A stretch of DNA of 64,000 nucleotides from Ectobacillus sp. JY-23 (GTDB lineage: Bacteria > Bacillota > Bacilli > Bacillales > Bacillaceae_G), in NCBI RefSeq assembly GCF_023022965.1, contig NZ_CP095462.1, forward strand, positions 1,116,001-1,180,000, given 5' to 3'. The translations under genes were made by a program, and so were the position numbers. This document shows, one piece after another, positions 1 to 64,000 of this stretch. Positions within the stretch are counted from its first letter, which is position 1, and every line of letters starts with the position of its first letter. The notes below the pieces were generated by a model. It worked only from the letters and a program-made list of their open reading frames with translations, was not told where the DNA came from and ran no database searches.

Positions 1-432
1 TGGAATGTCGGATACACAAAGCGCTAAGGAAGAACCAAACATAGCTGCAATTTCAGAAGAACAATCTTGATCTACGCTCATTACAATGCTTACTACTTGT
101 ACTTCATTTCGGAAGCCATCTGCGAATAAAGGACGAATTGGTCGATCAATCAAGCGACTCGCCAAAATTGCTTTTTCACTTGGTCGTCCTTCACGTTTAA
201 TAAAGCCTCCTGGAATTTTTCCGACTGCATATAAACGCTCTTCATAATTTACTGTTAACGGAAAAAAACCTACATTTTTTGCTTCTTTAGAGGCTGTAGC
301 AGTAGAAAGTACAGCTGTATCTCCATATCGAATCAACACAGCACCACTTGCTTGTTTTGCTAGTTGTCCTGTTTCAACGACTAACTGTCGTCCTGCCCAA
401 TCTATAGAGAAGACTTGCTTTTCTTGAGTCAT
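1..432 (-). CDS. pnp: Polyribonucleotide nucleotidyltransferase (PNPase), N-terminal part
   Basis: This is the first 144 codons of PNPase; the rest lies beyond the left edge. The enzyme degrades RNA 3' to 5' with phosphate, giving nucleoside diphosphates, and takes part in mRNA turnover. The translation begins [16 protein letters not shown] and contains the RNase PH fold signature [12 protein letters not shown] near residues 76-87, followed by [12 protein letters not shown], both typical of the first RNase PH domain. The ATG at 432 follows an AGAGGGG ribosome binding site. rpsO lies upstream in the same direction, as in Bacillus, separated by an rpsO terminator and about 220 bp. Identity is very secure; only the truncation by the window edge limits it. 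Confidence 0.95.
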
Positions 433-651
433 TTAAGTACCCCTCTCATTCCTAAATATAAAAATTCTATGTAAATGGTATCATGCAAAGCAGCATACAT
501 ATGACTATTCGTTTTGTATAAAGCCTTCCCTGCTTATAATCCGAAAAACCGATACACTATTTATGAAAAATACATACTAAATGTCATTCTTTATGTAGTA
601 TCTCCGAAACTGCAAGAACCTATAATAAATGAGTATATATTTTTACCTAAC
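433..651. other. Intergenic region between rpsO and pnp
   Basis: About 220 AT-rich bases separate the rpsO terminator from pnp. I see no open reading frame and no promoter with good matches in both hexamers. The region presumably holds the pnp leader and promoter. Confidence 0.5.
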
Positions 652-679
652 AAAAAAGCGGGAATCATCCCGCTTTTTT
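652..679 (-). terminator. Rho-independent terminator of rpsO
   Basis: A GC-rich stem (AAAAAAGCGGGA, loop, TCCCGCTTTTTT) begins 2 bp past the rpsO stop. It ends in a run of six T on the minus strand; the A-run on the other arm makes it potentially bidirectional. Confidence 0.9.
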
Positions 680-681
680 GA

Positions 682-951
682 CTATCGACGTAAGCCAAGC
701 TTGTTAATTAATTCACGGTAACGCGTAATGTCCTTGTTACGAAGATAAGTAAGTAAGTTACGACGCTTACCAACCATTTTCAAAAGACCGCGGCGTGAAT
801 GGTGATCTTTCTTGTGAGTACGCAAGTGATCATTCAAAGTGTTAATTTGCTCAGTTAGGACAGCGATTTGAACCTCTGGAGAACCAGTGTCCGTATCATG
901 TGTTTTGTATTGAGCAATGATTTCGTTTTTACGCTCTTGTGTTAAAGCCAT
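682..951 (-). CDS. rpsO: 30S ribosomal protein S15
   Basis: S15 binds 16S rRNA at a three-way junction and nucleates platform assembly of the small subunit. The 89-residue product begins [15 protein letters not shown] and carries the family hallmarks [11 protein letters not shown] (about residues 23-33) and [19 protein letters not shown] (about 46-66). An upstream in-frame GTG at 960 would add three residues. I chose the ATG at 951 because AGGAGGTG lies 5 bases before it and S15 proteins start MALT. The gene has its own leader and terminator, and the leader may be a target for S15 autoregulation. Length and motifs are normal. Confidence 0.98.
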
Positions 952-1037
952 CCTGTTCACCTCCTAATATCAATCCCCAATTTCCTAGCATGCGTTGGTG
1001 AATCGACATGCCAAGTAAATGGTTCAATTAAAGTACG
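952..1037 (-). ncRNA. Candidate S15 autoregulatory leader of rpsO
   Basis: About 85 transcribed bases precede rpsO. They include a GCATG/CATGC stem enclosing TCGATTCACCAACG and end in a strong AGGAGGTG site. rpsO leaders that bind S15 are known in Bacillus and Geobacillus. Position and a hairpin next to the ribosome binding site fit, but I cannot verify the consensus fold from sequence alone. Confidence 0.4.
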
Positions 1038-1043
1038 TAAATT

Positions 1044-1072
1044 AGAATACTACAGTTTCTTATAAAAAGCAA
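1044..1072 (-). promoter_or_regulatory. Putative sigma-A promoter of rpsO
   Basis: On the minus strand TTGCTT and TATTCT are separated by exactly 17 bases. The -35 overlaps the 3' end of ribF. Both hexamers are moderate matches, so this is a plausible, unproven start for rpsO. Confidence 0.4.
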
Positions 1073-2016
1073 GTCTGACCTTGCCCATCATAAAAATATT
1101 GTTGCGCCTGCTCTTTATCACGCTGAATTTGCGCTACTAGTTCTGTGACTCCATTAAACTTTTGTTCCGCTCGAATACGGCGATGCCATTCAATTACAAC
1201 TGATTCACCGTAAATTTCGGCTGCAAAATCAAAAATGTGCACTTCAACAGACAACTTGCGCTGATCGTTAAAAGTTGGTTTATACCCTATATTGCATACG
1301 CCGTTATACCATGTATCATGTATCCACAATTTTACCGCATATACACCAGTAGCTGGTAAAATATAATCATTGACCTCTACGTTAGCAGTGGGAAAACCAA
1401 TTTGTCTCCCTCGCTTATCGCCGTGCACAACAGTCCCGGCTACCGTATATCTTCTCCCAAGTACAGGTTCTATTTCTTCCATACATCCTTCTCGAATCAT
1501 ACTTCTTAACAATGTAGAGCTGATCTTCTGTTCCTGTAGGGCTACCTTTTCCACAACTGTTTGTGTAAATTCGCCTCTCGAATGAAACGGCATGGTTTCC
1601 ATCGTACCTTTCCCTAATCGGCCGTACGTAAAGTCAAAGCCTGCTACCGCGTGCTTAACATGTAAACCAATAATATAGTCATCCACAAATTGCTGCGGCA
1701 AGAGTGCTGCAAATTCCTTACTAAACTCCACCACATATAAAATATCAATGTCCATAGCTGCTAAGAGACGGGCTTTTTCTTGCAATGGCGTAATATATTC
1801 CACATGCGATGTAGCCTTTCCAAGAACCACTGACGGATGCGGATGAAAGGTCATTACCGCACTTTTCAGTTTCTTCTCTTTTGCTATGTTCTTTGCAGTG
1901 CGAATAACCTTTTGATGGCCCAGATGAACACCATCAAAATATCCCAAAGCCATAACAACCGGCTCCGCTTCATCTCTATTTACTTGATGAGGATGCGTTA
2001 AATGAATGAGTTTCAC
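1060..2016 (-). CDS. ribF: Bifunctional riboflavin kinase / FAD synthetase
   Basis: RibF (RibC in B. subtilis) phosphorylates riboflavin to FMN and adenylylates FMN to FAD. The 318-residue product has an N-terminal nucleotidyltransferase domain with GYFDGVHLGHQKVI (near residues 25-38) and the later SSTLLRSMIREG motif. The C-terminal flavokinase domain has GDKRGRQIGFPTANV (around 200-214) and GVYAV. I chose the GTG at 2016 (MKLIHLTHPHQ), 8 bases after AAGGTGGA; an upstream GTG at 2028 lies inside that binding site. No FMN riboswitch is seen upstream. It sits between truB and rpsO as in other Bacillus. Confidence 0.95.
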   Translation of the reverse strand: MKLIHLTHPHQVNRDEAEPVVMALGYFDGVHLGHQKVIRTAKNIAKEKKLKSAVMTFHPHPSVVLGKATSHVEYITPLQEKARLLAAMDIDILYVVEFSKEFAALLPQQFVDDYIIGLHVKHAVAGFDFTYGRLGKGTMETMPFHSRGEFTQTVVEKVALQEQKISSTLLRSMIREGCMEEIEPVLGRRYTVAGTVVHGDKRGRQIGFPTANVEVNDYILPATGVYAVKLWIHDTWYNGVCNIGYKPTFNDQRKLSVEVHIFDFAAEIYGESVVIEWHRRIRAEQKFNGVTELVAQIQRDKEQAQQYFYDGQGQTCFL

Positions 2017-2406
2017 GCTCAAGTCCACCTTCTTACAACTAACTTTTATTATAAAATACGTATAAGCCTTACTAACGTAACTACAACGACAAAATGAACG
2101 CGCAAGAACTACTAACCTTGCTAGATGTTTACTCCTCGCAGGTTCTCATTGCAACTGCATATCAATCGTTCTTCTTTGTCATCTCAAGAATGTTATCTTT
2201 TCTACTTATAGCTATATAAGTTTACATAGTTTTTTCGACAGATAAACGGAAAGAAAATCACAGCGCTAGAACGCCTCGCTATGCGTATATGTTCTTAACT
2301 TGATACGCGTATCTCTTAGGTCCTGACCGCACCATACATTGCCCGTTCTTCTTTCCCACCCAAAAAGAATGTCGGTTTTTCTAGTTGTACTTATATACTT
2401 GTTTTA
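2017..2406. other. 390-bp gene-free gap between truB and ribF
   Basis: This gap sits inside what is normally a compact gene string. Neither strand shows a convincing reading frame, and I recognise no repeat family. A TATAAT at 2048-2053 (minus strand) about 30 bases before ribF may be the ribF -10, but no good -35 lies 17 bases upstream. A 12-bp perfect palindrome GATACGCGTATC is at 2302-2313. No riboswitch or strong terminator is evident. Confidence 0.5.
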
Positions 2407-3330
2407 TTATAGCTTTAATTCTTGATTATTCACAAGAACTTTTGTCGGCTTTAATACTCTCGCTTTAGTGGGATGGGGTTCGTAAATGGCTAAGCATTGA
2501 TCATTTTGATTAAAAATCATAATGTACTTGTCTGTAGAAAAGCTTGGTTCCGGCAAAAAACCGCCATTTTTCACCTGTTCTGCTGTTTCTTCATCTACAA
2601 CCCATTTTGAAAAGGTAGCTAATGCCTCATCGATAGATTGTAACAGGTCTTGCGCCTTACCTTGTTTTACATACTCTTCTACTTGCTCCAATGTTATACA
2701 CTGCGCTAACGTAAACTTGCCAGATGCAGTACGGACGAGGTCAGACATATGCGCTGGATAACCCAGTTTTTCGCCTATCATAACCGCAAGTGTGCGTACA
2801 TACGTGCCTTTGCTGCAAGTAACCCGAAAACGAAAAGAAAGAGACGTTCCCTCAAACACGTCACGGTCATCCAATAAATCAAAAGAATGAATAGCAATGG
2901 TGCGTACCGGGCGCTCTACTTCAATACCTTGTCTTGCGTATTCATATAATTTTTTCCCATTTACCTTTACCGCTGAAAACATTGGAGGCCTTTGTTCAAT
3001 TGTTCCTGTCATCTCCTGCAATACCGCCTGGATTTCTGCGCGTGTAATGACACGATCCACATTCCTTTGCTCTACTATTTCTCCAGATGAATCCTCAGTT
3101 GTAGTCGACCAACCAAGTGTTACTTCACCCTCGTATGTTTTCACTTCGCTCGTTAAAAACTGCGCAATTTTTGTTGCTCTTCCAATACAAATTGGTAGCA
3201 CACCTGTCACATCCGGATCAAGTGTACCTGTATGACCAATGCGCTTTTCCTTTAGCAGTTTTCGCAGTTTAAAGACACAATCGTGAGATGTCATTCCTTT
3301 TGGTTTGTTTAAAAGTAATACACCTTCCAT
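2407..3330 (-). CDS. truB: tRNA pseudouridine-55 synthase
   Basis: TruB isomerises U55 in the T-loop of tRNAs and acts as a tRNA chaperone. The 307-residue product opens MEGVLLLNKPKGMTSHD and has the catalytic-aspartate motif HTGTLDPDVTGVLPI near residues 33-47. It then has KTYEGEVTLGW and, around 160-185, the RVTCSKGTYVRTLA motif; the C-terminal part is PUA-like. The ATG follows AGGTGAAGG. It lies downstream of rbfA with a terminator-like hairpin between the two. Length and motifs are normal. Confidence 0.97.
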   Translation of the reverse strand: MEGVLLLNKPKGMTSHDCVFKLRKLLKEKRIGHTGTLDPDVTGVLPICIGRATKIAQFLTSEVKTYEGEVTLGWSTTTEDSSGEIVEQRNVDRVITRAEIQAVLQEMTGTIEQRPPMFSAVKVNGKKLYEYARQGIEVERPVRTIAIHSFDLLDDRDVFEGTSLSFRFRVTCSKGTYVRTLAVMIGEKLGYPAHMSDLVRTASGKFTLAQCITLEQVEEYVKQGKAQDLLQSIDEALATFSKWVVDEETAEQVKNGGFLPEPSFSTDKYIMIFNQNDQCLAIYEPHPTKARVLKPTKVLVNNQELKL

Positions 3331-3353
3331 ACCTTCACCTCATGTTCATGATA

Positions 3354-3382
3354 GAAAAAATGGATAGACAATGTCTATCCAT
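3354..3382 (-). terminator. Terminator-like hairpin between rbfA and truB
   Basis: A perfect 11-bp stem (ATGGATAGACA / TGTCTATCCAT) with a 1-nt centre begins at the rbfA stop codon and is followed on the minus strand by six T. It is AT-rich but has a terminator's shape. Inside an operon it may reduce truB expression or protect the upstream mRNA 3' end. Confidence 0.6.
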
Positions 3383-3738
3383 CATTCCTCGTGCTTTTCA
3401 TCTTTGTTAATTTCATGCAATAACGTTTCAATTCTATGACCGTAATCAATGGACTCATCAAATTCAAACGTAATTTCAGGGGTTTTTCGCAAGCGAATTC
3501 GCTGTCCTATTTCTGATCGAATAAAGCCCTTGGCTTTTGCTAAACCCTTTAATGTATTTTGTCTTTGTTCATCATCACCAAGTACGGAAATATATACTTT
3601 GGCAAGTTGCAGGTCTCCGCTTACTTGCACATCTGTTACTGTTACAAATCCGACACGGGGATCCTTAATCTTACGACTAATAATCTCACCGAGCTCTTTT
3701 TTCATTTGCTCACCCACACGATTTGCACGCAACTTCAT
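3382..3738 (-). CDS. rbfA: 30S ribosome-binding factor A
   Basis: RbfA is a KH-like protein that binds the nascent 30S subunit near the 5' end of 16S rRNA and assists late maturation and cold adaptation. The 118-residue product begins [31 protein letters not shown] with the family motif [12 protein letters not shown], then [20 protein letters not shown], and ends in an acidic tail. Its neighbours infB, ylxP and truB are the classical nusA-infB cluster. ylxP ends 13 bp upstream, so translation is likely coupled through the operon. Confidence 0.97.
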
Positions 3739-3751
3739 ACAATCACCTCAT

Positions 3752-4030
3752 TCAGTACCATTCCCACATCGTTACTGTACGCTCTATTTCCGGAAACGAA
3801 TCAATAAGCGTGAGCGCTCGTTGTACCTCGCGCTCACACACAATCCGTTCTTCTGCCACCGCAACGATGGTTATTTCAGTTCTTTGCCACTCATCTTGAT
3901 AATTTGTTTCAGCAACAGAGACATTGTACCGCTGCCGAAGCCGCGTTATAATACGTTGCAATACAGCACGCTTATCTTTTAAAGAAGCGGCATCATAAAT
4001 CATGCATTCACAGATGAGTGCACCAATCAC
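3752..4030 (-). CDS. ylxP: DUF503 family protein YlxP
   Basis: This is a 92-residue member of the YlxP/DUF503 family, conserved between infB and rbfA in Firmicutes and of poorly defined function, possibly linked to ribosome or RNA metabolism. The protein opens [21 protein letters not shown], where the [17 protein letters not shown] stretch is the family signature, and has a ferredoxin-like alternation of strands and helices. The start is a GTG that overlaps the infB stop by 4 bp, which implies translational coupling. I see no catalytic residues. The family call is secure; the molecular role is not. Confidence 0.9.
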
Positions 4031-6123
4031 TTGCGCTCTATTTCCTGCATGATATATGCTTCAATAATGTCGCCTTCTTTAATATCGTTAAATTTCTCAA
4101 CTGTTATACCACACTCATAGTTTTGTGCTACTTCTTTTACGTCGTCTTTAAAACGCTTCAATGTATCCAACTTACCTTCAAACACCACAATGCCATCACG
4201 AATTACACGAACACTGCTATCGCGCGTAATTTTACCATCAATAACGTAAGAACCAGCAATTGTACCGACTTTAGAAACCTTAAATACTTGTCGTACTTCC
4301 GCTTGACCAATGACTTTTTCCTCAAACTCAGGATCCAGCATACCTTTCATTGCGGATTCAATTTCTTCAATTACGTTATAAATAATGCGGTGTAGTCGGA
4401 CATCAACATTTTCTGCTTCTGCTGTACGTTTCGCATTTACGTCAGGACGAACATTAAAGCCGATTACAATTGCGTTGGAAGCAGAAGCTAAGATAATATC
4501 AGATTCTGTAATAGCGCCAGCGCCTGTATGAATAATTTTCACTTTAACGCCTTCCACTTCAATTTTCTGTAAAGAAGCAGCCAATGCTTCTACAGAACCT
4601 TGTACGTCAGCTTTTACAATCAAGTTGATTTCTTTCACATCACCTTGTTGAATTTGTTGGAATAAATCCTCGAGGCTAAGCTTCGCTTTATCACCACGTT
4701 GTTCAATAATCATACGTTGCGCTCTCGTTTCACCAACTTGACGCGCGCGTTTTTCATCAGCAAAGATCATAAAGCGATCCCCTGCTTGCGGTACATCATT
4801 CAAACCTGTAATCTCAACTGGCGTAGAAGGACCTGCTTCTTTTACACGTCGACCTTGATCATTTACCATAGCACGCACACGACCAAAGGCTGTTCCTACA
4901 ACGATTGGATCTCCAATTCGCATTGTTCCGTTTTGTACAAGAAGGGTTGCAATCGGTCCTTTTCCTTTATCAAGCTGTGCTTCAATTACCGTACCTAATG
5001 CAAGGCGGTTTTCATTTGCTTTATACTCTTCCACTTCACTCACAAGGAGAATCATTTCAAGCAATTGGTCAATCCCCTCACCTGTTAATGCAGAGATTGG
5101 TACAAAAATCGTATCTCCACCCCAAGCTTCCGAAACTAGACCATACTCTGTTAACTCCTGCATCACACGGTCAGGATTTGCCGTCGGCTTATCCATTTTA
5201 TTCACAGCCACAATAATTGGTACTTCAGCTGCTTTTGCATGATTAATTGCTTCTACTGTTTGCGGCATTACACCATCATCCGCTGCCACAACTAAAATTG
5301 TAATATCTGTAACCTGTGCACCACGTGCGCGCATTGTTGTAAACGCTGCGTGACCTGGTGTATCTAGGAAAGTAATTTTTTTGTCGTTTACTTCAACTTG
5401 ATACGCGCCAATGTGCTGTGTGATTCCACCCGCTTCCCCCGCAGTTACCTTAGAATTTCGAATGGAATCCAAAAGCGTTGTTTTACCATGGTCAACGTGA
5501 CCCATAATTGTTACAACTGGAGGACGCTCAGTTAAATGTTCCTCTGCATCGCCTTCATCAATAAATGTTTCAAAATCTGTTTCATCCATAACAACTTCTT
5601 CTTCAACCTCTACACCATACTCCGCGGCAATGAGTTCAATTGTATCTTTATCAAGGCTTTGGTTAATAGTAGCCATAATACCAAGCAAGAACAATTTTTT
5701 AATAATCTCAGAAGGCTCTTTGCCAAGTTGTTTTGCTAATTCGCTTACTGTAAGGGAGCCTGAAAAGACAACCTTATCAGTTGTTTCATTTGCAGGACGC
5801 GCACTCTTTTTTGCCGCAGCAAAGCGATCTTGACGCGTATCCGTTTTCTTACCTTGATCTTTTTTCTTTTTCTTATTGCTGCTTTTTTTGCTATTGCGAC
5901 CAGCGTTTTCTTTTTCTTTGTTTGCTTCTTCATCAAATTCTTCTACGATAGAACGCTTCGCTGTACCTGCATTATAATCATTGTTTAACTTTTCAACTAC
6001 TTCGTCATCTAACATTGTCATATGATTGGAAACCTCTATGTTCATTTCTTTTAGTTTTGTAATAATATCTTTACTGGATACATTTTGTTGTTTTGCGTAT
6101 TCATGTACTCGAATTTTACTCAT
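4027..6123 (-). CDS. infB: Translation initiation factor IF-2
   Basis: IF-2 is the GTPase that brings fMet-tRNA to the 30S subunit and promotes subunit joining. The 698-residue product has an N-terminal IF2_N segment ([19 protein letters not shown]), a lysine-rich linker around residues 80-115, a second IF2_N copy, and a G domain. The G domain carries [12 protein letters not shown] (G1), DTPGHAAF (G3) and NKMDK (G4). The later beta-barrel and C-terminal domains bind initiator tRNA. An upstream in-frame start would add 34 residues, but GGGGGTGAAGG precedes the ATG at 6123 and family members begin MSKIRV. Short, as is usual in Bacillus. Confidence 0.97.
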
Positions 6124-6127
6124 ACCT

Positions 6128-6439
6128 TCACCCCCGATAAATTGTATCGAGCATGCTTTGCAGCTTCTTTGCAAAGCCTTCATCCAGTACAGCCACAACC
6201 ACCCGTTCATCTCTCCCGATTGCATGCCCTAATTGTTGTCGGGTTTCGACTGTTCTGAGCGGGATTTTATAGTAGTTCGCTTTATCCTTGATGCGTTTTG
6301 CCGTATTGTTTGATGCATCTTCAGCCAGCAAAACTAGCTTTGCTCTGCCGCCTCTAATCTCCTTTAATACAAGCTCTTCGCCCGATATAATCTTTCGCGC
6401 GCGATTTGCCAATCCCAAAAACGTACTCCAATTACTCAT
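6128..6439 (-). CDS. ylxQ: L7Ae-family RNA-binding protein YlxQ
   Basis: This 103-residue protein belongs to the L7Ae/L30e superfamily of kink-turn RNA binders. In B. subtilis YlxQ is a non-essential paralogue of YbxF. The sequence [29 protein letters not shown] has the GLANRARK and GEE motifs of the family, followed by the [14 protein letters not shown] strand-loop seen in L7Ae proteins. It overlaps rnpM by 4 bp and is followed at once by infB, so it is co-translated in the nusA-infB operon. A precise function is unknown. Confidence 0.9.
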
Positions 6440-6702
6440 GGCTGCTCCACAAGCGCAAGCAATTCCTCATACAAAGAACCATCAATTTTTGCTTTCAACT
6501 GATGCTCTAGGATGTTTTTTTTCTGCGCCAGTAAGATTGCTTCTTTATCACGAGATAAATAAGCACCTCTTCCGGATTTTTTCCCCGTTAAATCTATAGA
6601 CACTTCGCCCTCTTTTGAGCGAACAATGCGGACTAACTCACGTTTTGGCTTCATTTCTTGTGTGGCTACACATTTTCTTAAGGGAACTTTACGATTGTTC
6701 AC
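6436..6702 (-). CDS. rnpM: RNase P modulator RnpM (YlxR)
   Basis: RnpM (YlxR, DUF448) is an 88-residue nucleic-acid-binding protein reported to bind RNase P RNA and modulate its activity. The conserved [20 protein letters not shown] region, with RKC-V, and the GRGAYLSRD motif (about residues 43-51) identify it. It starts with GTG; the GGAGTGAT binding site lies in the last codons of nusA, only 6 bp upstream. Overlap with ylxQ downstream supports operon translation. The published role rests on B. subtilis work and is assumed to carry over. Confidence 0.92.
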
Positions 6703-6708
6703 TTCGTA

Positions 6709-7797
6709 TCACTCCTCAAACGCATCTACTTCAAATTGGTATGATTCCTCTAAGATGCCAGCCTTTTTTGCGTCAGACTCGCTTTTAATGTCAATTTTCC
6801 AACCTGTCAGCTTAGCTGCCAAACGTGCATTCTGTCCTCTTTTTCCAATTGCCAAAGATAATTGATGATCCGGCACAATAACTGTTGTCGCTTTATCATC
6901 TTCATTTACCAATACCTTTACCACTTGTGAAGGACTAAGTGCGTTCGCCACATATTCTACTGGGTCGTTAGACCAACGAACGATATCAATCTTTTCACCT
7001 TTTAGTTCGTTGACAATGCTTTGGACACGCTGTCCTTTTGGCCCAACACAAGAACCGACTGGATCCACATCCGGATTCTCTGAGTACACGGAAATTTTGG
7101 AGCGGTCTCCAGCTTCACGTGCCACAGAGCGAATTTCTACTGTTCCATCATAAATTTCAGGAACCTCTAGCTCAAACAAGCGTTTTAATAAACCAGGATG
7201 TGTGCGAGATACGAAAATTTGTGGACCTTTTGTTGTTTTTTCTACTTTTGTTAAGAATACACGAATGCGATCATGCGGTTTATACTGTTCGTTTGGCATC
7301 TGCTCACCAATTGGCAACAATGCTTCCACTTTTCCAAGGCTTACATAAATAAAGCGCGCATCTTGACGCTGTACAATACCGACCATAATATCTTCTTCAC
7401 GGTCAATAAATTCGGAATAAATGACACCACGTTCAGCTTCACGCACACGTTGTGTTACAACTTGTTTAGCTGTCTGTGCAGCAATACGTCCAAAGTCCTT
7501 TGGTGTTACTTCAAGCTCAACAACATCGCCCTCTTGATAATTTGGGTGAATCAAACGTGCTTCTTCTTCTGAAATTTCAAGGCGCGGGTCAAATACGCTT
7601 TCAACTACATCTTTTCTTGCAAAAACTTTAATAGACCCAACTTCTGGATTGAAACTTACACGCACATTTTGTGCTTGGTTGAAGTTGCGTTTGTATGCAG
7701 AAATCAACGCTGCCTCAATTGCTTCAATAATAATATCCTTGCTGATGCCCTTTTCTTTTTCTAATACGAGCAAAGCATCCAACAGTTCAGTGCTCAT
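6709..7797 (-). CDS. nusA: Transcription termination/antitermination factor NusA
   Basis: NusA binds RNA polymerase and nascent RNA, promotes pausing and intrinsic termination, and takes part in rRNA antitermination. The 362-residue product has the N-terminal polymerase-binding domain ([19 protein letters not shown]), an S1 domain near residues 130-205, and two KH domains with [14 protein letters not shown] and [17 protein letters not shown]. It ends soon after KH2, as Gram-positive NusA does, without the C-terminal repeats of E. coli. It follows rimP by 15 bp. Confidence 0.97.
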
Positions 7798-7812
7798 TAA
7801 GATCCCCCTCTT

Positions 7813-8280
7813 TTAAAACGTAACTGCAAGTCTAGCGCTTGCAACCTTTTCCATTGGAATTTGAATTTCTTTTTTTCTTGTTTTTATAATCATGGCTAAT
7901 GTAACGGTTGTACCGTCATAAGAAAGTAGTTTTCCTTCAAACTGCTTTTCTCCGTCAATTGGCGCATATGTCTTGATAGCTATTTGTTTCCCTATCGCCT
8001 TTTGAAAATCCTGCTCTTTTTTCAGCGGGCGTTCAGCTCCCGGTGAAGAAACATCAAGGAAATATAAATCCGGAATTGGATCTGCGGCATCGAGCGCCTC
8101 GCTTAAGCGTTCGCTGACAGTGGCACATTCCTCTATGTCCACACCTGCTTCTGAGTCAATGAACACGCGCAAAAACCAGTCTTTTCCTTCTTTGACGTAT
8201 TCTACATCTACAAGTTCTAAGTTTAATTCCGCAATAATCGGTTTTGCCAGCTCTTCCACGATTTCTGTAACTTTGCTCAT
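7813..8280 (-). CDS. rimP: Ribosome maturation factor RimP
   Basis: RimP binds free 30S subunits and is needed for their late maturation. The 155-residue product [19 protein letters not shown] shows the N-terminal alpha/beta domain with [22 protein letters not shown], then the family motif [13 protein letters not shown] near residues 74-86 and a C-terminal SH3-like domain ([13 protein letters not shown]). It heads the rimP-nusA-rnpM-ylxQ-infB operon. About 250 bp upstream of it hold two hairpins and a candidate promoter. Confidence 0.96.
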
Positions 8281-8310
8281 GAGCTGCCTCCTTCCTAACT
8301 GTACGATAAC

Positions 8311-8334
8311 AAAAGCCCCTGCATGAAAGCAGGG
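8311..8334 (-). terminator. Hairpin in the rimP leader (attenuator or terminator)
   Basis: A CCCTGC/GCAGGG stem with loop TTTCAT is followed on the minus strand by GGCTTTTG, about 30 bases before the rimP start and downstream of the candidate promoter. It could attenuate the nusA operon. The U-tract is short. Confidence 0.4.
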
Positions 8335-8367
8335 TGATTTGCCTTAGTATTACCAAAATCAGCAACA

Positions 8368-8395
8368 CTTATAGTAAATTATGTATAGCAAGCAA
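8368..8395 (-). promoter_or_regulatory. Candidate promoter of the rimP-nusA-infB operon
   Basis: Minus-strand TTGCTT and TATAAG are spaced 16 bases apart about 90 bp before rimP. The match is partial. Position between polC and rimP, where Bacillus has a promoter for this operon, is the main support. Confidence 0.35.
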
Positions 8396-8432
8396 CAGCT
8401 TCCTTATACGAAAAATCAGGCGATAATAACAC

Positions 8433-8458
8433 GAAAGAGCGGGTTTCCCCACTCTTTC
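8433..8458. terminator. Stable hairpin downstream of polC
   Basis: GAAAGAG..GGG pairs with CCC..CTCTTTC about 75 bp past the polC stop. No strong T-run follows on either strand, so it is a weak terminator or an mRNA 3'-end stabiliser. Confidence 0.5.
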
Positions 8459-8534
8459 CGTAATAATATGCACGTCCTGAATTACCCGTTTATTACTATA
8501 GCATACTTGGCTATATTTTGCAAAGCGTTTTGAT

Positions 8535-11500
8535 TTAGAACAGAGAAAGTTGGTTTTGATCCGGTAAAGATTCTAAACAGCCGAGAGTATCTAAATAACT
8601 GATAATCGTTTTAGATACTTTTGCTCGTTGCTGCAAGTCTTCTTTAGAAAGAAACTCCCCTTGTTCACGTGCGTTCACAATATTAATGGCCGCGTTCGTT
8701 CCCAATCCATCAATTGCATTAAATGGCGGTATTAACGACATACCATCAATAATAAAGTCTGTTGCGCTAGAACGATATAAATCCACCTTACTAAAGGAGA
8801 AGCCGCGCTCGCACATTTCAAGTGCCATCTCAAGCACCGTCAACAAACTCTTTTCTTTTGGCGATGCATCCAAGCCCTTTTGTAAAATCTCATCAATATT
8901 AGCGCGAATAGCTGCCGATCCCTTTGTCATTGCCTCTACATCAAAATCATCTGCACGAACTGTAAAGTACGCTGCGTAGTACAACAGCGGGAAATGCACT
9001 TTAAAATAAGCGATACGCACCGCCATTAATACATACGCAGCTGCGTGCGCCTTCGGAAACATGTACTTAATCTTCTTACAAGAGTCAATGTACCACTCCG
9101 GTACATTGTTCTTTCTCATTTCTTCTTCCCACTCCGGTGGCACGCCTTTTCCTTTACGAACCGATTCCATGATTTTAAACGCTAAAGAAGGCTCAAGCCC
9201 TTGATAAATTAAGTAGACCATAATGTCGTCACGACATCCAATTACCTCACTTAGTGTACATGTACCACTATAAATAAGCTCATTAGCGTTTCCAAGCCAT
9301 ACATCTGTTCCGTGAGAAAGGCCTGAAATTTGAACAAGCTCTGAGAATGTTGTTGGCTTTGTTTCTTCTAGCATTTGTCTTACGAATTTCGTTCCAAACT
9401 CCGGAATACCGAGCGTTCCAGTTTTACAGTTAATTTGTTCTTCTGTGACCCCTAAAGAAGCTGTACCTGAAAAGATTTTCATAACCTCAGGGTCATCGGT
9501 TGGAATGGTTTTCGGATCAATGCCGCTTAAATCTTGCAGCATTCGAATTACTGTTGGATCATCGTGTCCAAGAATATCAAGCTTCAGCAAGTTATCATGA
9601 ATAGAATGGAAATCAAAATGTGTTGTTTTCCACTCTGATGACGTATCGTCTGCTGGAAACTGAATAGGAGTAAAATCAAATACATCCATGTAATCCGGGA
9701 CTACAATAATACCACCTGGATGCTGACCTGTCGTTCGCTTTACACCGGTGCACCCCATGGCCAAACGCTCCACTTCTGCACCACGCATCGTTAAATTATG
9801 ATCAGAAGCATATCCCTTTACATAACCAAATGCCGTTTTATCTGCGACAGTACCAATTGTACCTGCGCGATACACATTATCCTCACCAAACAGTACTTTT
9901 GTATAGTTGTGTGCACGCGGCTGATATTCTCCGGAGAAATTCAAATCAATATCGGGTACCTTATCTCCTTTAAAACCAAGAAACGTTTCAAATGGAATAT
10001 CATGTCCGTCTTTTTTATAACGTGTACCGCAGTTCGGGCAGTCTTTATCAGGTAAATCAAATCCAGAACCAACAGAGCCATCATTAAAGAAGTGAGAATG
10101 TTTACAGCTTGGACAAATATAGTGCGGTGGCAATGGATTTACCTCGGTAATCTCCATCATAGTTGCGACAAAAGAAGAACCAACAGAACCACGTGATCCA
10201 ACGAGATAACCATCATCAAGTGATTTCTTTACAAGCTTATGTGAGATTAAATAAATAACTGCAAATCCGTGCCCAATAATACTTTTCAACTCTTTTTCCA
10301 GACGCGCTTCTACGATTTCTGGAAGATTATCGCCATATATACTGCGTGCACGCCTGTAACTCATATCACGGGTTTCTTCATCTGCCCCTTCAATGCGCGG
10401 TGTATACAGATCGTCCTTAATTGGCTTTACATCACCAATCATGGCCGCTACTTTTTGTGTATTTGTTACAACAATTTCCTTCGCAACATCTTCTCCCAAA
10501 AATGCAAATTCATCTAACATTTCATCCGTAGTCCGGAAGTGAACAGAAGGAAGGTTATGTCTGTTAAGTGGATTTGCTCCCCCTTGCGAGCTGATAAGAA
10601 TCTTACGATAAATGGCATCTTCAGGATCTAAATAATGAACATTTCCGGTTGCTACAACCGGCTTTTCCAGTGTTTTCCCAAGGTTTACAAGGTTGGTTAG
10701 TATGGTTTTAAGCTGACCTTCATTTTGCACGAGTTCCAACTCAATCAGATGCTTTAATACAGAAGGCGGCATAACTTCAATATAATCGTAAAATTGGATG
10801 AGTTCTTCCGCTTCTTCTGGTCCTTTCTGCATCATTGCTTCAAATACCTCACCTTTGTCACATGCTGTGCCCACAAGAATACCGCTTCTATATTTTTTTA
10901 ACACTGAGCGAGGAATACGTGGTACGCGGTAATGATATTGCACATGAGATAACGAAACAAGCCTATATAAATTTTTTAACCCTTCATCAGATGTTGCTAA
11001 AAGCGTGACATGACTCGGCCTACCTCTCTTATAAGAGTCGCCTTGCCCCATGCTATCATTGAGCTGATCATGATGTGTATACCCTTTGGTAATTACCTCT
11101 TTTAGCATCTTTGCAAGTAAGTATCCGGTTGCTTCTGCATCATAAATGGCACGGTGATGCTGGACAAGTTCAATATCAAACTTTTTACAAAGCGTATTTA
11201 AGCGATGGTTTTTTAACTCTGGTAATAAAAAACGAGCCAATTCCAATGTATCAATAACGGGATTGATGCTCTTTGGCATACCGTACTTTTTAAAACCTGT
11301 ATTCAAAAAACCCATATCGAAGGATGCATTGTGGGCTACAAGCGTACAATCACCCATCCATTCTGCAAACTCTCTTAGAACTACATCTACATCGGGCGCA
11401 TCACGAACCATATCATCCGTAATACCCGTTAGCTCAATTGTCGTAGCGGATAATGGATGATGCGGATTGGCAAAGCGCTCAAATCGGTCTACAATTTCAC

Positions 11501-12830
11501 CATTATGAATTTTTACTGCTGCAAGTTCAATAATGGTATCGTACACTGCAGATAATCCAGTTGTCTCAACGTCAAATACGACATATGTTTCGTCTGCAAG
11601 CGAACGATGCGCTTCGTTGTAAGCAATAGGAACACCATCATTGACAAGATTGGCTTCTACACCGTATATGACCTTAATGTCATTTTTTTTACCTGCGCTG
11701 TACGCTTCCGGAAATGATTGCGCGACTGCATGATCCGTAATGGCAACAGCTTCGTGTCCCCATTTTTTCGCTTGTGCCACCAGCTTAGATACCGGTGTTA
11801 CCGCATCCATTTGGCTCATAGGGGTATGCAGATGGAGCTCAACGCGCTTTTCTCCTTCAGGAGCGCGATCTACACGTACAGGCCCTTTTATTTCATTAAC
11901 ATCGTTGGCCATCATAATTAAGTCTCGAACAAACGTGTCATCTTGGAACGATCCACGCACTTTGACCCACATGCCTTTTTTTATTTTTTGAAAGGCAGGA
12001 AGATCTTCTTTGTCGCGTGAAAACATTTTGACCATAATGGAATCTGTATAGTCGGTAACTTTAAAGGTCAGAAGTGTTCGACCGCTACGCAGTTCTTTTG
12101 TTTCCACATGAAATACGTAGCCTTGAATTGTTTTTCGTTTTTCTTCCTCACGTATATCTCGGAGCGGTGTAATTTCTTCATCCGGTTTAATTAAGTAGCC
12201 TATAACAAGCGGTTGATCATCAATTACAATCTCTTCTTTCTTTGCAATCTCTTCCATTGCTTGCAGCACTTTTTCACGATCTTCCTGCTGCGTTTGCTCG
12301 CGAAACTTTTGAATTTCAGCGTCATTTCCAACTACCTTTGTATCTACTGTAAATTGTGGAAAGCCAAAACGTTCATATTGCTCTCCAATCGATTTCGCCA
12401 TATTCTTTTTAACTGTCGCCGCTTCGAGATCGTTGTTCACTTGAAGCTGCAGTTTAATGCCATTTACTTGCGGCAACTGATCTTTTAAGTATGCAAACAT
12501 AGGAGAGAACGGAATTTTCCTTGTACAAAGCGGCCAATACGATTGCACATCCTGTTCTGTAAATTGCTTTGTCGAAGTTTGAATAGCAAAAGACACATTG
12601 GCAATATGAGAGAACGTTTTCTCTAATTGACTTTCAAATAGTTCGTATACATTAGCAGGCAGCACACGTGGTAACATAAACCGGAAAAACCAGCTCTTTG
12701 TCCGTTTATCTACAAGCAGCTTTTCAATTCCGCCGTCACGAAAATATTGTGTAACAAAATCTTCGGGTAAACCAAGTTGCTGTAATAAAATCATAAACCG
12801 CTCTTGTTGCTCTTTCGTCAGCGCTGTCAC
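8535..12830 (-). CDS. polC: DNA polymerase III alpha subunit, Gram-positive PolC type
   Basis: PolC is the replicative polymerase of low-GC Gram-positives, with built-in 3'-5' proofreading. The 1431-residue protein has an N-terminal domain and an OB fold. A PHP domain ([14 protein letters not shown], near 330) is interrupted by a DEDDh exonuclease ([19 protein letters not shown], near 415-433; [11 protein letters not shown]). Further on are a zinc finger (CPSCKH...CPNCGTRY), the palm with [12 protein letters not shown] holding two catalytic aspartates, and HPGGIIVVP. The last residues, QNQLSLF, form a sliding-clamp binding motif. Length matches B. subtilis PolC closely. proS lies just upstream with a terminator between. 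Confidence 0.98.
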
Positions 12831-12848
12831 ATCGCTCCTCCTCTCTAC

Positions 12849-12882
12849 AAAAAGTAAAGTAAGGTACAGAAGTGTACCTTAC
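12849..12882 (-). terminator. Terminator of proS
   Basis: A perfect 10-bp stem GTAAGGTACA / TGTACCTTAC with a CTTC loop lies 5 bp past the proS stop, followed by TTTACTTTTTG. Confidence 0.85.
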
Positions 12883-12886
12883 TTGT

Positions 12887-14587
12887 CTATTTTATAATAC
12901 TTTTGATGTAGCTGGAAAGTTCTTCGATTGCCATCTCTTGTGACTCATTCGTTTGGCGAACCTTTACCTCTACAATGCCTTCCTCTGCTTTTTTACCTAC
13001 TGTAATACGAATTGGGAAACCAAATAAATCAGCATCGGCAAACTTTACGCCCGCACGCTCTTGACGATCATCCAATAGTACATCATAACCTTCTGCTATC
13101 AAAGCTTCGTAAATCTTCTCTGCTTTTTCACGTTGTACATCGACTTTTACATTAACAGGAATGACATGTACAGTAAATGGCGCAACCGCTGCAGGCCATT
13201 TTAAACCATGCTCATCATTATATTGTTCAGCAATCGCTGCGACCGTACGCGACACACCAATGCCGTAGCATCCCATAATCATAGATTGCGTTTTACCATT
13301 TTCGTCAAGATACGTCGCACCCATTGCTTCACTATAACGTTTACCAAGCTTGAATACATGACCTACCTCAATACCTTGGGCAAACTGAATAACACCTTGT
13401 CCGTCTGGAGATAGGTCCCCTTCTTGGATGAAGCGAAGATCTGCAAACTGCGCAACCGTGTAATCAATGTCAACATTAATATTAATGTAATGATATCCTT
13501 CTTCATTTGCGCCACAACATCCATTGACAATGGCACCAACTGCATGGTCTGCAATGATTTCTAAGTCTTCTGGCGCTCCGATTGGTCCAAGTGAGCCCAC
13601 CGTACAGTTCATAAGCTTCTGTACTTCCTCCGCACTTGCAAGTTCAACCACAGAAGCGCCGTATAAGTTCTTTACTTTAATATCATTTACTTCATGATCT
13701 CCACGCACAAGAACCATAACGAACTTATCATCTACTTTAAAAATCATAGATTTAAAGCATTTGGTTGGGTCAAGCTGCAAAAACTTTGATACATCAGCAA
13801 TTGATTTTTGATTTGGCGTTTCTACTTTTTTGGCAGCCTGTACAGCTTCTGTACTTTTTTCATATGTAGCGACCACTGGTGCCATTTCAATATTCGCAGC
13901 GTAAGAAGATGTATCAGAGTACGCAATTGTATCTTCACCAATATCAGATAGCACCATAAACTCATGCGTATCTTTTCCGCCCATTGCACCGGAATCTGCA
14001 ATAACAGCGCGGAAATTCAAGCCGCAACGACTAAATATATTTGTATATGCTTGGAAGAGGCGATCATACACTTCATCTAAACTTTCCTGCGATGCATGGA
14101 AGGAATACGCATCTTTCATTAAAAATTCGCGCCCGCGTAGCAAACCAAAACGAGGTCTTTTTTCATCACGGAACTTTGTTTGAATTTGATATAAAGTCAC
14201 CGGCAAACGCTTATAGGATTTAACCTCATCACGCACAAGTGCGGTAATTACCTCTTCGTGTGTGGCACCAAGCGCGAAATCGCGCTCATGTCTGTCCTTC
14301 ATACGCATCAGTTCTGGTCCATAAGAATACCAACGGCCGGATTCTTGCCATAATTCTGCAGGCTGAAGGGCAGGCATTAAAAGCTCCAATGCTCCAGCGC
14401 GTTCCATCTCTTCACGAATAATTTTTTCCACATTATGCAATACCTTTAAACCAAGAGGCAAGAAGCTATAAATACCAGATGCGTTTTGACGCATAAATCC
14501 TGCTCGCAATAACAACTGGTGGCTTTTCACCTCGGCGTCAGCCGGCACTTCGCGAAGTGTCGGGCTGAAGATCATACTTTGTCTCAT
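12887..14587 (-). CDS. proS: Prolyl-tRNA synthetase (bacterial type with editing domain)
   Basis: ProS charges tRNA-Pro with proline. The 566-residue product is the bacterial type. Class II motifs include [20 protein letters not shown] (motif 1) and [21 protein letters not shown] (motif 2). A YbaK-like editing insertion spans about residues 230-385 and contains [19 protein letters not shown]. Motif 3 ([14 protein letters not shown]) follows, then a C-terminal anticodon-binding domain ([20 protein letters not shown]). No T-box leader is seen, since rseP ends only 30 bp upstream. It lies in the usual rseP-proS-polC order. Confidence 0.97.
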
Positions 14588-14617
14588 TGTATTCGCACCT
14601 CTTTATCCAAGTTCAAC

Positions 14618-15874
14618 TTATAAAAAGAATTTTTTAATATCGTTCCATGTAACAACCAACATCAAAAGCATAAGAAGCGCAAATCCAACAAAATGGACCA
14701 TTCCTTCTTTTTGTCTGTCTAATGGTTTTCCTCGCAATGCTTCTACAAGGAAAAACATTAATCTTCCTCCATCAAGTGCCGGAATTGGGAGCAAGTTAAA
14801 CAAGCCAAGATTGACGCTTAATGCAGCAGTCAGACCTAATAAATTGACAAGCCCTGATTTGGCAACCTCACCTGTTAAATTGTAAATGCCGACGGGACCT
14901 GACAATGCATCAATAGAGAATTGTCCTGTTATCAGCTGTACTAAAGAAACAAACACGAGCTGTGTCATGCGAATTGTTTGTTCAAAGCCTAGCTTAACAG
15001 AACCCAACAATGATTTTTCTACCGGAGGATATACACCAATTCGCCCTATATCTTCATTCCCCTCCTGCTCTGCAGCAGGTACCAACTTTACAGTAAGATT
15101 TTCAGTATCACGTGTGATATCCATTGTTAATTCATTGCCAGGGTTTTTCCGAATTAGAGTTGTTACATCTTTCCAAGATTGCATCTCTACTTTATTAATT
15201 GCACGGATTTCATCACCTTCTTGTAGACCCGCTTTATCGGCAACCCCATTCTCTACTAATTTTCCAATTTCCGGTCTATCTACAGGGATTCCTTGTACAA
15301 GCCCAATAATCATGAACAAAATAAACGCTAAAATAAAATTCATGGCAGGCCCAGCAAAGATTGTAAGTGCACGTTGCCCTAAGGATTTAGATGTAAATTG
15401 ACGGTGGTACGGCGCAATTTGAATTTCTTCTCCCCCAGCCACATAACGTGCTTTTTCATCTACCACAAAGGTTTGTGGTGAATCTTCATACTCTTCATAG
15501 CCAGTAACTGTTAGTTTGTGTTCAAGATCTGCATGCTCAACTTCCAATATGCGTGCATTTGGATATCGCTCCATGTTATCTAGCACAATTTTTTCTACAG
15601 CACCGCCCCTGTTCAATAACAGTGCTACTTTCGTCCCAGGTTTTAACTCGATTGTCTCAGGATCTTCTCCTGCCATACGTACATAACCACCAAGAGGTAA
15701 CAGACGAATGGTATAGACTGTCTCGTTTTTCATAAAAGAAAAAATCTTAGGCCCAAAACCGATTGCAAATTCACGACACAGAATGCCTGCACGCTTTGCA
15801 AAATATAAATGACCGAGTTCATGAAAGAAAACAAGTACACCAAAAACTACGATAAAGGCAATCGCTGTATTCAC
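14618..15874 (-). CDS. rseP: Site-2 zinc metalloprotease RseP/RasP
   Basis: RasP is a membrane-embedded site-2 protease that cleaves anti-sigma factors such as RsiW, as well as signal-peptide remnants. The zinc motif HELGH lies in the first transmembrane segment (AIAFIVVFGVLVFFHELGHL). A PDZ domain occupies about residues 205-285 (GVADKAGLQEGDEI). The second zinc site is NLLPIPALDGGRL, followed by a last membrane segment. The GTG at 15874 (MNTAIAF, 418 residues) has the best spacing to AAAGGTGG; an ATG at 15880 is the alternative. It sits between dxr and proS. Confidence 0.95.
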   Translation of the reverse strand: MNTAIAFIVVFGVLVFFHELGHLYFAKRAGILCREFAIGFGPKIFSFMKNETVYTIRLLPLGGYVRMAGEDPETIELKPGTKVALLLNRGGAVEKIVLDNMERYPNARILEVEHADLEHKLTVTGYEEYEDSPQTFVVDEKARYVAGGEEIQIAPYHRQFTSKSLGQRALTIFAGPAMNFILAFILFMIIGLVQGIPVDRPEIGKLVENGVADKAGLQEGDEIRAINKVEMQSWKDVTTLIRKNPGNELTMDITRDTENLTVKLVPAAEQEGNEDIGRIGVYPPVEKSLLGSVKLGFEQTIRMTQLVFVSLVQLITGQFSIDALSGPVGIYNLTGEVAKSGLVNLLGLTAALSVNLGLFNLLPIPALDGGRLMFFLVEALRGKPLDRQKEGMVHFVGFALLMLLMLVVTWNDIKKFFL

Positions 15875-15891
15875 TTCCATAACCACCTTTT

Positions 15892-17028
15892 CTAAATTTG
15901 TTCCAACACAAACCTTCTGGTCTCTTCATCAATCATACAAATTTCTTCTAAGGACGGATTGTGTACAACGACATGTCGTTGCATGGCTTCTTCAATTAAA
16001 TCTTCAATCTGTAAAAAACTGATTTTCTTGTCCAAAAACGCTGCAACGGCTGCCTCATTCGCAGCATTCATTACGGTAGGTAAGCTACCGCCTGTTTTAC
16101 CTGCTTGAAAAGCAAAATCCAAGCAACGAAATCTTTCCAGGTTCATCTGCTCAAAATGCAGTGCGCCAACTTCCCACAATCGTAAGGATTGGCCCGAAAG
16201 TGGTAAACGGTTTGGATAAGTCAGTGCATATTGGATAGGTACTCGCATATCCGGTGTACCAAGCTGTGCAATCACGCTTCGATCTGAGAATTCTACCATG
16301 GAATGAATGATACTTTCCTTATGTAATAACACCTCAATATTTTCATAAGCTACATCAAACAGCCAATGCGCTTCAATTACCTCAAGACCTTTATTCATCA
16401 TAGTAGCCGAATCAATGGTAATTTTCGCTCCCATGGACCAATTAGGATGCTTAAGTGCATCTTCTACTGTCACATGCTGTAAATCATCACGCGTTTTGTC
16501 ACGGAAGCTACCGCCTGATGCTGTTAAAATAAGCTTTTCAATGCAATTGTAATTTTCACCGTTTAAGCATTGAAAAATAGCAGAATGCTCACTATCTACC
16601 GGAATGAGGGGTACATTTGCTTGGCGTGCGGCAGCTGTAACGAGATGTCCTGCGGTTACAAGTGTTTCTTTATTCGCAATTGCAATTGTTTTTTTGGTTT
16701 CAATAGCACGTAGTGTTGGTACTAGTCCGATACTACCCATTACTGCGTTAACAAGTATATCAGCATCGTACAAAGCAACTTCGACTAAGCCATCTTCACC
16801 ATAAACAACTTTAGTGTTGCCAGCAATGGAACGCAACCGTTCTGCATCTGCTTTATTTTGTACAGATACAAGTTCTGGTGAAAACTCAGCTAGCAGCTGC
16901 TGAGCAAAATCCACGTTACGCCCGACAGAAAAGGCTGTAAGCTGAAATACATCCTTATGTTCTCGAATAACATCAATCGTTTGCGTTCCGATGGAGCCGC
17001 TCGCCCCCAATAAACTGATTTTCTTCAT
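15892..17028 (-). CDS. dxr: 1-deoxy-D-xylulose 5-phosphate reductoisomerase
   Basis: Dxr converts DXP to MEP with NADPH in the non-mevalonate isoprenoid pathway, feeding undecaprenyl and quinone synthesis. The 378-residue product starts [21 protein letters not shown] (NADPH-binding GASGSIG). It has the substrate and metal motifs NKETLVTAG and [14 protein letters not shown] (about residues 120-155) and ASGGSFRD near 186. AGGAG lies 9 bases before the ATG at 17028; a longer in-frame start reaching into cdsA is rejected. Neighbour uppS uses the isoprenoid precursors this pathway makes. Confidence 0.96.
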
Positions 17029-17041
17029 TACAAACAGCTCC

Positions 17042-17827
17042 TCAAATGAAATGCAAAAAGTGTAGCAGCGGCAATACAAACAGCAAGCTGTCAAATCGAT
17101 CTAAAATACCACCGTGCCCCGGCAAGATTTTACCGGAATCCTTAACACCATAATGGCGCTTAAATGCTGATTCAACAAGATCGCCAATTTGTCCAAAGGC
17201 AGACACTGCCACAGTAACAGCGATTAAAAAGAAAATATGATCGCTAATCGGCACAAAGGCATTATATATAAGTGCAATTACTACTGCACAAAGGATACCG
17301 CCTACTGACCCTTCTACCGTTTTATTGGGACTAATCTCTGGCCACAATTTTCGTTTTCCTATTGCTTTACCTATAAAATACGCTCCTGTATCCGTTGCCC
17401 AAATGATAAAAAACGCATAAAAAATATACTCAAGGCCACTGCTGCGCGTTTCATTCATATAGTAAAAGCCCATCGCCACATAAATAGTAGCCGTTAACAA
17501 GAAGGAAGCATCATCAAAAGTAAATGTATTCTTAGATAGGACTGTATATGATAGTAACAATAGCACAATGATAAATGTAATCTCAACCTTGGTGATTTCA
17601 AGACTGCCAAACAAGTCGACATGGCTTGGAATTAAAATGAGCCATAGTAACAATCCTGTTAACATAGTAGGAAGAGAAACAAACGACAGTCCTTTCATTC
17701 TAATAAGCTCAAATAAACCGATTGATGCCAGTGCATAAATAGCAATGGTGAACAAGAGCCCCCCGTACCATACAACTGGTACAAACACAGCAATTGCGAT
17801 GAGCGCTGTAATAATTCGCTCCTTCAT
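17042..17827 (-). CDS. cdsA: Phosphatidate cytidylyltransferase
   Basis: CdsA makes CDP-diacylglycerol from phosphatidate and CTP, the entry to anionic phospholipids. The 261-residue protein is highly hydrophobic, with about seven to eight membrane segments. It ends in the family signature [14 protein letters not shown]...[13 protein letters not shown], where HGGxxDRxD binds metal and substrate. It lies between uppS and dxr, the standard order. Its last residues, LLHFLHFI, end 13 bp before the dxr start. Confidence 0.95.
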
Positions 17828-17845
17828 AAACGATACCTCGCTTTC

Positions 17846-18613
17846 TTATACCCCTCCGAACCTGCGTCCTCTTTTTTGGAAGTTCAAAATTGCTTCAAGC
17901 AAATGCTCCTCCGTAAAATCAGGCCAGAATACATCCGTAAACCAAAGCTCTGTATACGCGATTTGCCAAAGCATAAAATTGCTGATGCGAATCTCACCAC
18001 TTGTTCGGATAAGTAAATCTGGATCTGGCAAATTCTTTGTCATTAAGTAAGAGGAAACCAATTCTTCGGTAATCTCTTGTGGATGTAAGTTTTCCTCCTT
18101 ACTAGCTGTAACCAAATTTCGGATGGCATAAACCATTTCATCACGACTACCATAGTTTAACGCAAAATTTAAAATTAAACCGGTATTATCCTTTGTATCA
18201 TCCATCGCTTTTTTAATGGCAGCACGGGTATGTGTAGGGAGACCTTGTTCATGGCCAATTAATCGCACCTGCACATTTTCTTCTACAAGTTCCGGTAAAA
18301 AGGTACCTAAAAACTCCTGAGGTAACTTCATGAGGAAATCTACTTCTTGTTTAGGACGTTTCCAATTTTCTGTAGAAAACGCATACAGTGTAAGCACCTT
18401 TACACCCATTTCATTAGCGAATTTTGTTATTTTACGAACAACCTTCATTCCTTCATGATGCCCCGCAATACGCGGCATTGCTTTACGCTTTGCCCAGCGA
18501 CCATTACCATCCATAATAATAGCGATATGCTCAGGAACATACCCTTTCTTAGCTTCCTTCACCATCTCTTCAAACGATTGATTTCGCTCTCGAAAGAAAA
18601 ACTTCTTTAACAT
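17846..18613 (-). CDS. uppS: Undecaprenyl diphosphate synthase
   Basis: UppS condenses isopentenyl diphosphate onto farnesyl diphosphate in cis to give C55-PP, the lipid carrier for wall synthesis. The 255-residue product has the diphosphate-binding MDGNGRWAKRK with the essential aspartate (about residues 34-44), GHHEGMKVVRKI, YAFSTENWKRP, and the C-terminal RTSGEIRISNFMLWQIAYTE. The ATG at 18613 follows GGAGGG by 7 bases; a start at 18628 would lie upstream of that site. The frr terminator separates it from frr. Confidence 0.96.
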   Translation of the reverse strand: MLKKFFFRERNQSFEEMVKEAKKGYVPEHIAIIMDGNGRWAKRKAMPRIAGHHEGMKVVRKITKFANEMGVKVLTLYAFSTENWKRPKQEVDFLMKLPQEFLGTFLPELVEENVQVRLIGHEQGLPTHTRAAIKKAMDDTKDNTGLILNFALNYGSRDEMVYAIRNLVTASKEENLHPQEITEELVSSYLMTKNLPDPDLLIRTSGEIRISNFMLWQIAYTELWFTDVFWPDFTEEHLLEAILNFQKRGRRFGGV

Positions 18614-18653
18614 ATTGAAACCCTCCACGAGCTCAGGTATTCCTTAAAAGTGT

Positions 18654-18679
18654 AAAAAGACCCCCTTACGCAGAGGGTC
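18654..18679 (-). terminator. Terminator of frr
   Basis: A GACCC/GGGTC stem begins 17 bp past the frr stop and is followed by TTTTTAC on the minus strand. Confidence 0.8.
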
Positions 18680-18695
18680 ATGCCAAAAGTATGAG

Positions 18696-19253
18696 TTATA
18701 CTTCCATAATTTCTTTTTCTTTTGTTTTTGAGATTTCGTCAATTTTTACGATGTGCTTATCTGTTTCTTTTTGAATGGTGTCTGTATGTCCACGCAATTC
18801 ATCTTCTGTAATCTCACCGTTTTTCTCAAGTTTCTTTAATTCATCGTTTGCATCACGACGTACGTTGCGGACCGCAACTTTTGCATCTTCAGAATACTTT
18901 TTAACAACCTTTACCAATTCACGACGACGCTCTTCTGTTAGCGCAGGGAATGCAATACGAATGACAGTTCCATCGTTTGTTGGGTTAATGCCAAGGTCTG
19001 ATTTTAGAATTGCTTTTTCAATGTCACTGATAGAAGACTTATCGTATGGCTGAATTACCAACAAACGCGCTTCTGGTACCGTAATGTTTGCCAACTGAAT
19101 AACTGGTGTTGGTGCACCATAATAGTCAACTGTAATCTTTTCTAAAACAGATGCGCTTGCACGACCTGCACGAACTGTACCAAGTTCTCTTGAGAATGCT
19201 GAAATTGCTTTGTCCATTTTATCTTTTGCATTCGTTAGTACTTGCTGTGCCAT
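18696..19253 (-). CDS. frr: Ribosome recycling factor
   Basis: RRF splits post-termination ribosomes together with EF-G. The 185-residue product has the normal length and motifs: [17 protein letters not shown] (about residues 24-40), [16 protein letters not shown], the PYDKSS turn, and the long helical hairpin [20 protein letters not shown]. It lies 2 bp after pyrH and is followed by a terminator, so it ends the rpsB-tsf-pyrH-frr group. Confidence 0.97.
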
Positions 19254-19255
19254 TA

Positions 19256-19975
19256 TTATTTCCCCCTCACAATTGTGCCAATATTTTCACCAAGAACCGC
19301 TCGTTTAATGTTGCCTTCTTCCATAATAGAAAACACAATTAACGGAATATCATTATCCATACATAAAGAAGAAGCTGTAGAATCCATTACACCTAATCCT
19401 TCTTTTAATACGTCTAAGTATGTTAACGTATCGTACTTTGTAGCAGTATCATCTAGAGATGGATCTGCAGTATATACGCCATCAACATTATTTTTTGCCA
19501 TTAAGATAACATCTGCTTCAATTTCCGCAGCACGCAATGCCGCTGTTGTATCTGTAGAGAAATAAGGATTACCTGTGCCTGCTGCAAAAATTACAACACG
19601 TTTTTTCTCTAAGTGACGAATTGCTTTGCGGCGAATATAAGGTTCTGCTACTTGTCTCATTTCAATAGACGTTTGCACGCGCGTTTGAATACCTAAATTC
19701 TCCAAGCTATCTTGAAGAGCTAAAGAGTTCATAACCGTAGCGAGCATCCCCATGTAATCCGCATTTGCACGATCCATGCCCATTTCGCTTCCTGTTTTTC
19801 CACGCCAGATATTGCCGCCGCCTACTACTACAGCAACTTCTACTCCTAGTTCTGCTACTTCTTTTACTTGCTGTGCTACAGACTTAATCACAGCCGGGTT
19901 GATTCCAAAGCCGTGCTCTCCAGCCAATGCTTCCCCGCTCAATTTGAGCACGACACGATTGTATTTCGCTTGCAT
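19256..19975 (-). CDS. pyrH: UMP kinase
   Basis: PyrH phosphorylates UMP to UDP, a committed step to UTP and CTP, and is the bacterial hexameric amino-acid-kinase type. The 239-residue product has [12 protein letters not shown] at the start (phosphate binding), [10 protein letters not shown] (about residues 50-59) and the [17 protein letters not shown] motif near 133-149. It also has [12 protein letters not shown]. Allosteric control by GTP and UTP is known in the family. It sits between tsf and frr, with a terminator from tsf upstream, so it may be transcribed by readthrough or from its own promoter. Confidence 0.97.
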
Positions 19976-20001
19976 AACGAACCTCCGTACATCTTTATTT
20001 T

Positions 20002-20025
20002 AAAAAAGGGAACACCATGTGTCCC
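20002..20025 (-). terminator. Terminator of tsf
   Basis: GGGGACAC / GTGTTCCC with an ATG loop is followed by six T, 10 bp past the tsf stop. It sits between tsf and pyrH and may be partial. Confidence 0.75.
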
Positions 20026-20035
20026 CTCGTTTGTA

Positions 20036-20923
20036 TTAGTTGTTACCTTTTACTTGGTTCATTACTTCTTCAGCGAAGTTGTCTTGACGCTTTTCAATAC
20101 CTTCTCCTACAGCATAGCGTACGAAAGATTTTACAGTTGCGCCCTTAGACTCAGCAAATTTACGCACTTTCATATCTGGGTCTTTGATGAAAGATTGATC
20201 AAGTAAGCAAATATCTTCAAAGAATTTGCCAAGACGACCTTCTACCATTTTCGCAACGATATTTTCAGGTTTACCTTCGTTAAGAGCTTGTTGTGTTAAT
20301 ACTTCACGCTCACGAGCAATTTCTTCCTCTGTTACTGCGCTACGATCGATATATTTAGGATTTACAGCCGCGATATGCATAGCAATATCTTTTGCAGCTG
20401 CTTCATCAGTTGTTCCTTCAAGAAGCGTCAATACGCCGATACGACCACCCATATGAAGGTAAGCACCAAATGCATCGTTGTCACCTTTTGTCACAACTTC
20501 AAAACGACGAAGTGTTAGCTTTTCACCAATTTTAGCAATTGCTGTGTTGATGTGCTCTTCTACTACTGTACCGTTATCCATTGTTTGTGTAAGAGCTTCT
20601 TCTACAGTAGCTGGTTTTTTAGCTAGCAAATGTGAAGCAAGTTCTTTTGTTAACGTTTGGAAACCTTCGTTTTTCGCAACGAAATCTGTTTCAGAGTTAA
20701 CCTCAAGGATAACAGCTTCATTTCCATTTACTTCAACATACGTTAAACCTTCAGCAGCGATACGATCAGCTTTTTTCGCAGCTTTTGCAATACCTTTTTC
20801 ACGAAGAAAATCAATTGCTTTTTCCATATCTCCGTTTGTTTCAGTCAACGCTTTTTTACAATCCATCATACCCGCGCCTGTTTTTTCGCGAAGTTCTTTT
20901 ACCATTTGTGCAGTAACTGCCAT
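20036..20923 (-). CDS. tsf: Elongation factor Ts
   Basis: EF-Ts exchanges GDP for GTP on EF-Tu. The 295-residue product begins [26 protein letters not shown], the EF-Ts signature 1. It then has the [16 protein letters not shown] and [13 protein letters not shown] motifs (around residues 44-85) and a C-terminal dimerisation region ending near MNQVKGNN. It follows rpsB with a hairpin terminator between, as in most bacteria, giving lower tsf transcription from the rpsB promoter. Confidence 0.97.
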
Positions 20924-20972
20924 AGTTTTCAGCCTCCTAATTTTATGTATATAAAAGTATGTGTTATCGTGT

Positions 20973-21010
20973 AAAAAAGGTGATAAAAGGCATTACCTCT
21001 TATCACCTTT
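20973..21010 (-). terminator. Hairpin terminator/attenuator between rpsB and tsf
   Basis: A stem of about 14 bp (AAAGGTGATAAxAGG pairing with CCTxTTATCACCTTT) ends in six T on the minus strand. It probably terminates part of the rpsB transcripts. Confidence 0.8.
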
Positions 21011-21018
21011 CAGCTTTC

Positions 21019-21834
<816 letters not shown>

Positions 21835-21840
21835 TTGAAT

Positions 21841-21869
21841 ACTATAGCATAACACGGTACGACAATCAA
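21841..21869 (-). promoter_or_regulatory. Sigma-A promoter of rpsB
   Basis: Minus-strand TTGATT and TATAGT with an exact 17-bp spacer lie about 120 bp upstream of rpsB and past the codY terminator. Confidence 0.65.
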
Positions 21870-21953
21870 GTCGAAAATCTGTTAATTCTACAATAACCTA
21901 TCTTTTAAGTTACAGTTCACTATCAGTATAGCCTTTTTTGGCGTCATCAAACC

Positions 21954-21981
21954 AAAAACCTCTCCTGTAGCGGAGAGGTTT
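21954..21981 (-). terminator. Terminator of codY
   Basis: AACCTCTCC / GGAGAGGTT with a 6-nt loop lies just past the codY stop and is followed by TTTTTGG. It ends the topA-xerC-hslVU-codY block. Confidence 0.9.
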
Positions 21982-21985
21982 CATA

Positions 21986-22765
21986 TTAGTTAGCTTTTAG
22001 TTTTGCAAGTTCTAGTAAAAACTTGTCATTTAATACTTTAATATATGTGCCCTTCATACCTAAAGAACGAGACTCAATTACGCCCGCACTTTCTAATTTA
22101 CGTAACGCGTTTACAATTACAGAACGAGTGATACCCACACGATCGGCAATTTTACTTGCAACAAGCAACCCTTCAGTACCATTTAATTCGTCAAAAATAT
22201 GTTCAATTGCTTCTAGCTCACTGTAGGACAAAGAGCTGATAGCCATTTGCACAACCGCTTTACTGCGGGCTTCTTCCTCAATTTCTTCTGCTTTTTCACG
22301 CAGAATTTCCATTCCTACTACCGTTGCGCCATATTCTCCTAAGATTAAATCATCATTTGAAAATGAGTCATGCAAACGCGAAAGGACTAGTGTACCTAGT
22401 CTTTCACCACCGCCGACAATTGGAACAATTGTTGTTAGACCTGTTTTGAACAATTCCTTGTTTTCCACAGGAAATGCAGTGTATTGACTCTCCACATCAA
22501 GGTTTGCAGACGTCTCAGTGATGTTAAATAAGCTTTTTGTATATTCTTCTGGGAATTGACGCTCCGCAAACATTTTCTTCATACGATCATTTTCAATTTG
22601 TTCATGAACTTGGTAACCAAGTAATTTTCCGCGACGACTTACAATAAAAACATTTGCCTCAATTGCTTCGCATAAAGTGTCCGCCATTTCACGGAAATTA
22701 ACAGGTTTTCCTGCCGCCTGTTGTAGCAATGCATTAATCTTTCTTGTTCTCTCTAATAAAGCCAT
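21986..22765 (-). CDS. codY: GTP- and branched-chain amino acid-sensing repressor CodY
   Basis: CodY is the global nutritional repressor of low-GC Gram-positives. It binds DNA when loaded with isoleucine, leucine or valine and GTP. The 259-residue protein has an N-terminal GAF domain (about residues 1-155, [20 protein letters not shown]). The C-terminal winged helix-turn-helix contains [21 protein letters not shown] near 203-223 and [14 protein letters not shown]. It follows hslU by 75 bp and ends in a strong terminator. This order (xerC-hslV-hslU-codY) is that of Bacillus. Confidence 0.97.
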
Positions 22766-22840
22766 GATACCTTTTTCCTCCTAAAATTTCGAGATATTTT
22801 CTTGTGTTTGGAAACCGGGACGAACTAACTTGACCATGCG

Positions 22841-24232
22841 TTACAAAATAAATTGACTTACATCTTTGTTTCTTGCTATCGTCGCCAACTTCTCTTCTAC
22901 GTATTGGGGAGTAATTTTAATATGTTCCATCGTAATTTCTGAAGCTTCAAACGATAAATCTTCCAAAAGCTTTTCCATAATAGTGTGCAATCTTCTTGCC
23001 CCGATATTGTCCGTATCCTGGTTTACTTGATAGGCAATCTCAGCTATTTTACGAATAGCTTCGTCAGAAAATTCAATTTCTATACCTTCCGTTGCCAATA
23101 ATGCCTTATATTGCTTTAACAAAGCATTGTCGGGCTCAGTTAAGATCTTCACAAAATCTTCCGTAGAAAGTTTCGTCAACTCAACGCGAATTGGAAATCT
23201 TCCTTGTAACTCCGGAATCAAATCCGAAGGTTTTGAAATATGAAAAGCGCCGGCTGCAATAAATAAGATATGATCTGTTTTAATTGGGCCATACTTTGTT
23301 GAGACGGTAGACCCCTCCACAATTGGAAGAATATCTCGCTGAACGCCTTCACGCGAAACATCAACACCACCGGATTGCTTACCAGCTATTTTGTCAATTT
23401 CGTCTATAAAGATAATGCCAAGCTGTTCTGTACGGTAAACAGCTTCTTGTGTAACTTCGTCCATATCAATTAAGCGCTGTGCTTCTTCATTTGTCAATAC
23501 TTTTCTCGCTTCTTTTACGGAAAGTTTTCTCTTTTTCGTACGCTTTGGCATAAAGCTACCCAGTGCATCTTGAAAATTCATACCCATCTGTTCCATACCT
23601 GTACCCTGCAGCATATCAAACATTGAGCTTTGTTGTTCCTCTACTTCTACAGTAATGATAGTATCTTCAAGAAGCCCTCCCGCTAACTTTCTTTCCATCT
23701 CTTTACGCTTTTGAAGCAAGGTAGTTTCCTCTTGCTGTGGTTCTGTCTGGCTACCCGTATTTTGACCACCAAATAACATCTCTAGCGGGTTCTTAAAAGT
23801 ATTCTGCTTTTGCGGACCCGGAACCAAAATCTCCAAAATACGTTGATTTGCTTGCTCCTTTGCCTTGTCCTGTACACTTGCTACTTTTTCTTCTTTAATA
23901 ATGCGGACTGATGTCTCAGCTAAATCTCGAATCATCGATTCGACATCGCGCCCTACATATCCTACCTCAGTGAATTTAGTTGCTTCAACTTTAATAAAAG
24001 GCGCACCCATTAATTTCGCCAAGCGACGAGCCACTTCTGTTTTACCAACACCTGTAGGACCGATCATCAAAATATTTTTAGGCGCAATTTCATCGCGAAT
24101 TCCTTCATCAAGCAAGCTTCTGCGATATCGATTACGCAAGGCCACAGCGACTGCTTTCTTAGCATTTTCTTGACCAATGATATATTGATTGAGTTTCTCT
24201 ACAATTTGACGCGGGGTAAAATGCAAATGCAT
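22841..24232 (-). CDS. hslU: ATP-dependent protease ATPase subunit HslU (ClpY)
   Basis: HslU is the AAA+ unfoldase that feeds substrates to the HslV peptidase. The 463-residue protein has [21 protein letters not shown] at the start, Walker [14 protein letters not shown] (about residues 57-69), and [14 protein letters not shown]. The intermediate domain spans about 110-235; Walker B is [13 protein letters not shown], followed by the sensor region [13 protein letters not shown]. The C-terminal SQFIL tail is the segment that inserts into HslV. It lies 15 bp after hslV. Confidence 0.97.
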
Positions 24233-24247
24233 ATGAATACGCCTCCT

Positions 24248-24790
24248 TTACAGTTCCTCAACGATAATATTTGAATTTGTATACACACAAATATCAGCAG
24301 CAATATCAAGACTGGCTTTTGCAATGTCAGCAGCCGTTAAATGTTCTCCCGCATACTGCTTAAGAGCCCTCCCTGCAGAAAGCGCATAATTACCGCCAGA
24401 TCCGATTGCTAAAATTCCATCATCAGGTTCAATCACTTCCCCTGTACCTGACACAAGAAGCATCGTTTGTTCGTTCATGACAATTAAAAGCGCTTCAAGC
24501 TGGCGAAGCATTTTATCACCACGCCACTTTTTAGCCATTTCAACAGCTGCACGTTGCAAGTTTCCATTGTACTCCTCAAGTTTGCTTTCAAACATTTCAA
24601 ACAGCGTAAAAGCATCCGCGACCGAGCCGGCAAATCCCGCCAATACCTTTCCACCAAACAGTCTGCGCACCTTACGCGCAGTGTGCTTCATGACAACGGC
24701 ATTTCCCATCGTTACTTGCCCGTCACCGGCCATTGCACAGCGACCGTTATGTTGCACAGCAAAAATAGTAGTTGCATGAAAAGTTCCCAT
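24248..24790 (-). CDS. hslV: ATP-dependent protease peptidase subunit HslV (ClpQ)
   Basis: HslV is the proteasome-like N-terminal-nucleophile peptidase partner of HslU. The 180-residue product begins [16 protein letters not shown], with [22 protein letters not shown] following and [20 protein letters not shown] near residues 118-137. I chose the ATG at 24790 because AAAGGAG lies 9 bases before it; an in-frame start at 24808 would sit inside that site. The residue after Met is Gly, not the Ser reported as nucleophile in B. subtilis ClpQ. The usable Thr lies in the inner TTI, as in typical HslV, and would need propeptide removal. Confidence 0.96.
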
Positions 24791-24851
24791 TTCCAAACTC
24801 CTTTGCACTTTATTTACTCATATTACTATATGAGCACATCGCCGTTTATAT

Positions 24852-25742
24852 TTACGCTCTTGGATGATGTTGCATATATACAGAACGAAGTCGCTCCTTT
24901 GAAACATGTGTATAAATTTGTGTCGCCGCTAAGTCTGTATGTCCGAGCAACTCTTGGACCGTCCGCAAGTCCGCTCCTTCATTGAGCATATGTGTGGCAA
25001 ATGTATGGCGCAACACATGCGGACTCATACGTACTGTCAAAGAGGTTTTTTTTATCATCTCACTCAGTACATGCCGAACACCTCTATCTGTTAAAGGACC
25101 ACCTTTAGCGTTCAGAAACAACTTATCAGTGCTATGTTTTTTCAATACTTCCCTTCCTTGAGAAATATACAGCTGCAAACTCTCCCGCGCATATGTCCCG
25201 AAAGGTACGTAACGTTGTTTATTACCCTTTCCCGTAACAAGAATCGTTTCCATATCAAAATCTAAGTCACCCAGTGTTAAACCACAGCATTCACTTACAC
25301 GTATCCCAGTCGCATACAAGAGCTCTAGCAACGCTTGATTGCGTTGACCTAGAGGTTTACTTACATCCGCAACTTGAAAAAGATGGTGCAATTCCTGTTC
25401 ATATAAAAACTTGGGTATTGCCTGCTCTTTCTTTGGGGCAGACGCAAGGGCGAATGGATTTTGCCCACAATATCCTTCTCTCATGAAGAAACGATATAAG
25501 CTGCGCAAACAGGAAAGCTTCCTAGCTACTGATCTTCTTGACATCTTTCTCTCGTGCAAAAACGTTAAATACAGTCTCACATCTTGATATGTAACGGTTA
25601 ACAACGATGGAATTGCTTCCGTTGTCATGAATAATAAAAAATCTTTAATATCTTCACTATAGTTAATAATTGTATGCCTGGAATAGTTTCGTTCAATCTG
25701 CAAATATTCAAAAAAGGTTTGCAACAGCTGTTCTTGACTCAC
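24852..25742 (-). CDS. xerC: Tyrosine recombinase XerC
   Basis: XerC (CodV) with XerD resolves chromosome dimers at dif. The 296-residue product has a SAM-like N-terminal domain (LLQTFFEYLQIERNYSRHTI). Its catalytic domain carries Arg in ATGIRVSECCG (about residues 146-156), Lys in TGKGNKQRYVPF, HVLRHTFATHMLNEG, LGHTDLAATQIYTH with the second His and the nucleophilic Tyr. The GTG at 25742 follows GGAGGTGAT; a longer frame extending to 25886 has no such site and no family similarity. It lies between trmFO and hslV, the classical codV operon. Confidence 0.95.
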   Translation of the reverse strand: MSQEQLLQTFFEYLQIERNYSRHTIINYSEDIKDFLLFMTTEAIPSLLTVTYQDVRLYLTFLHERKMSRRSVARKLSCLRSLYRFFMREGYCGQNPFALASAPKKEQAIPKFLYEQELHHLFQVADVSKPLGQRNQALLELLYATGIRVSECCGLTLGDLDFDMETILVTGKGNKQRYVPFGTYARESLQLYISQGREVLKKHSTDKLFLNAKGGPLTDRGVRHVLSEMIKKTSLTVRMSPHVLRHTFATHMLNEGADLRTVQELLGHTDLAATQIYTHVSKERLRSVYMQHHPRA

Positions 25743-25937
25743 GTGTATCACCTCCGGATAAGAAAAGGACAAACGCTCTTTCCGTAGTAAGAATTTTCCA
25801 CTTTCCATGAAGGTATCGACGCACAATGACTTGTAGTGAAGCAGTAAAATAAATACTTCCAACGTCATACTTTTCTTTTTCCGCAAGAAAGGCTACTAAA
25901 TTGTAGCACAATCCAGTAGCCCTTGCAAGAAACTTAA

Positions 25938-27233
25938 CTAAATATTTACAAAATTTTGAATTGTTTCTAGAGCGCGTCCAGCATACGCTTCATAGCGCTC
26001 TGCTTTTCGCTTCACTTTTGTTTCAAGTGGTGCAAACAAACCAAAATTCGCATTCATTGGCTGGAACGTTTTCGCATTTGTTGATGTAATATAATGAGCC
26101 ATACTCCCCATTGCTGTAACAGGAGGCAATATCACCAACTCTTCTCCTTTTACGAGCCTTGCAGCATTAATACCAGCCAGCAAGCCGGAAGCAGCAGATT
26201 CTACATACCCTTCTACTCCTGTCATTTGACCCGCAAAGAATAAATCATCACGGCCTTTATACTGATATGTTGGACGAAGCAGTTTTGGTGAATTGATAAA
26301 TGTATTGCGATGCATCACACCATAACGAACAATTTCGGCATTTTCCAAACCCGGAATAAGTTGCAATACTTCCTTTTGCGGTCCCCACTTTAAATGTGTT
26401 TGGAAACCCACAATATTGTATAGTGTACCAGCCGCATCATCTTGTCTTAACTGTACAACTGCGTGCGGTACTTTTCCTGTTTTCGGATCTTCAAGGCCGA
26501 CAGGTTTCATCGGTCCAAACAAAAGAGTTTGCTTGCCTCGCTTTGCCATAACTTCAACCGGCATACATCCTTCAAAGAAAATTTCTTTTTCAAATTCCTT
26601 TAACGGTACAACTTCAGCACTAATTAATGCTTCGTAAAAGCGATCAAACTCCTCCTCTGTCATTGGACAGTTAAGATAAGCTGCTTCACCTTTATCGTAC
26701 CTTGATTTTAAGTATACTTTATCCATATCAATACTGTCTTTTTCGATGATTGGAGCAGCAGCATCGTAAAAATAAAAATACTCTTCGCCCGTAAGCGCCT
26801 GCAGTTGATCTGATAGGGCTTTAGATGTAAGGGGCCCGGTAGCAATCACTGTCGGACCGGCAGGAATCTCTGTCAACTCTTCATGAATTACAGTAATATT
26901 GGGATGATTTTTCACATATTCTGTTACCTTTGCAGCAAATTCATGACGGTCCACTGCCAATGCACCGCCGGCAGGCACAGAGCATTCGTCTGCCGCTCGA
27001 ATGATAACAGAATCAAGTCTGCGCATTTCTTCTTTGATAACACCAACTGCATTCGTTAAACTATTGGCACGCAAAGAATTACTGCAAACCAATTCTGCAA
27101 ATTTATCGGTATGATGCGCAGGTGTTTGTTTTACCGGACGCATTTCGTATAGTTTCACTTTTACACCACGTTTGGCAATTTGATAGGCTGCTTCACTACC
27201 AGCCAAACCAGCACCAATTACATTAACTTCCAT
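25938..27233 (-). CDS. trmFO: tRNA (m5U54) methyltransferase TrmFO, folate/FAD dependent
   Basis: TrmFO (Gid) methylates U54 of tRNA using methylene-tetrahydrofolate and FADH2. The 431-residue protein begins [20 protein letters not shown], the dinucleotide-binding motif. It has [17 protein letters not shown] (about residues 50-66), MRRLDS, and [20 protein letters not shown] near 335-354 binding flavin. The ATG at 27233 follows AAAGGTGAT. It lies directly after topA, whose terminator overlaps the spacer, and before xerC, the conserved topA-trmFO-xerC order. Confidence 0.96.
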
Positions 27234-27263
27234 TTTAATCACCTTTTCCTTCAACATTTCCGT

Positions 27264-27292
27264 AAAAAATGTGAGCAATATGGCTCACATTT
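27264..27292 (-). terminator. Terminator overlapping the topA stop codon
   Basis: AAATGTGAGC / GCTCACATTT followed by TTTT. The upstream arm includes the last topA codons and stop. It likely limits readthrough into trmFO. Confidence 0.75.
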
Positions 27293-29360
27293 GCTGTTCT
27301 TCTTCATAGTCACAAGAGACGCATTGTACTTGCACACCTTTTTTTAACTTCTTCTCGACAAGCATTCCCTCGCATTTTGGACACTTCCGTCCAATCGGTT
27401 TGTCCCAAGAAACAAAATCGCATCCGGGAAACTCGCTACATCCATAAAAGATACGCTTTTTCTTATTGCTACGACGTTCAATAATTTGACCCTCACTACA
27501 CTTCGGGCATTCCACACCAATCTCTTTGACAATAGCTTTTGTGTTCCTACAATCTGGAAAATTAGAGCATGCCATAAACTTACCATAACGCCCCATTTTA
27601 AATACCATCGGGTTGCCACACTCTTCACAATCTTCTCCTGCCGGCTCATCCTTAATTTCCACTTCACGCATTTCTTTCTCAGCTTTTTCTAGATGCTTTT
27701 CAAACCCTTGATAAAACTCTTCTATTACTTCGACCCATTGTGCTTGCCCATCTTCAATTTTATCCAGGTTACTTTCCATATTAGCGGTAAATTCAATATT
27801 GATAACTTCTGGAAAGAATTCCAAAATCAGTTCAATAACAATTTCACCTAATTCAGTCGGTACAAACCTCTTATTATCAAGAGATACGTAACCTCGCTTC
27901 TGGATCGTCTCCAATGTTGGCACATATGTAGAAGGACGACCTATACCCAGTTCTTCTAATGTTCTCACTAGACGAGCTTCAGTATAGCGCGGCGGAGGCT
28001 GTGTAAAGTGCTGCTTTGGCTCCATATCTTTTGAAAAAACTGTTTCTTCTTCCGTTAGTTCCGGTAGCATGCGATCTTTTTCTTCAGCACCATCATCACT
28101 GGATTCTACATATACCTTCATAAACCCTGGAAACTTGACAACCGAGCCATGTGCCCTAAATTGCACACCATTATTTGTAAGCGTTACCGTCATTGTATCC
28201 ATAACAGCAGGTGCCATTTGACTAGCTACAAAACGTTCCCAAATAAGCTTATACAACCTGTACTGATCCCGACTTAAATACTCTTTTAAATCATCCGGCT
28301 TACGCAGTGCTGAGGAAGGACGAATTGCCTCATGCGCATCTTGTGCATTACCTTTGGCTTCTTTTCGTTTTTCTTTGGAAACAAAGACTTCTCCAAACTT
28401 ATCTTGAATATATCCACGTACTTCTGTTTGTGCGGTTTCAGAAATACGAGTAGAATCCGTACGCATATACGTAATTAAACCGACTGTGCCTTCTTTTCCA
28501 ATCTCAATTCCTTCATATAACTGCTGTGCTAGCATCATGGTTTTTTTCGCGCGCATGTTTAGTTTGCGCGCCGCTTCCTGCTGCAAGGAGGATGTCGTAA
28601 ACGGAACTGCAGGGTTTCTTTTGCGTTCTTTACGAGTAATTGTCTCCACGGTGAATACATTGTTTTGCAAACGCGCTAGCACACTATTTACTTGCTCTTC
28701 TGTCGTAAGTTCTATTTTGCTACCATCTATACCGTAAAATGCAGCTTCAAATATGTCTTTTCCTTTAACCAAATCCGCTTTAATTGTCCAAAACTCTTCC
28801 GGTACAAATGCTTGTATGTCTTTTTCACGTTCAATAATTAAACGCACAGCCACTGATTGAACACGACCTGCACTTAATCCTTTTTTCACTTTCTTCCATA
28901 ATAAAGGACTAATATTATAACCAACCAGACGATCCAATACGCGACGTGCCTGTTGTGCATCTACTAAATCTGTGTTAATAGCTCTGGGCTTTTTAAAAGC
29001 TTCCTTGATTGCGTCTTTTGTAATTTCATTGAACACCACACGGCAATCTGAAGTTGTATCCACATGTAACGTGTGCGCTAAGTGCCATGCAATCGCCTCC
29101 CCTTCACGATCGGGGTCAGCTGCTAAATAAATTTTCTTTGCTTTTTTTGCAGCTGTTTTTAAGTCTTTTAAAACAGGACCTTTTCCACGAATCGTAATGT
29201 ACTTTGGTGTAAAACGATTTTGTATTTCAATGCCCATTTGACTTTTCGGCAGATCTCGCACGTGTCCCATAGACGCTATTACCTTGTATTTTTTTCCTAA
29301 ATATTTTTCTATCGTTTTCGCCTTTGCCGGCGACTCAACGATTACCAAATAATCCGACAT
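27285..29360 (-). CDS. topA: DNA topoisomerase I
   Basis: TopA relaxes negative supercoils through a 5'-phosphotyrosine intermediate. The 691-residue protein has an N-terminal Toprim domain ([15 protein letters not shown], then [13 protein letters not shown] near residues 82-94). The catalytic Tyr lies in [14 protein letters not shown] (about 293-306), and GIGRPSTY is also present. Three C-terminal four-cysteine zinc ribbons start near 575 ([22 protein letters not shown]). A TTGACA promoter lies just upstream. It starts with ATG after AAGGAGGAA. Confidence 0.97.
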
Positions 29361-29399
29361 TCCAGTTCCTCCTTAAGAGGTGAATTCAAGTCTTCATTA

Positions 29400-29428
29400 A
29401 TATTATTGATTCGCCTTCTTTTTGTCAA
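29400..29428 (-). promoter_or_regulatory. Sigma-A promoter of topA
   Basis: Minus-strand TTGACA (perfect) and TAATAT are spaced 17 bp, giving a leader of about 30 bases before topA. A second TTGACA about 45 bp further upstream lacks a good -10. Confidence 0.6.
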
Positions 29429-29512
29429 TTCAGAATGAATATAAAATAACACGAGAGATAGCATGTCTGTCAACCTTTCTTGTATAAAAAAGAAAAATAT
29501 ATACATGTACAT

Positions 29513-30373
29513 TCAATAAAACTCTTCAAGGATATCATGCGCATTCATCACTAGTTTTGCGCCCTGTTGAATCAAATGATTGGTCCCTGTAGCTGTCTTC
29601 AGCGATAAAGGACCTGGCAGCGCAAACACTTCCCTATTTTGATCAAGTGCACAATCCGCCGTAATTAAGGAGCCGCTTTGACTTTGTGCTTCAGCGACGA
29701 TTACACCTTTAGATAAACCGCTCACAATACGATTTCGTTTTGGAAAACGCCAACGTTGCGGCTGCCATGAAGGCGGGTATTCTGATAATAATAATACATT
29801 GTTCCATGTTTTTAATTTTTTATAATTACTTTCCGGATATATATGATTAAAACCTCCTCCTAACACAGCAATTGTGCTTCTATCATATTGCAAGGCGGCA
29901 AGATGTGCGACCATATCAATACCGTACGCCATGCCACTAACAACTAGCCAATCTTCTTGTAAAAGCTTTGCTAGAATAGATTGTATGCCGCTAATACCAT
30001 ATGATGACGGTTTTCTCGTTCCAACTACTGCTATTTTACGAGGATGTTGTAGCAATTCACGATTGCCCATGCCATATAAAACAAACGGAGGATCAGGGAT
30101 CTCACGTAGTAAATTCGGATAATCATCATCCCATATTGTTAGAAAAAAAGCATTGTTTCTTTGTAAGTCACTTTGGACAACTGTTAGAGCAGGACTATGC
30201 AGATGTTGAAAAAGAAAGGCACTTAGTTTTGGAGAGATAAGAAGAATGCGAGAGAGCTCTTGCGCGGAAAGATTATAGAGGAAAGCAAGCTCAGGATCAT
30301 AGCGTAAAAGCCTAGCAATAGCTCCCCAATGATCAGCCAGAGCCGTATGTAAATGCAGTAATCTTTGTTTCAC
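29513..30373 (-). CDS. dprA: DNA-processing protein DprA (Smf)
   Basis: DprA protects incoming single-stranded DNA during natural transformation and loads RecA on it. The 286-residue product has a short N-terminal SAM-like region. Its Rossmann-like DprA domain carries AVVGTRKPSSYG (about residues 114-125), VVSGMAYGIDMVAHLAAL, and GGGFNHIYPESN. It also has SGLSKGVIVAEAQSQSGSLITA and the typical NREVFALPGPL. The C-terminal DML1-like winged helix is missing or very short, as in several Bacillus proteins. The GTG start follows AAGGAGGAAT. It lies between sucD and topA, as in Bacillus. Confidence 0.95.
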   Translation of the reverse strand: MKQRLLHLHTALADHWGAIARLLRYDPELAFLYNLSAQELSRILLISPKLSAFLFQHLHSPALTVVQSDLQRNNAFFLTIWDDDYPNLLREIPDPPFVLYGMGNRELLQHPRKIAVVGTRKPSSYGISGIQSILAKLLQEDWLVVSGMAYGIDMVAHLAALQYDRSTIAVLGGGFNHIYPESNYKKLKTWNNVLLLSEYPPSWQPQRWRFPKRNRIVSGLSKGVIVAEAQSQSGSLITADCALDQNREVFALPGPLSLKTATGTNHLIQQGAKLVMNAHDILEEFY

Positions 30374-30544
30374 TAGAATTCCTCCTTGTTAACGTATATA
30401 AACATTAAGCAACCAATATTCTTTTTGATAGTAAAGAAGAACGAACGATATGTAACTTCAGCTACAATCTAAAAAGCACCGCCGCGTAAGTGCTATACAT
30501 CTCGGCTGTTTATAAATCGAAGAGCCTACATAAGCCCACATAGG

Positions 30545-30569
30545 AAAAGGCCTCCCAAAACGGGAAGCC
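30545..30569 (-). terminator. Terminator of sucCD
   Basis: GGCTTCCC / GGGAGGCC with a GTTTT loop and TTTT tail lies about 8 bp past the sucD stop. A weaker AGCAC/GTGCT hairpin with T5 follows at about 30471-30494. Confidence 0.85.
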
Positions 30570-30576
30570 GACTTTT

Positions 30577-31479
30577 TTAGTTTACTTTGCAAGTTTCAAA
30601 TAAACCTTTTTCTTTTAAAACAGAAATTAACGTCTCGCCCATAACAGAAGGTGTTTCAGCAACCTTAATTCCACATTCTTCCATTACTCTGATTTTTTCC
30701 GCAGCTGTTCCTTTGCCGCCAGAAATAATCGCGCCTGCATGACCCATACGCTTTCCTGGAGGTGCTGTTTGACCACCAATAAAGCCAACAACTGGTTTTG
30801 TCATATTAGCACGTACCCATTCAGCTGCTTCTTCTTCAGCCGTACCGCCGATTTCACCAATCATAATTACAGCATGCGTGTCTTCATCTTCATTAAACGC
30901 TTTTAATACATCGATAAAATTTGTACCATTTACAGGATCTCCGCCGATACCAACAGCAGTAGATTGACCAATTCCAGCTTGTGTCAACTGATGTACTGCT
31001 TCGTACGTTAGCGTACCAGAACGAGAAACGATACCAACATGTCCCTTCATATGGATGTATCCTGGCATAATACCAATTTTACATTCTTCTGGAGTAATAA
31101 CACCTGGGCAGTTTGGACCTACCAAACGTGTCTTTTTACCCTCCATATATTTTTTCACTTTTACCATATCAAGGACTGGAATACCTTCTGTAATACATAC
31201 TACTAGGTCAAGCTCTGCATCTACAGCTTCCATGATAGAGTCTGCAGCAAACGCAGGTGGAACGTAGATAACTGAAGCATTTGCACCTGTCGCTTTTACT
31301 GCCTCTTCTACCGTATTGAATACAGGTACGCCAATTACCTCTGTACCGCCTTTACCAGGAGATGTACCGCCAACAATTTTTGTTCCATACTCGAGCATCT
31401 GTGTCGCATGGAAAAGCCCTTGCTTTCCTGTAATACCTTGTACGATTACTTTCGTATCTTTATTGATAAATACACTCAT
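30577..31479 (-). CDS. sucD: Succinyl-CoA synthetase, alpha subunit
   Basis: SucD with SucC interconverts succinyl-CoA and succinate with substrate-level phosphorylation in the TCA cycle. The 300-residue protein has [21 protein letters not shown] (CoA binding), [15 protein letters not shown], and [10 protein letters not shown] near residues 122-131. The phosphohistidine lies in [15 protein letters not shown] (about 243-257). It starts 19 bp after sucC, so the two are one operon. Confidence 0.98.
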
Positions 31480-31498
31480 CTTTCTCCCCCGCCTTCTA

Positions 31499-32659
31499 TT
31501 AGCCTACAAGCGAAACGATTTTTTGTGCTCCGTCTGCCATAGATTCGGCAGCCGTAATGTTTAAACCGGACTCATTCAAAATTTTCTTTCCTAATTCTAC
31601 GTTTGTTCCTTCTAGACGCACAACAAGAGGTAACTCAAGACCTACTTGCTTTGTTGCTTCTACTACGCCGTTTGCAATAACATCGCATTTCATAATGCCA
31701 CCAAAGATATTTACAAAAATACCTTTTACATTCTTGTCAGAAAGAATAATTTTAAATGCTTCTGTTACTTTTTCCGCAGTCGCGCCGCCACCAACATCTA
31801 AGAAGTTTGCAGGGTCTCCGCCGTAATGTTTAATAATGTCCATTGTCGCCATTGCTAATCCAGCACCATTTACCATGCAGCCAATATTTCCATCTAAGGA
31901 GATGTAGTTCAAATCATATTTAGATGCTTCTACTTCTTTTGGATCTTCTTCATCAAGGTCACGGTACGCCAACACATCAGGATGACGATATAAAGCGTTA
32001 GAATCGAAGTTTAACTTTGCATCCAAGGCCATTACTTTACCATCACCTGTTACAACAAGTGGATTGATCTCTGCGATAGAACAATCTTTTTCAATAAAGG
32101 CACTGTATAGACCCATCATAAATTTAACAGCCTGGTTCACAAGCTCTTTTGGAATATTGATGTTAAACGCGATACGACGCGCTTGGAATCCTTGTAATCC
32201 AACAGCAGGATCAATATATTCCTTAAAGATTTTTTCAGGTGTTTGTTCAGCCACTTCTTCAATCTCCGTGCCACCTTCTTCTGAAGCCATCAGCACCACT
32301 TGAGAAGTTGCACGATCAAGCACTAGTCCAATGTAATATTCCTTTTTAATATCGCAGCCCTCTTCGATAAGTAAGCGCTTTACTTCCTTACCTTCTGGAC
32401 CTGTTTGATGAGTAATTAGCGTTTTGCCAAGAATTTCTCCGGCATATGTACGAACCTCATCTAAATTTTTTGCTACTTTAACACCGCCGGCTTTACCGCG
32501 TCCGCCTGCGTGGATTTGCGCTTTTACGACACATACATCTGTTCCCAATTCCTTAGCTGCTTCTACAGCTTCTTCTACTGTAAATGCAACCTTTCCATTC
32601 GGAACGCTCACCCCATAGTTTCTAAGGATCTCTTTTCCCTGATACTCATGGATATTCAT
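31499..32659 (-). CDS. sucC: Succinyl-CoA synthetase, beta subunit
   Basis: SucC carries the nucleotide-grasp domain and the succinate site of succinyl-CoA synthetase. The 386-residue protein begins [20 protein letters not shown]. It has [18 protein letters not shown] (about residues 43-60), [20 protein letters not shown] (Mg and ATP), and the CoA-ligase part with [13 protein letters not shown] and [15 protein letters not shown] promoter with a TAGACA -35 lies upstream. The region beyond it toward rnhB contains gene relics rather than the genes B. subtilis has there. Confidence 0.98.
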
Positions 32660-32706
32660 GGTCCCATCCTCCCCGTTTGTGGCAAAAATAAAAACTTTTC
32701 GTTTTC

Positions 32707-32735
32707 ATTGTATAAAATTCGACACTGGCTGTCTA
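32707..32735 (-). promoter_or_regulatory. Sigma-A promoter of sucCD
   Basis: Minus-strand TAGACA and TACAAT, each five of six consensus bases, are spaced 17 bp, about 50 bp before sucC. Confidence 0.6.
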
Positions 32736-32808
32736 GAAGAAAGTTACAAGAATGAAAATATTCTAAAAATATTTTTCAATTCAGAAAAACAGTCTTTTCT
32801 ATCAAAGA

Positions 32809-32835
32809 AAACCCTTTGTTGTATACAAAGGGTTT
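32809..32835. terminator. Bidirectional terminator next to the dehydrogenase relic
   Basis: An 11-bp stem AAACCCTTTGT / ACAAAGGGTTT with A- and T-rich flanks on both sides lies 28 bp past the end of the relic reading frame. It was probably the terminator of the lost dehydrogenase gene. Confidence 0.7.
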
Positions 32836-32862
32836 AAAAAACATTTTATAAGTATCATATTT

Positions 32863-33015
32863 TTATAGAGCTGTAGCACCGACATCTACCTCTAACACTT
32901 GTCCTGTTACATATTTAGAAGCATCAGAGGCAAAGAAAAGAGCCACTCCCTTTAAATCATCCTCTCCGCCAAGGCGTCCCATTGGCACACCTTGCAAAAT
33001 CTGCTCCTTTGCCTT
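32863..33015 (-). pseudogene. C-terminal relic of a short-chain dehydrogenase/reductase
   Basis: The last 50 codons of this frame read KEQILQGVPMGRLGGEDDLK followed by GVALFFASDASKYVTGQ and LEVDVGA. That is the C-terminal end of a classical SDR (the PMGRLG and SDASxYVTGQxLxVDGG motifs). The NAD-binding N-terminus and the catalytic Tyr-Lys are absent. Upstream the frame runs straight into TnpB-like sequence, so this is a stump left by an insertion or deletion, not a working gene. The original enzyme's substrate cannot be inferred. Confidence 0.65.
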
Positions 33016-33335
33016 ATCAATCAACAAAGCACGAATCGGTGTTTTCTTCGCCTTTCCATCTACCATGAGAGTGAGTGAGATATGCAAGAAGCCAAACGAA
33101 TAGTTTTGGTTGTTCCACACGCAAACAGGTTTCTTAAGAACAGGAATAATAGAATACTTACTTTTTTGCTTTCTGAAACACACTTTTAGCATCTTTAATC
33201 GCTTGATTCTTAACTGCACTCGGCAAATTGACGGGAATATCTTTGCTTGATTTCTTTGTACTTTTCTTTTCCTTTACCATTTCAGATACAAGTAACGCCA
33301 TAATACTTCCATATTTCCAGTATAAGGCGCCGCAC
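33016..33335 (-). pseudogene. tnpB: Truncated, frameshifted IS605-family TnpB fragment
   Basis: On the minus strand just past the rnhB stop the sequence reads ALYWKYGSIMALLVSEMVKE, then SKDIPVNLPSAVKNQAIKDA up to KSVFQKAKK and a stop. One base-shift at an A6 run (about 33160-33168) continues it as KSKYSIIPVLKKPVCVWNNQ, NYSFGFLHISLTLMVDGKAK and KTPIRALLIDK. I recognise this as the N-terminal/middle part of an IS605/IS1341-type TnpB from memory of Bacillus copies, not by search. The RuvC and zinc-finger parts are missing. It abuts an SDR stump, implying an old insertion followed by deletion. Confidence 0.55.
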
Positions 33336-33339
33336 AAAG

Positions 33340-34104
33340 TTAGAGCTGATCTTTAATAGGAGCGAAAGATTTTCTGTGCACCGGCAGGATACCATGTGCT
33401 ACGATGGCTTCCAAATGCTCTTTTGTTCCATATCCCATATGCCTTTGAAAACCGTAAGCCGGATGCTGCTCTCCTAATTCCTTCATCATATTATCTCGTG
33501 CCACCTTAGCTATGATAGAGGCAGCTGCAATAGAAATACTTTTAGCATCTCCCTTGATAATGGAGGTTTGCGGCAACTCGAGCGGTAACTCCATCGCATC
33601 AATTAAGAGATGCTCAGGCTGGATGGCAAGTTCGTTAATTGCTTTTTGCATGGCCAATTTCGTTGCTTGATATATATTCACTGTATCAATAACATCCGCA
33701 TCTATAATCCCTACAGCTATGGCAAGCGCATGCTCTTCAATATAACGGCTAAACTCTTCTCTCTTTACCTCACTTAGCTTTTTTGAATCATTAATGCCTG
33801 GCAGATAAAAATCCGGGGGCAATATAACAGCAGCTGCCACAACAGGACCTGCTAGCGGTCCTCTGCCAACTTCATCTACGCCAGCAATATATTGTACTCC
33901 AGCAGCTCGCAATGTTTGTTCATATTGTGACATTTCTCTAAATACAGCCTGTTCTCTCTCAGTCTGCTCTTTTTGCTTACGCCATTTTGCAATTAAACGC
34001 TGTACCCCTTTTCGCTCATCTTGAAGCAGCTCTGAAAAACGAGCATCTTGTTCATCTGTAATTTCAGTAAGCAGCACTTCAATATCCTTCATTGTTTGTT
34101 TCAT
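33340..34104 (-). CDS. rnhB: Ribonuclease HII
   Basis: RNase HII cuts RNA in RNA/DNA hybrids and single ribonucleotides in DNA. The 254-residue protein has a long N-terminal helical extension (about 70 residues) typical of Bacillus. The catalytic core begins [20 protein letters not shown], with D and E of the DEVGRG site, followed by [18 protein letters not shown] and the [21 protein letters not shown] segment supply the remaining active-site residues. It follows rbgA after a terminator and faces the relic region downstream. Confidence 0.96.
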
Positions 34105-34120
34105 ACATCACACCTCATAT

Positions 34121-34147
34121 AAAAAAGGTACGCCTATGCGTACCTTT
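34121..34147 (-). terminator. Terminator of rbgA
   Basis: AAAGGTACGC / GCGTACCTTT with a 4-nt loop and six T overlaps the last two bases of rbgA. Confidence 0.85.
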
Positions 34148-35003
34148 ATTCTTCTAATAGCTCTGGATCTTCGAACGTAAAACGACCGATTTTTCCCGCA
34201 CGTAGCTCTCTTAATACAAGCTCAGCTGTTTTATCATAATCAATCATACCGCCACCCATTAAACAACCGCGGCGCTTTCCAATTTCATCAAACAGTTCGA
34301 CAATATCTTCTGGAATAACATCCAGTCCAAATCGTTCTTGCAGTTGTTTTGGATAGTGTTCCGTTAAAAAACGAAGTGCATACACTGCAACATCTTGTAA
34401 GTTTAAAATGGAATCTTTGATTGCACCTGTTGCCGCAAGTCGTTGTCCAACAAGCTGGTCTTCGAACTTAGGCCAAAGTACACCTGGGGTATCCAAAAGT
34501 TCTAGTTCCTTTCCTACCTTAATCCATTGTTGTGCAGTCGTTACACCGGGACGGTCTCCGGTTTTTGCAATATTTTTCTTGGCCAGCTTATTAATCAATG
34601 TCGATTTTCCAACATTCGGAATACCAACAATAAGTGCACGCACCGCACGCGGCTTTACTCCCTTAGCTATAAGCTTATCAAATTTTTCTTTGACAAGATC
34701 TTTTGATGCTGCAGCAATCTCTTTCATACCTTGTCCAGCTTGTGCATTAATAGAGATTGCTTTAAAACCTTTACTCTCAAAATGTTGAAGCCACTTTCTA
34801 GTCATTGTTTCATCTGCCATATCCGCCTTATTTAACACGATTAAACGGGGCTTGTGGGAAACAATTTCATCTATCATCGGATTTCTTGACGAAGCAGGCA
34901 AACGAGCATCTACGAGTTCAATTACCACATCAATGAACTTTAGTTTCTCTGTAATCTGCCTTCTCGCTTTCGCCATATGTCCCGGAAACCATTGAATTGT
35001 CAT
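34146..35003 (-). CDS. rbgA: Ribosome biogenesis GTPase RbgA (YlqF)
   Basis: RbgA drives late assembly of the 50S subunit; in B. subtilis it is essential. It is a circularly permuted GTPase: the G4-like VLNKADMAD (about residues 56-64) comes before G1 [14 protein letters not shown] (about 128-141), and G3 is [10 protein letters not shown]. The start [19 protein letters not shown] is the family hallmark. The C-terminal ANTAR-like helical domain ([13 protein letters not shown]) contacts rRNA. The gene lies between the signal peptidase and rnhB, as in Bacillus. Confidence 0.97.
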
Positions 35004-35015
35004 GTTGTCACCTTC

Positions 35016-35570
35016 TTACGGTTGTTTAATAATACGTATATCAGGAATAGGCCAGTATACAATATTGGTTTTTCCAATTACTTGTTTCATGGAAATCGTC
35101 CCAATTGTACGACTGTCTTTGCTAAAACGACGATTATCACCTAAAACAAACAATTGTCCCTTTGGTACAGTTTTCTCGCCAGTTACTTCTTCTAGTGTAA
35201 AGTCGTACGTTAACGGGCCGTCCGTAACCTCTTTCTTATATTCGTCTAAATAAGGCTCTTTATATAGTTTTCCATTAACATAGAGCTGATCATTTTTATA
35301 TTCAATTTGATCACCAGGCAAGCCAATGATACGCTTGATATAGTCTTTTTCTTCCGTTGCTTTAAAAACAATAATATCAAATCGTTTTGGTTCGCCAATT
35401 CGGTAGCCAATCTTATTTACAATCATACGGTCACGATCGTGCAATGTTGGCATCATAGATACGCCATCAACCAAAATAGGAGCAAAAAATATGTAACGAA
35501 TTACGAAAGCTAGCGCAACTGCAATAATAACCGCCTTTATCCATTCCCATGTTTGACTTTTTTTAGCCAT
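35016..35570 (-). CDS. lepB: Type I signal peptidase (SipS-like)
   Basis: This membrane protease removes signal peptides from exported proteins. The 184-residue product has one N-terminal membrane anchor (AVIIAVALAFVIRYIFF, residues 13-29). Ser38 lies in DGVSMMPTL and Lys79 in DYIKRIIGLPGD, the Ser/Lys dyad of Bacillus P-type enzymes. The LGDNRRFSKDSR box is near 140. The ATG at 35570 follows GGAGGT by 7 bases; an upstream in-frame start is rejected. Bacillus has several paralogues, so the exact Sip name is not assigned. It is adjacent to rplS. Confidence 0.94.
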   Translation of the reverse strand: MAKKSQTWEWIKAVIIAVALAFVIRYIFFAPILVDGVSMMPTLHDRDRMIVNKIGYRIGEPKRFDIIVFKATEEKDYIKRIIGLPGDQIEYKNDQLYVNGKLYKEPYLDEYKKEVTDGPLTYDFTLEEVTGEKTVPKGQLFVLGDNRRFSKDSRTIGTISMKQVIGKTNIVYWPIPDIRIIKQP

Positions 35571-35632
35571 ATGCTGTACCTCCAATATGATTGGAAAAAG
35601 GGAGCTTGCAAACACAAGCTCCCATACTTATC

Positions 35633-35977
35633 TTATCGAATTTCTTTAATACGTGCTTTTTTACCGCGAAGGTTACGCAAGTAGTACAGTTTCGCGCGAC
35701 GTACTTTACCGCGACGCAATACTTCAAGCTTAGCAATTTTTGGTGTGTGTACAGGGAATGTACGCTCAACGCCCACGCCGTAAGATACTTTACGAACGAT
35801 GAAAGTTTCGCTGATGCCGCCACCGCGACGCTTAATTACAACACCTTCAAAAAGCTGAATTCTCTCACGAGTTCCCTCAACTACCTTAACGTGTACACGT
35901 ACTGTATCACCAGGGCGGAAGCTAGGAAGATCAGTTTTCAATTGACCTTTCGTGATTTCTGCGATTAAATTTTGCAT
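35633..35977 (-). CDS. rplS: 50S ribosomal protein L19
   Basis: L19 lies at the 30S-50S interface. The 114-residue product has [41 protein letters not shown] (about residues 44-64, the L19 core) and [22 protein letters not shown] at the C-terminus. It has its own promoter, a leader of about 80 bases and is followed by lepB and rbgA. Identity is certain. Confidence 0.98.
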
Positions 35978-36060
35978 GTTTCTTTCTCTCCTTCCAAACG
36001 GATGCTCTTACCAGTCTTATGCCGCAGCGGAACATCGTGGTTACGGACTCTATAAGTCAC
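35978..36060 (-). ncRNA. Candidate L19 leader RNA
   Basis: The transcribed region between the rplS promoter and its start codon is about 80 bases long, GC-richer than its surroundings, and contains GTCCGTAACCACGATGTTCC and AAGAGCATCCG segments. An L19 leader motif is known upstream of rplS in Bacilli. I infer membership from location and size and could not fold it. Confidence 0.45.
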
Positions 36061-36067
36061 AAGTGTT

Positions 36068-36096
36068 ATAATAGCATATTTAAAAATAGGTTGCAA
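36068..36096 (-). promoter_or_regulatory. Sigma-A promoter of rplS
   Basis: Minus-strand TTGCAA and TATTAT are spaced exactly 17 bp, about 90 bp before the rplS start. Confidence 0.65.
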
Positions 36097-36222
36097 GAGG
36101 TGTAAAGGTGAAAAACTTGCACTTTTTTAATACATACCAAGCTGCTTCTCTATGGGTTAACGTAGCTTGAGAGTACGATTCTCGGCACGAACGATAATAC
36201 AGACAAACTATTCAACTGCTAT

Positions 36223-36957
36223 TTACTCTTTGGATTCATATTTAAATTCTTCCACCCATTGCTTTTCTTGCTTTGTTAGCTCTTTTCCTGCTAATAGGTC
36301 AGGGCGACGCAAGTATGTACGTCGCAACGATTCTTTATGGCGCCATTCATCTATTTTTTTATGATTACCAGATGTTAATACTTCGGGCACCTTCAAACCG
36401 CGAAACTCTGCTGGACGTGTGTAATGAGGGTGTTCAAGCAAGCCAGTACTGAAGGAATCCTTCATATGTGACTCCGCTGTAATGACTTCAGGCAAAAGAC
36501 GGACGACACTGTCAGTCACAACCATAGCAGCCAATTCTCCGCCAGTCAGCACAAAATCCCCAATTGAAATTTCATCCGTAACAAGATGCTCGCGAATGCG
36601 CTCATCATACCCTTCATAATGACCGCATATAAAAATCAGATGCTTTTCCTTAGCGAGTTCCTCAGCCTTTTGCTGTGTTAATCTTTCCCCTTGCGGACAC
36701 ATCAAGATAACACGAGGGGCACTGTCACCTTTTGTTGCCTCTACAGCATCAAAAATAGGCTGCGGAGCTAACACCATACCGGCACCTCCGCCATAAGGAT
36801 AATCATCCACACTGCCATGCTTGCTTGTAGAATAGTCACGAAAATTAATTACATTAATTGAAACGGCTTCTTTTTCTTGTGCCTTCTTTAAAATGGATGA
36901 TCCAAATACACCGGAAAACATTTCAGGAAACAGCGTTAAAATATCAATTTTCATCAC
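36223..36957 (-). CDS. trmD: tRNA (guanine-37 N1)-methyltransferase
   Basis: TrmD methylates G37 next to the anticodon and prevents frameshifting. The 244-residue protein has the SPOUT trefoil knot with [16 protein letters not shown] (about residues 57-72), [15 protein letters not shown] (109-123), and [21 protein letters not shown]-terminal segment beginning near 160 includes the catalytic region. It overlaps rimM by 4 bp, so the two are translationally coupled. About 250 bp downstream separate it from rplS, which here has its own promoter. Confidence 0.97.
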
Positions 36958-37466
36958 AGCAAGCCTTCCATCAGATGAATTGTTACCATCTTTTCTTTTA
37001 CATCCACTTTAAGCACAACCTGTTCAATATATGGAATATATGCTTCTTTACCATTCGTCAGTTTTACAACCCATACATCGTTCGCACCTGGCGCTAAAAT
37101 CTCTTTGATTTTACCCAGTTCATCTCCGTCTTCGGTCACTACAGTACATCCAATAATTTCGTGATAGTAGTATTCGTTCTCAGGCAATTCACCAAGCTGA
37201 CTATCAGGTACCTTTAAAATAGAACCTTTAAATACTTCCACTTCATTTACATTAGTATAGCCTTCAAAGGTTAATAGATCAAAATTTTTATGGCGGCGAT
37301 GGGAGGTGATTGTTACAGGAAGCGGCTCATTTTTTTCTCTCCAAATATACAATATATTTCCTACTTTATAGCGTTCTTCCGGAAAATCTGTACGAGAAAT
37401 AACACGAACCTCCCCGCGAATGCCATGTGTATTTACAATCTTTCCTACGTTAAACCACTTTGTCAT
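36954..37466 (-). CDS. rimM: 16S rRNA processing protein RimM
   Basis: RimM binds S19 and assists maturation of the 30S head. The 170-residue protein has the N-terminal beta-barrel ([20 protein letters not shown]), a glycine-poor linker and the C-terminal PRC barrel ([24 protein letters not shown], about residues 115-138, and the YIPYIEQVV motif). It overlaps trmD downstream. Upstream, where B. subtilis carries ylqD, only about 140 bp with the khpA terminator remain. Confidence 0.96.
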
Positions 37467-37576
37467 GCGATCTCAACTCCTGCTTTTATATGTATAGTAT
37501 GCTACACTTGCACACTGTAATTAAGCTTGTTTGTAGTATCTCTCATTTAGGTTGTCCAAACAATAAAACAATTAAT

Positions 37577-37609
37577 AAAAGGGAGAGGCACGTAAGTCCT
37601 CTCCCTTTT
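37577..37609 (-). terminator. Terminator of khpA
   Basis: A 12-bp stem AAAAGGGAGAGG / CCTCTCCCTTTT overlaps the khpA stop codon and is followed by ATTAATTG. It separates rpsP-khpA from rimM-trmD. Confidence 0.75.
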
Positions 37610-37835
37610 ACATAATCTCGAGCGTAATTTTTTCACTTTTGCTATGACCAGCCGCATAAACGACTGTTCGAATAGCTTTCGCGATACGCCCTTGCTTTCC
37701 AATGACTTTCCCTACATCCTCAGGATGTACAGTTAATCGATACGTGATACTTCCGTTATTGGAATCTTGTGTAACCAATACATCTTCAGGATGATCCACA
37801 AGGGCTTTTACAATCGTTTCGATTAACCCTGTCAT
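37608..37835 (-). CDS. khpA: KH-domain RNA-binding protein KhpA (YlqC)
   Basis: KhpA is a small KH protein that forms a complex with KhpB in Firmicutes and affects cell-elongation genes and RNA. The 75-residue product is a single KH domain with the GxxG-type loop in HPEDVGKVIGKQGRIAKAIR (about residues 36-55). It follows rpsP by 4 bp in one operon. The role is drawn from work in other Firmicutes. Confidence 0.92.
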   Translation of the reverse strand: MTGLIETIVKALVDHPEDVLVTQDSNNGSITYRLTVHPEDVGKVIGKQGRIAKAIRTVVYAAGHSKSEKITLEIM

Positions 37836-37839
37836 CAGA

Positions 37840-38112
37840 TTACTTACCTTGTTTAGCTAAATGGAATTTCTCAAGAATTCCTTGGTTAGAGAACAAGTTG
37901 CGAACTGTATCAGATGGCTTCGCACCGTTTTGTAACCATTTCAACGCAAGTTCTTCGTTGATTTTAACTTCAGCTGGTTGTGCTACTGGATTGTAGTAAC
38001 CAATTTCTTCGATGAAACGTCCGTCACGAGGAGAACGAGCATCTGCAACAACTACACGATAGAAAGGAGATTTTTTAGCTCCCATACGTTTTAAACGAAT
38101 TTTAACTGCCAT
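37840..38112 (-). CDS. rpsP: 30S ribosomal protein S16
   Basis: S16 is an early-binding 30S assembly protein. The 90-residue product begins [20 protein letters not shown], with [22 protein letters not shown] next, the S16 signature. It lies between ffh and khpA in the conserved ffh-rpsP-khpA order, with its own probable promoter 40 bp upstream. Identity is certain. Confidence 0.98.
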
Positions 38113-38150
38113 TTATAAAGCACCTCCGAATATGTTTCACACAGATAATA

Positions 38151-38180
38151 ATATTAGCAAAAGTGATGACCCTTTGTAAA
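38151..38180 (-). promoter_or_regulatory. Putative promoter of rpsP-khpA
   Basis: Minus-strand TTTACA and TAATAT are spaced 18 bp, lying in the 115-bp gap between ffh and rpsP. Confidence 0.45.
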
Positions 38181-38227
38181 GTAAAATTTCTTAACAGGCA
38201 TCATTTTTTCTATACTTTCTTTCTTTC

Positions 38228-39571
38228 TTACATGAACGGAAACTTAAATCCGCCTTTTTTCTTACCTTTTTGCATATTTGTCATGGCCTTCATCATCTTT
38301 TTCATGTCTTCAAATTGCTTCAGCAAGCGATTCACTTCTTGTACAGTTGTACCGCTTCCCTTTGCAATTCGTTTTTTACGACTAGCATTAATGATTTCTG
38401 GCTGTTCTCGTTCCGCTGTTGTCATAGAACGAATGATAGCTTCAACATGCCCAATTTGTTTTTCATCAACCTGGGCATTTTTTAAACCTTTGATTTTATT
38501 TGCTCCCGGAAGCATACCAAGAATTTCATCCAAAGGTCCCAATTTACGTACTTGTCCGAGTTGCTCCAAGAAATCATCAAGTGTAAAGGATAAAGAACGC
38601 ATTTTCTGTTCTAATTCTTTTGCTTTCTCTTCGTCAACTGCAAACTGCGCTTTTTCAATAAGCGTAAGTACGTCCCCCATACCTAAAATACGCGAAGCCA
38701 TGCGCTCCGGATGGAAGGTTTCAAGTGCATCCAATTTTTCACCCATACCAACAAACTTAATCGGTGTTCCTGTTACTGCTTTAATAGAAAGGGCCGCACC
38801 ACCGCGTGTATCACCATCTAGTTTTGTAAGAACAACCCCTGTTAAGCCAAGTTGATCATGGAAACTTTGGGCAACATTTACAGCATCTTGTCCTGTCATT
38901 GCATCAACAACAAGGAAGATTTCGTCAGGCTTAGACAATTCCTTAACCTGTTGTAATTCATCCATTAGCTCTTCATCAATATGCAGACGCCCTGCTGTAT
39001 CAATCAGAACATAATCATGATGCTCTTCTTTTGCTTTTTCAATTGCTTGTCTTGCAATTTCCACAGGACTTATTTTATCTCCTAGTGAAAATACAGGCAT
39101 ATCAAGCTGCTTACCAAGTGTTTCAAGCTGCTTAATGGCAGCAGGACGATAAATATCAGCAGCAACAAGTAAAGGCTTACGATTATACTTTTTACGTAAT
39201 AAATTTGCAAGTTTTCCCGTTGTTGTCGTTTTACCGGCACCTTGTAATCCGACCATCATGATGACTGTCGGCGGACGCTTAGCAACGGCAATCTTACTCT
39301 CAGATCCACCCATCAACTCGGTTAATTCTTCTTGAACAACCTTGATGACTTGTTGTCCCGGCGTAAGACTCTTCATTACGTCTTGTCCAATTGCGCGCTC
39401 TGATACCCGTTTGACAAAATCTTTTACTACTTTAAAATTTACGTCTGCTTCTAATAAAGCAAGGCGCACTTCGCGCATCATTTCTTTTACGTCAGCCTCG
39501 GTTACTTTCCCTTTGCCGCGAATTTTTTGTAATGTCTGTTGAAGTCGGTCGGCTAATCCCTCAAATGCCAT
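38228..39571 (-). CDS. ffh: Signal recognition particle protein Ffh
   Basis: Ffh is the SRP GTPase that, with scRNA, targets nascent membrane and secreted proteins to FtsY. The 447-residue protein has the N domain (MAFEGLADRLQQTLQKIRG) and the G domain with GLQGAGKTTTTGKLANLL (about residues 107-124), DTAGR, and TKLDGDTRGGAAL. The methionine-rich M domain begins near 300 and ends MMKAMTNMQKGKKKGGF, a basic tail. It lies 12 bp after ylxM. Confidence 0.98.
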   Translation of the reverse strand: MAFEGLADRLQQTLQKIRGKGKVTEADVKEMMREVRLALLEADVNFKVVKDFVKRVSERAIGQDVMKSLTPGQQVIKVVQEELTELMGGSESKIAVAKRPPTVIMMVGLQGAGKTTTTGKLANLLRKKYNRKPLLVAADIYRPAAIKQLETLGKQLDMPVFSLGDKISPVEIARQAIEKAKEEHHDYVLIDTAGRLHIDEELMDELQQVKELSKPDEIFLVVDAMTGQDAVNVAQSFHDQLGLTGVVLTKLDGDTRGGAALSIKAVTGTPIKFVGMGEKLDALETFHPERMASRILGMGDVLTLIEKAQFAVDEEKAKELEQKMRSLSFTLDDFLEQLGQVRKLGPLDEILGMLPGANKIKGLKNAQVDEKQIGHVEAIIRSMTTAEREQPEIINASRKKRIAKGSGTTVQEVNRLLKQFEDMKKMMKAMTNMQKGKKKGGFKFPFM

Positions 39572-39583
39572 AGTGCCGCCCTC

Positions 39584-39913
39584 CTATTCTAATTTTTCAA
39601 TAGCTTCAACAACTTGTTTCACTTCTTCATGTACATGCTCGTTGCTGATTAAGTCTTTAAGTTTTACAAGAAGCTGCTTACGATCTTGGAACTTTTTCAA
39701 CAGTAACAGCTTATCTTCATACTCCTCAAGCATTGCTTCTGTACGCTTTATATTATCATACACCGCTTGACGGCTTACTTCAAATTCCTCAGCAATTTCT
39801 CCAAGTGAATAGTCGTCTAGATAATACAGCGACATATAGCTCCGTTGCTTCGGTGTTAACAACGATTGATAAAAATCAAATAAATAGTTCATTCTCGTTG
39901 TTTTTTCGAGCAT
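39584..39913 (-). CDS. ylxM: SRP-associated helix-turn-helix protein YlxM
   Basis: YlxM is a 109-residue winged-helix protein encoded between ftsY and ffh in Firmicutes. In Streptococcus mutans a YlxM homologue modulates SRP/FtsY GTPase activity. The sequence [20 protein letters not shown] contains the family start. The helix-turn-helix resembling sigma region 4 is [20 protein letters not shown] (about residues 37-56), followed by a coiled-coil-like helix. The ATG at 39913 has AAAGGATG about 8 bases upstream; the in-frame start at 39922 lies within that site. Confidence 0.93.
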
Positions 39914-40021
39914 GGTTATCATCCTTTGTTAAGTGAATTACCTTTACAAACTTAGTTTACAAGTTGTCGAATACACTGTCAAGCTTTTTCCCTTGCACAC
40001 TCTTTATAAAAGAATGTCTCT

Positions 40022-41005
40022 TTACTCCGCTGTCTCCACTAAATCTGCAAACAATCCGTATACATACTGCTCTGGATCAAACTGTTGCAGATCATCCATT
40101 TTTTCCCCTAACCCTACAAACTTAACAGGTACACTCATTTCTTTGCGAATCGCTAGCACAATACCGCCTTTTGCTGTACCATCAAGCTTTGTTAAGACGA
40201 TCCCAGACACGTCTGTTGCTTCACGGAATGTTTTCGCTTGGCTCAATCCATTTTGGCCTGTTGTCGCATCAATTACTAGCAGTACTTCATGCGGTGCACC
40301 AGGCACCTCACGTTCAATAACACGTTTTACTTTTTCAAGCTCTTTCATCAAGTTTACCTTATTTTGCAAACGACCTGCTGTATCACAAAGAAGTACGTCT
40401 GCCTTGCGCGCTTTCGCTGCTTGAATTGCGTCATACATCACAGCCGCCGGATCTGAACCGGGCGCTTGTTTAATAACATCTACACCAACGCGTTCTCCCC
40501 ATACCTCTAATTGCTCAATTGCACCGGCCCGGAATGTATCCCCAGCTGCCATTACGACCGATTTCCCCTCACCCTTAAGCTTATGTGCAAGCTTGCCAAT
40601 GGTTGTCGTCTTCCCTACACCGTTTACCCCAACAAATAAGATAACAGTTAGTCCGTCTTGCATGTTCAATTCATTACTAAATTCTTCACCGCCTCTATAA
40701 ATGGCAATGAGTTTTTCAGAAATAACACTTTGTAAATCACGTGGGTCTTGAATATTACGACGCTGCACTTCTTCTTTCAGCTGATCTATTAAATCCATAA
40801 CTGTTGTAATACCAACATCCGCACCAATTAAGATTTCTTCCAGCTCTTCAAAGAAATCTTCATCTACTTTTCTGTAACGAAACACGAGATCGTTCACTTT
40901 TTCTGAAAAGGAATTACGGGTTTTCTCAAGCCCACTTTTAAATTTCTCCGTAACAGCATCTGTTTGTCGTGAAATCGTTTCTTTTAACTTTTTAAAAAAA
41001 CTCAT
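40022..41005 (-). CDS. ftsY: SRP receptor FtsY
   Basis: FtsY is the membrane-associated SRP receptor GTPase. The 327-residue product is the short Bacillus type, lacking the long acidic A domain. The N domain begins MSFFKKLKETISRQTDAVTE. The G domain has FVGVNGVGKTTTIGKLAHKL (near residues 125-144), LLCDTAGRLQNK, and LTKLDGTAKGGIVLAI. It lies between smc and ylxM-ffh, the conserved rnc-smc-ftsY-ylxM-ffh order. Confidence 0.98.
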   Translation of the reverse strand: MSFFKKLKETISRQTDAVTEKFKSGLEKTRNSFSEKVNDLVFRYRKVDEDFFEELEEILIGADVGITTVMDLIDQLKEEVQRRNIQDPRDLQSVISEKLIAIYRGGEEFSNELNMQDGLTVILFVGVNGVGKTTTIGKLAHKLKGEGKSVVMAAGDTFRAGAIEQLEVWGERVGVDVIKQAPGSDPAAVMYDAIQAAKARKADVLLCDTAGRLQNKVNLMKELEKVKRVIEREVPGAPHEVLLVIDATTGQNGLSQAKTFREATDVSGIVLTKLDGTAKGGIVLAIRKEMSVPVKFVGLGEKMDDLQQFDPEQYVYGLFADLVETAE

Positions 41006-41020
41006 GCATATTCTTCCTCT

Positions 41021-44000
41021 CTATTCATTTGTAACCGGCTCATCTAATCGAACTGATACCAGCTTAGACACACCCGACTCTTGCATTGTCACACCATAGA
41101 GAACATCACATTCTTCCATTGTACCTTTTCGGTGCGTAATAACAATAAATTGCGTTTCATTACTGAATCGCTTTAAATACTGTGCAAAGCGTGCTACATT
41201 TGCTTCATCAAGAGCGGCTTCTACCTCATCTAGTACACAAAACGGTACAGGTCGTACCTTTAAAATAGCAAACAGTAGCGCAATTGCAGTCAAAGCACGC
41301 TCTCCGCCTGATAACAGCCCAAGATTCTGCAGCTTCTTACCAGGAGGTTGTGCTACAATATCAACTCCTGTATGCAGAATATCTTTTGTATCAGTCAAAA
41401 CAAGGTCAGCGCGCCCACCGCCAAACAATTCTTTAAAGATAAATTGGAATTCTGCTCGAATGGCCTCAAACGTAAAAGAGAAACGCTTTTTCATTTCTTC
41501 ATCCATTTCTCCAATGACCTGGTGTAACGTCTCCTTTGCTTCACGCAGATCGTCGCGCTGTGTAAGAAGAAACGTATAACGTTCTGAAACTCTATCATAT
41601 TCATCGATTGCACCTAAGTTTACAGTGCCTAACTCTTCAATTGATGTTTTGACAAGGCGGACTTTTTTACGCGCTTCCTCGGCAGTTATTAGCATTGGAT
41701 ATTTTACTTTGGCAGCTTCAAATGATACACCATATTCTTCACGCAAGTGTTGTAACCTATTTTCAAGCTCTACGTCTAAACGATTTGCTTGTACCTCTTG
41801 ATCTTTGGTGACATCCAACAAGTACTTATGATTTCGTTTTGTTTCACGCGTTTCCAATTCTAAACTTTCCAATTTGCCCTGCATCTCAAAACGTTGTTTA
41901 CGCCGCGTACTTATTAATTCTGTTGTTTGCTCACTATCCTGTGCTTTCTGCATGATACGCTTTTCAATTTGCTGCTCGCCACTTGAATTTGAGCTCATCT
42001 CTTGCTTTAAGAACAAGAGGTCTTCTCGTGTTTTTGTCAGCAATTCGGTTGTTTCGTTTTGCTCTTCTCTCAGTCGAATTGTTTTTTCCTGTTGATTAGA
42101 CAACCTTTGTTGTTGTTGTGCATCTTGTACCTTTAAATCAGTTATTTCCGCTTGCAGTCTATCCCGCAAGGCAGCTTGTTCCTGCTTTCGTTTAGTCAGC
42201 TTAGCAAGGTTTTCATCCATATTTTGAAGATTTTTCTGAATGAGTACGAGCTTGTCTTTTAATTGACTCTGACGCTCTTTTACCTTTAACTCATCTTCTT
42301 GGAACCCTTCCATCTCTAAATCATACATAGAAAGGCGCTCGTTCACCCTTTGTTCCTCAGATTCTACCTGTGCCAACTCAGCTACTAGCTTTTGCTCATT
42401 CGGGCGTATTTCATCCAATTGCTGACGAAGCTTGGCAAGAAGAATTTCCTTTTCTTCTATCTCACGCTTTGCTTCACGAACCAGCTTCTCTAGAGCATGC
42501 GTTTTTGCCTCCATATCTTTTAGCTTTTCAACAGTTGTTTCCAGCTCACGCTGTCTGCCAAGCAGCGATGTGCGTGCCTGCTTTACAGCACCACCAGTCA
42601 TAGCACCTCCTGGATTTACAATATCTCCGTCTAGAGTAACAATACGATAGCGATACTGTATGAGACGTGCTAATTCATTCGCTGCTTTTAAATCCGCTGT
42701 TACTAAAACAGTACCTAGCAAATTGTAAACAATTGCTTTATATTTTGGATCATATTGAACCAAATCGGCAGCTACACCTAAAAATGCCGGATGCTGCTGA
42801 GCTGTATGTAATACTTCTGCACCAATATTCTTTCCTTTCATTACACGCAGCGGCAAAAATGTTGCTCTCCCGTATTGATTTGTTTTTAGAAAAGCGATGG
42901 CTGCACGACCATGCGCTTCTGTTTCTACTACAACATGTTGCATAGCAGCACCTAGTGTCGTTTCAATCGCAACTTCATATTTTTGAGGTACTGCAATGAG
43001 TTCCGCAACAGCTCCTTCAATTCCTTGTAGCGCAGTGCCTCGTGCTCTTAACACTTCACGCACACCTTGATAAAATCCGGCGTAATCCTCTTGCATTTCT
43101 TCCAACATTTCTTTTCTGGAACGCATTTGTTGTAAAAATTGATATGCTTGATACAGCTTGCTTTCATCTATCGCACATTGCTTTTTGCGCTGTTCTAATG
43201 CATGTTCTGTTTCTCGCAACAAATGCATGGTATTTTGCGTATTGGTTTCCATTTCTTGATATTGGAAAATTAAGCGCTCTTTTTTGGCTTGCACTTCCTT
43301 TCTTAACTGAAGATACTTGGCGTTTTCTTCATCTAGGCGCTTATTTTTAAATGCATATTGTCCCGCTTGTTCCTCAAGCATCACCAATTCATTGCGATAG
43401 CCAGCCTGTTCATTTAAAACTTCAATATAATCTGCTTTTAATGACTCAATTTGCTCATCTAAGTTCTGTTCTAAATTGGCAATTGCAATTTCTTTTTCCT
43501 CTAATTTCTGCTTAATCTCTGCCACATGTTCTTTCATCCTATGCAACACTTGATTCTCGTAGACAATATTTTTCTCATATCCAGCAAGCTTGGACACTAA
43601 CGCATCAATACTTTCTTGCAGTTGCACTGAATGGGCACTTGCATTTTTCTTTCTTTCTTTTAAAAGCTCCCGCTGTCCCTCCAATTTCTCCAACTCTTTG
43701 CTTGTTAAAAGCAAAACTTCCTGCAAAGAAGCAACTGATTCATCTACAGCCTGTACCTGAGAGCGTAATTCTTCAATAAAAGCTTCATCTTTTTGCAGTT
43801 TTGTAGCTAGCTGCAATTCTCTTTCTTTGTTTTGTTCCAGCTCTGCAAGTAACTTCTCCCACTTTTTATGCAATTCTTCAATCTCATGTACAATCAAAGC
43901 AGCCTCTACTTGTTCCAGCGCTTCTTTTTGCTCTAAATAATCCTTTGCTGCGGATGCCTGCATGCGAAGCGGCTCAATTTGTGCGCTCAGCTCATGAATA

Positions 44001-44581
44001 ATGTCTTCTACACGATGTAAGTTTTCTTGGGTCTCTTCAAGCTTCGCTTCTGCCTTTTTTTTGCGTGTTTTATACTTTAATACACCTGCTGCTTCCTCAA
44101 AAATACTGCGTCTATCCTCTGCCTTGCTGCTTAAAATTTGCTCTACTTTCCCCTGACTAATAATAGAGAAAGCTTCCCGTCCCATACCGGAATCCATAAA
44201 TAAGTCCACAATATCTTTTAAGCGACATGACTGTTTATTTATAAAGAAATCACTCTCACCAGAACGATACACTCGTCTCGTTACACTGACTTCGCTATAC
44301 GCTACCGGTAAGCGTTCATCTTCATTATCAAGTGTCAGTGTCACCTCAGCCACATTTAGGGCCCTGCGGGAATCGCTTCCTGCAAAAATAACATCTTCCA
44401 TTTTGGCACCGCGCAAAGACTTTACAGATTGTTCGCCAAGAACCCATCTGATTGCATCTGTTATATTACTTTTCCCACTTCCGTTTGGTCCCACTACAGC
44501 TGTGACACCAGGAACGAAATCAATGGACACTCTTTCAGCAAAAGATTTAAATCCGGCTATTTCTAATCTTTTGAGGAACAT
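41021..44581 (-). CDS. smc: Chromosome segregation ATPase SMC
   Basis: SMC with ScpA and ScpB forms the bacterial condensin that aligns chromosome arms. The 1186-residue protein has Walker A VVGPNGSGKSNITDAIRWVL (about residues 28-47) and a coiled coil to about 510. A hinge near 515-670 contains GAAMQHVVVETEAHG and DIVNPGGAMTGGA. A second coiled coil runs to about 1020, then LSGGERALTAIALLFAIL (signature) and the VLDEVEAALDEANV Walker B. Length equals B. subtilis SMC. An unusual T-less hairpin lies between rnc and smc. Confidence 0.98.
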   Translation of the reverse strand: MFLKRLEIAGFKSFAERVSIDFVPGVTAVVGPNGSGKSNITDAIRWVLGEQSVKSLRGAKMEDVIFAGSDSRRALNVAEVTLTLDNEDERLPVAYSEVSVTRRVYRSGESDFFINKQSCRLKDIVDLFMDSGMGREAFSIISQGKVEQILSSKAEDRRSIFEEAAGVLKYKTRKKKAEAKLEETQENLHRVEDIIHELSAQIEPLRMQASAAKDYLEQKEALEQVEAALIVHEIEELHKKWEKLLAELEQNKERELQLATKLQKDEAFIEELRSQVQAVDESVASLQEVLLLTSKELEKLEGQRELLKERKKNASAHSVQLQESIDALVSKLAGYEKNIVYENQVLHRMKEHVAEIKQKLEEKEIAIANLEQNLDEQIESLKADYIEVLNEQAGYRNELVMLEEQAGQYAFKNKRLDEENAKYLQLRKEVQAKKERLIFQYQEMETNTQNTMHLLRETEHALEQRKKQCAIDESKLYQAYQFLQQMRSRKEMLEEMQEDYAGFYQGVREVLRARGTALQGIEGAVAELIAVPQKYEVAIETTLGAAMQHVVVETEAHGRAAIAFLKTNQYGRATFLPLRVMKGKNIGAEVLHTAQQHPAFLGVAADLVQYDPKYKAIVYNLLGTVLVTADLKAANELARLIQYRYRIVTLDGDIVNPGGAMTGGAVKQARTSLLGRQRELETTVEKLKDMEAKTHALEKLVREAKREIEEKEILLAKLRQQLDEIRPNEQKLVAELAQVESEEQRVNERLSMYDLEMEGFQEDELKVKERQSQLKDKLVLIQKNLQNMDENLAKLTKRKQEQAALRDRLQAEITDLKVQDAQQQQRLSNQQEKTIRLREEQNETTELLTKTREDLLFLKQEMSSNSSGEQQIEKRIMQKAQDSEQTTELISTRRKQRFEMQGKLESLELETRETKRNHKYLLDVTKDQEVQANRLDVELENRLQHLREEYGVSFEAAKVKYPMLITAEEARKKVRLVKTSIEELGTVNLGAIDEYDRVSERYTFLLTQRDDLREAKETLHQVIGEMDEEMKKRFSFTFEAIRAEFQFIFKELFGGGRADLVLTDTKDILHTGVDIVAQPPGKKLQNLGLLSGGERALTAIALLFAILKVRPVPFCVLDEVEAALDEANVARFAQYLKRFSNETQFIVITHRKGTMEECDVLYGVTMQESGVSKLVSVRLDEPVTNE

Positions 44582-44604
44582 GATGTACTCCCCCTATCGC
44601 AACG

Positions 44605-44628
44605 AATCCCCCTCTCACAAGGGGGATT
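44605..44628 (-). other. T-less intercistronic hairpin between rnc and smc
   Basis: AATCCCCCT / AGGGGGATT is a strong stem (about 8-9 bp) 4 bp past the rnc stop, but on the minus strand it is followed by CGTTGCG rather than T. It looks like an mRNA-stabilising or processing hairpin rather than a terminator. Confidence 0.5.
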
Positions 44629-44631
44629 GCA

Positions 44632-45369
44632 CTATTGATGTTCTTTTAATTTTTTTAAAGCTTCTTCAGCAGCATGTTGCTCCGCTTCTTTTTTCGATCT
44701 ACCGCTGCCAAGTCCTAAAGCGGACCCGTTTAATGTCACACGCGACACAAACTCTCTATTATGTGCTGGACCCTTTTCTTGCAAAATCTGATATTCAATG
44801 CTACCGCTTCCGTCACGCTGAATGAGTTCCTGAAGCTGACTTTTAAAATCCATCACATGAGAAAAAGCACCATCGTTGATTTTTGGATATACAATGTTTT
44901 TCAAAAAGCCCCATACCGTTTCAAGCCCCTGGTCTAAGTACAGAGCGCCGATAAACGCCTCAAATACGTCAGCTAGCAACGCTGGACGTTCTCGTCCTCC
45001 AGTCATTTCCTCACCTTTACCAAGAAGAACTAGGTTACCGAAGGAAAGCTCATTGGCAAATCGCACAAGCGATGGTTCACACACGATAGCTGCGCGCATT
45101 TTTGTCAATTCTCCTTCACTCATTGTCGGGTACTTTTGAAACAAATATTGTGAAACTGTGAGCTCAAGCACTGCATCACCCAAAAATTCCAAACGCTCGT
45201 TATCTTCATGAGGTTTTTTACGATGCTCATTCACATACGATGAATGCGTGAAAGCTTGAATTAGCAATCTTTCATTTTTGAATACAATCCCAATGTCGTC
45301 TTGAAACTTTTTAAATGCTTCTCGATATTTCAATTCAGTTCTCTTATCTCTCTGTCGTCTGTACGGCAT
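44632..45369 (-). CDS. rnc: Ribonuclease III
   Basis: RNase III cleaves double-stranded RNA, processing rRNA and scRNA. The 245-residue protein has the catalytic signature [13 protein letters not shown] (about residues 58-70) and later catalytic acids near [18 protein letters not shown]-terminal double-stranded RNA-binding domain has [20 protein letters not shown]. The ATG at 45369 ([10 protein letters not shown]) follows GGAGGG; an in-frame start at 45393 lies upstream of that. It follows acpP after a terminator and precedes smc. Confidence 0.96.
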
Positions 45370-45399
45370 AGGCCCCTCCATATCCGCCCGCAATATGCT

Positions 45400-45431
45400 A
45401 AAAGCAAGCCCCCTGTATCAAGGGACTTGCT
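45400..45431 (-). terminator. Terminator of acpP
   Basis: AGCAAGTCCC / GGGGGCTTGCT with one mismatch, followed by TTT, lies 8 bp past the acpP stop. Confidence 0.75.
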
Positions 45432-45438
45432 CATACTC

Positions 45439-45672
45439 TTATAGGTGGCTCTCTATGTAAGAAACAGCATCACCAACAGTAGCAATCTTTTCTGCGTCTT
45501 CATCAGAAATTTCCATTTCAAACTCGTCTTCTAATTGCATTACAAGTTCTACAACATCAAGGGAATCTGCCCCTAAATCTTCTTTAAAGCTTGCAGAAGG
45601 TGCCACTTCAGTCTCGTCTACACCTAGACGGTCAACGATAATTTTCGTTACACGCTCTAAAACATCTGCCAT
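45439..45672 (-). CDS. acpP: Acyl carrier protein
   Basis: AcpP carries growing acyl chains as thioesters on a phosphopantetheine arm. The 77-residue acidic protein has the attachment serine in [17 protein letters not shown] (Ser near residue 36), with the expected four-helix pattern. The FapR-controlled genes fabD and fabG lie upstream. A TATAAT just before the gene suggests an extra, stronger promoter, in keeping with the high abundance of ACP. Identity is certain. Confidence 0.98.
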
Positions 45673-45695
45673 GCCTGTTCACCTCCCCTCAAGTC

Positions 45696-45724
45696 ATTAT
45701 ATTAAATATTTTACAAAAAAACTA
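45696..45724 (-). promoter_or_regulatory. Putative promoter of acpP
   Basis: A perfect TATAAT lies 24 bp before acpP with a weak TAGTTT 17 bp upstream in a T-rich context, in the 96-bp gap after fabG. Confidence 0.4.
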
Positions 45725-45768
45725 GGCGAAATCAATGTTCCATTGAAACAATCATACAATAAAAACTT

Positions 45769-46509
45769 TTACATAGCCATTCCGCCATCTACATGCAAGG
45801 TTTGCCCGGTGATATAGCCGCTTTTTTCTGACGCCAAGAACGTAACAGCATTTGCAATATCTTCAGCTGCACCAAGCTTGGCGAGTGGAATAAGCTTTAA
45901 CAAGTCGTCTTTAATACCTTCAGATAATATATCCGTCATATCGGTTACAATAAAGCCGGGCGCAATGGCGTTTACCGTGATATTACGAGCTGCCAATTCC
46001 TTTGCAGCTGTTTTTGTAAAGCCAATAACACCAGCTTTTGCTGCCACATAGTTTGCTTGTCCCGGATTTCCTGTTACACCCACTACTGATGCTACATTAA
46101 TAATGCGACCATAGCGTTGACGCATCATCAGACGAGATACAGCTTTTGTACATAAAAACACGCCTTTTAAATTCGTGTTGATGACTGCATCCCATTCTTC
46201 TTCTTTCATTCGCATGAGCAAATTATCTTTCGTAATACCAGCATTATTGACTAAAATATCAATTTTACCGAATGCGTCTGTGGCTGTTTTAATCAGTTCT
46301 GCAACTTCTTCTCCATTTGCCACATCAGCCTTGACTGCAATTGCTGCTGATCCTAGAGCTTTTATTTCATCAACTACTTCGTTAGCCTTTACTTCATTCC
46401 CTGCATAGTTAACAATGATGCTAGCACCCTGTCTGGCTAAATCAAGAGCGACAGCACGTCCAATTCCTCGAGATGCCCCCGTCACTAATGCAACTTGACC
46501 TGTTAGCAT
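45769..46509 (-). CDS. fabG: 3-oxoacyl-ACP reductase FabG
   Basis: FabG reduces beta-ketoacyl-ACP with NADPH in fatty-acid elongation. The 246-residue SDR has the cofactor motif [17 protein letters not shown] (about residues 9-25), [14 protein letters not shown], catalytic Ser in [10 protein letters not shown] and Tyr-Lys in [11 protein letters not shown] (about 150-160), and ends [14 protein letters not shown]. It lies 2 bp after fabD in the fapR-plsX-fabD-fabG operon. A separate SDR stump at 32.9 kb is not related by position. Confidence 0.97.
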
Positions 46510-46511
46510 GC

Positions 46512-47453
46512 TTATTCTCCTCTCAACTGGGAAATTGTGTATTTCATCGTATCTTCATCGTATATTGCATATGTCTTAGCGGAAGGAGCAATAGATTTCA
46601 TTAAACCGGCAAGTACTTTTCCAGGTCCAATTTCGACAAAAGTATCTACGCCAAGTGCAACCATTTTTTCAATGGACGGATACCATTGAACGGGTGAGTA
46701 TAATTGTTGTACTAAGCGTTCTTGAATCTCTTCTTTAGCAGTTACAATTTCTCCTGTCACATTGCTAATAACTGGTACCTCTGCATCTCTAATGGTAATA
46801 TCCGATAAGACAGAACGAAATTTATCTGCCGCAGGGCGCATCAACTCAGAATGAAACGGTCCGCTGACACGAAGCATAATAGCACGTTTTGCTCCTTTCT
46901 CTTTTGCCGCTGCAGCTGCGAGCTCTACTCCGGTTTTTGTACCAGATATGACAATTTGACTTGCACTGTTCATATTGGCAATTTGCACAGAATGGCCGGA
47001 CTTTGTCACCGTTTCCGTGACATCAACAAGTTTGGCAACATCCATACCCAATATAGCAGCCATAGCACCTTGACCGTCAGGAACTGCTTCTTCCATGTAC
47101 TCTCCTCGTTTTCGGACAGCATATACGCCGTCAGCAAATGAAATAGCCTTCGCCGCCACAAGTGCGCTATATTCCCCCAGACTGTGACCTGCCACATAAT
47201 CCGGTGTAACAGCATATTGTTCCATTGCCGCAAGAATGGCCGCACTCACTGTTAATAAAGCAGGCTGCGCGTTTGTTGTTTTTGTCAACTCTTCCTGCGA
47301 CCCTGCAAACATCAGCTCACTCAAATTTGTTTGCAGCACTTCATTTGCTTGTTGAAACACAGATGCCGCTTCTTTAGATACATCAGCTAACTGCTTGCCC
47401 ATACCGATGGCCTGTGAGCCTTGTCCTGGAAATAGAAATGCCAGTTTCCCCAT
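46512..47453 (-). CDS. fabD: Malonyl-CoA:ACP transacylase
   Basis: FabD moves the malonyl group from CoA to ACP to supply elongation units. The 313-residue protein has [14 protein letters not shown] at the N-terminus, the nucleophile Ser in [10 protein letters not shown] (about residues 91-100) and the catalytic His in [10 protein letters not shown] (about 200-209). It lies 1 bp after plsX and 2 bp before fabG, so it is co-translated. Control by FapR is inferred from the operator upstream of fapR. Confidence 0.97.
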
Positions 47454-47454
47454 A

Positions 47455-48456
47455 TTATTCCTCCTCTTTTAGTGACGCCTCCTCAATCATTGTTGTAATC
47501 GTTGGCGTAACTTGTTTTTCAACCATTTCTCTTGTTTGACGGATCGCGCTGAAAATAGCCTGCTCATCTGAAGAACCGTGGGCTTTAATCACCGGTGCCT
47601 TTAATCCAAATAAGGCAGCTCCGCCGTACTCTGAATAATCCATTTGTTGCTTTAACCCCATTAGCTTAGGCTTTAAAACAGCAGCTGCCAGCTTGCTGGT
47701 GAACGAGCTTGTGAGTTGTGCTTTCAGCATTGAAAAAACAGATAAAGCCGTACCTTCAATGGATTTAAGCGCTACATTCCCTGTAAAGCCATCACACACG
47801 ACAACATCGGCAACTCCCTGCAATAAGTCACGTGCCTCTATGTTGCCAATAAAGTTGAGATCGGACTCTTTGAGCATTGCAAATGCTTTTTTTGTTAGCT
47901 CATTTCCCTTCCCATCTTCCGTGCCAACATTTAAAAGACCAACTCGTGGCTTCGCAACGCCCCTCACTTTTTCCGCATAAATAGAACCCATAACTGCATA
48001 TTGATATAAATGCGTTGGTTTTGCATCCACATTAGCACCCACATCAAGCATAACGAATCCTCTACCGTCAATTGTCGGCATGGTAGGAGACAAGGCTGGT
48101 CGTTCAATACCGGCTATACGTCCGACAACAAATAACCCCGCTGCCATTAATGCTCCGGTGCTACCAGCTGAAATGCAAGCATCAGCTCGACCTTCTTTTA
48201 CTTCTTGCGCCATCAGTACTAAGGATGCACCTTTTTTTCTTCTTACCGCACGTACTGGCTCTTCTGTTGCCTCAATGACCTCATCTGTGTGCAAAATAGA
48301 AATACGCTCCGTTTGTTGCAAATACTTACGAATTTCTTGTTCGTTTCCCACTAGAGTAATATGTAAATCTCTGTATGTTTGAATTGCTTTCATCGCACCA
48401 AGAACAACTGTTTTAGGTGCATGATCGCCTCCCATAGCATCAATTGCAATTTTCAT
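47455..48456 (-). CDS. plsX: Phosphate acyltransferase PlsX
   Basis: PlsX makes acyl-phosphate from acyl-ACP, the donor for PlsY in phosphatidate synthesis. The 333-residue protein begins [20 protein letters not shown], the family hallmark. It has [17 protein letters not shown] (about residues 92-108), [14 protein letters not shown], and [17 protein letters not shown] (around 217-233). It lies between fapR and fabD, all likely transcribed from the fapR promoter. Confidence 0.97.
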
Positions 48457-48509
48457 GACTTGTTCCTCACTTTTCTGTCTGAATACAGCGCTGATTTTGA
48501 GTGTAAAAA

Positions 48510-49064
48510 CTACATCGAACGATGCATATTAAAGGTGCCCATAAATACTGTTTCATTACCAACAGAGCTTATCACTTCTACAATTGTTCGGGCTGCACTT
48601 ATCTCATTTATTTTCGCTTTAGCAACAACACGTTCACCCAAACGAACCGGTCTAACGTATTGAATACTAGCTTTCGCTGTTAAGACAACTTCTGCATCAA
48701 TTACCGCAACAGCAAGTGAATTCGCTTGCGCAAACAAATGATGTCCTCTGGCAATTGAATTTCTTGCGAATACATGCTCTTCTTTCACATCAAATAGTGA
48801 AATTGCGTAACGATCTGTTTCTATATCTATAATTTCTCCTACAACCTCTTCTAATGATAGAGATTTTACGTTTTCTTCAAACTGCTTAGCGGCAACATTT
48901 TTAATTCGCTCTCTTAGCTCAGGAATGGATAATTCCAATCGATCTAGCCGAATGGTTTGAATGCTGACCTGAAACTTTTCAGCCAACTCTTCATCCGTTA
49001 TGAACGGATTTTCAGAAATCGTTTCCTGTAATAGTTGTTGCCTTTCCTTTTTAGTTCTTTTCAT
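48510..49064 (-). CDS. fapR: Fatty-acid synthesis repressor FapR
   Basis: FapR represses fatty-acid and phospholipid genes and is released by malonyl-CoA. The 184-residue protein has an N-terminal helix-turn-helix ([20 protein letters not shown], about residues 22-41) and a C-terminal hotdog effector domain with [20 protein letters not shown] near 101-120. It heads the fapR-plsX-fabD-fabG operon. A sequence matching the FapR operator lies in its own promoter, implying autoregulation. It looks somewhat divergent from B. cereus FapR as I recall it. Confidence 0.96.
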
Positions 49065-49081
49065 GTCTCTGCACCTTCCAT

Positions 49082-49099
49082 TTATGACTAGGTACTAAT
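49082..49099 (-). promoter_or_regulatory. FapR operator
   Basis: Minus-strand ATTAGTACCTAGTCATAA matches the known FapR box core TTAGTACCTxGTxxTAA. It begins just after the -10 of the fapR promoter, a position that would block initiation. Confidence 0.8.
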
Positions 49100-49102
49100 A
49101 GT

Positions 49103-49131
49103 AGTATATGATTTACCGAGAGAGAATGCAA
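49103..49131 (-). promoter_or_regulatory. Sigma-A promoter of fapR-plsX-fabD-fabG
   Basis: Minus-strand TTGCAT and TATACT are spaced exactly 17 bp, with the FapR operator directly downstream of the -10. Confidence 0.75.
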
Positions 49132-49151
49132 CAAAAATTTTCCCCTCATTT

Positions 49152-51188
49152 TTAATCCAGTTTTTCACCCTGAAACACACCAGCTTCTTCTAAATTCTTG
49201 CGCAACCTTTCATATTGAGGGTCTTCCCAAAACGCTCGCGAATTAACAAGCAATGTCGCATCTGTTCGCGCTATCTCCAATACCCGATAATCATGCACCA
49301 TATCAGCCATTTTAAATTCCGGTAATCCACTTTGCTTATTGCCAAAGAAATCACCTGGTCCGCGCAACTCTAAGTCTTTTTCAGAAAGTACAAATCCGTC
49401 ATTGGTTTCTGTCATAATACGCATGCGTTCTTTACCAACCTCTGACTTTGGGTCTGCAATTAAGATACAATACGACTGTTCACTACCACGCCCTACCCTG
49501 CCACGTAGCTGGTGAAGCTGTGAAAGCCCGAATCGTTCCGCATCATAAATAACCATCACAGTAGCATTCGGTACGTTTACACCTACCTCAACAACGGTAG
49601 TAGACACTAGGACTTGTATTTCATTTTGACTAAACGCCTGCATGACTGTTTCTTTTTCTTGTGCAGATAAGCGCCCATGCATCAAGCCAACTCGAAACGT
49701 GCGGAAATGATAAGTTAGCATACTGTGTAAATCAATTGCATTTTGTACGTCTAACTTCTCTGATTCCTCAATAAGCGGACAAATCACATACGCCTGTCGC
49801 CCTTTAGCTATTTCCTTTTGCACGAATGCTAAAACACGTTCAAACATATCGTGTTTTGCCCAGTACGTTTCAATAACTTTTCTTCCGGCAGGCATCTCAT
49901 CGATAACCGACACATCCATCTCTCCGAACGCTGTAATAGCCAACGTGCGCGGAATAGGGGTAGCCGTCATAAATAGAACATCTGGCTGTTCACCTTTCTC
50001 TCGTAGCACACGGCGCTGCGCTACACCAAATCGGTGTTGTTCATCCGTAATGACAAAACCAAGCCGCGCAAAATTTACTTCATCTTGAATGAGCGCATGC
50101 GTTCCAACAAGCACATCAATCTCTCCGTTAGCTAACTGACTTAACACCTCACGACGCTTAGTCCCCTTTATTGAACTTGTTAGCAGTTGTACTTGCAATG
50201 CATCTTGAAACAATTCTCTTAGCGAATGAAAATGCTGTTCCGCTAATATTTCAGTAGGAACCATAAGCGCCCCTTGATAGCCAGCTAGCTTTGCTGCATA
50301 TAAACCAATCGCAGCTACAACTGTTTTACCTGAACCTACATCACCTTGCAGTAAGCGATTCATGCGATACGGCGATTTCAAATCAGACACAATTTCTGAT
50401 ACAACGCGTTGCTGCGCACCCGTTAAGGGAAACGGTAAGGATTGTACAAATCTATTTAATGCAGATTCGGAAAATACCTTTGCAATACCTGCGGACTGTT
50501 CTCGTTCAATCCTGCGCAGCGCCTGCATTTTTAATTGAAAGAAGAAAAATTCTTCGTATACAAATCGTCGCCGCGCTTGTTTCAGCTCTTCTTGTCCAGG
50601 AGGAAAGTGCAACGCGCGCAGCGTTTCTCTACTAGACCATAATTTATAACGTAAAAGCAACCCCTCAGGTAAAGCATCTTGTATACTATCCTCATACTGC
50701 TCTAAAGCACGCGATACATACCGTCGTAGTTGCTTAACGGTTATTTTTCCTTTTACAGAGTATACCGGCTCTATCTCACGCTGTTTGGCAAGTGAACCGA
50801 AATGCAATTCTGTCACAGATATTGTTTGTCGGTGTTGATCCCACTTTCCTGTAACCGTAACGACCTCATCCATGTTTAGCTTTTCTTTGTAATAAGGGCG
50901 ATTAAAGCAGACAGCATTGATTAAATAACGATCTACAAGCACACGAAACGTCAAACGAGATTTTTTCTTCCCATAATATTGCAAAAGAGGCAGGCTATGA
51001 ACCCTGCCTTCTATCGTAACACGTTCTTCATGTTTGACTTCAGCTAAATCTTTCATGGCATAATCTTCATACCTATACGGTAAATAGTGTAATAAATCAC
51101 TAACAGTAATAATACCCATTTCATTCAGTTGTAGTGCCGTCTCTTCACCAATACCTTTAACAGCTACAACCGCATCCTGGAGACTCAC
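49152..51188 (-). CDS. recG: ATP-dependent DNA helicase RecG
   Basis: RecG reverses stalled forks and branch-migrates recombination intermediates. The 678-residue protein has an N-terminal wedge/OB domain (about residues 50-150, EGRVHSLPLLQYYGKK). The helicase core has LLQGDVGSGKTVVAAIGLY (about 282-300), DEQHRFGVAQR (the DEQH box), TATPIPRTLAI, and QLRGRVGRGSEQSYC. A TRG-type motif lies near the C-terminus. The start overlaps the sdaAA stop by 4 bp, as in the Bacillus sdaAB-sdaAA-recG order. Confidence 0.97.
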   Translation of the reverse strand: MSLQDAVVAVKGIGEETALQLNEMGIITVSDLLHYLPYRYEDYAMKDLAEVKHEERVTIEGRVHSLPLLQYYGKKKSRLTFRVLVDRYLINAVCFNRPYYKEKLNMDEVVTVTGKWDQHRQTISVTELHFGSLAKQREIEPVYSVKGKITVKQLRRYVSRALEQYEDSIQDALPEGLLLRYKLWSSRETLRALHFPPGQEELKQARRRFVYEEFFFFQLKMQALRRIEREQSAGIAKVFSESALNRFVQSLPFPLTGAQQRVVSEIVSDLKSPYRMNRLLQGDVGSGKTVVAAIGLYAAKLAGYQGALMVPTEILAEQHFHSLRELFQDALQVQLLTSSIKGTKRREVLSQLANGEIDVLVGTHALIQDEVNFARLGFVITDEQHRFGVAQRRVLREKGEQPDVLFMTATPIPRTLAITAFGEMDVSVIDEMPAGRKVIETYWAKHDMFERVLAFVQKEIAKGRQAYVICPLIEESEKLDVQNAIDLHSMLTYHFRTFRVGLMHGRLSAQEKETVMQAFSQNEIQVLVSTTVVEVGVNVPNATVMVIYDAERFGLSQLHQLRGRVGRGSEQSYCILIADPKSEVGKERMRIMTETNDGFVLSEKDLELRGPGDFFGNKQSGLPEFKMADMVHDYRVLEIARTDATLLVNSRAFWEDPQYERLRKNLEEAGVFQGEKLD

Positions 51189-52066
51189 TTCTTGAGCGAC
51201 ACACCAAAGATTTTCGCTTCCAGTGCTCGCCCCGTTGGCGTAGCCGCTAACCCCCCTTGCGCTGTTTCTCTTAACGCAACCGGCATTGTTTGACCAATTC
51301 TATACATTGCATCAATCACCTCATCACACGGTATTCTACTAGTTACACCTGCTAGAGCCATATCTGCCGCAACCATCGCGTTTGCCGCTCCCATCGCATT
51401 TCGCTTCACACAAGGAACCTCTACCAATCCAGCTACAGGATCACAAACAAGACCCAGCATATTTTTTAGTGTAATTGCCATCGCTTCTGCACTTTGTTGC
51501 GGTGTTCCCCCTGCCATTTCGGTAATAGCAGCAGCAGCCATACCACTCGCTGAACCAACTTCCGCCTGACAGCCTCCTGCTGCACCTGAAATCGAAGCAT
51601 TATTTGCAACAACAAAGCCAAATGCACCAGCCGTAAATAAAAACTCAATCATTTGTTCACGCGTTGGATTTAGCTTGTTTTTCACAGCAAACAACGTACC
51701 AGGGACAACACCAGCTGAGCCAGCTGTCGGCGTAGCACAAATAGTACCCATTGCAGCGTTCACTTCATTCGTCGCTACCGCTTTACTCACAGCATCTAAA
51801 AGCAAGTTACCCGATAGCGCTTTACCACTTTTAATATAGTTCTGCAGTAGAACTGCATCTCCTCCTGTTAAGCCTGAAACAGATTGCACCCCCTGTAAAC
51901 CGCGTTCAACCGCTTGCTCCATCACGGTTAGGTTTCGATCCATCTTTTCCAAAACTGCCTCCCGTGATAAACCCGTCACACGCATTTCTTGTTGAATCAT
52001 TACTTCTGCAATTTTTATGCCTGCATCTTCTGCAAGTTGTACCAACTCTGCAACATTTCTGAACAT
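51185..52066 (-). CDS. sdaAA: L-serine dehydratase, alpha subunit (iron-sulfur)
   Basis: SdaAA with SdaAB deaminates L-serine to pyruvate and ammonia using an oxygen-sensitive [4Fe-4S] cluster. The 293-residue protein has GTICATPTAGSAGVVPG (about residues 107-123), SGAAGGCQAEVGSASGMAAA, and LVCDPVAGLVEVPCVKRN (about 208-225), providing cysteines for the cluster. It lies 11 bp after sdaAB. The 4-bp overlap with recG couples a catabolic gene to a repair helicase, an arrangement also found in B. subtilis. Confidence 0.96.
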   Translation of the reverse strand: MFRNVAELVQLAEDAGIKIAEVMIQQEMRVTGLSREAVLEKMDRNLTVMEQAVERGLQGVQSVSGLTGGDAVLLQNYIKSGKALSGNLLLDAVSKAVATNEVNAAMGTICATPTAGSAGVVPGTLFAVKNKLNPTREQMIEFLFTAGAFGFVVANNASISGAAGGCQAEVGSASGMAAAAITEMAGGTPQQSAEAMAITLKNMLGLVCDPVAGLVEVPCVKRNAMGAANAMVAADMALAGVTSRIPCDEVIDAMYRIGQTMPVALRETAQGGLAATPTGRALEAKIFGVSLKK

Positions 52067-52077
52067 CCCTGCTCCTC

Positions 52078-52740
52078 CTATTCTACCATACGGGTAACTT
52101 GGATAATATTAGGTAAAGATTGAATTTCTTGCATAACATGCTCTTCAATATTATGATCAACTTCTATTACCATTAAAGCTGTCTTACCAATCTCTTTACG
52201 AGCCACTTCCATATGCCCAATATTAATTTGATATTTGGCCAATATATTTGTAACCGAAGAGATGGCACCATATTTATCATTGTGCACAACTAAAATAGCC
52301 GGGTGCATACCACTCAGCTTTAACTCAAATCCATTTAATTCTGTAATTTCAATTTTTCCACCACCGATAGAGATACCTACAACCTCAATCTCTTTTTGAC
52401 CGTCTGTCATCCAAATTCGAGCTGTATTAGGATGATCAACTATTGCCTCTTCTTCTACAAAGGTAATATCCATCCCTAATTGCTGAGCGAGTGCAATGGA
52501 TTCAGGAATGCGCGGATCGTACGTATCAAAGTCTAAAATTCCTCCAATAATGGCCACATCCGTACCATGACCACGGTAGGTCTGTGCAAACGAGCCATAA
52601 AAAGAAACAACCACCTTATCAGGACGAACGCCAAACAACGTGCGAGCAACTCTTCCAATTCTAGCAGCACCCGCAGTATGGGAACTGGAAGGTCCAATCA
52701 TAATGGGACCTATAATATCAAATACAGATTTATACTTCAC
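52078..52740 (-). CDS. sdaAB: L-serine dehydratase, beta subunit
   Basis: SdaAB is the partner subunit of the Fe-S serine dehydratase. The 220-residue protein has SVFDIIGPIMIGPSSSHTAGA (about residues 5-25, the family signature) and YRGHGTDVAIIGG. A C-terminal ACT domain (about 145-220, AILVVHNDKYGAISSVTNIL) may sense serine. The GTG start follows AGGAG. A promoter and a cre-like site in the leader suggest carbon catabolite control. Confidence 0.96.
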   Translation of the reverse strand: MKYKSVFDIIGPIMIGPSSSHTAGAARIGRVARTLFGVRPDKVVVSFYGSFAQTYRGHGTDVAIIGGILDFDTYDPRIPESIALAQQLGMDITFVEEEAIVDHPNTARIWMTDGQKEIEVVGISIGGGKIEITELNGFELKLSGMHPAILVVHNDKYGAISSVTNILAKYQINIGHMEVARKEIGKTALMVIEVDHNIEEHVMQEIQSLPNIIQVTRMVE

Positions 52741-52882
52741 GGTTTCTCCTCCCTCATTTTCACCCTATATACTTGTAAAACAGCAAGATAAATTCAATCT
52801 CTTGTCATAAGCACAACTATATTGGAGAAACTAATGCTCCAACATTCACTTCACAAAGAGTACTTAGCCCTAAAGTCACACT

Positions 52883-52896
52883 TGAAAACGCTTTCC
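52883..52896. promoter_or_regulatory. cre (CcpA) site in the sdaAB leader
   Basis: TGAAAACGCTTTCC matches the cre consensus TGWAANCGNTNWCA at 13 of 14 positions. It lies about 25-35 bases downstream of the predicted start of sdaAB transcription, a roadblock or repression position. Confidence 0.7.
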
Positions 52897-52925
52897 CCAT
52901 AAAATAAGGCGCGATTTCGTATATA

Positions 52926-52954
52926 AGTATATAGGGAAACGGTCGCTTTGTTAA
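52926..52954 (-). promoter_or_regulatory. Sigma-A promoter of sdaAB-sdaAA-recG
   Basis: Minus-strand TTAACA and TATACT, each five of six consensus bases, are spaced exactly 17 bp, just past the fakA terminator. Confidence 0.7.
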
Positions 52955-52965
52955 CCAAAAATCAT

Positions 52966-53000
52966 AAAAAAAGTCTCTCCTGTTAAAAGGAAAGACTTTT
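52966..53000 (-). terminator. Terminator of yloU-fakA
   Basis: AAGTCTTTCCT / AGGAGAGACTT with one mismatch, followed by TTTTT, lies 6 bp past the fakA stop. Confidence 0.8.
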
Positions 53001-53005
53001 CTGTA

Positions 53006-54685
53006 TTATTCAACAGAGAAAATAAAGGCGTATAGGGGTTGATTCCCTTTGTGAATCTCAACTTCAACGTCTTCAAATTCCTCTTCCATAAATGTGAGCA
53101 ACGTTTGCACTTCTTCGTCTGTTGCATCTTCACCTTGTAGAATCGTTAGAATTTCAGAATCTTCATCCAGTAAACGCACAAGTAATTTTTTCGCAGCTTC
53201 CACTTTATCCTTGTCAGTCGCTACAATTTTACTTTCAGCAATACCCATAAAATCATCTTTTCTAATATCAATTCCATCCATTTGTGTATCGCGTACTGCA
53301 TATGTGATTTGCCCTGTTTTTACATGAGCTAATGCTTCTTTCATTGCATCTGCGTTTTCTTCCAAGGCCGCCCCCGGATTAAATGCAAGCATGGCCGCCA
53401 TACCCTGTGGTACTGTTTTAGAAGGAACCACGATAACTTCAGCCTCAGCCACAGAAGCAGCTTGCTGCGCAGCCATAACAATGTTGCTGTTGTTAGGCAA
53501 AATGATAATTTTTTCTGCATTTGCCTCTTCGATTGCTTTTACGATATCCTCTGTGCTTGGATTCATCGTTTGGCCGCCTTCAATAACCTGGGTTGCACCG
53601 ATGCTTTCAAATAGTGTTTTAATACCGGAGCCCATCGCTACTGTAACAATACCATAAGGCTGCTTTTCCTTTGGCTTGCTAGATGCCTCCATGGCAGCCA
53701 TTACCTCTGCCTCATCATGGAGCAGATGAGTGTGCTGTTCACGCATGTTTTCGACTTTGATGTTGATTAAACTTCCATAACGCTGGCCGTAGTTCATTGC
53801 ATCGCCAGGATGCTCCGCATGAATATGAACCTTTACAATTTCCTCGTCAGCAACAACTAGAAGAGAATCTCCATACACACTAATATCATTGCGGAACTTT
53901 TCCTCAGAAAATGGATGTTGTTTAAGCTTCTCAGCATCAAACTTCACCATAAACTCTGTGCAATAGCCATATTCGATATCTTCTGTACTTAAATGACTTT
54001 GTACATTGCGATGCTCTGTTTGTACCATTTGTTCCATAGAAGGTTGCCCTGCAGATAAAGTAATTTTCTCACCTTTTAACTCTGCCAAAAACCCTTCGTA
54101 TACAACACAAAGTCCTTTACCACCGCTATCTACTACCCCTACTTGCTTTAGTACAGGCAATAAATCAGGCGTACGGTTTAATGACGCATTTGCTTCTTTA
54201 ACAACTTCTTCCATAAACAATACAAAATCATCTTGTTTTTTTGCAATAGCCACAGCCTTTTTTGCTGTATCTTTTGCAACCGTCAAAATCGTTCCTTCAA
54301 TCGGTTTCATAACAGCCTTATATGCCGTTTCTACACCTGCTTCTAACCCTTGCGCAAAATCAACTGTTGTTAGAACTGCCTTTTGTTCAATCGATTTAGA
54401 AAGACCGCGGAATAGCTGTGACAAAATAACGCCTGAGTTACCACGAGCACCCATTAAAAGTCCTTTTGCTAAGCTAGCGCCTACTTTACCAGCGTGATCA
54501 GAACTGTTATTTTTTACTTCCTTGGCGCCCGATGTCATGGATAAGTTCATATTGGTACCGGTATCGCCATCAGGAACCGGGAAGACGTTCAGCGCATCTA
54601 CCAATTTCATGTTGTTTGTTAAGTTATTTGCACCTTGTATGATCATTTGCGCAAAACGCTGTCCATCAATTTGTTTCATTGACAC
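53006..54685 (-). CDS. fakA: Fatty acid kinase subunit FakA (YloV, DhaL-type)
   Basis: FakA phosphorylates exogenous fatty acids presented by FakB, feeding PlsX/PlsY. It is often annotated as DAK2-domain protein YloV. The 559-residue protein has an N-terminal DhaL kinase domain with NVFPVPDGDTGTNMNLSMTS (about residues 29-48, Mg/ATP aspartates) and LMGARGNSGVILSQLFRG. Middle and C-terminal domains follow, including EDIEYGYCTEFMVKFD (around 233) and a DegV-like C-terminus. The GTG at 54685 follows AAGGAGG. It lies 23 bp after yloU. Fatty-acid kinase function is known from Staphylococcus and inferred here. Confidence 0.93.
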   Translation of the reverse strand: MSMKQIDGQRFAQMIIQGANNLTNNMKLVDALNVFPVPDGDTGTNMNLSMTSGAKEVKNNSSDHAGKVGASLAKGLLMGARGNSGVILSQLFRGLSKSIEQKAVLTTVDFAQGLEAGVETAYKAVMKPIEGTILTVAKDTAKKAVAIAKKQDDFVLFMEEVVKEANASLNRTPDLLPVLKQVGVVDSGGKGLCVVYEGFLAELKGEKITLSAGQPSMEQMVQTEHRNVQSHLSTEDIEYGYCTEFMVKFDAEKLKQHPFSEEKFRNDISVYGDSLLVVADEEIVKVHIHAEHPGDAMNYGQRYGSLINIKVENMREQHTHLLHDEAEVMAAMEASSKPKEKQPYGIVTVAMGSGIKTLFESIGATQVIEGGQTMNPSTEDIVKAIEEANAEKIIILPNNSNIVMAAQQAASVAEAEVIVVPSKTVPQGMAAMLAFNPGAALEENADAMKEALAHVKTGQITYAVRDTQMDGIDIRKDDFMGIAESKIVATDKDKVEAAKKLLVRLLDEDSEILTILQGEDATDEEVQTLLTFMEEEFEDVEVEIHKGNQPLYAFIFSVE

Positions 54686-54708
54686 TGACCTTCCTCCTTA
54701 CTTGCACA

Positions 54709-55071
54709 TCACAAATTCGTTACTTTAACGCCCTGTACATAAATGTTCACTGAATCCACTGCTAGTCCTACTGTTTGATCCAATGTGTACTTGACTTTTG
54801 TTTGCACATTGTGTGCTACTTCTGAGATTTTTGTACCATAGCTTACAATAATATACATGTCAATATGTACTTCATCGTTTTCGTTTCGAACGATAACCCC
54901 GCGTGTGAAGTTTTCTTTTCTTAGGATTTCCGTTAGTCCGTCTTTTAATTGATTTTTGGAAGCCATTCCGACAATACCGTAGCAATCCACAGCAGCACCG
55001 CCTGCAATGGTTGCAATTACATCTGTGCTGATATCAATTTGACCGTACTGCGTTTTAATTTCGATTGACAT
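54709..55071 (-). CDS. yloU: Asp23/Gls24 family protein YloU
   Basis: YloU is a 120-residue Asp23-family protein, conserved before fakA in Firmicutes, with a role in envelope homeostasis suspected from staphylococcal Asp23. The sequence MSIEIKTQYGQIDISTDVIAT, then IAGGAAVDCYGIVGMASKNQ (about residues 22-41), and YIIVSYGTKISEVAHNVQTKV are family hallmarks. It starts the yloU-fakA operon; a probable promoter lies 50-75 bp upstream, beside the IS605-like element described below. I cannot assign a biochemical activity. Confidence 0.9.
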   Translation of the reverse strand: MSIEIKTQYGQIDISTDVIATIAGGAAVDCYGIVGMASKNQLKDGLTEILRKENFTRGVIVRNENDEVHIDMYIIVSYGTKISEVAHNVQTKVKYTLDQTVGLAVDSVNIYVQGVKVTNL

Positions 55072-55118
55072 ATGTGTTTCCCCCTTTGGTTATAGTCAAA
55101 GTGAGCTAGACTATCATT

Positions 55119-55148
55119 ATCATATACTGTTTGCGGCAAAAATTCCAA
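55119..55148 (-). promoter_or_regulatory. Putative promoter of yloU-fakA
   Basis: Minus-strand TTGGAA and TATGAT are spaced 18 bp (GATAAT at 55116-55121 is an alternative -10). The -35 begins 11 bases past the TTCAA end of the IS605-like element. Confidence 0.5.
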
Positions 55149-55158
55149 TTTTCGTTTT
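55139..55158 (-). other. Guide-like segment immediately past the IS605-type right end
   Basis: In TnpB systems the omega RNA continues about 16-20 bases past the element's right end as the targeting guide. Here those bases are AAAACGAAAATTGGAA and a few T, and they include the -35 of the yloU promoter. This is a positional inference only. Confidence 0.25.
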
Positions 55159-55419
55159 TTGAACTCCCCTCACTTAGCTAACGCTTGAAGTGCAGGATTC
55201 CTACAAACACCGATGTACCATCGGTTATTTAGAAGGCTACCCCCGTAGTCCCTACGGTTGATACGAATTTCGCATGCTATTACAACTTTGTTTTCACTTA
55301 GTCTTCGTGCTGTAATTTCACTGTTTTATCCTCTTTGCGACTTTTGAAAGATATGGGCGAACGACACCCACCCGACAAGTTCTCTTTACGCAACAAGAAA
55401 CCACGCTTGAATTCGTTTG
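55159..55419 (-). ncRNA. Candidate orphan omega-like RNA
   Basis: From about 55419 to the right end the minus strand carries several hairpins in a row: TGGGTG/CGCCCA (55354-55370), CCGTAG/CTACGG with a GGA loop (55243-55257), ACCGATG/CATCGGT with a GTA loop (55209-55225), and the terminal hairpin at 55171-55192. No coding frame accounts for them. The phrase GGGGGTAGCC between hairpins and GTAGGAATCCTGCAC before the last resemble omega RNAs next to IS605 tnpB in Bacillaceae, from memory. An extended -10 promoter lies at its 5' side. Confidence 0.4.
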
Positions 55420-55425
55420 ATGCCC

Positions 55426-55434
55426 ATTATACCA
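55426..55434 (-). promoter_or_regulatory. Extended -10 promoter for the omega-like RNA
   Basis: TGGTATAAT on the minus strand is a perfect extended -10 element, with no consensus -35. It would start an RNA near 55419. Confidence 0.4.
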
Positions 55435-55620
55435 AAAATTCAGGCGAACACCTACCGACATTCATCTCCCGTCTACTCATTGAGCTATCTCTTCACATTC
55501 CTTGCCGTGAGAGTCTTCTGTAGGAAATTAGATAAAAGTTACTTGCAATACAGCCACACGTTACCTAATGTGTGATTCTAGCACCTGTTATTACTATGAT
55601 AAGCAAAATAGTCCATTGTT

Positions 55621-55652
55621 ATTATACAACATAGTCTCCTATGTTATGTCAA
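55621..55652 (-). promoter_or_regulatory. MerR-type promoter geometry upstream of the omega-like element
   Basis: Consensus TTGACA and TATAAT are separated by 20 bp rather than 17. The spacer holds a perfect inverted repeat AACATAG-GAGA-CTATGTT (55628-55645). MerR-family activators twist such long-spacer promoters. It reads toward the element and yloU. No MerR gene is in the window. Confidence 0.45.
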
Positions 55653-55684
55653 GTAATTTTTCTTGATTTCTTTATTTAACTGTA

Positions 55685-55713
55685 TTGCATTCTCTCACTA
55701 CTTGTGATAAATT
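55685..55713 (+). promoter_or_regulatory. Putative promoter of rpmB
   Basis: Plus-strand TTGCAT and TAAATT are spaced 17 bp and lie 75 bp upstream of rpmB. Moderate matches; the leader would be about 68 bases. Confidence 0.35.
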
Positions 55714-55787
55714 ATAGAAGTGTTTTCAGCTTACAGACTGAGTATGTAAAATTTGGTATGTTCCGTAGAGTTAGGAGGGAAATATAG

Positions 55788-55976
55788 ATGGCTCGTGTAT
55801 GTGCAATTACAGGAAGAAAAGCTCGCACTGGTAACTCACGCTCTCACGCTATGAACGCTACTAAGCGTAAATGGGGTGCTAACCTTCAAAAAGTTCGCAT
55901 CGTTGTGAACGGTAAAGTGAAACGTGTTTACGTTTCTGCCAGAGCATTGAAATCAGGCAAAATCGAACGCGTATAA
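55788..55976 (+). CDS. rpmB: 50S ribosomal protein L28
   Basis: L28 is a small 50S protein near the L1 region. The 62-residue product begins [20 protein letters not shown] and has [23 protein letters not shown] (about residues 26-48), the family core. Only one cysteine (Cys5) is present, so it is not the four-cysteine zinc form. TAGGAGGG lies before the ATG. It is the only protein gene on the plus strand in the window, divergent from yloU and convergent with spoVM, as in Bacillus. Confidence 0.98.
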
Positions 55977-55977
55977 T

Positions 55978-56010
55978 AAAAAAAGAGCCGGAAAATTCGG
56001 CTCTTTTTTA
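55978..56010 (+). terminator. Terminator of rpmB
   Basis: AAAAGAGCCG / CGGCTCTTTT with seven T lies 2 bp past the stop. Confidence 0.9.
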
Positions 56011-56105
56011 TTTGAGACAATCTATTGTATATATTATTATTATATACTGTAACTAGATGTTGATTGAGATTATTTGCAAGTTGGAGTTTAAGACAGCACA
56101 AGATT

Positions 56106-56135
56106 AAAAAAAGCACCGTTTGCGGTGCTTTTTTT
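56106..56135. terminator. Bidirectional terminator between spoVM and rpmB
   Basis: GCACCG / CGGTGC flanked by A7 and T7 on the two sides overlaps the spoVM stop codon and separates it from convergent rpmB. Confidence 0.85.
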
Positions 56136-56214
56136 AATCTTTTTTAAATGTATTCAGCATCGCACGTACAAGGCCACCCAGAAACTTTGGCAATTTAATT
56201 GTATAAAATCTCAT
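56134..56214 (-). CDS. spoVM: Stage V sporulation protein M (26 residues)
   Basis: SpoVM is a tiny amphipathic peptide that recognises convex membrane of the forespore and anchors SpoIVA and the coat. The 26-residue product starts MRFYTIKLPKFLGGLVRAML and ends NTFKKD, nearly the B. subtilis peptide, including the helix-breaking Pro9. GGGAGGG lies 5 bases before the ATG, and a sigma-E-like promoter precedes it. It sits between thiN and rpmB, the conserved location. It is too short for routine gene finders and is easily missed. Confidence 0.95.
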   Translation of the reverse strand: MRFYTIKLPKFLGGLVRAMLNTFKKD

Positions 56215-56244
56215 GGTTTCCCTCCCACTCCCCATTGCTCACAT

Positions 56245-56273
56245 AATGTATGGTTGACAAGAATTGTATTAAT
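56245..56273 (-). promoter_or_regulatory. Sigma-E-like promoter of spoVM
   Basis: Minus-strand CATACATT is a perfect match to the sigma-E -10 (CATACANT). ATTAATA lies 14 bp upstream as a partial -35 and overlaps the thiN stop. spoVM is a mother-cell sigma-E gene in B. subtilis. Confidence 0.6.
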
Positions 56274-56910
56274 CAGTACTACTTATCACCAATAATATGC
56301 CGCTCGTAAATGAAAAAGTACCTTTTTTAGTACTGAGTTCATTACTTACACATAAAGTAGAGCCCCACTGAATGGTTTGATTGTGAAGAGGATATTTAAA
56401 ACCTTGTAATGTAATGCCTGTAACCGTTTCTGTTAAAGGCAAGAAAGATATGTATGGAAATCGTTGATTTTGTTCAATTACATAGGTTCCTGCACGTTTT
56501 ATACCAATTTCATTTTTATGATCTACCAGTATCATTTCTGTTTCAACATCTAAACTTCTCACCAACAGTTGAATATTGGCTAATCCATGATCTAATCTGC
56601 CACCTGTTGCTCCGAAGATGCGTATGATATCCGGCTTTTGTTTCAATGCCCATGTTACTGCGAGCTCTAAATCTGTCTCATCTTTTTCCTTCGGCAGAAT
56701 GTGTAAAGTAGTTTGTTCACGCATCCACCGCAGTTCTTCTTCTGACACTGAATCGTAATCTCCGAAAGCTGCAATAGGCGTGATATTTCGCTGCAGCAAA
56801 TAAAACACCCCTCGATCCGCAGCCACCCACTGCACATCATCATTTTCGTAATAAGAGAAGTCTGGATAATGATCGACAGGTCCACCTGCCAAAATATGGA
56901 ATATTTTCAT
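56269..56910 (-). CDS. thiN: Thiamine pyrophosphokinase
   Basis: ThiN converts thiamine directly to thiamine diphosphate using ATP. The 213-residue product starts MKIFHILAGGPVDHYPDFSYYE and has VAADRGVFYLLQRNITPIAAFGDYDSV (about residues 31-57, with the catalytic GD.DS). DETDLELAVTWAL and the IFGATGGRLDHGLANIQLL motif lie near 120. The ATG at 56910 follows AAGGAG by 6 bases; a start at 56937 is rejected. It follows rpe after a hairpin. The spoVM promoter is embedded in its 3' end. Confidence 0.95.
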   Translation of the reverse strand: MKIFHILAGGPVDHYPDFSYYENDDVQWVAADRGVFYLLQRNITPIAAFGDYDSVSEEELRWMREQTTLHILPKEKDETDLELAVTWALKQKPDIIRIFGATGGRLDHGLANIQLLVRSLDVETEMILVDHKNEIGIKRAGTYVIEQNQRFPYISFLPLTETVTGITLQGFKYPLHNQTIQWGSTLCVSNELSTKKGTFSFTSGILLVISSTD

Positions 56911-56954
56911 GTCATTCTCCTTAGTATTCGGAAGCACTCATTTCAATGCATATC

Positions 56955-56992
56955 AAAGAGGATGCCCCCATCATTGTTTGAGGCACCCTCTT
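56955..56992 (-). terminator. Hairpin between rpe and thiN
   Basis: AAGAGGGTGCC / GGCATCCTCTT with a long loop lies 2 bp past the rpe stop but has only three T after it, so it is a weak terminator. Confidence 0.55.
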
Positions 56993-56994
56993 CT

Positions 56995-57639
56995 TTAACC
57001 GCGTAGACTGCGAATTGCTTCGACACGATCCGTTTTGTTGTAGACAGCTGAGCCTGCAACTAGGACGTTGGCTCCCGCTTCTACACAAAGCTTTGCCGTC
57101 TCAGTATTTACACCGCCGTCTACTTCAATTTCTACGTTTAAACCACGTTCTCTGACCATATCCGCCACCTGCTCAATCTTTGGTAAAACTGATGCAATGA
57201 ACGTCTGACCTCCAAAGCCTGGGTTAACAGTCATTAAAAGAACCATATCTACTTCATCGATAATATGTTCAATCATTGATACAGGGGTATGAGGGTTTAA
57301 AACTACCCCAGCTTTCACACCGTATGATTTAATAAGTTGAATAGTTCTGTGAAGATGCGGACACGCTTCTACATGTACAGTGATAATATCTGCTCCTGCC
57401 TTAGCAAATGTTTCGATATAAGCATCCGGATTTTCAATCATCAGATGGACATCCAAGGGTAGATTTGTAACTGGTCTGATTGCCTCAACAATAAGCGGTC
57501 CAATCGTAATATTAGGTACAAAGTGACCATCCATGACATCTACATGTATATAATCTGCTCCGCCACGCTCTACCTCTCGCACTTCTTCACCCAATTTTGC
57601 AAAGTCTGCTGATAAAATAGAAGGTGCAATTTTAATCAT
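56995..57639 (-). CDS. rpe: Ribulose-phosphate 3-epimerase
   Basis: Rpe interconverts ribulose-5-phosphate and xylulose-5-phosphate in the pentose phosphate pathway. The 214-residue TIM barrel has [34 protein letters not shown] (about residues 32-48, metal-binding His and Asp), [26 protein letters not shown] and [11 protein letters not shown] (about 174-184). It lies 2 bp after rsgA, in the usual prkC-rsgA-rpe-thiN string. Confidence 0.97.
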
Positions 57640-57641
57640 GG

Positions 57642-58523
57642 TTAATACCTCGGCTTTCTATCTCTTATTTCTTGTACAAATTGTGTATAGTGCTCATAAC
57701 GATAAGAAGGAATTTCTCCGTTTTCTACCGCTGCTTTCACAGCACATTTTGGTTCGGCCAAATGGGTACATCCTCTAAATTTACAAGCGTGCTTACGCAA
57801 CTTGAACTCTGGAAAACAATCCGTTAAATCTTCAACGCTCATATCTGTAAAATCTAGAGAACTAAAGCCTGGTGTATCAGCAACAAGGCCTGCTCCAACC
57901 TCAATGAGCTCTACATGCCTTGTCGTATGCTTACCACGCCCAAGATGCGATGAAATACCACTTGTTTTTAGTGCAAGTTCAGGACGTAATTGATTCAATA
58001 ACGATGATTTACCCACACCTGACTGCCCAGCCACAACTGATACTTTATTTCGTAAAAGGGGCCATAATCGATCCACACTGTCTTGCATTGTTGTTGAAGT
58101 AAATATAACCCGGTAGCCCATTCTTTCATAATCCGCTGCATATGCCTGGATATCAGGCAATCGCGCTTCATCTATTAAATCCATCTTACTAATACAAATA
58201 ATAGGCTCAATGAAATTGAACTCAATCAGTGTCAAAAAACGATCTAATAGAGTCGTGCTAAAATCCGGTTCTACGGCAGAAAAGACAAGGATCGCTTGAT
58301 CTACATTAGCAATAGGAGGACGTACAAGCTCATTCTTCCTCTCTCCTACCTCTAAAATATAACCATCTGTTTCGTTTTCTGCCTGAAATACAACATAATC
58401 GCCGACAAGAGGGGTAATTTTATTTTTGCGGAATACACCGCGCCCCCGGCATTGCGTAATGCCTCCTTCGTGCGCGACATAATAAAATCCGCTTAATGCT
58501 TTGATAATTTTTCCCTCAGGCAT
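57642..58523 (-). CDS. rsgA: Ribosome small-subunit GTPase RsgA (YloQ/CpgA)
   Basis: RsgA checks late 30S maturation; B. subtilis CpgA also acts as a metabolite phosphatase. The 293-residue protein has an N-terminal OB fold. Its circularly permuted GTPase has G4-like [11 protein letters not shown] (about residues 115-125) before G1 [17 protein letters not shown] (about 167-183) and G3 [12 protein letters not shown]-terminal zinc site has CKFRGCTH. It is phosphorylated by PrkC in B. subtilis and lies 14 bp after prkC here. Confidence 0.96.
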
Positions 58524-58537
58524 ACACTCACTCCTTG

Positions 58538-60496
58538 TTAATCATACGGATACGGAACATCTTTTTCTATAAATGTCTTTCCGTCCCTAACAATCTTGTA
58601 GCGCGCTGATTTGCCGTACGGTACGGTCAGCTTTAATGAAATTGTAACAGGCGCTGTAATTGTTCTCGTTTCTACTGGCTTTGCCATAGTATTATCTAAA
58701 TCTTCCTTGTATATCTCAATTGTTTGCGCTTGTCCAGGTACTTCTGGTTCGTATGGGACCTGGATATTATCAATAGCCACGGTTTTCGGTGGTTTTTCCT
58801 TAGGTCCATCTGAAATGATTACAGTAAACCTTTCCCCCTCTTTTAAAGGTGTATTCGGCTTTGGAGATTGCGAAGTCACCAGTCCTTTGTCTACTGTCTC
58901 TGAATTTTCTTTTGTAACAACAGGAGTTAGTTTTCTCTCTGCCGCATAACTGCGCACGCTACTTTCGGTCCATCCTGTAAAGTCTGCAAGCGTTACTCGC
59001 TTCGGTCCCTCACTAATCCAAATTCGAACATCTTGTTCTTCTTCTACAATAAATTCACCCGATTTAGGAAGTTGGTCAATAATTTCACCTTTTGGCTTGT
59101 CACTAACCTGTGCATATGACACAACGCTGGCATATGTACTATCAAGTTCAGAGCGTACAGTTTCATAGCTCTCCCCAATGTAATTTTTCATTTTCTTTTT
59201 CTTTTTTCCACCTGATTGAAAAATTGTAATCTTTGTATTTTCTTTCACAACTCGACCAGCCTCAGGGCTTGTTTTAATAACTTCCCCTTCGGTTACTTCG
59301 TCTGTGTACACAATCTCTGGCGTGGAGGCAACCTGAAATCCTTTTTTACTTAAAATATTAACAGCATCTGCATATGTTTCACCAGCCACATCTGGAATCT
59401 CAACATTCTTTGGAACAAATAACCCTGGAATTACTGTTACTGCCGCAATCCCACTTAATAACAGCAAAAACAGAACAATAAACACACGCTTCCACCAATT
59501 TTTTTTCGGTTTTGCTTGTGATTTCTCTTCCGATTTCACTTCAACAGGCAATTTTCCTGTATTTACGATGGTCTCATCCATTCCTGTTTTTACAAATAGT
59601 TCTTCACGAATGATCGGAATTTGCTTCGTTGCATCTTCATCTTGCGGAACACTAAAAGGCTGCTCATTAATCCGTTCTGGGTTTAACGCTGTAACAATAT
59701 CATTCTCCATTTCTTCGCCGGATTGATAGCGATGAAAAGGATCTTTTGCTGTTGCCCTTAAAATAATATTTTCCACACTTTGGGGAATGTTCGGATTCCA
59801 CCGCTTGGGAGAAGGTGTTTCATTCTGCAAATGCTTTAAAGCAATCGACACAGCAGACTCACCTGAAAAAGGCGGTCTTCCTGTCAATAGCTCAAACATT
59901 ACAATACCTAGTGAATATAAGTCGGATTGTTTATTTGCTATACCGCCGCGCGCTTGCTCAGGTGACAAATAATGTACAGACCCGAGAACAGAATTGGTGT
60001 GCGTGATAGTCGTTGCGCTTGTAGCAGTCGCAATCCCAAAATCGGTAACTTTGACTGTCGCATCATCTCGAATTAAGATATTTTGGGGCTTCAAATCACG
60101 ATGCACAATTTCAAAGTGATGAGCATGCGCCATAGCAGAAGTAAGCTGCTTCATAATATGTAAAGCTTCTGCAACCGGAAGCATCCCTTTTTGTTGTATG
60201 TATTGCTTTAAAGTTTGTCCTGGCACATATTCCATAACCAAATAATAAATACCATCTTCCTCTCCTACATCATATATGTTTACGATGTTTGGATGGGATA
60301 AGCTTGTTACTGATTGTGCTTCACGGTGGAAACGCTTAATAAATTCTTCATTATTGGCATAATCGAGCCTTAATATTTTGACAGCCACATCTCGATCTAA
60401 GATAGCATCACGCGCCAAAAAAACATTGGCCATACCGCCGCCGCCAATCATTTTTAGTAGCTTATATCGACCATTAAGGCGCTTTCCAATCATCAA
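58538..60496 (-). CDS. prkC: Serine/threonine protein kinase PrkC with PASTA repeats
   Basis: PrkC senses muropeptides and cell-wall status and governs germination and stationary phase. The 652-residue protein has a Hanks-type kinase ([13 protein letters not shown], about residues 18-30; [28 protein letters not shown]). One membrane segment lies near 337-359 ([20 protein letters not shown]). Three extracellular PASTA domains span about 370-560, followed by a tail domain. The start is either TTG at 60496 (MMIGKR, aligning with MLIGKR of relatives) or ATG at 60493. The gene overlaps prpC by 4 bp. Confidence 0.96.
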
Positions 60497-61242
60497 ATGA
60501 CTTCACCCCCGTCCTCTATATCAACGAGAATGAGTGTAATATTATCTTCGCCGCCCATATTATTGGCAGTTTCAATAAGCTTTACTCCTTTGTCCTGCAA
60601 AGTATCACCTGTTTGCAAAATTTCTTCCATTTGCGACACAGTTACTTTATTCGATAAACCATCTGAACATAAAAGTAGCCTATCACCATGCTCCACAACA
60701 AGTGTTTTGACATCAATTTCTACCTTTTGTTCCGTCCCCAATGCACGTAACAGCACATGCTTACGAGGATGGGACTCCGCATCCTCTCTTGATATCTCCC
60801 CATGTCGCACAAGCTCATTTACAAGCGAATGATCTTCTGTCACTAGACTCATGTTATTCTCCGATACCATATAGCAACGGCTGTCACCAACATGTCCGAT
60901 GGTTGCAAACTGATTTGTGCAGATTGCAGCTACAATTGTGGTTCCCATCCCTTGACATTCCGGATTTTCAAAGGCATGCTTATAAATTCGTTCGTTAATA
61001 ATTTCTACATAATCCAGAAGCCATTTTTCCGCTTTTTTAGGTGTTTTCATATTATAGGTTTGTTCCCAGTAATCATGAAACAATTGGATAGCCATCGAAC
61101 TGGCTATATCGCCTGCTCGATGACCTCCCATGCCGTCTGCTACAACCGCTAAAATATCTCCGTCCAAATTTTTAAATACGCCGGCACTGTCCTCATTATA
61201 TTGTCGTACTCTCCCCCGATCGGACAGAAAAAAGGTTTTCAT
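60493..61242 (-). CDS. prpC: PP2C protein phosphatase PrpC
   Basis: PrpC dephosphorylates PrkC and its targets. The 249-residue PP2C has [16 protein letters not shown] (about residues 7-22), [16 protein letters not shown] (35-50, metal-binding Asp and Gly), [22 protein letters not shown] (about 185-196) and [12 protein letters not shown]. The ATG at 61242 follows GAGGTGA; an in-frame start at 61299 lies inside rlmN and is rejected. Overlap with prkC gives a coupled phosphatase-kinase pair. rlmN ends 4 bp upstream. Confidence 0.96.
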
Positions 61243-61246
61243 GCAC

Positions 61247-62320
61247 TCACCTCGTCTCTTCTTTGCGCTCCTTCGCTCGCAATTGACCGCAAGCAGCATC
61301 TATGTCATGGCCTTGTTCGCGTCGAATTGTTACATTAATTCCATGATTTTTTAACGTTTTTTCAAACTTAAAGATTTGTTCACGTGGTGTTCTTACATAG
61401 TTTCGCTCTGGTACATAGTTTACCGGGATCAAGTTCACATGACATTTTAATCCTTTTAAAAGCTGCGCCAATTCTTCTGCATGCTCTACTTGATCATTCT
61501 CGCCGCCAAATAAACCATATTCAAACGTTACACGTCTTCCTGTTTTTTTTGTATAATACTTTACGGATTCAATCAGGTCAGGTAATTTATAAGCACGGTT
61601 AATTGGCATCAGCTTTGAACGCAACTCCGTGTTCGGCGCATGTAAAGAAATTGCAAAATTGATTTGAATATCCTCATCAGCAAACTTATAAATTTTAGGA
61701 ATGATACCGCTGGTGGAAACCGTGATATGACGTGCACCGATATGAATTCCTTTTTCATGGTTAATGATGCGTAAAAATGCCATTAAGTTATCATAATTAT
61801 CGAATGGCTCACCAATACCCATTACAACTACAGAGCTCACACGACTTTCTTCTTCGTCAATCGCACGCTGTACTTCTACTACTTGTGCCACAATTTCACC
61901 TGCTTCTAAATTGCGCTTTAAGCCCCCAAGTGTAGAAGCGCAAAACGTACAACCAATGCGGCAGCCAACCTGCGTTGTCACACAAACAGAGTTTCCATAT
62001 TCGTGACGCATTAATACTGTTTCAATTGAATATCCATCGTACAACTCAAATAAGAATTTAATGGTACCATCAGATGACACTTGCTTTACAAGCGTTTTTA
62101 AAGTCGTAATCTCAAAGGAATTCGACAATTTATCGCGCAATTCCTTTCCAAGGTTCGTCATTTCTTCAAAAGAACCTACTCGCTTTTTGTACAGCCAATC
62201 AAAAACTTGAGCAGCACGAAATGCGGGCTCATCATTTTCTTTCATCCACTCTTGTAGCCCTTGTAATTCAAAAGAATACACGGATGGCTTTTTGTTCAAA
62301 TCTTGTTTTGTTGTTTTCAT
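61247..62320 (-). CDS. rlmN: 23S rRNA (A2503)/tRNA (A37) methyltransferase RlmN
   Basis: RlmN is a radical-SAM enzyme adding C2-methyl to A2503 of 23S rRNA and A37 of some tRNAs. The 357-residue protein has the CX3CX2C cluster in [16 protein letters not shown] (about residues 118-133). [34 protein letters not shown] and the C-terminal catalytic cysteine in [11 protein letters not shown] (about 341-351) follow. Start [18 protein letters not shown] is normal. It lies 1 bp after rsmB. Confidence 0.97.
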
Positions 62321-62321
62321 G

Positions 62322-63656
62322 TTATACCTTCTTTCGTAGACAAGCTATATAAAATCCGTCCGTGAGAAAATAGTGCGGTAAGATTTGCACATCTCCCTTG
62401 CCGATATATGACTTCAAGGAAGGAGGCAATCTTTCTTGCATAGTGTTATCTATCTCATATTCTGGATGTTTGTTTAAAAATGTTTGTATGACATCTTCAT
62501 TTTCTGTTGAACCAATAGTACATGTACTATATACAAGACGCCCGTTCTTTTTCAGAAGCGGGGCAGCTGCCTCTAAAATATCGAGCTGAATCTTCGCCAA
62601 TCTTTCACTATCAGCCTCTGTTTTACCCAGTTTAATATCAGGCTTTCGGCGAATAACCCCAAACCCAGAGCAAGGTGCATCAATTAAAATTTTATCAAAA
62701 GTTTCACTCTGAAACTTTTCTCCTACCTTCCGGGCATCAAGAGCCTGCGCTTCTACATTTGTCAAGTGCAAGCGTCTTGCTTGCGCTTGAATCAACCGAA
62801 CTTTGTGAGGGTGTAAATCCAGTGATACAACATGTCCCGTGCCTAGCAAACGCTCGGCGATATGTGAGGTTTTCCCACCAGGTGCCGCACACGTGTCGAG
62901 TATATAATCTCCCTGTTCTGGACCAAGAGCACGAGCAACCAGCATTGAACTTTCGTCTTGCACAGACACGTAGCCTTCTTGAAAAGCCTTGGTGTGTGCT
63001 ACATTACCTCTTTTGATTTGAATCGCATCTTCTGATAAGCTGCCTCGTTCCGCTTCAACTCCTTCAGCAGTAAGCATCTCAATAACTTCTTCAACTGTCG
63101 TTTTGGAAACATTGACACGAGCCGTAGACAGCGGAGGAAGCAAGTTCGTTTCACATATCCGCTGTGCAGTATCAAATCCGTATGCTTCTATCCATTGTTC
63201 AACGAGCCATTGTGGATGACTTGTCTGAATAGCCAAACGCTCCGCCGGATTTTTGATATGTTCTAGAGAAGGTACACCCTCTCTCTGAACCGAACGAAGT
63301 ACTCCATTAACCATCGCGCCAATCCCTTTATGGCCTCGCTTTTTGGCAATTTCAACTGCTTCATTAATAACGGCATGTGCAGGAACACGATCTAAAAACT
63401 CCATTTGATATAGAGATAGTCTCAATAACACTTTTACCCATGGCTCTACCTTTTTTCGTAAAAATGGCTGCAGATAAAAATCTAGAGCATCTCGCCTTTG
63501 CACAGTTCCGTATACAATCTCGGTTAGTAATCCAACATCTTTACTGGCAAGGTTGCTTTTTTCAATAATGTTGTTCAAAAGAAGATTACTGTATGCACCA
63601 TTTTTCTCAATTTGCATTAAGCCTTCGAGCGCAAGTTCGCGCACGTTATTCGTCAT
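62322..63656 (-). CDS. rsmB: 16S rRNA (m5C967) methyltransferase RsmB
   Basis: RsmB methylates C967 of 16S rRNA. The 444-residue protein has an N-terminal NusB-like domain (about residues 1-140, [20 protein letters not shown]). The SAM domain carries [17 protein letters not shown] (about 253-269), [14 protein letters not shown], the [16 protein letters not shown] motif and the catalytic Cys in [15 protein letters not shown]. It overlaps fmt by 4 bp at 63653-63656, so translation is coupled. The fmt-rsmB-rlmN-prpC-prkC order is conserved in Bacillus. Confidence 0.97.
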
Positions 63657-64000
63657 TCTTCTCCCGCCTTCATACCGATTTCAATTTGCGTGCCACGCAA
63701 AAATTGACTGCCGTCCATGCGCTTCTTACCAGCAGGTTGCAAATCAGTAATTTTAATTGCAGTTGTATTTCCTGTTGCAATTACAACACCATCTGCCTCT
63801 AGAGCAAGGACAGTGCCCGGCTCTCTCTCTTCTGAAGTCGCAATCTTCTCGCCCCACCAAACCTTGATCACTTGACCGTTTAAGGTTGTATAAGCAACCG
63901 GCCATGGATGCATGCCTCGAATCTGGTTGTAAATCGCCTCTCCTGGCTGCCCCCAATTGATTTTTTCTTGCTCGCGTTTAATATTATACGCAAATGTTGC
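63653..64000 (-). CDS. fmt: Methionyl-tRNA formyltransferase, C-terminal part
   Basis: This is the last 115 codons of Fmt, which formylates initiator Met-tRNA; the start lies beyond the right edge. The fragment reads [18 protein letters not shown], then [20 protein letters not shown], with the family's IRGxxPxPGA-type motif (here [12 protein letters not shown]). A C-terminal OB-like domain ends [16 protein letters not shown]. The stop overlaps rsmB by 4 bp. Identity is secure despite truncation. Confidence 0.93.

Follow-up and report, generated by a model that had tools for sequence, protein, structure and literature searches.

We found that the window, the whole 64,000-nucleotide stretch of DNA analysed here (G000:C1:1116001-1180000, in a genome that is a single contig of 3.9 Mb), contains what is best read as a whole, protein-less and non-autonomous element of the IS200/IS605 type, located at 55531-55159 on the minus strand, 3' of TTTTAT. 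In our best explanation, which we hold with slightly better than even confidence, elements of this kind are non-autonomous IS200/IS605 elements that make a guide RNA of their own, which stands alone and works with TnpB in trans. We observed the ends, the target motif, an apparent empty site, the homology of the right end, the absence of TnpB and a dispersed family of such elements. The left end, which makes the element whole, the 5' module, which is foreign to TnpB elements, and the membership in a family go beyond the original prediction for this DNA.

The element is inserted between asp23/yloU (54709-55071, minus strand) and rpmB (55788-55976, plus strand), genes that were named by reading. 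On the minus strand, its order is a left-end palindrome, an extended -10, a 5' RNA module, an omega (guide-RNA) module and GTTCAA. The flank TTTTAT, with the target or TAM-like motif TTTAT, was read in the sequence directly 5' of the element (55532..55537, minus strand). The left end (55443..55531, minus strand) is an imperfect palindrome, CCTACAGAAGACTCTCAC...GGGAGATGAATGTCGGTAGG, recognized by its homology to other left ends; it is 83% identical to the left end at G000:C1:3025603 and 82% identical to that at 2899760, which belongs to the TnpB element L023. Both the left and the right ends of the window element are homologous to those of this autonomous TnpB element. The promoter-like extended -10, TGGTATAAT, had been predicted before, and we confirmed it by reading at 55426..55434 on the minus strand, just outside the 5' edge originally given to the feature. 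Next come the 5' RNA module of type I (55321..55427, minus strand), assigned by the covariance model R1 and a blastn-conserved core, and a middle part (55260..55320, minus strand) with CACGAAGACTAAG (CACGAAAACCAAG in relatives) and the hairpin ATGCGAAATTCGTAT, the core of which is shared with relatives. In all, about 165 nt of non-coding sequence lie between the extended -10 and the right end on this strand. The omega-RNA-type right end (55159..55259, minus strand), assigned by the covariance model R2, comprises hairpin A, a long-range helix, hairpin B, a terminal hairpin and GTTCAA, and the element ends in ...GGGAGTTCAA at 55159. The sequence AAAACGAAAATTGGAATTTTT, read just outside the element (55138..55158, minus strand), would be the guide, judging from how TnpB omega RNAs work.

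TTTAT was present at 10 of the 12 TnpB-less elements whose left end could be read (G000, G001a, L037, L038, L039, L159, L160, L161, L162, L167, L223 and L227) by a pattern scan that required TTTAT in its own definition, and at the other two by eye. It also flanks the TnpB element L023 and a lone left end (L025) in the window genome, which holds an 88-bp remnant (L026) as well. The g2 copies L031-L034 and L040 had no clear left end. The extended -10 reads TGATATAAT in the orthologous copy in G001, TGATACAAT in L159, and TGGTAAAAT or TGGTAGAAT in L223, L227 and L167; in L161 and L162, none was found. A core like CACGAAAACCAAG occurs in L161, L162, L027 and L011 and takes the form GCGAAAACCAAGC in the second type of element described below (type II). 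When a single mismatch is tolerated, chance occurrences of the core turn up in L088, L101, L143/L146 and L147 as well.

The R2 model was built on 45 right ends from TnpB-bearing loci only (alignment A3), that is, from L023, L182, L135 and 42 of the 80 named TnpB loci, selected for their motif and length; these 80 are the best 80 of 356 relatives and are all kin of one TnpB. R2 matched the window at 55159-55259 on the minus strand with 88.6 bits (E = 4.7e-20). In the whole genome, it found two sites only at E <= 0.001, the window element and the TnpB element, and at E <= 1e-9 it matched 13 of the 15 other TnpB-less elements tested, missing L031 and L160. The right end of the window element is 74% identical to the TnpB right end of its own genome, which is no nearer to it than some others are, such as those of L189 (75%) and L074 (85%); this speaks against our best explanation. 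Judging from the matches of R2 and from the covariation described below, the right end is a real omega-type module that is homologous to TnpB right ends. The original prediction of an IS605-type right end that has an omega-RNA-like module but no TnpB was thus borne out by R2 and by the six-frame translation, in which no TnpB was found. Rfam 15 gave no match on the element at gathering thresholds (best E 0.12). Because the right end of the TnpB-bearing relative escapes Rfam 15 at these thresholds too, the lack of a match on the element is uninformative. The sole match at gathering score in the window was a ribosomal protein L19 leader (RF00556) at 35999-36038 on the minus strand.

The predicted series of hairpins on the minus strand was also found, as hairpin A (55257-55243), hairpin B (55225-55209), the terminal hairpin (55192-55171) and a long-range helix (55236-55232 with 55204-55200); hairpins 5' of hairpin A are weak in the window copy. 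The long-range helix forms four of its five pairs in the window copy, and the broken pair is broken in the G001 ortholog as well. In alignment A4, which consists of 7 TnpB-less and 17 TnpB right ends and excludes the g2 copies and L160, the scaffold folds into three helices with 97.4% of the cells paired; double changes occur at 12 of the 16 pairs, and the covariation was 0.538, versus 0.205 in shuffled and at most 0.141 in slid alignments. In many TnpB elements, hairpin A also forms part of the tnpB coding sequence, which offers another possible reason for its conservation. The folding energy of the feature as a whole (282 nt) was no better than chance (z = -1.41, equalled in 20 of 200 shuffles). 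Among the modules, the right end alone folds above chance (z = -2.20, 6/200); the values were z = 0.24 (113/200) for the left end, -0.22 (74/200) for the 5' domain and -0.93 (36/200) for the middle part.

The element contains neither tnpA nor tnpB and no open reading frame longer than 62 amino acids. The only two frames of at least 50 amino acids, of 62 and 52 residues, overlap each other on the plus strand and have no Pfam match at E <= 1, so that, as originally noted, no reading frame explains the hairpins. A protein profile from 33 of the 80 named TnpB loci found no TnpB in the six-frame translation of the element (best E 0.17). When a TnpB profile was run on 21 TnpB-less loci, and on the stretch 53600-57100 of the window, nothing appeared at E <= 0.01, whereas the positive control, L023, was found. 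A DNA profile of tnpB 3' ends and right ends, from 32 of the named loci, aligned to all 12 elements tested. Its match began at position 123-139 of 245 in 11 of them (134 in the window element) and at 175 in L160; positions 123-139 lie at or just 5' of hairpin A. A decayed tnpB as the source of the 5' module was rejected by both profiles. Short translated stretches at the right ends of L167 and L011 resemble the TnpB C-terminus, at a level that was not significant.

The type I model, R1, was built on 10 copies. The type I core (55417-55333, by blastn) is 82-85% identical in another genus, and R1 matched 9 of 397 genomes of the order, at 13 places in families f1, f35 and f40. No TnpB was found in the stretches surrounding these 13 places and two more in G012, and R1 was absent from the 80 named L023-like TnpB loci (best E 3). 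As the type I module is absent from L023-like TnpB loci yet recurs without TnpB, the element is not simply a tnpB deletion. Type I shows modest covariation, with double changes at 5 of 15 pairs (0.179 versus 0.108), and in the structure that RNAalifold itself gave for the first ten copies, 1 of 18 pairs had double changes. In the g2 elements L037-L039, the 5' module is 82-83% identical to that of the window, and the right ends are 80-89% identical to resident g2 TnpB right ends, 57-68% identical to five other types compared and at most 71% identical to 75 named ones. We read this pattern as a probable exchange of the scaffold with resident elements; alternatively, the right ends may have diverged from a common ancestor.

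A search with R2 within the genus led to the TnpB-less elements L223 and L227 in G003, which have a second 5' module (type II). Elements of type II are also present on plasmids of Peribacillus asahii, Bacillus arachidis and Brevibacillus halotolerans. In five copies, 14 of 21 pairs had double changes (0.695 versus 0.302). The type II covariance model, R3, matched 36 of the 397 genomes and 25 of the 135 sampled genera, where matches near E 1e-4 are uncertain; the highest count was at least 8 per genome, a floor because 8 candidates were scored in each genome. In the window genome, R3 matched G000:C1:3541411-3541499 (L253), and in G001, it matched two places. L253 is a type II-like element whose right end, read by eye as ..GTGGGAGTGTCAA, is of a different kind. 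In an alignment of 30 matches at 29 loci (A7, without L254 and L256-L260), which was fitted to the model, 97.5% of the cells were paired and 18 of 21 pairs were doubly changed, with a covariation of 0.626 versus 0.178 after shuffling. At E <= 0.1, R2 recognized a right end in 22 of the 30 type II loci, with 14 of them reaching E <= 1e-10, and the module lies upstream of several types of right end, that of R2 and further ones recognized by eye. The TnpB profile matched none of the 30 loci, R3 found nothing in 59 of the 80 named TnpB loci (best E 0.62), and in the five loci scanned with Rfam 15, the module had no match at E <= 0.5. We regard type II as a candidate RNA family with good support.

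Just after the promoter-like site, type II opens with TTGCTCTTTGAAAAC or a close variant, as seen in L223, L227, L229, L230, L167 and many of L231-L260; the sequence resembles the boxA antitermination element of rRNA operons. We also considered whether types I and II form one sequence family and rejected this, as R3 had no match on the window module or other type I modules. The two types share their architecture and short motifs (GCGTAAA, CGAAAACCAAG), and their common descent is unproven because R3 misses the type I modules. In G003 (E. panaciterrae), a HEARO RNA (RF02033; L223:113-345, minus strand), which is an IscB guide RNA, lies about 0.5 kb away from a type II element. In G001, five R2 matches of equal score (53 bits) lie near contig ends (C16:48345, C7:69556, C28:13521, C39:9134 and C67:16) and probably represent a multi-copy IS.

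R1 or R3 matched 41 of the 397 genomes in total. An L023-like TnpB (E <= 1e-60) was present in 31 of these 41 genomes versus 86 of the 356 others (Fisher p = 1.2e-10) and, without G000 and G001, in 29 of 39 versus 86 of 356 (p = 8e-10), by raw counts that are uncorrected for phylogeny or general IS load. The other 10 of the 41 had no TnpB at E <= 1e-60, and weaker or other kinds may exist in them; G366, for instance, has a TnpB at E 7e-46. Such co-occurrence is expected if the RNA needs TnpB in trans, and also if both come with IS-rich genomes. Six plasmid records matched the window element and six matched L227. The L038 element matched 631 plasmid records, 614 of them from Enterococcus, and 39 phage records, with its right-end part only among the matches listed. 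The 5' part of the window element matched 10 phage records, with the left-end part only among the matches listed, and a left-end match was also found in a plasmid stretch of Bacillus methanolicus. In a pattern scan of viral contigs, none of the 13 stretches found had an element around the pattern.

As originally proposed, a TnpB with matching ends is encoded elsewhere in the genome (G000:C1:2900058-2901209, element L023, 384 amino acids). It is the one close TnpB in G000, and its element shares both the TTTTAT flank and the terminal GTTCAA with the window element. The protein retains its Pfam domains, and by eye, its translation appears to have the RuvC D/E/D residues. The genome was searched for targets of the guide (TTTAT and 18 nt, up to 3 mismatches), and only the element's own junction was found. 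A nuclease-dead partner (TldR), which the original prediction had also suggested, thus found no support in the close TnpB, with its Pfam domains and D/E/D, or in the search for a second guide target. A second TnpB (L024, G000:C1:3167000-3171000) is IS607-like, with a RAGATH-18 RNA just 3' and an open reading frame of 133 amino acids with a resolvase domain 5'. In L023, a 45-amino-acid antisense frame between the left end and tnpB (L023:1856-1993, minus strand) is weakly similar to ribbon-helix-helix proteins (DUF6364, E 4.3e-5; RHH_3, E 0.0011; both below cut-offs); one regular expression found no such frame in the 80 named TnpB loci. Y1 TnpA (PF01797) is present in G001, G002 and G003 and has no match in G000; thus, the window copy is probably immobile now, at least by the TnpA route. 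Descent from an IS200/IS605 element requires no present TnpA in the cell.

The history of the window copy was examined in relatives. G001 has an orthologous copy, inserted at the same site, and G003, which like G002 is of the same genus as the window genome, has an apparent empty site, ATTTTAT|TTAAGGGAAATGGAATTTTC, with the bar placed by reading. In the G003 alignment, the gap lies a few bases off the bar and a second indel lies upstream; thus, the exact border of the element rests on the matches to L023. The downstream flanks of TnpB in G003 and G002 are identical to those of loci of Ectobacillus panaciterrae (L077, L081) and E. funiculus (L095), from which we conclude that the shared genus is Ectobacillus. 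The end of the G001 ortholog has decayed to GTTCCC in place of GTTCAA. Between G000 and G001, the element is 81.1% identical (301 of 371 aligned positions, 8 gap columns), the flanking intergenic DNA 97.4% (334/343), and the four-fold sites of nine neighbouring genes 78.1% (893/1144); the element differs from the flanks (p = 4e-13) and is not distinguished from the four-fold sites (p = 0.21). The window copy drifts at about the neutral rate, with no constraint visible, and its RNA, if made, is without detectable selection. The copy may be a relic. The original prediction had called a dead relic the simpler explanation, and drift among relatives, which it had named as evidence against its own omega-RNA reading, is what the G001 ortholog shows; for the window copy, a relic is therefore still likely.

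In the mechanism that we propose for the family, transcription from the promoter-like site would run through the 5' module and the omega scaffold, past GTTCAA and into the flank, which would supply the guide. A TnpB encoded elsewhere in the genome would bind the RNA of the element, and the complex would cut the donor site once it is empty, which would lead to the element being copied back into it. Such cutting of the donor site and copying back is a proposal for TnpB elements in general. Mobility would be supplied by TnpA in trans. With confidence a little short of even, we suggest more broadly that RNA-only transposons of the IS605 type are widespread in Bacillales, in which a promoter and a dedicated structured RNA module, joined to an omega scaffold, have replaced tnpB. 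They would survive by programming the TnpB that other elements encode in the same cell; their scaffold would track the clade of the resident TnpB, with the 5' module being handed on.

The elements could instead be plain MITEs, whose ends are kept for the DNA hairpins of TnpA, with the omega RNA as a by-product and the window copy as a dead relic. We regard this as rather unlikely, though to be taken seriously, as it agrees with the neutral drift of the window copy, with the decayed end in G001, and with the 88-bp remnant and the lone left end in the window genome. However, ends that serve TnpA need no promoter-like site and no base-paired 5' module with compensatory changes across 25 of 135 genera, nor do they need the compensatory changes in an RNA-type scaffold. 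Another explanation is that the 5' module is an independent functional RNA, for antitermination, stability or other regulation, which rides on the elements, the omega part being secondary. The position of the type II module upstream of several right-end types and the boxA-like TTGCTCTTTGAAAAC, or a close variant of it, with which most type II copies open speak for it, but an omega-type right end lies 3' of the module in 22 of 30 loci (14 of them at E <= 1e-10), and we consider this explanation improbable.

Two further explanations give the window RNA a role in the host. A guide for a nuclease-dead TnpB (TldR) that regulates a host gene would suit the stand-alone placement between asp23 and rpmB, and PMC13418256 suggests that guides may act in trans with TldR; according to the same paper, shorter guide matches suffice for one TldR. 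However, the search with TTTAT and 18 nt at up to 3 mismatches found no second target, the domains of the close TnpB are present and the sequence is not constrained, and we consider this role very improbable. A host-domesticated RNA or a regulatory leader for rpmB or asp23 is scarcely credible: a copy is kept at the same site in two species, but it drifts almost neutrally while the flanks are 97% conserved, and it is absent in G003.

Several known systems are close to these elements. One is the IS200/IS605 TnpB elements with an omega RNA, the subject of PMC8612924 and PMC10278001. The present elements resemble them in the left-end palindrome, the fixed flanking motif, the homologous right-end scaffold and the position of the guide, and differ from them in lacking tnpB, in having a promoter-like site of their own, and in that a 5' RNA module without relation to tnpB takes the place of the coding region. 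As protein-less elements with both ends, they are like IS200/IS605 MITEs and PATEs; however, PATEs are known as ends with little else, whereas the window family carries an RNA module with covariation. Altae-Tran reportedly described stand-alone omega RNAs for IscB in 2021. These likewise keep the guide RNA apart from the nuclease gene, but they belong to IscB/HEARO and not to TnpB, and they are not known to have a 5' module like that of the window element. Protein-less IS605 elements and TnpB omega RNAs are already known, and stand-alone guides are reported for IscB. Stand-alone guides have also been suggested for TldR (PMC13418256).

The bcr repeats of the Bacillus cereus group are 100-400 bp long and have a TTTAT motif; in PMC6542083 and PMC3446304, bcr1-3 are described as MITE-like, about half of the copies as expressed, and some as having predicted RNA structures. 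Our elements are similar to these descriptions in size, TTTAT motif and MITE-like character. The RAGATH-18 reRNA of IS607 TnpB is likewise a TnpB guide scaffold, but of another kind and from another transposon family; according to PMC11061315, 10,258 of its 16,029 copies adjoin IS607 TnpB, so that a third do not. Ref70, the Enterococcus sRNA 70 (RF02841), weakly matched the right ends of the window element (E 0.12) and L230 (E 0.02), with 23.6 and 32.5 bits, far under its gathering score of 115 bits; our guess is that Ref70 may itself be such a right end. Among the open-access literature matches listed, judged mostly by titles and the openings of abstracts, none reported TnpB-less IS605 elements with a conserved RNA module.

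If the preferred reading is true, guide RNAs themselves would be selfish elements that parasitise a nuclease of the CRISPR-ancestor kind. The elements would then represent a natural separation of the nuclease from its guide, comparable to that underlying CRISPR arrays, and the type II module offers many natural pairs of guide and target.
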